In this document: piece by piece, positions 1-32,093 of the stretch
How positions within the stretch are numbered: position 1 is the first letter of the stretch
How the letters are laid out: each line of letters starts with the position of its first letter
Source: Oxalobacteraceae bacterium
GTDB lineage: Bacteria; Pseudomonadota; Gammaproteobacteria; Burkholderiales; Burkholderiaceae_D
DNA: 32,093 bases
NCBI GenBank assembly: GCA_947487325.1
Contig: CANKWG010000003.1
Coordinates: 1 to 32,093 of the forward strand
Direction: 5' to 3'
Notes under the pieces: model-generated
Databases searched by the model: none
What the model was told of the DNA's origin: nothing
What the model saw: the letters and a program-made list of their open reading frames with translations, nothing else
Made by a program: the position numbers and the translations under genes

Positions 1-115
1 AGGGACCGGCCATGTGTTCAATTTAGGTCATGGTATTTCTCAATTTACCCCACCCGACGCTGTAACCGCCATGGTGTCAGCAGTCCACGAGATCAGCCGC
101 CAGTTGCGCGCCTGA
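1..115 (+). CDS. hemE: Uroporphyrinogen decarboxylase, C-terminal end (partial)
   Basis: The window opens inside a reading frame that starts at base 2 and ends with TGA at 113-115. The 37 visible residues contain the motif [12 protein letters not shown], which is the characteristic C-terminal stretch of HemE. HemE decarboxylates uroporphyrinogen III to coproporphyrinogen III, a cytoplasmic step shared by haem and bacteriochlorophyll synthesis. The rest of the gene lies upstream of the window. Its position before priA on the same strand is common in Betaproteobacteria. The motif is short but distinctive. Confidence 0.88.
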
Positions 116-176
116 TCAGGCTCATCTAAAGATCGGGGTGCTGTTGTTGCATGTTTTAGCACCTCGATCCGTCCAG

Positions 177-185
177 TTATGCACA
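177..185 (+). promoter_or_regulatory. DnaA box, exact match
   Basis: TTATGCACA matches the DnaA consensus TTWTNCACA at all nine positions. It is the leftmost of the boxes in the hemE-priA gap. Confidence 0.5.
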
Positions 186-351
186 AGTAAGGCACATACC
201 GACCGAATCAAGTACTTGCACAAACTTATCAATCTCGCGTCTAGGTATGAGAGCCAACCCATTGATTCATTTAAATAAATTAATTCAACGATGACTGTTC
301 GTTGATCGGCGGCTTGATCACAGAAAACAAAGCGCGCTAAACGAGGGCACA

Positions 352-372
352 TTGTTCACAAAGATATCCACA
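352..372 (+). promoter_or_regulatory. Two adjacent near-consensus DnaA boxes
   Basis: TTGTTCACA (352-360) and ATATCCACA (364-372) each differ from TTWTNCACA at one position. They lie in the same orientation with three bases between them. Close spacing of weaker boxes is typical of origins. Confidence 0.4.
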
Positions 373-547
373 GGCAGTTAATAGCCGAAATCAATTTTGG
401 ACACCACAAAGAAGCGCGATTGAGTCAGGCCACGGCATTCACGACAAAATCTTGACGGGTTGATAGGATTTTACCGCTCCAAAGGCGATACAAAACAGTG
501 ATGGGCTTATGCAAAACGCAGGTAACCAAGCATTGGACAACCCACAC

Positions 548-556
548 TTATTCACA
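548..556 (+). promoter_or_regulatory. DnaA box, exact match, beside an A-rich tract
   Basis: TTATTCACA matches the consensus fully. It is followed 24 bases later by a 21-base A/T-rich run (581-601) that would be easy to unwind. Confidence 0.5.
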
Positions 557-720
557 AAAGTAGTCTTGTCAAGATGGCGGAAAAAAAAATCTAAAAATAT
601 TCCCTGGGTCTAACAACAATCGCTAAGTCCTTGATTTTTCATGGGCTTACCGTCTGCTTTCCAACGAGTCATTTTGTTGAACACCGCATGAACTCAGCGC
701 TTTGGCTTGTCAAGACCCAG

Positions 721-755
721 TTACGCACAAAGTTATCCACAGAATTTGTGGATAG
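721..755. promoter_or_regulatory. Cluster of three DnaA boxes, two forming a perfect inverted repeat
   Basis: TTACGCACA (721-729, one mismatch) is followed by TTATCCACA (733-741), the strongest E. coli R1-type box. The opposed copy TGTGGATAG lies at 747-755. The arms TATCCACA and TGTGGATA are perfect 8-bp inverted repeats around a 5-bp spacer, so two DnaA molecules could bind head to head. An AT-rich tract follows at 781-800. Confidence 0.55.
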
Positions 756-966
756 CGAAAAAATGTCTTTTGCGCCCGGGATTTAAATCAATTTTTAAAG
801 CATTACATTAAGTTGGGAAGAGGTTGAACAAAGTCGCATTTTTGGGGCAAGCTAGTAGATCTCAAAGTGCCGTTGGCCACAATCCCAAACTCCCGGTACT
901 ACTTTTTAATCCCAACCGACTGCATTTCTATCAACGCAGTGCTTCTTTAGCTCAAACTCGCTGTCT

Positions 967-3006
967 ATGCCGCCACCCACTCCTCGAATTCTGAAAATGG
1001 CGCTGGACACCCCGCTGGCCATCGAATTTGACTATCGATGGCAGCCAGAGTCCGCCGAAGATCCACCTCCGACCGTGGGCCAGTTGGCCCAAGTGCCATT
1101 CGGACGCAGAGAAGTCATGGGGCTCATTATTGCGATCCATGAGAGCAGTGATTATGCGCCCGAAAAAATTCGTGACATCACCGCAATACGTTACCAACTA
1201 CCTGCCTTGTCGACGCATTGGATCGCCCTGTCACGATTCGCGGCTGAATACTACCAGCGCCCGTTAGGCGAAGTGGTCTTGCCCTGCCTGCCAAAAAATC
1301 TAAGGGCCTTAAAATCTACGGCACTCGACAGCGCATTGAAGAAAGTCACAGCGCCTGCGAGCTTAACGACTTCAGAACCTTCGCTTGTACCCCAACTCAA
1401 CCAAGACCAGCAAGCGGCAGTCGATGAAATCACAGCAGTTAGTAGTTACAGCACGACCTTGCTTTTCGGCGTGACCGGCAGTGGAAAAACCGAAGTCTAT
1501 TTGCGAAGTGCAGAAAAAATTCTTGAGCGCGAACGCCAACAGGGAAGGCGCGCGCAAGTATTGATACTGGTACCCGAAATCAATCTGACGCCACAACTCG
1601 AGAACAGCGTACGGGCGCGCTTTCCCGAACTGAATGTGGTTTCACTGCATAGTCAACTCTCCGAGGGCGAGCGCACCCGTAGTTGGCTATCAGCCCACCT
1701 CGGGAGTGCTGCCATCGTCCTCGGCACTCGCCTTGCCGTGCTCGCCTCCATGCCCGATCTGAAACTGATCGTCGTCGACGAAGAGCATGACCCCTCGTAT
1801 AAACAACAGGAAGGTTTACGTTATTCGGCGCGCGATCTCGCGATTTGGCGCGCGCGCGACTTGAACATTCCGGTCGTCCTCGGGTCAGCAACGCCGTCAA
1901 TGGAGAGCTGGCATCACGCAGAAAGCGGCCGTTATCGAAAACTCGCCCTAACCCAGCGCGCTGCTGCGCAAGCAGTGTTACCCAACATATCGCTGATCGA
2001 CATGGAGCGAATCAAGGCAAGCGAAGGCTTGGCGCCGCCACTCATTGCCGCTATACGCGAGCGATTAGCGCGTGGCGAGCAATCGCTTTTGTTTCTCAAT
2101 CGTCGCGGCTACGCGCCTGTCGTGCATTGTGATGCATGTGGGTGGATCAGCAATTGCCAGCGATGTACCGCATTCATGGTGCTGCACAAACCAGAACGTC
2201 GTTTGCGCTGTCATCACTGCAGTCTTGAGCTCAGGATACCCGCATCTTGTCCCACTTGCGGCAATGTGGATTTGCAGCCGCTAGGACGTGGCACCCAACG
2301 TATTGAAGAATATTTACACACACTGTTCCCTGAAGCGCGCGTGCTTAGAATCGATGCTGACTCCACCAGAAAAAAAGGCAGTGCACAAGCGGCCTTCGAA
2401 ACGGTACATCGCGGTGAAGTCGATATTCTCCTAGGCACGCAAATGGTCGCAAAGGGCCATGACTTCCAGCGCCTGACGCTGGTGGGAGTCATCAATCCAG
2501 ATACCGCCTTGTTTTCGCATGATTACCGGGCCGGCGAGCGTTTGTTTGCGCAGCTCATGCAGGTCGCAGGCAGGGCGGGCAGGGCGGGTCAGATGTCCAA
2601 GAGTGAAGTGCTGGTTCAAACCCGCTACGCGCAGCATCCGCTGTATCGCGCACTGCTAAAGCATGACTTTCCAGGCTTTGCGTCAGCTACTTTGGAAGAG
2701 CGTCGCAGCGCCGGCTTACCACCTTATGTCTTTCAGGCCTTGCTCAGAGCGGAATCAAAAACCTTGACGAATGCTCTGGAATTTTTGCAGCAGGCGCGGG
2801 CGCTATTGCCCCATCCTGGTATTGTCATCAATGACCCAGTGCCCATGACGATGACGCGTGTCGCGGGCGTCGAACGAGCGCAGTTATTGCTGGAGTCGAA
2901 TGCGAGAGCAACCTTGCAGAACTTTCTGAAGCTTTGGGTGCAGGAGCTACGCAAACATCCTAGCCGTCTACGCTGGACGCTCGAAGTCGATCCGATTGAT
3001 ATCTAA
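967..3006 (+). CDS. priA: Primosomal protein N' (replication restart helicase PriA)
   Basis: PriA is a 3'-to-5' superfamily 2 DNA helicase that recognises stalled forks and starts reassembly of the primosome. The 679-aa product has the N-terminal DNA-binding region (about 1-110), Walker A GVTGSGKT at 168-175, the DEEH box at 271-274 and VLGSATPS just after 300. An eight-cysteine zinc region begins near 388 with CDACGW. The C-terminal helicase motifs GTQMVAKGHDF and QVAGRAGRAG are also present. It is somewhat shorter than the E. coli protein (732 aa) but all motifs are there. The start at the first ATG has no visible Shine-Dalgarno sequence; PRILKMALDTP a few residues in is the usual family start, so the N terminus is close to right. 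It follows hemE and the DnaA-box region. Confidence 0.96.
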   Translation: MPPPTPRILKMALDTPLAIEFDYRWQPESAEDPPPTVGQLAQVPFGRREVMGLIIAIHESSDYAPEKIRDITAIRYQLPALSTHWIALSRFAAEYYQRPLGEVVLPCLPKNLRALKSTALDSALKKVTAPASLTTSEPSLVPQLNQDQQAAVDEITAVSSYSTTLLFGVTGSGKTEVYLRSAEKILERERQQGRRAQVLILVPEINLTPQLENSVRARFPELNVVSLHSQLSEGERTRSWLSAHLGSAAIVLGTRLAVLASMPDLKLIVVDEEHDPSYKQQEGLRYSARDLAIWRARDLNIPVVLGSATPSMESWHHAESGRYRKLALTQRAAAQAVLPNISLIDMERIKASEGLAPPLIAAIRERLARGEQSLLFLNRRGYAPVVHCDACGWISNCQRCTAFMVLHKPERRLRCHHCSLELRIPASCPTCGNVDLQPLGRGTQRIEEYLHTLFPEARVLRIDADSTRKKGSAQAAFETVHRGEVDILLGTQMVAKGHDFQRLTLVGVINPDTALFSHDYRAGERLFAQLMQVAGRAGRAGQMSKSEVLVQTRYAQHPLYRALLKHDFPGFASATLEERRSAGLPPYVFQALLRAESKTLTNALEFLQQARALLPHPGIVINDPVPMTMTRVAGVERAQLLLESNARATLQNFLKLWVQELRKHPSRLRWTLEVDPIDI

Positions 3007-3109
3007 GCTCAAAACCGTAGCGAGCTTTGGAACGCGCAAAACGTCTGCAGAAATAAGAGGGAAATACGGTGCATACCGAAGCCCCCGAAATTTCGACGCA
3101 AGTGAAATT

Positions 3110-3592
3110 TTATTGAATCGGCGAATCCAACTGACCTTCTTCGGCCAACTGCCGGATCATACGTATCGTATCGATATCGGATTCTTTATAGGCATTGCGT
3201 CGAAAGTCGTTGTAAAAAGATTCTTCTGCTGTTTCAGGCGTATCCAGATGATCATCGTAGGCAAACCTGACAAACAATGCGCCAGCTTGCGGCTCTTCTA
3301 TTGTCATCGTCAGATCCGACGCAGGTATGTCGTTCTGCTGTGGCACATGGTAATGAACCTGATCCAGCAATTTGAATCGCACTTCATCAATCACCTCGAG
3401 TTTTCCGAAGTAAAGCGTGCGTGACATCCCCTCTGCCGAACGCGCTGTAATCTCGCAGCTATCGAGGCCAATAAGAAACAGCGTCGGGCGCTCCGCTCGC
3501 AGCACAAGACCGTGCCAAAGTTGGGAGCGGCTGAGCGGGGTAATCATGGGATTACCCAAATTGTTGATTTCGATGAGATGGGTGAATTTCAT
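3110..3592 (-). CDS. DUF1857 / AtaL-like SRPBCC-fold protein
   Basis: The 160-aa product begins MKFTHLIEIN and contains LSRSQLWHGLVLRA, which matches the family of small START/SRPBCC-like proteins called DUF1857. These are cytoplasmic, with a hydrophobic ligand-binding fold; their ligand and role are not established. I place the start at the internal ATG (3592), because the track ORF adds nine residues that do not fit the family start. The gene converges on priA (103-bp gap) and diverges from rep, whose start lies about 98 bp away. No signal peptide or membrane segment is visible. Confidence 0.72.
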   Translation of the reverse strand: MKFTHLIEINNLGNPMITPLSRSQLWHGLVLRAERPTLFLIGLDSCEITARSAEGMSRTLYFGKLEVIDEVRFKLLDQVHYHVPQQNDIPASDLTMTIEEPQAGALFVRFAYDDHLDTPETAEESFYNDFRRNAYKESDIDTIRMIRQLAEEGQLDSPIQ

Positions 3593-3690
3593 TGCGGCGT
3601 CCTCGTCATGCGCAGTCACTTTATCACGCTCGGCAGCAAGACTTTCGATACAATGACGCGCTTGCCCACCTGCCTCACGCCGATTCCCTC

Positions 3691-5742
3691 ATGCAGCACG
3701 GTCTCAACCCTCCACAGCGAATCGCCGTCGACTATATCGATGGCCCTTGCCTCGTACTGGCAGGCGCCGGATCGGGTAAGACACGCGTCATTACGCAGAA
3801 AATCGTGCACCTGATTGAGTCTTGCAATTATGAGCCGCGCAACATTGCGGCGCTGACCTTTACTAACAAAGCTGCACTCGAAATGCGCGAGCGGGTTGGC
3901 AAACTGCTGCGTGAGCCCGGACAGGCCAAACAACTGACGGTCTCCACATTTCACTCACTTGGTGTCCATATTTTGCGGCGTGAAGCTCAGGCGCTGGGCC
4001 TCAAAGAGCGCTTCTCGATCATGGACAGCACTGATTGCTTTGCTATCGTGCAGGATCTGTCGGCGACCACGGACAAAGGTGTCATTCGTCGTATTCAAAA
4101 TGCCATGTCCCTTTGGAAGAACGCATTGCTCACGCCTGAGCAAGCGGTGGCTCAAGCAAGCACCGAAGATGAGGCTCAGGCAGCGCGTATTTATCGCAGC
4201 TATGTTGCGACCTTGTCGAGTTATCAGGCCGTTGATTTTGACGATCTCATTCGCTTGCCTGTCGAACTGTTTCGTCAGGATGAGGCCGCACGGGATCGCT
4301 GGCAGCGCCGGCTTCGCTATCTTCTGCTCGATGAATATCAGGACACCAATACCTGTCAGTACGAACTCGTGAAGCTGCTGGTCACCGGACCTGGCAAGAA
4401 ACCCATGTTCACGGCCGTCGGTGATGATGATCAGGCGATTTATGCATGGCGTGGCGCGACTATGGAAAACCTGCGCACGCTTCAGGATGATTTTCCTGAT
4501 TTAAAGCTCATCAAGCTCGAGCAAAACTATCGCTCCAGCACCCGTATTCTTCAAGCGGCCAATGCCGTCATCGCCAACAATCCGAAGTTATTCGAGAAAT
4601 CACTTTGGTCCGAGCATGGAGCAGGCGATCCGGTCAAGGTAATGGCCATGGACGATGACGAAGCCGAAGCGGATCAGGTGGTCATCATGCTTTCTGCTCA
4701 CAAGTTTGAACGCCGTGCGAAGTTTTCTGATTATGCGATTCTGTATCGCGGCAATCACCAATCGCGCGCGCTGGAAAAAGCCTTGCGCCGTGAGCGCATC
4801 CCGTATGTGATGTCAGGGGGTCAGAGTTTTTTTGATCGCGCTGAAATCAAAGACATCATTAGTTATCTACGACTCATTGCGAATACGGATGATGATCCAG
4901 CGTTCATCCGTGCTGTGACGACGCCACGTCGCGGCGTAGGCCAGGCCACGCTGGAAGCGCTGGGCGAATTTTCCCGGCAATGGCAATGCTCATTATTCGA
5001 AGCGGTATTCAAGGGCGGTATCGAGGCGCGCATGAATGAACGCCAGCTAGCACCCTTGCGCGAGTTCTGTGATTTCATCAATCAGCTCGAAGCCCGTGCA
5101 ACGCGCGTCGGTGCGGCAGGTACCGGAGAAAATGCCGGTGCCGTTCTGGATGACATGATGAAAGTCATCGACTATGAAGTTTATTTGTATGCCACATTCG
5201 ATGACAAACAGGCGCAAGAGAAATGGCAAAACGTACTCGATTTCACCGGATGGCTGAAAGAAAAAGGCAACGGCGGTCGTGATCCAGATGGCCCTGAAAA
5301 ATCGCTGCTCGAGCTCACGCAAATGGTGGCGCTGATGAGCATGCTGGAGGGCCGCGATCAGGAACCCGATGCCGTGCGCCTGTCCACTTTGCACGCAGCC
5401 AAGGGACTGGAGTTTGGTCATGTGTTCATGATCGGTGTTGAAGAAGGCATCCTGCCGCATAAGGGTGATCCGGATGCGCCGGCCGAACTGCTGGTGCAAC
5501 GCATCGAAGAGGAACGCCGGCTCATGTATGTCGGCATTACGCGTGCGCAGCGCAGCCTGACGCTTACCTGGTGCAAGAAACGCAAACGGGCACGCGATAG
5601 CATGCCTTGCGAAGTATCTCGTTTCATCAAGGAGATGCGCCTGGACGAGGGCGACGCCCTGCCCGAGGAACACGAGGTAATGACACCTCAGGACAGGCTG
5701 GCTGGCCTCAAGGCCTTGTTGCAAAAGCCCAGAGCGGCCTGA
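3691..5742 (+). CDS. rep: ATP-dependent DNA helicase Rep
   Basis: Rep is a UvrD/Rep-family superfamily 1A 3'-to-5' helicase that clears obstacles before the replication fork and cooperates with PriA in restart. From the chosen ATG the protein is 683 aa, close to E. coli Rep (673 aa), and starts MQHGLNPPQRIAV as the family does. The track ORF begins 33 codons earlier and overlaps the divergent gene, so I reject that start. Visible motifs are Walker A AGAGSGKT at 24-31, LLLDEYQDTN, GDDDQAIYAWRGA, LEQNYRSS, STLHAAKGLEF and MYVGITRAQ. Overall similarity is to Rep rather than UvrD, for example GPCLVLAGAGSGKTRVIT and the ILYRGNHQSR segment. No clear ribosome binding site precedes the start. Confidence 0.93.
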   Translation: MQHGLNPPQRIAVDYIDGPCLVLAGAGSGKTRVITQKIVHLIESCNYEPRNIAALTFTNKAALEMRERVGKLLREPGQAKQLTVSTFHSLGVHILRREAQALGLKERFSIMDSTDCFAIVQDLSATTDKGVIRRIQNAMSLWKNALLTPEQAVAQASTEDEAQAARIYRSYVATLSSYQAVDFDDLIRLPVELFRQDEAARDRWQRRLRYLLLDEYQDTNTCQYELVKLLVTGPGKKPMFTAVGDDDQAIYAWRGATMENLRTLQDDFPDLKLIKLEQNYRSSTRILQAANAVIANNPKLFEKSLWSEHGAGDPVKVMAMDDDEAEADQVVIMLSAHKFERRAKFSDYAILYRGNHQSRALEKALRRERIPYVMSGGQSFFDRAEIKDIISYLRLIANTDDDPAFIRAVTTPRRGVGQATLEALGEFSRQWQCSLFEAVFKGGIEARMNERQLAPLREFCDFINQLEARATRVGAAGTGENAGAVLDDMMKVIDYEVYLYATFDDKQAQEKWQNVLDFTGWLKEKGNGGRDPDGPEKSLLELTQMVALMSMLEGRDQEPDAVRLSTLHAAKGLEFGHVFMIGVEEGILPHKGDPDAPAELLVQRIEEERRLMYVGITRAQRSLTLTWCKKRKRARDSMPCEVSRFIKEMRLDEGDALPEEHEVMTPQDRLAGLKALLQKPRAA

Positions 5743-5745
5743 TTC

Positions 5746-5931
5746 ATGCCTGATCATGGTAAGTCAGGGAGTGGCTTTCGTAACCCCCACAACCTTCCCG
5801 TCAAAGTCTGCGTGCAATGCGCGCGACCATTTACCTGGCGCAAAAAGTGGGCGTCAAATTGGCCCGAGATCAGGTATTGCTCCGACGCCTGTCGCAAACT
5901 GGCGCCCCGAGCCACCAAGCCAAGCACATAA
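5746..5931 (+). CDS. DUF2256 small zinc-binding protein
   Basis: The 61-aa product carries KVCVQCARPFTWRKKWA followed by RYCSDACRK. The C-x2-C and C-x3-C pairs are typical of the DUF2256 family and suggest one bound zinc ion. The family function is unknown. The gene starts three bases after the rep stop codon, so it is almost certainly translated from the same transcript. No membrane segment is visible. Confidence 0.8.
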   Translation: MPDHGKSGSGFRNPHNLPVKVCVQCARPFTWRKKWASNWPEIRYCSDACRKLAPRATKPST

Positions 5932-6042
5932 TTCAATGTCGCTGCCTGCAGACCCGAAAAGTCTGTATCGAGGCGGTCGACGTAGCATAAAATTCACCCG
6001 TCAATTCTCTGCGAAACCCCAGGTAGTCAAACCAATGAAAGC

Positions 6043-6255
6043 ATGACCATGGAACTCGATGAACGGCTGGTCAACCTCGAGATCAAGCTCGCCAGTCAGG
6101 ATGATCTTCTCGATACCCTGAATCAGACTATCTATCGTCAGCAGAAAAAGATCGATGAACTCGATGCGCTATGCGCAGCGCTGGCACGTCGCATGACTGA
6201 ATTACCCACACAGGCAAGCGGCTCGCTACCGCATGATAAGCCACCGCATTACTGA
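6043..6255 (+). CDS. slyX: SlyX-family coiled-coil protein
   Basis: The 70-aa product is strongly helical and acidic, with heptad-like spacing through LDERLVNLEIKLASQDDLLD and a following QQKKIDELDA stretch. This is the SlyX pattern. SlyX is a small cytoplasmic protein conserved in Proteobacteria; its name comes from an E. coli gene next to slyD and its role is unclear. The start could be ATG at 6043 or ATG at 6049. It lies about 110 bp after the DUF2256 gene and ends 5 bp before the next gene start, so it is probably part of the rep operon. Confidence 0.75.
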   Translation: MTMELDERLVNLEIKLASQDDLLDTLNQTIYRQQKKIDELDALCAALARRMTELPTQASGSLPHDKPPHY

Positions 6256-6259
6256 TCTA

Positions 6260-6589
6260 ATGATGAACGAAAAAATTCTGGCGTCATTGCGCGCCGAACT
6301 CAATGAGCAAACAGCGCAAATGCAATGGAGTGAACTGGAGCGCTATTTCGCAGGTGGCACCCTGATCAGTGTCGCGGCTGAACTTGACCTGATTGATGTC
6401 GGCGCGCGTATCGCGGCTGATGACAAGGCAAGTGTGCAGGACTGGATGAAGGCAGAGCTCTTGCATCGCGTGAACGATGCGCAGGCCCTGCAATGGCTGG
6501 CTCAGGATGCCTTGTTATGGACGGTGGTGGTCAAGCCCTGGATACTTGTTCAGCATGAGCGCCGGGTCCCGGCGGATGCTGCCCATTGA
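6260..6589 (+). CDS. DUF2288 domain protein
   Basis: The roughly 109-aa product contains MQWSELERYFAGGTLISVA near the N terminus and LWTVVVKPWILVQ near the C terminus, which is the DUF2288 pattern. Its function is not known. There are two adjacent start codons (6260 and 6263); the track start at 6233 lies inside slyX and adds nine unlikely residues. It shares strand and close spacing with slyX and the following gene. It has no signal peptide or transmembrane helix. Confidence 0.72.
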   Translation: MMNEKILASLRAELNEQTAQMQWSELERYFAGGTLISVAAELDLIDVGARIAADDKASVQDWMKAELLHRVNDAQALQWLAQDALLWTVVVKPWILVQHERRVPADAAH

Positions 6590-6620
6590 TGCATGAATAC
6601 TCAAAAGCGCGAGTGAGCCC

Positions 6621-7382
6621 ATGAGCATCAGCTGGTTCTTCACGAATTTGCTGGCAGCTTTTGTGTTGCCGCCATTGTCGTTGGTGATTCTGGGTGGCCT
6701 AGGCTGGTGGCTGTCAAAGCGTTTTCGATTTACGGGAAACGCTATCATCATTACGTCAATCGGCCTGCTGCTGGCTCTGTCCACCGGTGCCGGGTCGCGT
6801 TTGCTGGTGGCGCCGCTGGAAAACCGTTTGCTTCCGGTACCGAACCCAAAGATGGTCGATGCAAAGGCGATCGTGATTCTTGGTGCTGGCCGTTCGTTTG
6901 CTGCGCCCGAGGATGGCAATCGGCATCAACCCAGCACACAGACACTGGCGCGATTGCGCCATGGAGCGCGCCTTCACCGCCTGACGGGCTTACCCGTGCT
7001 CGTCAGTGGCGGCGCACCTGACCGGGGCGGCGAGAGTGAGGCAGCCGTGATGGCAAGGGCCTTGCGAGAAGATTTTCAAATTCCGGTGCGCTGGATTGAA
7101 GATACGTCTGAGAACACGGCACAAAATGCCGCGCATGCAGCGACGATGTTGCGAGAGGCGGGCATTGATCGCGTATTGCTCGTCACCGATGCAATTCATA
7201 TGTCGCGTGCGATGCAGATATTTTCTGGGACTGGTTTGTCCCCGGTGCGGGCCCCCACCGATTTTTTTTCTCGAAAAAATTTGTCGGCGGAGGACTTCAT
7301 TCCGAATCCTAGATTCTTAAAGCAGAGTCATTACGCATTGCATGAATGGATAGGTATGCTCTGGTATCGACTCAGGCACTAA
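6621..7382 (+). CDS. YdcF/ElyC-like DUF218 membrane protein
   Basis: The 253-aa product has two hydrophobic segments at about 5-30 and 38-58, then a soluble DUF218 domain with AIVILGAGRS, VLVSGGAPDRGGESEA, ENTAQNA and LLVTDAIHMSRA. This is the layout of ElyC/YdcF-like proteins, some of which act in envelope polysaccharide or lipid-carrier metabolism. The exact substrate cannot be read from sequence. It follows the DUF2288 gene by 31 bp, with a weak GAGTGAG ribosome binding site, and is the last gene before the terminator at 7433-7469. Confidence 0.82.
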   Translation: MSISWFFTNLLAAFVLPPLSLVILGGLGWWLSKRFRFTGNAIIITSIGLLLALSTGAGSRLLVAPLENRLLPVPNPKMVDAKAIVILGAGRSFAAPEDGNRHQPSTQTLARLRHGARLHRLTGLPVLVSGGAPDRGGESEAAVMARALREDFQIPVRWIEDTSENTAQNAAHAATMLREAGIDRVLLVTDAIHMSRAMQIFSGTGLSPVRAPTDFFSRKNLSAEDFIPNPRFLKQSHYALHEWIGMLWYRLRH

Positions 7383-7432
7383 GCAGGCCATTATATTTTT
7401 TCAGACAAGAATCGCGGCGGCGATCCACAAAC

Positions 7433-7469
7433 AAAAATCCCGGCATGCACATCACAAGCCGGGATTTTT
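7433..7469. terminator. Bidirectional Rho-independent terminator
   Basis: AAAAATCCCGGC and GCCGGGATTTTT form a perfect 12-bp stem around a 13-base loop. The flanking A and T runs give a U tract on either strand. It lies between the converging YdcF-like and cytochrome genes, so it can serve both transcripts. Confidence 0.9.
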
Positions 7470-7488
7470 TGTCAGAAAAAACGACGTT

Positions 7489-7998
7489 TTACTTTGCTGC
7501 GGGTTCCTTGAACTTTGCACCACTCGCGTTGGCCATGTGTACTACAGCGCGTGCGATTTCAAGATCATCGAGATCAGGATTGCCGCCTTTGGCGGGCATG
7601 CCGCGGATGCCCTTGATCGCGTGCGACACCAGCGTGTCGTAGCCTTGTCCAATGCGCTTGGACCATGCGCCGCCGTCACCCATTTTTGGAGCGCCGGCAG
7701 CACCACTGCCATGACAGGCAACGCATGCAGCGTTATAAACTTCAGCGCCTGCCTTTAGCTGGCGTGGTGCGCTTGCATCCACCAACGTAAAGCCTTCATC
7801 AGCGACTGGCTTCAAACGTGCCGCGATCGCTTCCGGTGATTGTCCATTGGAGCCGGCACCAACTTTCGGTGCGCTGTCTACGTATTTCACCAGCAATACG
7901 ATGACAATAATAGGAACCACAAAGCCGGCCACTACGGCGGCGATTAATTGGTTAGGTGTTTTAACAACGGATTCGTGCTCGTCGTGCGCGTCGCTCAT
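7489..7998 (-). CDS. Membrane-anchored cytochrome c5-type protein
   Basis: The 169-aa product has an uncleaved-looking N-terminal transmembrane anchor (about 18-40) and a periplasmic class I cytochrome c domain. The haem c motif is CVACH at 92-96 and the likely axial methionine is in GIRGMPAKGG (about 134). This matches the cytochrome c5 family found in many betaproteobacteria, where it carries electrons between the bc1 complex and terminal oxidases or the photosynthetic reaction centre. The partner here is inference. A good ribosome binding site (CGAGGA) precedes ATG, and a perfect TATAAT hexamer lies about 90 bp upstream. Confidence 0.88.
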   Translation of the reverse strand: MSDAHDEHESVVKTPNQLIAAVVAGFVVPIIVIVLLVKYVDSAPKVGAGSNGQSPEAIAARLKPVADEGFTLVDASAPRQLKAGAEVYNAACVACHGSGAAGAPKMGDGGAWSKRIGQGYDTLVSHAIKGIRGMPAKGGNPDLDDLEIARAVVHMANASGAKFKEPAAK

Positions 7999-8087
7999 GA
8001 TGTCCTCGGAGTATATTCAGCCTGCTGCACGGTCGTCTTGGGCCATGTGACCAGCCGGCTTGGCTAGCTAAGAATTACAAGCCCGTG

Positions 8088-8093
8088 ATTATA
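8088..8093 (-). promoter_or_regulatory. Candidate -10 box of the cytochrome c gene
   Basis: TATAAT is perfect on the minus strand, about 90 bp upstream of the cytochrome start. No good -35 hexamer lies at 16-18 bp, so the promoter is tentative. Confidence 0.3.
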
Positions 8094-8192
8094 GACGAAG
8101 CGCTACAATTTGACCTTGTGCGGCTCGTCGCTTCGTGGACTGCCCGACCGAAACCCGGTATCCTTGCCGCTCTTCTGAAGTACCCAAACCGC

Positions 8193-8268
8193 GCGGCTGT
8201 AGCTCAGTGGATAGAGTATTGGCCTCCGAAGCCAAGGGTCGCTGGTTCGATTCCAGCCAGCCGCGCCA
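8193..8268 (+). tRNA. tRNA-Arg (anticodon CCG)
   Basis: The cloverleaf can be drawn by hand. The acceptor GCGGCTG pairs with CAGCCGC; the D arm is GCTC/GAGT. The anticodon stem TTGGC/GCCAA encloses loop CTCCGAA with anticodon CCG. The T stem GCTGG/CCAGC encloses TTCGATT. The discriminator G is followed by an encoded CCA. It reads the arginine codon CGG. Confidence 0.95.
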
Positions 8269-8492
8269 GCCCCCAAGAGCTCTTTCCAGACACATCGGCC
8301 CCATGCATTGCGCCGACGGTGTGCACTGTGGGGTCGAATGAGGCGGGCACTATCTGCGTTTAGTGCTTGACGCTCTTTTCAGCTGCGCTTTCCGCCCTTT
8401 AGAGGGACCCCTGTCGGTCCTGCGATGTGGCCTTCGATCCCCACCGATCAGCCCGCCCAATCAAACTGATAGATAACGGATTCAAAATCCGC

Positions 8493-9452
8493 TCAGGGCT
8501 GCTTCTCATCCCGTAGCAGTTTGAAATGGAAAGGCGTCGCCTTATCAGCGGTATCAATGCGGATGAGTACGGCATCGGCCTGACTTTCTCCCGGTACCAC
8601 CACCCGAACCAGCTGACTGAGCGGGTTGCCCTTGGCGTCCTTGAGCGGACGGTCGGTCAGATACTGGTGCGTATCGCCCTGAATCAGCAGCACTGGCTTT
8701 TCCCATGCGGCGACTTCTTCTGCGAGTACCGCGTTCCAGCGTACGAACCCCGAGCCTTTTCGGGGCTCGCCGAAGAACGTGTCTGCCTGCATAGCCAGCA
8801 CCACCGCTTCATCCCTATTGGCTTTTGCTTCGGCAAAAGTCTCCTTCAGCCACGCAATATTTGCGTACTCGCGCGCTGCAAACTCACTGGAGGAGGGTAG
8901 ACCTGGTTGCAGATTATTGTTCGAGCCCACCAGGTGCAGGGTTGCAAAGCGCACTTTGCCTTGCGACCAGCGACGATTTTCTACAAAGGAGGTAAATGAT
9001 TTTTGGCTGGACTGCGTCTGCAAAGGCAGTCGTTGTTTGCCCAGACTTTCGCTCGGCGAAAAAAACAGCTGACGAATTTTTTCCAGACGCTCCAGCGGAT
9101 CGTAGCGACCATTGCTGACCCGGTGGCAGTCTGTCCACTCATTGTCGCCGGGCGTATAAATCAGTGCGCGATCAAATCGGTCAAACAGCTGTCGCACGCT
9201 CAGAAAAGTTTCATCTGAACAGACAGTGCTGCCAGATTTGATGTCGCCCACGTGTATCGTGAACGACAGCGGCTGACCATTAAGTTTGTGAATCAGCCCA
9301 GCAAATTCTTCATGCGGTCCATAGGGAAGATCGCCAATGGCCGCGAAAGTAAACGACTGGGCGAATACTGAGGCAGGAAAAATCAGCGCGCTGGTCAACG
9401 CCAATGCGTTGAAGACTCTGGAAGCAAGCATAAGCGGGTCCGGTGATGACAT
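8493..9452 (-). CDS. Exported calcineurin-like metallophosphoesterase
   Basis: The 319-aa product starts with a probable Sec signal peptide ending near FPASVFAQ. It then shows the metallophosphoesterase blocks AAIGDLPYG, HVGDIKSG, YTPGDNEW and LIQGDTHQY. These supply the Asp, Asn and His ligands of a di-metal centre, so a periplasmic or secreted phosphoesterase is expected; the substrate is unknown. An alternative start at 9431 gives a tidier signal peptide (MLASRVFNALAL). No strong ribosome binding site is visible for either start. It is the last gene of a same-strand series with the three-repeat protein and cbbR, but a 148-bp gap separates it from the former. Confidence 0.75.
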   Translation of the reverse strand: MSSPDPLMLASRVFNALALTSALIFPASVFAQSFTFAAIGDLPYGPHEEFAGLIHKLNGQPLSFTIHVGDIKSGSTVCSDETFLSVRQLFDRFDRALIYTPGDNEWTDCHRVSNGRYDPLERLEKIRQLFFSPSESLGKQRLPLQTQSSQKSFTSFVENRRWSQGKVRFATLHLVGSNNNLQPGLPSSSEFAAREYANIAWLKETFAEAKANRDEAVVLAMQADTFFGEPRKGSGFVRWNAVLAEEVAAWEKPVLLIQGDTHQYLTDRPLKDAKGNPLSQLVRVVVPGESQADAVLIRIDTADKATPFHFKLLRDEKQP

Positions 9453-9500
9453 CGTGCATCAGGGTGATGCCGACATGACCCGCCGATTCTACCGAACATT

Positions 9501-9545
9501 TCAGAATCGGTAGCCCACCATCACGCGACCCACCGTCGATTTAAG
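9501..9545 (-). pseudogene. Possible remnant of an outer-membrane beta-barrel protein C terminus
   Basis: A minus-strand frame in this gap ends STVGRVMVGYRF followed by TGA. Alternating hydrophobic residues and a terminal phenylalanine are the recognition signature of outer-membrane barrel proteins. The frame lacks a start and a gene body because it runs into the end of the three-repeat gene in a different frame. It may be a gene fragment or chance. Confidence 0.25.
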
Positions 9546-9600
9546 ATGCAAGCTCTCGCTGCACACTTGCAAAGGAGTGCGCGAAAGAGCGACGCGGACA

Positions 9601-10572
9601 TTATTTACCGCGCATCAGCCCTGACAGTCGCACTAGGTAATCCCGACACCGTACATAGTCACCCGGCATCACGGCCTGGCAGTCCAGTCTGGCGCGAGCG
9701 AAGTCCATATCGTCGACGATGGCCACCGACCATCCGATGTAACGATTGAGCAGAGCATCCAGTTGCGTCGGATTTGTGTGCAAGCGCCATTCGCTCTCGC
9801 CAAGTTGAATTAATGCATAGAGTGGTGCCGGGTCGCGATAGGGTATCTGGTCCAAGGTGCGAAACTGGGTGGGAATTTGCTGGCGATTGTTGTCAACGAT
9901 GCTGTCGATATCAGAGAGGTGCATGCGACACGCTATTTCGGTATGCGCGTTTTCGCAGCTATCGCGAATACCTCCAAATATTTTTGACATCGGATAGAGC
10001 ACATAGTGATCCGGGAGAAAGCGCTCGATGACCTCGTGTATCCATTCCCAGTGCGCCGCGAGCGCCGACTGTAAAGTGAGTGCATCAAGTTCTGTCAAAG
10101 CATTAAGCACAGCGCTATCACGATGCGGTAGCTGTGCAGGACGTAAAAGCACAGCCGGCCGTACACTGGACTTCATCGGCACCTTGGCCTTCTGTTTCAT
10201 TTGAAACGAAAGGAAATCCATGTACAGACGACACGCAGCGGGTTCTCGCTGTTGTGTACATCGCTGTCGCGCTGTGTCGAAAAATAATGACGATGATGTG
10301 ACCTTGGCCCGCAATGGTACAAACATCGCCAGCTTGCGCTCTATGCGTTGCCAGTCCTGCTGTATTGCCAATTGAAACGCGGTCTCATCACGCGCCAGCA
10401 AGGTATCCAGCGGACGAGGATTTCGATAGGGCAGATCAGCGAGCGAGAGTGTTTGTGCCAGAGCGACAGAGCAGAGAAACGACTGCCAGAACAGTATTAC
10501 CAACAACATTACCATCAGCAGACATCGTCGCAATGGCATGCTTATCACATTGATTCGCCCAAAAGAGTTCAT
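9601..10572 (-). CDS. Unrecognised exported protein with three tandem ~95-residue repeats
   Basis: I do not recognise this 323-aa protein. A long hydrophobic N-terminal segment ending near SVALAQ indicates a signal peptide; an alternative start at 10539 (MPLRRCLLM) gives a more usual one. The mature part holds three repeats at about 44-124, 145-228 and 240-320. Each opens with LPYRNP, LPHRDS or IPYRDP, continues with an amphipathic helix region, and closes with a cysteine pair followed by arginine: C105/C114, C206/C215 and C298/C309. The distance from the opening motif to the first cysteine is 57, 57 and 54 residues, so the repeat unit is well kept. One disulfide per repeat in the periplasm is a fair inference. 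The gene starts only 44 bp after the cbbR stop codon and may be co-transcribed with it. Confidence 0.7.
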   Translation of the reverse strand: MNSFGRINVISMPLRRCLLMVMLLVILFWQSFLCSVALAQTLSLADLPYRNPRPLDTLLARDETAFQLAIQQDWQRIERKLAMFVPLRAKVTSSSLFFDTARQRCTQQREPAACRLYMDFLSFQMKQKAKVPMKSSVRPAVLLRPAQLPHRDSAVLNALTELDALTLQSALAAHWEWIHEVIERFLPDHYVLYPMSKIFGGIRDSCENAHTEIACRMHLSDIDSIVDNNRQQIPTQFRTLDQIPYRDPAPLYALIQLGESEWRLHTNPTQLDALLNRYIGWSVAIVDDMDFARARLDCQAVMPGDYVRCRDYLVRLSGLMRGK

Positions 10573-10616
10573 GCCCCATGATGGCGGCCTTGGGGTGGGC
10601 AGCCCTTGAGGCGTGT

Positions 10617-11579
10617 CTAGTGATTGGCAGAACGTCGCATCAGCAAATTCGGATACAAATCTTCAATGATTGCAGCGCCATGCTCGAGTACAAAGTACCG
10701 GAAGGCTTCTGCAGCGGGCGAGGGGTTGCCCCGATTGAGCGCAACGACATGCCAAGTTCGTGAAATCGGTGTGTCATCAATATCGAGTATCGCAATCTTG
10801 CCGTAGGTTTTTTCTAGGCCGACGGTATGCAGAGACACAAAGGAAATCCCAAGGTTTGCCATCACCGCTTGTTTAATGCTTTCCGTGGACGACATTTCCA
10901 TAGATACGGGCGGTGTCAGACCGCGCTCTTGTAAAAATCGTTCCATGATGAGGCGTGTGCCCGAGCCTTCTTCCCGAGAAATCAATTCGACCTGATTAAG
11001 CGCCGAGGCAGAGATGCTTTGTTCCTTGGACAACGGATGATCGGGACTGGCGATAAAGGCATGTGGGTGCGGTGCGAATGCTTCAATACGCGTATCCAGA
11101 TCAGCGGGGGTGCGGCCCATGATTGCAATATCGATATCGCCATCACGCAGCATCTCAATCATCTGATCGCGGTTGCGTACTTCAATTTTGATTTGCAGGC
11201 CGAAATGTTCTTCGCGAAAGCGCGAGAGTAGCTGGGGAACAAAATACTTCGCCGTACTGACCAGCCCGATTTTCAGCGTGCCACCCTGAGTACCGCGTAG
11301 TTTGGACAGCATGACTTCTGCTTCCCGTAAATTCAGTGCGACACGTTTCACGTAGACCAGAAAGTACTCGCCGGCCGTCGTTAACTCGACCCGCCGTCCC
11401 ACCCGAGAAAACAGCGCCACCCCCAAATCCCCCTCGAGCTCCTTGATTTGCATCGAAACGGCCGGCGCAGTCAGGTTTAATTCTGTTGCCGCTTTGCTAA
11501 AGCTGGCGTGACGCGCCGCGCTAAGGAAAATGCGCAATTGGCGCATGCTCAGGTTTCTGAGGAGTTTTAGACTTTTCAT
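10617..11579 (-). CDS. cbbR: LysR-type regulator of Calvin-cycle genes CbbR
   Basis: The 320-aa product has the N-terminal winged helix-turn-helix of LysR regulators (LRNLSMRQLRIFLSAARH and SKAATELNLTAPAVSMQIKE, about residues 8-48). A periplasmic-binding-like effector domain follows. Its position, divergent from cbbL with a 199-bp shared control region, and its close fit to CbbR N termini identify it. CbbR proteins activate cbb operons in response to metabolites that signal redox and carbon state. The three-repeat gene follows on the same strand. The start is the first ATG; its ribosome binding site is weak. Confidence 0.93.
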   Translation of the reverse strand: MKSLKLLRNLSMRQLRIFLSAARHASFSKAATELNLTAPAVSMQIKELEGDLGVALFSRVGRRVELTTAGEYFLVYVKRVALNLREAEVMLSKLRGTQGGTLKIGLVSTAKYFVPQLLSRFREEHFGLQIKIEVRNRDQMIEMLRDGDIDIAIMGRTPADLDTRIEAFAPHPHAFIASPDHPLSKEQSISASALNQVELISREEGSGTRLIMERFLQERGLTPPVSMEMSSTESIKQAVMANLGISFVSLHTVGLEKTYGKIAILDIDDTPISRTWHVVALNRGNPSPAAEAFRYFVLEHGAAIIEDLYPNLLMRRSANH

Positions 11580-11590
11580 AAGAGCAATAG

Positions 11591-11605
11591 ATCAGAATAT
11601 CTGAT
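11591..11605. promoter_or_regulatory. Candidate CbbR operator palindrome
   Basis: ATCAGA-ATA-TCTGAT is a perfect inverted repeat and fits the T-N11-A rule of LysR-type sites. It sits 11 bp upstream of the cbbR start, inside the cbbR-cbbL control region. The repeated word AGATGAA just to the right (about 11621 and 11640) could be part of the activation half-sites. Assignment rests on position and symmetry. Confidence 0.45.
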
Positions 11606-11766
11606 TAGTATGCAAATGATAGATGAATATACCTTAACAGATGAAAACTATACATTCCAGTCACCGCTTGCTCTAATGCGTTCATTCTTGACTGGCATTG
11701 TTCATTGTTGATCAGCCAAGGATACAAATGACGTACCAGCATGCGTCCCGCCCATCAGGCGCTTAA

Positions 11767-13260
<1,494 letters not shown>

Positions 13261-13287
13261 ATCAGAGACCTTACAAGGAGCATCACT

Positions 13288-13710
13288 ATGCGCATCACAC
13301 AAGGACAATTTTCCTTCCTGCCGGATCTGACTGATGACGAGATTCGCGCTCAAATCGATTACGCCATCGGCAAGGGCTGGGCGGTTTCCGTTGAATGGAC
13401 CGACGACCCACATCCGCGTAACTGCTATTGGAACATGTGGGGCATTCCCATGTTTCAGATCAAAGATGGCGCCGCAGCGCTGTATGAAGTCAATGCCTGT
13501 CGCAAAGCGCATTCCGAGGTGTACATCAAGGTCAACGCCTTTGATAACACCCGCGGCGTCGAATCCATGGTCATGAGCTTCATTGTTCAGCGTCCATCGT
13601 ACGAGCCTGGATTCGGACTGCAACGTACTGAGGAAGCAGGTCGCAATATTCGTTACACCACGATTAGCTACGCGACTCAGCGTCCAAGCGGTGAACGTTA
13701 CTCTTCCTAA
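13288..13710 (+). CDS. cbbS: RuBisCO small subunit, red-like form I
   Basis: The 140-aa product begins [19 protein letters not shown] and contains [16 protein letters not shown] and [10 protein letters not shown], the core of form I small subunits. The C-terminal extension ending [11 protein letters not shown] is the beta-hairpin typical of red-like enzymes, which lines the central pore of the L8S8 complex. It lies 27 bp after cbbL with an AAGGAG ribosome binding site. Confidence 0.97.
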
Positions 13711-13725
13711 GACAGGAGCCCCAAG

Positions 13726-14637
13726 ATGAATGCGCCGACATCGCCAGCCTCTATCGACCTGCAGCAAATACTGCGTGACGCCGAGGTACAGCCCGTCATC
13801 GATCAGCTTGAAAATGAGCTGATCGGGTTGGCGCCGGTGAAGGCGCGCATTCGGGAAATCGCCGCCTTTCTTGTGGTCTCGCGTGCGCGTGCGGCCATGG
13901 GTTTGGAAGCGGCGACACCCAGTCTGCACATGTGCTTTACCGGGAATCCCGGGACAGGAAAAACCACCGTTGCTTTGCGAATGGCAGAAATTTTGCACCG
14001 ACTGGGATACGTGAGAAAAGGTCATGTGGTGTCGGTGACGCGTGATGACCTGGTGGGCCAATACATCGGTCACACCGCACCCAAGACAAAAGAAATTCTG
14101 AAGAAAGCCATGGGCGGCGTTCTATTCATTGATGAAGCCTACTACCTCTATCGCCCTGAGAATGAGCGCGATTATGGTCAGGAGGCCATCGAGATTCTTT
14201 TGCAAGTGATGGAAAACCATCGTGATGATCTGGTTGTCATTCTGGCCGGATACAAAGATCGGATGGATACCTTCTTTCAGTCTAACCCGGGCATGTCATC
14301 ACGTATTGCGCATCATATTGATTTCCCTGACTACGGTGAGCCAGAGCTTTTGCAAATCGCCGGCAAAATGGTCGGTGCGATGAATTATCGCTTTGATGAT
14401 GAAGCTAGCAAGGCGATGGATGAGTACATTCACTTGCGTCGCCAGCAGCCGCATTTTGCGAACGCACGCTCGATACGTAATGCCCTTGATCGCGCGCGGC
14501 TACGTCAAGCAAACCGCTTGTTCCAGCTGGCAATGGAAGGCTCTGTCAGCGTGACTGCTGATGATTTGTCGACCCTCAGTGGTGCAGACATTCGTGCATC
14601 CCGGGTATTCACCGGTGGACTGGCAGAAAAAAAATAA
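13726..14637 (+). CDS. cbbX: Red-type RuBisCO activase CbbX
   Basis: CbbX is a hexameric AAA+ ATPase that frees inhibited red-like RuBisCO by pulling on the C terminus of CbbL. The 303-aa product shows Walker [10 protein letters not shown] at about 83-91, Walker [13 protein letters not shown], and the second-region residues [14 protein letters not shown]. The gene starts 15 bp after cbbS with an AGGAG site, so its supply is coupled to the enzyme it serves. It confirms the red-like type of the RuBisCO. Confidence 0.96.
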
Positions 14638-14649
14638 ACAGGAGTCACT

Positions 14650-15717
14650 ATGCATCAAGGCCGCACCACTTTATCGAAGTTCCTGATCCAGCAGCTCAAG
14701 GGTGCGCCCGAGCAAAGTGATCTGGCCGCGCTGTTGGTGGATATCGCCGCTGCTGTAAAAGCAATCTCAGCCATGACTGCCAAAGGTGAATTGGGCGGCG
14801 TATTGGGTAGCCTCGACAGTACCAATGTGCAGGGCGAGACACAGAAAAAACTCGATGTGATGTCTAACCAAGCTTTCATCAACACCTTTTCGATGGGTGG
14901 TTTGGTTGCCGGTCTCGCTTCGGAAGAAAACGACGACCCCGTCGAAATTGACTCACGAGATGGCGGCGGTCGCTTTCTGGCCGTGTTCGATCCGCTTGAT
15001 GGCTCTTCCAATATCGATGTGAATGTATCCGTCGGTTCTATTTTTTCGGTGCTGCGTGCGCCTGAAGGTCGCGCGCCTGCCATCACTGACTATCTGCGTC
15101 CCGGCAAACATCAACTCGCTGCAGGTTATGCAATCTATGGCCCCTCCACGATGTTTGTGCTGACGGTCGGCAAAGGCACGCATGGCTTTACCCTCGATCG
15201 CGAAGTGGGCAATTTCATCCTCACGCATCCACACCTGCAGATCCCCGAGGACACCAGCGAATTCGCGATCAATGCCAGCAACGAGCGCTTTTGGGAGCCG
15301 CCCGTGCAACGCTATGTCGCCGAGTGCAAGAACGGCAGCACCGATGTGCGCCAACGTGATTTCAATATGCGCTGGATCGCCAGCATGGTGGCGGATATTC
15401 ATCGCATTCTCATGCGTGGCGGTGTCTTCATGTATCCGCGTGATACCAAAGATCCGTCCAAGGAAGGACGTTTGCGTTTGATGTACGAGGCTAATCCGAT
15501 GAGCTTTGTGGTGGAGCAGGCTGGCGGTATTGGCTCGACTGGGCGCATGCGCATTCTTGACATCGAACCCGAGCAGATTCATCAGCGTGTGCCCGTCATC
15601 ATTGGTTCGCGCAATGAAGTCGAGCGACTCGAACGCTATCACCGTGACTACGATAGCGGCGTCGATGAAAAATACAGTTCGCCATTGTTTCAGGAGCGCT
15701 CGCTGTTTGCGAGCTAA
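14650..15717 (+). CDS. cbbF: Fructose-1,6-bisphosphatase class I
   Basis: The 355-aa enzyme removes the 1-phosphate from fructose-1,6-bisphosphate in the regenerative half of the Calvin cycle. The metal-binding and catalytic signature FDPLDGSSNIDVNVSVG is intact, followed by the ADIHRILMRGG and RLRLMYEANPM segments of class I enzymes. It starts 12 bp after cbbX with ribosome binding site AGGAG. The symbol fbp would serve equally well; the operon setting favours cbbF. Confidence 0.95.
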   Translation: MHQGRTTLSKFLIQQLKGAPEQSDLAALLVDIAAAVKAISAMTAKGELGGVLGSLDSTNVQGETQKKLDVMSNQAFINTFSMGGLVAGLASEENDDPVEIDSRDGGGRFLAVFDPLDGSSNIDVNVSVGSIFSVLRAPEGRAPAITDYLRPGKHQLAAGYAIYGPSTMFVLTVGKGTHGFTLDREVGNFILTHPHLQIPEDTSEFAINASNERFWEPPVQRYVAECKNGSTDVRQRDFNMRWIASMVADIHRILMRGGVFMYPRDTKDPSKEGRLRLMYEANPMSFVVEQAGGIGSTGRMRILDIEPEQIHQRVPVIIGSRNEVERLERYHRDYDSGVDEKYSSPLFQERSLFAS

Positions 15718-15767
15718 TTGCCGCGACGTCGCTGCCACTATAAAAATTAAATTCTCAGGAGACCTCT

Positions 15768-16640
15768 GTGTCGGTTAAACATCCCATCGTCGCGATCACC
15801 GGTTCCTCGGGTGCGGGTACGACCACTGTCATGAAAAGCTTTCAGCACATCTTTCGCCGGGAACAGATTAAGGCGCAGATTTTGGAAGGCGATTCCATGC
15901 ACCGCTACAACCGCTTGGAAATGCGGGAAGAAATGAAAAAGCAGCAGGCAGCGGGTAACACGGGCTACAGCCATTTCAGCCCTGAAGCCAACATTCTTGG
16001 CGAACTCGCCGACACATTTAAAAAATTTGGTGAAGCCGGCATAGGGCGCGTGCGCAGATACATACACGACGATATTGAAGCTGCGCAATTGAATCAGTCG
16101 CCGGGTACGTTTACGCCTTGGCAGGAAATGGAGGCCGGCGCGGAACTCTTGTTCTATGAAGGTCTGCATGGCGGTTATGTCGGTGATGACGCGGACGTTG
16201 CAAAGCATGTGGATTTGCTGGTTGGCGTGGTACCCATCATCAATCTTGAGTGGATACAAAAGCTGCATCGCGATCAGAACATGCGCGGCTATTCACAGGA
16301 TGCGGTGATGGACACGATCTTGCGCCGTATGCCGGATTACATGCGTCATATTTGCCCGCAGTTTTCGCGCACGCATGTGAATTTTCAGCGTGTGCCGACG
16401 GTAGATACCTCCAATCCCTTCATTGCCAAAGACATTCCCAGTGCCGATGAAAGCATGGTGGTGATTCGGTTCGCCAATCCCAAGGGCATTGATTTTCCGT
16501 ATCTGATGTCCATGATCGAGCGCTCATGGATGACGCGGCCGAATACGTTCGTTATCCCTGGCGGGAAAATGGGGCTGGCGATGCAATTAATTTTTACGCC
16601 GATGATTTTGCGTTTGATGGACAGGAAGCGGCGAATTTAA
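15768..16640 (+). CDS. cbbP: Phosphoribulokinase
   Basis: This 290-aa enzyme phosphorylates ribulose-5-phosphate to the RuBisCO substrate. The P-loop is TGSSGAGTTT at residues 11-20, and HPIVAITGSSGAG with EGDSMHRYNR and FYEGLHGG are typical of the short octameric proteobacterial type. The start codon is GTG, supported by AGGAGA eight bases upstream. It is separated from the fbp gene by 50 bp. This is the most pathway-specific gene of the operon besides RuBisCO. Confidence 0.96.
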   Translation: MSVKHPIVAITGSSGAGTTTVMKSFQHIFRREQIKAQILEGDSMHRYNRLEMREEMKKQQAAGNTGYSHFSPEANILGELADTFKKFGEAGIGRVRRYIHDDIEAAQLNQSPGTFTPWQEMEAGAELLFYEGLHGGYVGDDADVAKHVDLLVGVVPIINLEWIQKLHRDQNMRGYSQDAVMDTILRRMPDYMRHICPQFSRTHVNFQRVPTVDTSNPFIAKDIPSADESMVVIRFANPKGIDFPYLMSMIERSWMTRPNTFVIPGGKMGLAMQLIFTPMILRLMDRKRRI

Positions 16641-16731
16641 ACAGGCCGATCAGCACTTGAAATTCTGTTCGCCGACACGCGTTGGTGGGATCGAAAGAGC
16701 CGCAATAAAAATTTCGCCATAAGGCCTTACT

Positions 16732-18723
16732 ATGCAATCCACTCAAGCTGGCGCCAGAGAACGCGCCAACGCCATTCGCTTTCTCGCGATTGACGCAGTC
16801 AACAAAGCAAAATCCGGCCACCCGGGTGCGCCTATGGGCATGGCAGATATTGCCGAAGTCTTGTGGCGTCATCACCTGCGACATAACCCAACCAATCCTC
16901 AGTGGGTAAATCGTGATCGCTTTGTGCTCTCTAACGGTCACGGCTCCATGCTGATCTATGCGCTGCTGCATTTGACAGGCTATGAGCTCAGCATCGACGA
17001 CCTCAAGCAATTCCGCCAGCTGCACAGTAAGACACCGGGCCATCCGGAAGTCGACATTACACCGGGTGTTGAAACGACCACTGGTCCACTGGGTCAGGGA
17101 TTGGCGAATGCGGTCGGCATGGCCCTGGCAGAAAAAATTCTCGCGCGCCGTTTCAATCGCAATGGTCACACCATCGTTGACCATCGCACTTGGGTTTTTC
17201 TTGGCGACGGTTGTCTGATGGAAGGCGTCAGCCACGAAGCTTGTTCATTGGCGGGCGTGTGGGGCCTCGACAAGCTGGTTTGCTTCTACGACGACAATGG
17301 TATTTCCATCGACGGTCATGTCCAAGGTTGGTTCCGCGACGATACGGCTGCGCGTTTCCGCGCTTATGGCTGGCATGTCATTGGCCCTATCGACGGTCAT
17401 GATGCAAACGCAGTGGAGCAGGCCACACTCGAAGCCAAACAGGTCATCGGCAAGCCCACGCTGATCATCTGCCGTACACAGATAGGCTGGGGTTCACCCA
17501 ACATGGTGGGCACCCATGATGTGCATGGCGCGCCGCTGGGTGACAAAGAAACCGAAGCGACGCGCGCAGCCTTGGATTGGCCGCACGCGCCCTTCGAGAT
17601 ACCCGAAACATTACGCAGCGCGTGGAATGCCCAAGCCACTGGCATCGCGCTGGAGGCCAAATGGCAACATGATTTCAGTGCTTATGCCAAAGCCCATCCG
17701 CAGCTGGCCGCCGAATTTCTGCGTGTGACGCGTCGTGAGTTGCCAGGTGACTGGCCCGAACTGAAACAATCACTTCACGCGCTAGCCAACGGCATTACTG
17801 CGCCGACCGCTAGCCGCAAATCCAGCCAGCAAATGCTCGATTTGCTAGTGGCCGGTGTGCCGGAGCTTCTCGGCGGGTCCGCCGACTTGACGGGCTCCAA
17901 TCTCACCGCCGGCAAGACCAGCCGCGCCTGGCACGATCATCAGGACGGCGATGCTAACTATTTGTCGTATGGCGTGCGTGAATTTGGCATGGCCGCGATC
18001 ATGAACGGTGTGGTGTTGCACGGCGGGCTCGTGCCTTATGGCGGCACATTTGCGGTGTTTTCGGATTACGCGCGCAACGGTATGCGCATGAGCGCGCTGA
18101 TGAGACAGCGTGTCATTTACGTACTTACCCATGACTCCATCGGTCTCGGCGAAGACGGGCCCACGCACCAACCCGTCGAGCATGCCGCCAGTCTGCGCCT
18201 GATACCCGGCCTTGATCTGTGGCGGCCTTGTGATGGCATGGAAACGGCCGTGGCATGGACTAGCGCCATCGAGCGTCATGACGGGCCGTCGGCGCTGATG
18301 CTCTCTCGACAGAATCTTCCGCAGGTCTCCGGCGCAATTGAGCCCGCGACGATCGCCAAAGGTGGCTATGTGCTTTCGGATTGCGAGGGAACTCCGGAAG
18401 CGGTGCTGATTGCCACAGGATCTGAAGTGATGCTGGCAATTGAAGCGCAGCAAACGCTCAAGGCAAATGGCAGACAGGTACGCGTTGTCTCCATGCCTTG
18501 CACTGCAAGGTTTGACGCACAGTCCATTGGCTATCAGCAGCAAGTTTTACCGGAGGGCGTGCGTCGCATCGCCGTCGAGGCCGGTCATCCTGATTATTGG
18601 CGCAAGTATGTCGGCTTGTCCGGTGCCGTTATCGGCATTGCGCGTTTTGGCGAATCCGCACCTGCGGCACAGGTGTACGACACCCTAGGCATCACCAGCG
18701 CGCAAATCGTTGCGGCTGTTTGA
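16732..18723 (+). CDS. cbbT: Transketolase
   Basis: The 663-aa thiamine-diphosphate enzyme transfers two-carbon units between sugar phosphates to rebuild pentoses. Visible are the [11 protein letters not shown]-terminal motif, the ThDP-binding segment starting [13 protein letters not shown], and the pyrimidine-domain stretch [17 protein letters not shown]. Length is normal for the family. It follows prk by 91 bp, the longest gap within the operon, with an AAGG-type site in front of ATG. No terminator is visible in that gap. Confidence 0.96.
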
Positions 18724-18732
18724 GGAGAAAAA

Positions 18733-19389
18733 ATGGCACTCGTTATGTATGACCTGGATGGCACGCTGCTCGAGACGGCAGGTGAAATCGCACAGGCGGT
18801 CAATCTCACGCTCAAAGAGTTCAATCACGGCAGCGTCAGCCAAGAACAAGTGCGCAGCTGGATAGGTCACGGCACTGGCTGGTTGATGAAGACCGCATGG
18901 CAGCACACCGAAGGTCCGGATGTTGAACCCTGGGATGACGTAATGGCACGTTTCATTCATCACTACGAAGCGACAGCGGGCACAACCAGCACCGTGTTCC
19001 CGTACGTACTCGAGACACTCCAAAAAGCGCGTGACTATGGTGTAAAGCAAGCGATTGTTACCAACAAAGAGCGTCGTTTTACTGATCGTATTTTGGAAAA
19101 ACACGGCTTACAGAATGCTTTTGAGCTCGTCATTTGTGGTGACTCGCTGGCAGTAAAAAAACCTAACCCGGCTGTCATTGATCACTGTCTTGCCACGCTG
19201 GGTGCGACGCAAGGCGAATCATTGTTTATTGGCGATTCAGAGATCGACGTTTCAACCGCCAAGGCGGCCGGTGTCGTCTGCTGGGCCGTACCGTATGGTT
19301 ACAACATGGGCCGCCCCATCGCCGATGCGATGCCAGATCGCATCGTGCCCGATATTCGTGAAGTGCCGAATTATTTCCGGCATCTCTGA
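18733..19389 (+). CDS. cbbZ: Phosphoglycolate phosphatase
   Basis: This 218-aa HAD-superfamily enzyme dephosphorylates 2-phosphoglycolate, the toxic product of RuBisCO's oxygenase reaction. The nucleophile motif is [10 protein letters not shown] (Asp7 and Asp9), motif II lies in IVTNKE, and motif IV is [15 protein letters not shown]. The transketolase stop codon overlaps its ribosome binding site (TGAGGAG), so translation is probably coupled. Co-transcription with RuBisCO suggests that the cell meets oxygen while fixing CO2. Confidence 0.9.
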
Positions 19390-19433
19390 CGCGCGCCTGC
19401 AGCGCATTAAAAAATACTTTCGGAGGAAACACC

Positions 19434-20498
19434 ATGGCATTGATCTCCTTGCGGCAGTTGCTAGACCATGCGGCTGAGCATCACTACGGCCTGCCAGCCT
19501 TCAACGTCAACAACATGGAGCAGATCCACGCCATCATGCAGGCCGCTGCCGAATGCGATAGCCCGGTGATTCTTCAGGCATCGGCAGGCGCACGCAAATA
19601 TGCGGGCGAGCCGTTTCTGCGCAAGCTAGTCGAAGCCGCACTCGAGCAGTATCCTGATATCCCGGTCTGTATGCACCAGGACCATGGTGCGTCGCCAGCT
19701 GTGTGTCAGGGATCGATACGCAGCGGTTTCTCCAGCGTGATGATGGATGGCTCGCTCAAAGAAGACGCAAAAACGCCGGCGGACTATGACTACAACGTCA
19801 ACGTCACACGACGCGTCGTCGAGATGGCGCATGCCGTTGGCGTATCCGTCGAAGGTGAACTGGGTTGTCTGGGCTCACTGGAAACAGGTCAGGCTGGTGA
19901 AGAAGATGGCGTAGGCGCCGAAGGCACACTCGATCACTCGCAGTTGCTGACAGATCCCGATGAAGCGGCGCAGTTTGTGGCGGCCACTGACGTTGATGCA
20001 CTGGCCATCGCGATCGGCACCAGTCATGGCGCTTATAAATTCAGTCGTCCACCGACCGGTGACATTCTGGCGATTGATCGCATCAAGGCGATCAACCAGC
20101 GTATTCCGAGTACCCACCTCGTCATGCACGGCTCATCGAGCGTACCGCAGGAATATCTGGCGATGATTCGTCAGTACGGCGGTGATATCAAAGAAACCTA
20201 CGGTGTACCCGTGTCAGAGATCGTCGAAGGTATCAAGCACGGTGTACGCAAAGTCAACATCGACACCGACATTCGTCTGGCCATGACGGCGGCGATGCGC
20301 AAGGCTATGGCTGACAAGCCCGATGAATTCGATCCACGTGCTTTTTTGAAAGCAGCCACTGCTGCAGCAAAATCGGTTGTGCGTGATCGTTTCGAAGCCT
20401 TTGGCTGTGCCGGCAAGGCCTCCAAAATCAAACCCATGACCATGGATCAGATGGCCAGCCTGTATCAAAAAGGCGCGTTGCGGGCGCAGGTGCACTGA
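19434..20498 (+). CDS. cbbA: Fructose-1,6-bisphosphate aldolase class II
   Basis: The 354-aa zinc enzyme joins triose phosphates to fructose-1,6-bisphosphate and also forms sedoheptulose bisphosphate in the Calvin cycle. The zinc-binding HQDH is at 81-84, followed by [11 protein letters not shown] and the [12 protein letters not shown] loop. Other family residues lie in [17 protein letters not shown] and [11 protein letters not shown] very strong ribosome binding site (CGGAGGAAA) precedes ATG. It follows cbbZ by 44 bp. Confidence 0.95.
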
Positions 20499-20500
20499 GT

Positions 20501-21211
20501 ATGATTCGGCCAGGCGAGCATAGGCATGTGCTATTTGATGTCGATGGCACGATCGCCGAGACTGAGGGAAACGCACACTTGCCGGCTTTTAATCGGGCGC
20601 TGAAGGAAGCGGGATTGTCTTGGCACTGGACCTCGGCCGATTACAAGCATTTACTCAAGACCACGGGTGGCTTCGAGCGCCTGTTGCGTTTTGCGTCTGA
20701 GAATGGTCACGATGTCGACGCGTTGCGGGATACGCTGGCTGCGGTCCACAAAAACAAGAATCGCCACTTCGCTGACATCATGGCTTCTGGCGCCGTATTG
20801 CCGCGTGCGGGCTTCGGTGATCTTGTGATGAGTCTTGCTCGCAATAACATCGGCTGGTCTGTCGTTACCACGACCAGTCGCGGCAACTGGGAAGCGCTGT
20901 GGAACTATTCGTTGGCGCCACTGGGTTTGCCCTCACCAGAAGTTATCGTGTGCGGCGAAGATGTGTCGGCCAAAAAACCGGACCCCGAAGCCTATCTGAT
21001 TGCCCTCAAGCGCTTGAATATGCCGGCAGCTGAATGTTGCGCGATTGAAGATTCCCGCAACGGACTACTCGCCGCCCGCGCCGCCGGTTTGGAAGTTGCC
21101 ATCGTGCGCAGTGAGTTTTTTGCTGATGAAAATTTTTCCGAAGCGACTCGACTGGTTGACGAACTTCATGAATTGTCTCTCACCGACAAAGCAAATCGCT
21201 TCGATGAATAG
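20501..21211 (+). CDS. cbbY: CbbY-type HAD phosphatase
   Basis: The 236-aa product has the HAD nucleophile motif FDVDGTIAETEG and KKPDPEAYL with a later EDSRNGLLAARAAG motif IV. CbbY in Rhodobacter dephosphorylates xylulose-1,5-bisphosphate, a misfire product that inhibits RuBisCO, so this gene and cbbX together keep the enzyme active. The start lies 3 bp after the fba stop codon, which implies translational coupling. It is the last gene of the operon and ends 15 bp from the convergent tspO stop. Confidence 0.92.
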   Translation: MIRPGEHRHVLFDVDGTIAETEGNAHLPAFNRALKEAGLSWHWTSADYKHLLKTTGGFERLLRFASENGHDVDALRDTLAAVHKNKNRHFADIMASGAVLPRAGFGDLVMSLARNNIGWSVVTTTSRGNWEALWNYSLAPLGLPSPEVIVCGEDVSAKKPDPEAYLIALKRLNMPAAECCAIEDSRNGLLAARAAGLEVAIVRSEFFADENFSEATRLVDELHELSLTDKANRFDE

Positions 21212-21226
21212 ATAAAAATCAGCGGG

Positions 21227-21712
21227 TCAGAGCAGCGGGTTGAGGCGGACGATGGTGAGATTCAAATACGCAGCCACGCTTACCCAAGCTAGATAGGGCA
21301 GCATCAGCAGACTCGATCTTGGGGAATAACGCAAAGGCAGCAGTATCAGCGGCACGATGGACAGCCACAAGGTGACGACTTCGATCAGCGCAAGATCCGG
21401 GCGCTGCATTTTGAAAAACAACAGACTCCACAGCACATTCAGCGCACAGTTGATCAGCAGCGCGATCAAAAACAAGCGACGCTGTCTGGTATCACCCAAA
21501 CGCCAAGCGCGCACGCCGGCAATGCCGGTAGTGATGTAGATCAGCGTCCAGATCGGTCCGAAGGCCCAATCCGGCGGTTGCCATGTGGGTTTGATGAGAC
21601 TGAAGTACCACGGCCCGATTTCCGTGACCGCGCCCCCGATACCGCCGACGGCAATGGCCAGCAGAAACGCAATCAGTATGGGTTTTTTGCTGCCACGTGC
21701 CAGTTGAATCAC
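21227..21712 (-). CDS. tspO: TspO/MBR family membrane protein
   Basis: The 161-aa protein has five hydrophobic segments and the TspO signature KPTWQPPDWAFGPIWTLIY. TspO (formerly CrtK) is an outer-membrane tryptophan-rich sensory protein in Rhodobacter that binds porphyrins and tunes pigment gene expression. The start codon is GTG and overlaps the bchP stop by four bases (GTGA), so the two are translationally coupled. It is the last gene of the bchG operon. Confidence 0.93.
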   Translation of the reverse strand: MIQLARGSKKPILIAFLLAIAVGGIGGAVTEIGPWYFSLIKPTWQPPDWAFGPIWTLIYITTGIAGVRAWRLGDTRQRRLFLIALLINCALNVLWSLLFFKMQRPDLALIEVVTLWLSIVPLILLPLRYSPRSSLLMLPYLAWVSVAAYLNLTIVRLNPLL

Positions 21713-22899
21713 ACTTTTGCCAATCCCAGTAAATGAGCCATGTCCTTGAAGAAGATTTTCACATGAGCCAGTGGTTTCGCGCGCACTAATTCTTTGTTCA
21801 TGTAGGCGTCAAAGGTGAGCTTTTGCACATCCTTGTCTTCGCACATACTGACAAAGCGCTCGCGGCGTTTATCGCTGGAGTACCAGAAATATTGCATGAT
21901 TCCCAGTACCCAGAAAACTTTGCCATGATCTTTCATGAAGCGCTTACGTGCTTTAGCCAGGCAGCGCGCGTTGCCGGTGACCAGCAATTCTTCTGCAGCA
22001 TCGGCCGCAAGACGTCCGCCCAGCATCGCGTAGTAAATACCTTCACCGGAGGCCGGCGCGACCACACCTGCTGCATCGCCGGCTAACACGACATCGCGGC
22101 CATTGTCCCAGCGGGGCAGGGGTTTCATTGGTAGTGGCGCACCTTCGCGGCGCACGGTCTTTGCGTTTTCAAGACCGACTGCCGTGCGCAATGAGGTGGT
22201 GGCGTTACGCAGTGAGAATCCTTTGTCTGCGCTGCCTGTGCCGATGGAGAGTGTGCCGCCGTGCGGAAATACCCAGCCATAAAAATCAGGCGACAATTTG
22301 CCCTGATAGAACACATCGCAGCGCGTGTCATCGTAATCAGCGGGCTTGACTGCAGGTGCTTCGACGATTTCGTGATACGCGAACACGTACTTGGTTTTTT
22401 CCGCGCCGGGGACGGCTTGTTGCGCGACGGCCGAACGTGCGCCATCGGCGCCGATGATGCTACGCGCGCGGACGGTATGACGCTCGCCATCATCGCCGCT
22501 TTGGAAAGTCACCGTACTCATGCCATCTTCATCCAGACCGACACGCTCGAAGCGGGCATTGCGACGGACAGCGCCGGCGGAGGCGGCGCGCTCACGCAGC
22601 CATTCATCGAATTGTTCGCGATCGACCATGCCAACGAAACCGCCTTCGATAGGAATATCTACTTTGGTGTTCGATGGCGCGATCATGCGTGCCGAGCGCG
22701 CTTTGGCGACCAGCATATGATCCGGAATATCAAAATCACGAATGGCGCGTGGCGGTATTGCGCCACCACAGGGTTTGATGCGACCCGCGCGGTCCAGTAG
22801 CAGAACGCGTCGTCCGCGCCGCGCAAGATCATGGGCTGCAGTGGAACCGGCAGGACCGCCGCCAACGATGACGACATCGAATTGTTCGTGGTTTGACAT
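21709..22899 (-). CDS. bchP: Geranylgeranyl reductase BchP
   Basis: This 396-aa flavoenzyme reduces the geranylgeranyl tail of bacteriochlorophyll a to phytyl. The N-terminal FAD-binding motif is VVIVGGGPAGSTAA at about 9-22, and the second flavin motif is VLAGDAAGVVAPASGEGIYY. Length and the CGGAIPPRAI segment are typical of BchP. A purine-rich ribosome binding site (GAAGGGGA) precedes ATG. It follows bch2 by 30 bp. Confidence 0.95.
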   Translation of the reverse strand: MSNHEQFDVVIVGGGPAGSTAAHDLARRGRRVLLLDRAGRIKPCGGAIPPRAIRDFDIPDHMLVAKARSARMIAPSNTKVDIPIEGGFVGMVDREQFDEWLRERAASAGAVRRNARFERVGLDEDGMSTVTFQSGDDGERHTVRARSIIGADGARSAVAQQAVPGAEKTKYVFAYHEIVEAPAVKPADYDDTRCDVFYQGKLSPDFYGWVFPHGGTLSIGTGSADKGFSLRNATTSLRTAVGLENAKTVRREGAPLPMKPLPRWDNGRDVVLAGDAAGVVAPASGEGIYYAMLGGRLAADAAEELLVTGNARCLAKARKRFMKDHGKVFWVLGIMQYFWYSSDKRRERFVSMCEDKDVQKLTFDAYMNKELVRAKPLAHVKIFFKDMAHLLGLAKV

Positions 22900-22929
22900 G
22901 CGCTTCCCCTTCGCGGAGTCGTTACTGCT

Positions 22930-24261
22930 TTATGAAAATGATGGTTGCACGACACTGCCTGACTGCTGCTCGCGCTGTTGCTCCATCATTGGAATACGTG
23001 ACGCCAACAGCGCCGACGCGATAAACAACAGTGCTTCACCGCCAAACACCGTGCCATAGGCAACGCCGGATGAAGGTAGTAGCCAGTGGGCCAGATCGCT
23101 GGCGATGGTGCCCAGCAACCCACCTACGCCAAAGGCAATCGCTTGAGCGGCGCCCCACAGTCCCATGCGCACACCTTCGCGTGCTGAACGGCCTTCTGAA
23201 GCAAGACGCATCATCTGGCCAATCGCGGCAATCGAAAACGCACCATTGGCTGCGCCCATCAAAAACACGTTTGCTTTCAACGGCCATGGTGGGCCAACAT
23301 GGCCGGCAATGGAAAGGCCTGCGAGCGCGATTGCGGATGCGATGCAGCCACCCACGCACCAGAGTTGCAACGAGCCTGCACGGCCGTGCGCGAATTTACT
23401 ACCCACCAGCGCAACCAGCAGCATGCCGACCAATACGCCGCCATGCTGCACGCCAGAGAGGCTGGTGGATTCGCCCGGCGTGAAACCAAACACGGTGCCG
23501 GCGAACGGTTCCAGAATCAGGTCCTGCGCACTGTAGGCGAGCATGGAAATGAAAATGAAGATCGTGAACTGACGAGCAGCGGTTTCGCGCCACACATCAG
23601 CGAGCGCTGTGCGAAAGGGCACGATCTGTGATGCTTCGGGTTCGATGATTTCATCGCCCGGATCATGTTCAAGCCTGAACAAGGCGATTAACGTGATGAT
23701 CATCGCGCCTGTGCATACAGTCAGCGTGACGCCCAGCAAGCGTGTCGGTGTATAGGGATCGAGCAGCTGACCCGCACAACCTGCCGTGACGGCAAAGCCA
23801 ACGATCATCATCAACCACACGGTGGTTGCCGCTGCTGCGCGTTTTTCGCTTTGCACGCGCATGGCCAGCAGTACCAGCAGTGAGGTGCCTGCGGCACCGA
23901 CGCCCAGTCCGATCATCATAAACCCGGCAATTGCGAGAATCACGCCGAGCACCGGTGAGTTCGTCATCCATAAGGTCGCTGCGGTTGCGCACAGCGCGCC
24001 CATCGAGAGAAGCGTCATACCGCCAATGATCCAAGGCGTGCGTCGCGCTCCCTGGTCTGAGCCGTGACCCATGCGCGGACGCGATATCTGCACCATGTAA
24101 TGCAGCGCAACCAGCGCACCAGGCAAGATTGCTGGCAGCATGAGTTCAACGACCATGATGCGATTCAGTGTTGACGTCATTAATACAACGATCGAACCGA
24201 GCGATGCTTGCACCATGCCTAACCTGATGATTTGCGCCCACCCAAAATGTGAGGGAATCAT
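22930..24261 (-). CDS. bch2: PucC/LhaA-family transporter Bch2
   Basis: The 443-aa protein has about twelve hydrophobic segments and belongs to the bacteriochlorophyll delivery (PucC) branch of the major facilitator superfamily. The starting segment HFGWAQIIRLGMVQASLG, followed by LNRIMVVELMLPA and SRPRMGHGSDQGARRTPWI, is typical. In Rhodobacter the copy between bchP and bchG is called Bch2 or ORF428. Family members are needed for light-harvesting complex assembly. Its ribosome binding site GGAGGA overlaps the end of bchG, and the start is two bases after the bchG stop, so coupling is strong. Confidence 0.92.
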   Translation of the reverse strand: MIPSHFGWAQIIRLGMVQASLGSIVVLMTSTLNRIMVVELMLPAILPGALVALHYMVQISRPRMGHGSDQGARRTPWIIGGMTLLSMGALCATAATLWMTNSPVLGVILAIAGFMMIGLGVGAAGTSLLVLLAMRVQSEKRAAAATTVWLMMIVGFAVTAGCAGQLLDPYTPTRLLGVTLTVCTGAMIITLIALFRLEHDPGDEIIEPEASQIVPFRTALADVWRETAARQFTIFIFISMLAYSAQDLILEPFAGTVFGFTPGESTSLSGVQHGGVLVGMLLVALVGSKFAHGRAGSLQLWCVGGCIASAIALAGLSIAGHVGPPWPLKANVFLMGAANGAFSIAAIGQMMRLASEGRSAREGVRMGLWGAAQAIAFGVGGLLGTIASDLAHWLLPSSGVAYGTVFGGEALLFIASALLASRIPMMEQQREQQSGSVVQPSFS

Positions 24262-24263
24262 TC

Positions 24264-25142
24264 TTATCCTCCAATCGTTCGCAACCCGAAGGCTGCCACC
24301 ATCATGCCGGCCACCAGCAACGGGACACCAAATGCGGATATCTTCAATGCGCGCTCAACGGGTGATGCCATGAAGTACTTCATAAATCGTGCTTGGGCAA
24401 ACATCAACCCAACGATGGCGAGTGCATGCCAAGGTTTACCCCAATGAATCAGCAAGCCTACGACGACAAATTGCGGCAGTAGCATGACCCAGCAAGAAGT
24501 GATTGCGGCCAGCCGTACGCCGAGTTGTACCGGTAGCGAACCGATACCCATCTGGCGATCGCCGTCGACGGATTTGAAATCATTGAGGGTCATGATGCCG
24601 TGGGCGGCGAGGCTGTAAAGTAATGCCAGCAACATCGATCGAGAGTCTGGCATTGCTCCGCCTGCCATTACGGCGCTACCCGTTATCCAGGCCAGACCTT
24701 CATAAGAAATACCGCAAGCGGCGTTACCCCACCAGCCGTTTTTTTTTAGACGCAGCGGGGGCGCACTATAGGCCCATGCCAGCGCAAGTCCTGCTATCGC
24801 TGCAATAAAGCCCCAAGGGCCGAGTGCGGTCGCCACTATCAGCGAAAGGCCAGTCCATAACACCGCGATGTACAAGCCCCAGCGTCCTGGCATACGACCC
24901 GAAGGAATCGGACGCTGCGGTTCATTGATGGCGTCAACTTCGCGATCGAACCAATCGTTAACGGCCTGACTGGTTGCACAGACCATAGGGCCGGCAAGCA
25001 AGATGCCGACGATGATCAGCGGCCAATTATCTTGGAAGCTCTGACCGGATGCGACGACTCCACAGGTAAACGCCCACATCGGCGGAAACCAGGTGACAGG
25101 CTTTAGTAATTCGGCAACGGCCGAAAGTTTGGGGCGGGACAT
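24264..25142 (-). CDS. bchG: Bacteriochlorophyll synthase BchG
   Basis: BchG attaches geranylgeranyl diphosphate to bacteriochlorophyllide a in the membrane. The protein shows the UbiA prenyltransferase motifs NDWFDREVDAINEPQRP and LNDFKSVDGDRQMG, multiple transmembrane helices, and YSAPPLRLKKNGW. The track start at 25178 is a TTG inside the PpsR site, so I use the ATG at 25142, giving 292 aa beginning MSRPKLSAVAELL. It is the first gene of bchG-bch2-bchP-tspO. Confidence 0.94.
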   Translation of the reverse strand: MSRPKLSAVAELLKPVTWFPPMWAFTCGVVASGQSFQDNWPLIIVGILLAGPMVCATSQAVNDWFDREVDAINEPQRPIPSGRMPGRWGLYIAVLWTGLSLIVATALGPWGFIAAIAGLALAWAYSAPPLRLKKNGWWGNAACGISYEGLAWITGSAVMAGGAMPDSRSMLLALLYSLAAHGIMTLNDFKSVDGDRQMGIGSLPVQLGVRLAAITSCWVMLLPQFVVVGLLIHWGKPWHALAIVGLMFAQARFMKYFMASPVERALKISAFGVPLLVAGMMVAAFGLRTIGG

Positions 25143-25171
25143 GCGGTAGATTGTGCCCGCGACAGTTTTAA

Positions 25172-25191
25172 GTGTCAATTAAAACTGACAC
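25172..25191. promoter_or_regulatory. PpsR/CrtJ operator before bchG
   Basis: TGTCAATTAAAACTGACA fits TGT-N12-ACA exactly and extends to GTGTCA-N8-TGACAC with perfect 6-bp arms. It lies about 30 bp upstream of the bchG ATG, where a repressor would block the operon promoter. The ppsR gene is next door. Confidence 0.82.
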
Positions 25192-25238
25192 ATTTGGGGC
25201 AACGCCTACCCGCAGTTATTCGGGCCTAGAGGGCGTTC

Positions 25239-26672
25239 TCACTTGTCGTCACCGCCTAGGTTGCCGATGCCATGCTGACGCAGTTTCACGTACAGACTTT
25301 GGCGGGACAATCCGAGGATTTCTGAGGCCGTGGCCCGGTTGTCCTGAGTGAGGATCAGGGCCGCCTCGATGCAGAGTTTTTCAATCAGGTCGGTGGTTTC
25401 ACCGACAATTTCACGCAATGGCACGCGCCCGACCAATTCGGTCAGTTGTTCGACCGAGTGAGGCATAGCGTTGCGGGTTTCGCTGCCACCGCGGCGGCCA
25501 ACATCGCGAATTGTGAAGCCCAGGGCGCCGCCGCTGCCCTGCTGGGTCACGGCGACAGCCGAAATCTCGACAGGAATCTGTCGGCCGTTTTCATTGCGTA
25601 TGGTTGTGGCAAACAGTCGGACCGAGCTGCGCTGGCGCAAATTGGCCAACAAGACATTCAAGTCAACACCTGCTCTGCCAAGCCAACGGTCCAATGATTC
25701 GCCGACAACCTGATCCGCCCGATTCATTTCTACCATCTCGGTGAATGCCCGGTTAACAGCGAGGACATCACCATCGGTATCGGTAACGACGAAGGCATCG
25801 GGTGCCTGTTCGATCACGCGTGTCACCATTTCAGCCTGAGTCGCGCTGCTATTGTCTGTCCGCATGGCCTGCTCATGCCTGACGCGGACCAACAGAACCT
25901 CTCCACCTTCTTCGTGCATGACGGAGACGGACACGGTCACGGGGTGGTTACGGATTTTGGCGACGGCCTGATCCGATTTGCCACCCCCACGCACCGTGTC
26001 CAGCAGTTTGCCGATCACGCTGCGAGAGTCATTGTCGATGCAGTCGATCATTTGCTTGCCGACCATGCGCCGCACCGTATCGCCGAACGCCTCAGCTGCC
26101 GCAGGATTGGCTTCGATGATTTTTTGCGATTTGCCGTCGACGACTAGTACGCCCTCGGAGGTGAGGTCGAACAGGATGCGGTAGCGGGATTCGAGATGGC
26201 GCAACCGCAGATAATCGCGCTCCATCGTCTGCTGCGCATTGACAAGCTGCTGCTGAATTTCAGATTGGGCGCGCAAGTCGCGACCCAGTGCAATCATGCG
26301 GCCCTTGGGACCGACCGAAACAGCGCAGAAGGAGATGGGAATGTAGGTACCGTCATCGGCAAGGACATTCACTTGTCGCCAAGTTGCGCGGTTGTCAGTA
26401 CCAGCATTGAGAAGCTTGACTATTTTGGGCCGGCTTTCCGAGGCGACGGTGTCCTGCCAGGATTTGCCGATCCAGCCATCCACGCCGCCCTTGACTGGCA
26501 GCACGTCCGCCTTTGAGGACACCTCTTCGACAATGCCCTCTCCATTGACGACCAAAACAAGGTCTGCCGCTGCTGATAAAAGCGCAACATTCGCTTCCGT
26601 GCTGAGCTCGGCGAGCGCTTGTTTCGGAGGGTTTAATTGTGTCACGTAGGGTGTGCCGACTTGTGATCGCAT
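25239..26672 (-). CDS. ppsR: Photosynthesis gene repressor PpsR/CrtJ
   Basis: PpsR represses bacteriochlorophyll, carotenoid and light-harvesting genes under oxygen. The 477-aa product has PAS-type domains at about 30-135, 155-265 and 285-395, a Q-linker with QQQLVNAQQ, and a C-terminal Fis-type helix-turn-helix ASEILGLSRQSLYVKL. Cysteines lie at 116, 211 and 434. Cys434, in LCIEAALILTQDNRA, matches the redox-active cysteine of the Rhodobacter DNA-binding domain. The gene sits between bchG and ppaA on the same strand, the usual arrangement. The ribosome binding site is weak. Confidence 0.95.
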   Translation of the reverse strand: MRSQVGTPYVTQLNPPKQALAELSTEANVALLSAAADLVLVVNGEGIVEEVSSKADVLPVKGGVDGWIGKSWQDTVASESRPKIVKLLNAGTDNRATWRQVNVLADDGTYIPISFCAVSVGPKGRMIALGRDLRAQSEIQQQLVNAQQTMERDYLRLRHLESRYRILFDLTSEGVLVVDGKSQKIIEANPAAAEAFGDTVRRMVGKQMIDCIDNDSRSVIGKLLDTVRGGGKSDQAVAKIRNHPVTVSVSVMHEEGGEVLLVRVRHEQAMRTDNSSATQAEMVTRVIEQAPDAFVVTDTDGDVLAVNRAFTEMVEMNRADQVVGESLDRWLGRAGVDLNVLLANLRQRSSVRLFATTIRNENGRQIPVEISAVAVTQQGSGGALGFTIRDVGRRGGSETRNAMPHSVEQLTELVGRVPLREIVGETTDLIEKLCIEAALILTQDNRATASEILGLSRQSLYVKLRQHGIGNLGGDDK

Positions 26673-26712
26673 GGATTAAAAGGCCGGACCCGCAGAAGCG
26701 GCGCGAACGGAA

Positions 26713-26718
26713 ATTATA
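26713..26718 (-). promoter_or_regulatory. Candidate -10 box of ppsR
   Basis: A perfect TATAAT lies on the minus strand about 40 bp before the ppsR ATG. TTGCGT is 19 bp further up, a long spacer. The inverted repeat ACTTT-CAAGT-AAAGT at 26752-26766 lies just upstream and could be an operator, but it is not a PpsR consensus site. Confidence 0.4.
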
Positions 26719-26780
26719 CTAACCAGTCACATTATGTACGCAATTAGATGTACTTTCAAGTAAAGTGACACACACCTGCG

Positions 26781-27635
26781 TCAATTAATCCTCACATCTT
26801 GTTGCTGTTGTATTAGTTGAACAGCAAGTTGGAGGGCGGCTTCGGCATCTGCAGAGTAGCCATCGGCCCCAACGGTTGACGCCAAGTCGGGTTGATGGAG
26901 GAAAGCCGGCCCGCCGACCATGACCGAGAGCCGGGGATTGCTGGAGGTTTTGCGAGCGACTCGTATGGCTTTTGTCAGTGCGGGTAGTTCATTATCTGAG
27001 CCAACCGACAAGGCCAGCACATCAAACCAGTACGCTGATAACGCATCCTGCACTTCGCTCGGCTTGGGTGAGGGGATGGACAAAACGGTCCAGCCTTCTC
27101 GACGGAAAAATTCCGACAGCATTGACAAGCCAAAGGTATGTTGTTGCCCCGGCAGGGTCGCCATCAGGATTCGACGCTCCGACGCCATTGCCGTTTTTGT
27201 ACTTTTCGCATTGCTTTGAAAAGCGGGACTCGCCTCATGAAGCAGGGTTTGCAGCCGCCATAAGCAAAGGGTGACCTCCGAGAATGTACAGCTGTCGGCA
27301 TTCCACCATTCGCCCACATAGTTCGCCGCCGGGGCGAACAGACTAAGATAAACCTTATCCATTGTGACGCCACGGGCCAAGATGTCGGCCACGCTAGCGC
27401 GGGCATCGGGCATGCGGTTTTCTAGCAGTGCTTGGCAAAAATCTGCAATATCGCTTGCAAGAACCGCGGGCGTGTCCTGAGACTGTGGGCGCTGCTCTTG
27501 GTGGGCCATCATTAATCGGGGGATGATTTCCGCCTCCAGTAGCGGAAGCAACCGCGATTCGCTTGCCAATTCATCTAGTGTTCCTGGGCTTTGGCCAATG
27601 TCATCACTGCAATGGCCGGTTGTACCTTCGTCCAT
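26781..27635 (-). CDS. ppaA: Cobalamin-binding antirepressor PpaA/AerR
   Basis: The 284-aa product fits the AerR/PpaA family, which binds cobalamin and opposes PpsR/CrtJ. A helical cap region (about 60-135) holds VGEWWNADSCTFSEVTL. The C-terminal Rossmann-like B12-binding domain contains PGQQHTFGLSML, whose His166 would be the cobalamin-coordinating residue, and VMVGGPAFL. The canonical DxHxxG motif is replaced by QxHxxG as in other AerR proteins. A good ribosome binding site (AGGAGA) precedes ATG. It lies upstream of ppsR on the same strand and diverges from bchF. Confidence 0.9.
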   Translation of the reverse strand: MDEGTTGHCSDDIGQSPGTLDELASESRLLPLLEAEIIPRLMMAHQEQRPQSQDTPAVLASDIADFCQALLENRMPDARASVADILARGVTMDKVYLSLFAPAANYVGEWWNADSCTFSEVTLCLWRLQTLLHEASPAFQSNAKSTKTAMASERRILMATLPGQQHTFGLSMLSEFFRREGWTVLSIPSPKPSEVQDALSAYWFDVLALSVGSDNELPALTKAIRVARKTSSNPRLSVMVGGPAFLHQPDLASTVGADGYSADAEAALQLAVQLIQQQQDVRIN

Positions 27636-27746
27636 TTTTGTCTCCTGCTTCGCGGATGAGTCCGGTCGTCACTGACGCGTTGTCCGCGCCTGTCAGCCCG
27701 GAGCCATCACTACCCCCCCCATGCGGGGTGGCCAATAAAACAAGTT

Positions 27747-27778
27747 TTCCGCGGCAGTTGTGCCTTTTGCCCGCGGAA
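27747..27778. repeat. Inverted repeat in the ppaA-bchF gap
   Basis: TTCCGCGG (27747-27754) and CCGCGGAA (27771-27778) are perfect 8-bp inverted repeats separated by 16 bases. The pair lies between the ppaA gene and its presumed promoter, so it could form a leader hairpin or bind a dimeric regulator. No T run follows, so it is not a standard terminator. Confidence 0.4.
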
Positions 27779-27803
27779 TTCCCTGTGTCAACGCGCCACC
27801 CGA

Positions 27804-27832
27804 AAAATGAGCTATCCGGGCACTTATGTCAA
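27804..27832 (-). promoter_or_regulatory. Candidate ppaA promoter
   Basis: On the minus strand TTGACA (27832-27827) is followed after 17 bp by CATTTT, a poor -10 hexamer. The -35 is perfect and coincides with a TGTCAA half-site on the plus strand. The predicted leader would be long (about 160 bases). Confidence 0.3.
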
Positions 27833-27852
27833 GTTTAATTCGTAACTAATTG

Positions 27853-27881
27853 TTGACAGACTTGCGAGTCACCCCTACATT
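27853..27881 (+). promoter_or_regulatory. bchF promoter
   Basis: TTGACA (27853-27858) is a perfect -35 box and is followed after exactly 17 bp by TACATT (27876-27881), a four-of-six -10 box. Transcription would start around 27888, about 30 bases before bchF. The -35 box ends in a PpsR-like ACA half-site, so repressor binding could block it. Confidence 0.65.
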
Positions 27882-27917
27882 GCATCTCACCCCCCCTTCC
27901 GGGTCAAGACGCCGAAC

Positions 27918-31290
<3,373 letters not shown>

Positions 31291-31455
31291 CCCATCACAG
31301 AGGTACGTAGTTATCAGCAACGCAAACAGATTTTTTTGAGATCCGGAAATGCGGCCACCACTTAATGGTCGCTTGATGGAGACGAACGAAAGCCTTTACT
31401 AGACACCGGACCACAACACGCTAAACGCTATGCGTTGCGCGGGTGACGAAATTGA

Positions 31456-32093
<638 letters not shown>

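What the first reader, a model, noticed from the sequence alone, without database searches (positions are those of the whole stretch)
116..966. DnaA-box cluster between hemE and priA: candidate chromosomal origin or DnaA-titration locus
The sequence shows three exact TTWTNCACA boxes, at least five one-mismatch boxes and three AT-rich tracts in an 850-bp gap with no gene. Known origins beside hemE occur in Caulobacter-type alphaproteobacteria, while betaproteobacterial origins are normally annotated next to dnaA. If this is a beta, an origin here would be an unusual placement, or a conserved DnaA reservoir near the origin. That is inference.
Basis: partly seen in the sequence, partly recalled or inferred. 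Interest (0 to 1): 0.7.

Follow-up and report, generated by a model that had tools for sequence, protein, structure and literature searches.

The report
datA-like DnaA control element at priA
The gap in front of the priA gene is not the place where the chromosome starts copying, but a tandem, precisely spaced DnaA-and-IHF docking element laid out like E. coli's datA/DARS replication-timing switches and conserved at the same spot across Burkholderiales and many other Gammaproteobacteria, so origin-timing control of this kind may be far older and wider than E. coli.

Summary
The DnaA-box cluster is real (3 exact boxes, shuffle expectation 0.16). It is not the origin. In closed Oxalobacteraceae genomes where the skew is readable, GC skew changes sign at another locus, which carries DnaA boxes, an AT-rich tract and a DnaA-trio; the same kind of locus lies in this genome (contig C5:22350-22640). 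The hemE-priA gap has no trio in 50 relatives. The gap holds two tandem copies of a fixed module: DnaA box (+), 47/57/68 bp, perfect IHF site (-), 84 bp, box (+), 3 bp AAG, box (+), 5 bp, box (-). Across 44 Burkholderiales genomes, 70 of 70 modules keep these distances to +-2 bp, and the first gap varies by whole helical turns. Genome-wide regex searches find the architecture in 100 of 300 Burkholderiales and 78 of 365 other Gammaproteobacteria, while the reversed pattern finds none. It lies directly upstream of priA in 68 of 80 and 35 of 78 of those tested. E. coli datA fits the same regex, and the box triplet has the spacing seen at E. coli DARS1. Best reading: an origin-proximal, IHF-bridged DnaA-control element, datA-like in build. 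Whether it inactivates or reactivates DnaA, titrates it, or regulates priA is undecided by sequence.

The parts
177..185 (+). Module 1, lone DnaA box TTATGCACA
   Evidence: exact box; conserved place
206..218 (+). extra perfect IHF consensus AATCAAGTACTTG, found in 6 of 50 gaps (this genome, close relatives and one Collimonas)
255..267 (-). Module 1, IHF site CAACCCATTGATT (perfect consensus), 69 bp after the lone box
352..360 (+). Module 1, box B1 TTGTTCACA, 84 bp after IHF
364..372 (+). Module 1, box B2 ATATCCACA, 96 bp after IHF, AAG linker
378..386 (-). Module 1, third-box position, degenerate here (TTAATAGCC)
   Evidence: the (-) box is intact in many relatives
548..556 (+). Module 2, lone DnaA box TTATTCACA
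   Evidence: start of the only datA-pattern hit in the genome
624..636 (-). Module 2, IHF site TAAGTCCTTGATT (perfect consensus), 67 bp after the lone box
721..729 (+). Module 2, box D1 TTACGCACA, 84 bp after IHF
733..741 (+). Module 2, box D2 TTATCCACA, 96 bp after IHF, AAG linker
747..755 (-). Module 2, box D3 CTATCCACA, 110 bp after IHF, 5-bp linker
967..3006 (+). priA, replication restart helicase, the conserved neighbour of the element
   Evidence: TIGR00595 and NF004067; adjacency
1..115 (+). 3' end of hemE (contig starts inside the gene)
   Evidence: reading frame [14 protein letters not shown]... visible; HemE HMM hit in the relative L048

Best explanation
The gap is a non-coding, origin-proximal DnaA-control element made of two tandem copies of one module. 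IHF bound at the central site bends the DNA, so that DnaA on the lone box meets DnaA on the box triplet and a defined DnaA oligomer forms. By analogy with E. coli datA, whose spacing it shares, this oligomer most likely promotes hydrolysis of DnaA-bound ATP, and sequesters DnaA, once the element has been duplicated soon after initiation, so that the origin does not fire twice. Shown here: the architecture, its conservation, its location, and (from relatives) that it is not the origin. Inferred: binding by DnaA and IHF, the looping, and the sign of the effect (inactivation).
For: Perfect IHF sites: 76 in 50 gaps against about 4 expected, nearly all on the minus strand. All 70 modules: IHF to D1 82-85 bp, D1 to D2 12 bp, D3 mostly at 110+-1. 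The lone box to IHF gap clusters at 47/57/68/79 bp, i.e. helical turns (Rayleigh R 0.82 with one value per genus and module). D1, D2 and the AAG linker are conserved (1.6-2.0 bits) while the spacer is not (0.23-0.35 bits), so selection acts on the sites. The regex for this layout matches E. coli datA (L256 2245-2415; 0 in 200 shuffles), whose IHF-to-box-3 gap is also 84 bp and box-2-to-IHF gap 56 bp. Minimal datA needs boxes 2, 3 and 7 in one direction plus one IBS, with optimised intervals (PMC5742627). The regex hits 100 of 300 Burkholderiales and 78 of 365 other Gammaproteobacteria; the reversed control hits 0 of 670. In this genome the only hit is window 548-741. In 4.46 Mb of held sequence a relaxed module search gives hits only at the priA locus, plus one just upstream of hemE in L043. 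In closed genomes the element lies 31-591 kb (0.8-12%) from the LysR/oriC locus.
Against: No binding, footprint or mutant data. The box at datA's box-3 position (D1) is usually one mismatch off, and the strong box sits 12 bp further on; the (-) box also sits elsewhere than in datA, and box 7 could not be placed. The triplet looks more like a DARS core than like datA. The constant link to priA would also fit a promoter role. E. coli datA is at another locus, so common descent is not shown.
Confidence: 0.47

Rival explanations
1. DARS-type element: the same IHF-DnaA complex catalyses ADP release and reactivates DnaA.
For: The triplet D1-D2-D3 (+ 12 + 14 -, weak/strong/weak) has the same spacing and orientation as three boxes at E. 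coli DARS1 read on the reverse strand (TAATACACA-12-TTATCCACA-14-(-)). In DARS2 the IHF site lies 96 bp from box I, exactly as IHF to D2 here.
Against: DARS core box III (10 bp beyond box II) is not conserved here. E. coli DARS2 has no lone box at the place used here. Fis sites were not tested.
Confidence: 0.2
2. Transcriptional control of priA: DnaA and IHF regulate the priA promoter.
For: The element is directly upstream of and co-oriented with priA in 68 of 80 Burkholderiales and 35 of 78 other genomes.
Against: The distance to the priA start varies from 9 to 814 bp in Burkholderiales and 110 to 1427 bp elsewhere. There are one to four tandem copies. No sigma-70 promoter above chance on the priA strand. 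12 of 80 Burkholderiales and 43 of 78 other genomes with the pattern have their hit away from priA, like E. coli datA.
Confidence: 0.2
3. Plain DnaA titration locus: the boxes merely soak up DnaA.
For: High box density near the origin; titration on the E. coli chromosome is supported by PMC12371093.
Against: Titration alone does not explain a perfect IHF site at a fixed helical phase or the invariant intervals.
Confidence: 0.1
4. Chromosomal origin oriC.
For: Cluster of DnaA boxes with AT-rich tracts in an ori-proximal intergenic gap.
Against: The skew changes sign elsewhere: G042 at 2.04 Mb (element at 1.998 Mb), G098 at 345-360 kb (113 kb), G024 near 278 kb (246 kb), G004 between 60 and 85 kb (104 kb). 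All 11 DnaA-trio runs in 4.46 Mb lie beside boxes at other loci and none in 50 hemE-priA gaps. E. coli oriC lacks this layout.
Confidence: 0.03

Closest known systems
E. coli datA (DnaA-ATP hydrolysis locus, near glyV-glyX-glyY and queG)
   Same: DnaA box (+), 56 bp, perfect IHF site (-), 84 bp, DnaA box (+), second box beside it; about 180 bp; matches the same regex
   Different: At the priA locus; tandem copies; first + box weak and followed 12 bp on by a strong + box, then a (-) box at 5 bp; box 7 not identified
E. coli DARS1 / DARS2 (DnaA-reactivating sequences)
   Same: Box triplet spacing 12/14 and orientation as at DARS1; IHF-to-strong-box distance of 96 bp as at DARS2
   Different: Core box III not conserved; extra lone box beyond IHF; Fis sites untested; different locus
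Chromosomal oriC of Oxalobacteraceae (LysR/mmsA locus, this work)
   Same: DnaA boxes, AT-rich, same part of the chromosome
   Different: oriC has a DnaA-trio (TAGTAGTAATAG) beside an AT-rich tract and sits at the skew change; the element has neither
DnaA-box clusters of B. subtilis and Streptomyces that repress initiation (cited in PMC5742627)
   Same: Non-origin box clusters
   Different: Not compared by sequence here

Membership tests
datA | two + oriented DnaA boxes flanking one IHF site at optimised intervals | tested here: met
   regex hit in window 548-741 and in E. coli datA; 84 bp interval shared
datA | strong box 3 at 84 bp with box 4 (-) 12 bp further | tested here: not met
   D1 at 84 bp is weak, the box 12 bp on is +, the (-) box comes at 110 bp
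datA | low-affinity box 7 | tested here: inconclusive
   position of box 7 not given in the text read
datA | IHF-dependent hydrolysis of DnaA-bound ATP | not testable with these tools
   needs biochemistry
DARS | core boxes I-III, box I opposite to II and III, same spacing in DARS1 and DARS2 | tested here: not met
   I and II present (14 bp apart); III not conserved
DARS2 | IHF site at the DARS2 distance from the core | tested here: met
   96 bp in both
DARS2 | Fis sites FBS2-3 | not tested
   no reliable Fis consensus scan made
oriC | at the GC-skew sign change | tested here: not met
   (in relatives; own genome is 239 contigs; G083 inconclusive, G114 noisy)
oriC | DnaA boxes next to an AT-rich DUE with DnaA-trio | tested here: not met
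   0 of 50 gaps have a trio run

The most novel reading that the evidence does not exclude
A DnaA-box/IHF/DnaA-box element upstream of priA is an ancient DnaA-activity switch of the Gammaproteobacteria (betaproteobacteria included), and E. coli datA and the DARS sites are relocated, specialised derivatives of it.
Probability: 0.2. Interest if true: 0.88.

Novelty: new variant of a known kind. Interest (0 to 1): 0.72.

Why it matters
datA and DARS have been worked out in E. coli and close relatives. An element with the same helically phased DnaA-IHF geometry, kept at one gene in a whole order and beyond, would show that this layer of replication timing is not an enterobacterial speciality. It also gives a ready list of sites to delete in tractable species. 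It corrects a tempting mis-annotation too: an origin finder keyed to DnaA boxes would pick this gap, whereas in this family the origin appears to be elsewhere, often not beside dnaA.

Tried and rejected
Origin at hemE-priA: rejected by skew and the absence of a DnaA-trio in relatives. Origin in the dnaA-rpmH gap: only one box there in this genome. RNA gene or riboswitch: no Rfam match. The idea that the class-wide hits are themselves origins: tested against dnaA, only 1 of 76 genomes with a dnaA match (G768) has the hit next to dnaA. Skew in G083 and G114 was too noisy to place an origin alone; G057 lacks the LysR gene. The LysR gene is not always next to the box cluster (G001, G042, G098). 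MG1655 could not be searched whole, so datA was tested in a fetched region. Paper searches found no priA-linked datA/DARS; only open-access papers are covered.

Full report
OBSERVATION. The gap 116-966 lies between the end of hemE and priA. It has three exact TTWTNCACA boxes where shuffles give 0.16, and ten sites at up to one mismatch where shuffles give 2.7. It is gene-free, without Rfam matches, and 43% GC against 55%.

ORGANISM. The window is contig C3 of a 239-contig, 83% complete assembly. The nearest named relative is an Oxalobacteraceae MAG with 97% identical PriA (L048); its gap is 85% identical to this one. The family belongs to Burkholderiales.

NOT THE ORIGIN. The own genome is too fragmented for skew, so closed relatives were sampled. 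In G042 the skew is negative from 1.90 to 2.04 Mb and positive after it; dnaA is at 1.979 Mb and the hemE-priA cluster at 1.998 Mb, both inside the negative arm. In G098 it is mostly negative from 0 to about 350 kb and positive after 360 kb, while dnaA is at 1 kb and the element at 113 kb. In G024 the sign changes near 278 kb (element 246 kb, dnaA 558 kb). In G004, of the window's genus, it changes between 60 and 85 kb (element 104 kb). At or near these changes lies a second box cluster; where the genes were read it is flanked by LysR-type regulators and/or a methylmalonate-semialdehyde dehydrogenase gene. Runs of at least four TA[AG] triplets (DnaA-trio) occur 11 times in 4.46 Mb of held sequence, all within 150 bp of DnaA boxes. 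Where both skew and trio are available (G042, G098, G024) they coincide. None lies in the 50 hemE-priA gaps. The own genome has such a locus at C5:22350-22640, trio TAGTAGTAATAG at C5:22451, 13 kb from dnaA. G083 and G114 skews are too noisy to use alone.

THE MODULE. Boxes in 50 gaps (this one and 49 named relatives) fall into a repeating layout. Perfect IHF consensus sites number 76 where about 4 are expected, nearly all on the minus strand. Every one of 70 modules has a lone + box upstream at gaps clustered at 47, 57, 68 and 79 bp, D1 at 82-85 bp, and D2 12 bp after it; D3 is mostly at 110+-1. Steps of one helical turn in the only variable interval are what a bent, looped protein-DNA complex would require. 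D1, D2 and the AAG linker carry 1.6-2.0 bits per base, the 84-bp spacer 0.35, so the sites and not the gap are under selection. Oxalobacteraceae usually have two modules, Herminiimonas three, G001 four, and Alcaligenaceae, Cupriavidus and Ralstonia one. In this window module 2 is intact and module 1 has weaker triplet boxes.

REACH. The regex box - 45-75 - IHF(-) - 75-105 - box finds one place in this genome, window 548-741. It hits 100 of 300 Burkholderiales genomes and 78 of 365 other Gammaproteobacteria; the reversed pattern hits none of 670. Of 80 hit-bearing Burkholderiales genomes tested, 68 have the hit 9-814 bp upstream of priA in the same direction. Of 78 other genomes, 35 have it 110-1427 bp upstream; chance is about 3 in 10,000 per hit. 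Only one of these non-Burkholderiales hits is next to dnaA. The regex demands perfect sites, so these are lower bounds. A relaxed search of all held sequence returned only priA-locus copies and one just upstream of hemE in L043.

WHAT IT RESEMBLES. E. coli datA fits the same regex: box 2, 56 bp, IHF(-), 84 bp, box 3, 3 bp, a (-) box. The review PMC5742627 states that boxes 2, 3, 7 and the IHF site of datA, their direction and intervals, are needed for DnaA-ATP hydrolysis. The triplet, however, has the 12/14 spacing and orientation of three boxes at DARS1, and D2 lies as far from IHF (96 bp) as box I of DARS2. DARS box III is missing. So it is built like datA and DARS together but passes neither membership test fully. 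E. coli oriC and the E. coli priA upstream region lack the layout.

MECHANISM. Most likely IHF folds the module so that DnaA on the lone box and on the triplet form an oligomer that changes DnaA's nucleotide state. Because the element is origin-proximal (31-591 kb, 0.8-12% of the genome from the LysR/oriC locus in 19 closed genomes) it is duplicated early after initiation, which suits a shut-off device. The sign is inferred. Rivals are reactivation, priA regulation and titration, with the tests that would separate them given above.

LIMITS. The literature searched is open-access only. Gene context of distant hits is known only relative to priA and dnaA. IHF, Hda and Fis genes of this organism were not searched. 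Relatedness of the genomes means the counts are not independent, although they span some 50 families of the order.

Noticed in passing
own genome C5:22350-22640 (L003:6350-6640): Probable true oriC of this organism: DnaA boxes, AT-rich stretch and DnaA-trio TAGTAGTAATAG between two convergent LysR genes next to an mmsA-type gene, 13 kb from dnaA. Equivalent loci sit at the skew change in relatives.
   Followed up: partly
L139:8351-9339 (G001): Four tandem copies of the module upstream of priA, the largest number seen.
   Followed up: no
L043:7245 and 1235: In this genome a module lies just upstream of hemE, and an oriC-like trio run lies about 8 kb upstream of priA.
   Followed up: no
L204:1-1300 (G042) and L117:7634-8503 (G024): oriC loci carry two tandem AT-rich tract plus DnaA-trio units about 420-900 bp apart.
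   Followed up: partly
window 11779-32091: Calvin-cycle genes (RuBisCO large subunit confirmed by HMM) run into a bacteriochlorophyll gene cluster ending in bchL (confirmed by HMM): a phototrophic Oxalobacteraceae. Other gene names in the stretch were not tested.
   Followed up: no
gamma genomes such as G610, G614, G744, G570, G736, G795: The regex often matches twice with ends 12 bp apart, so the tandem + box pair of the triplet is also present outside Burkholderiales.
   Followed up: partly
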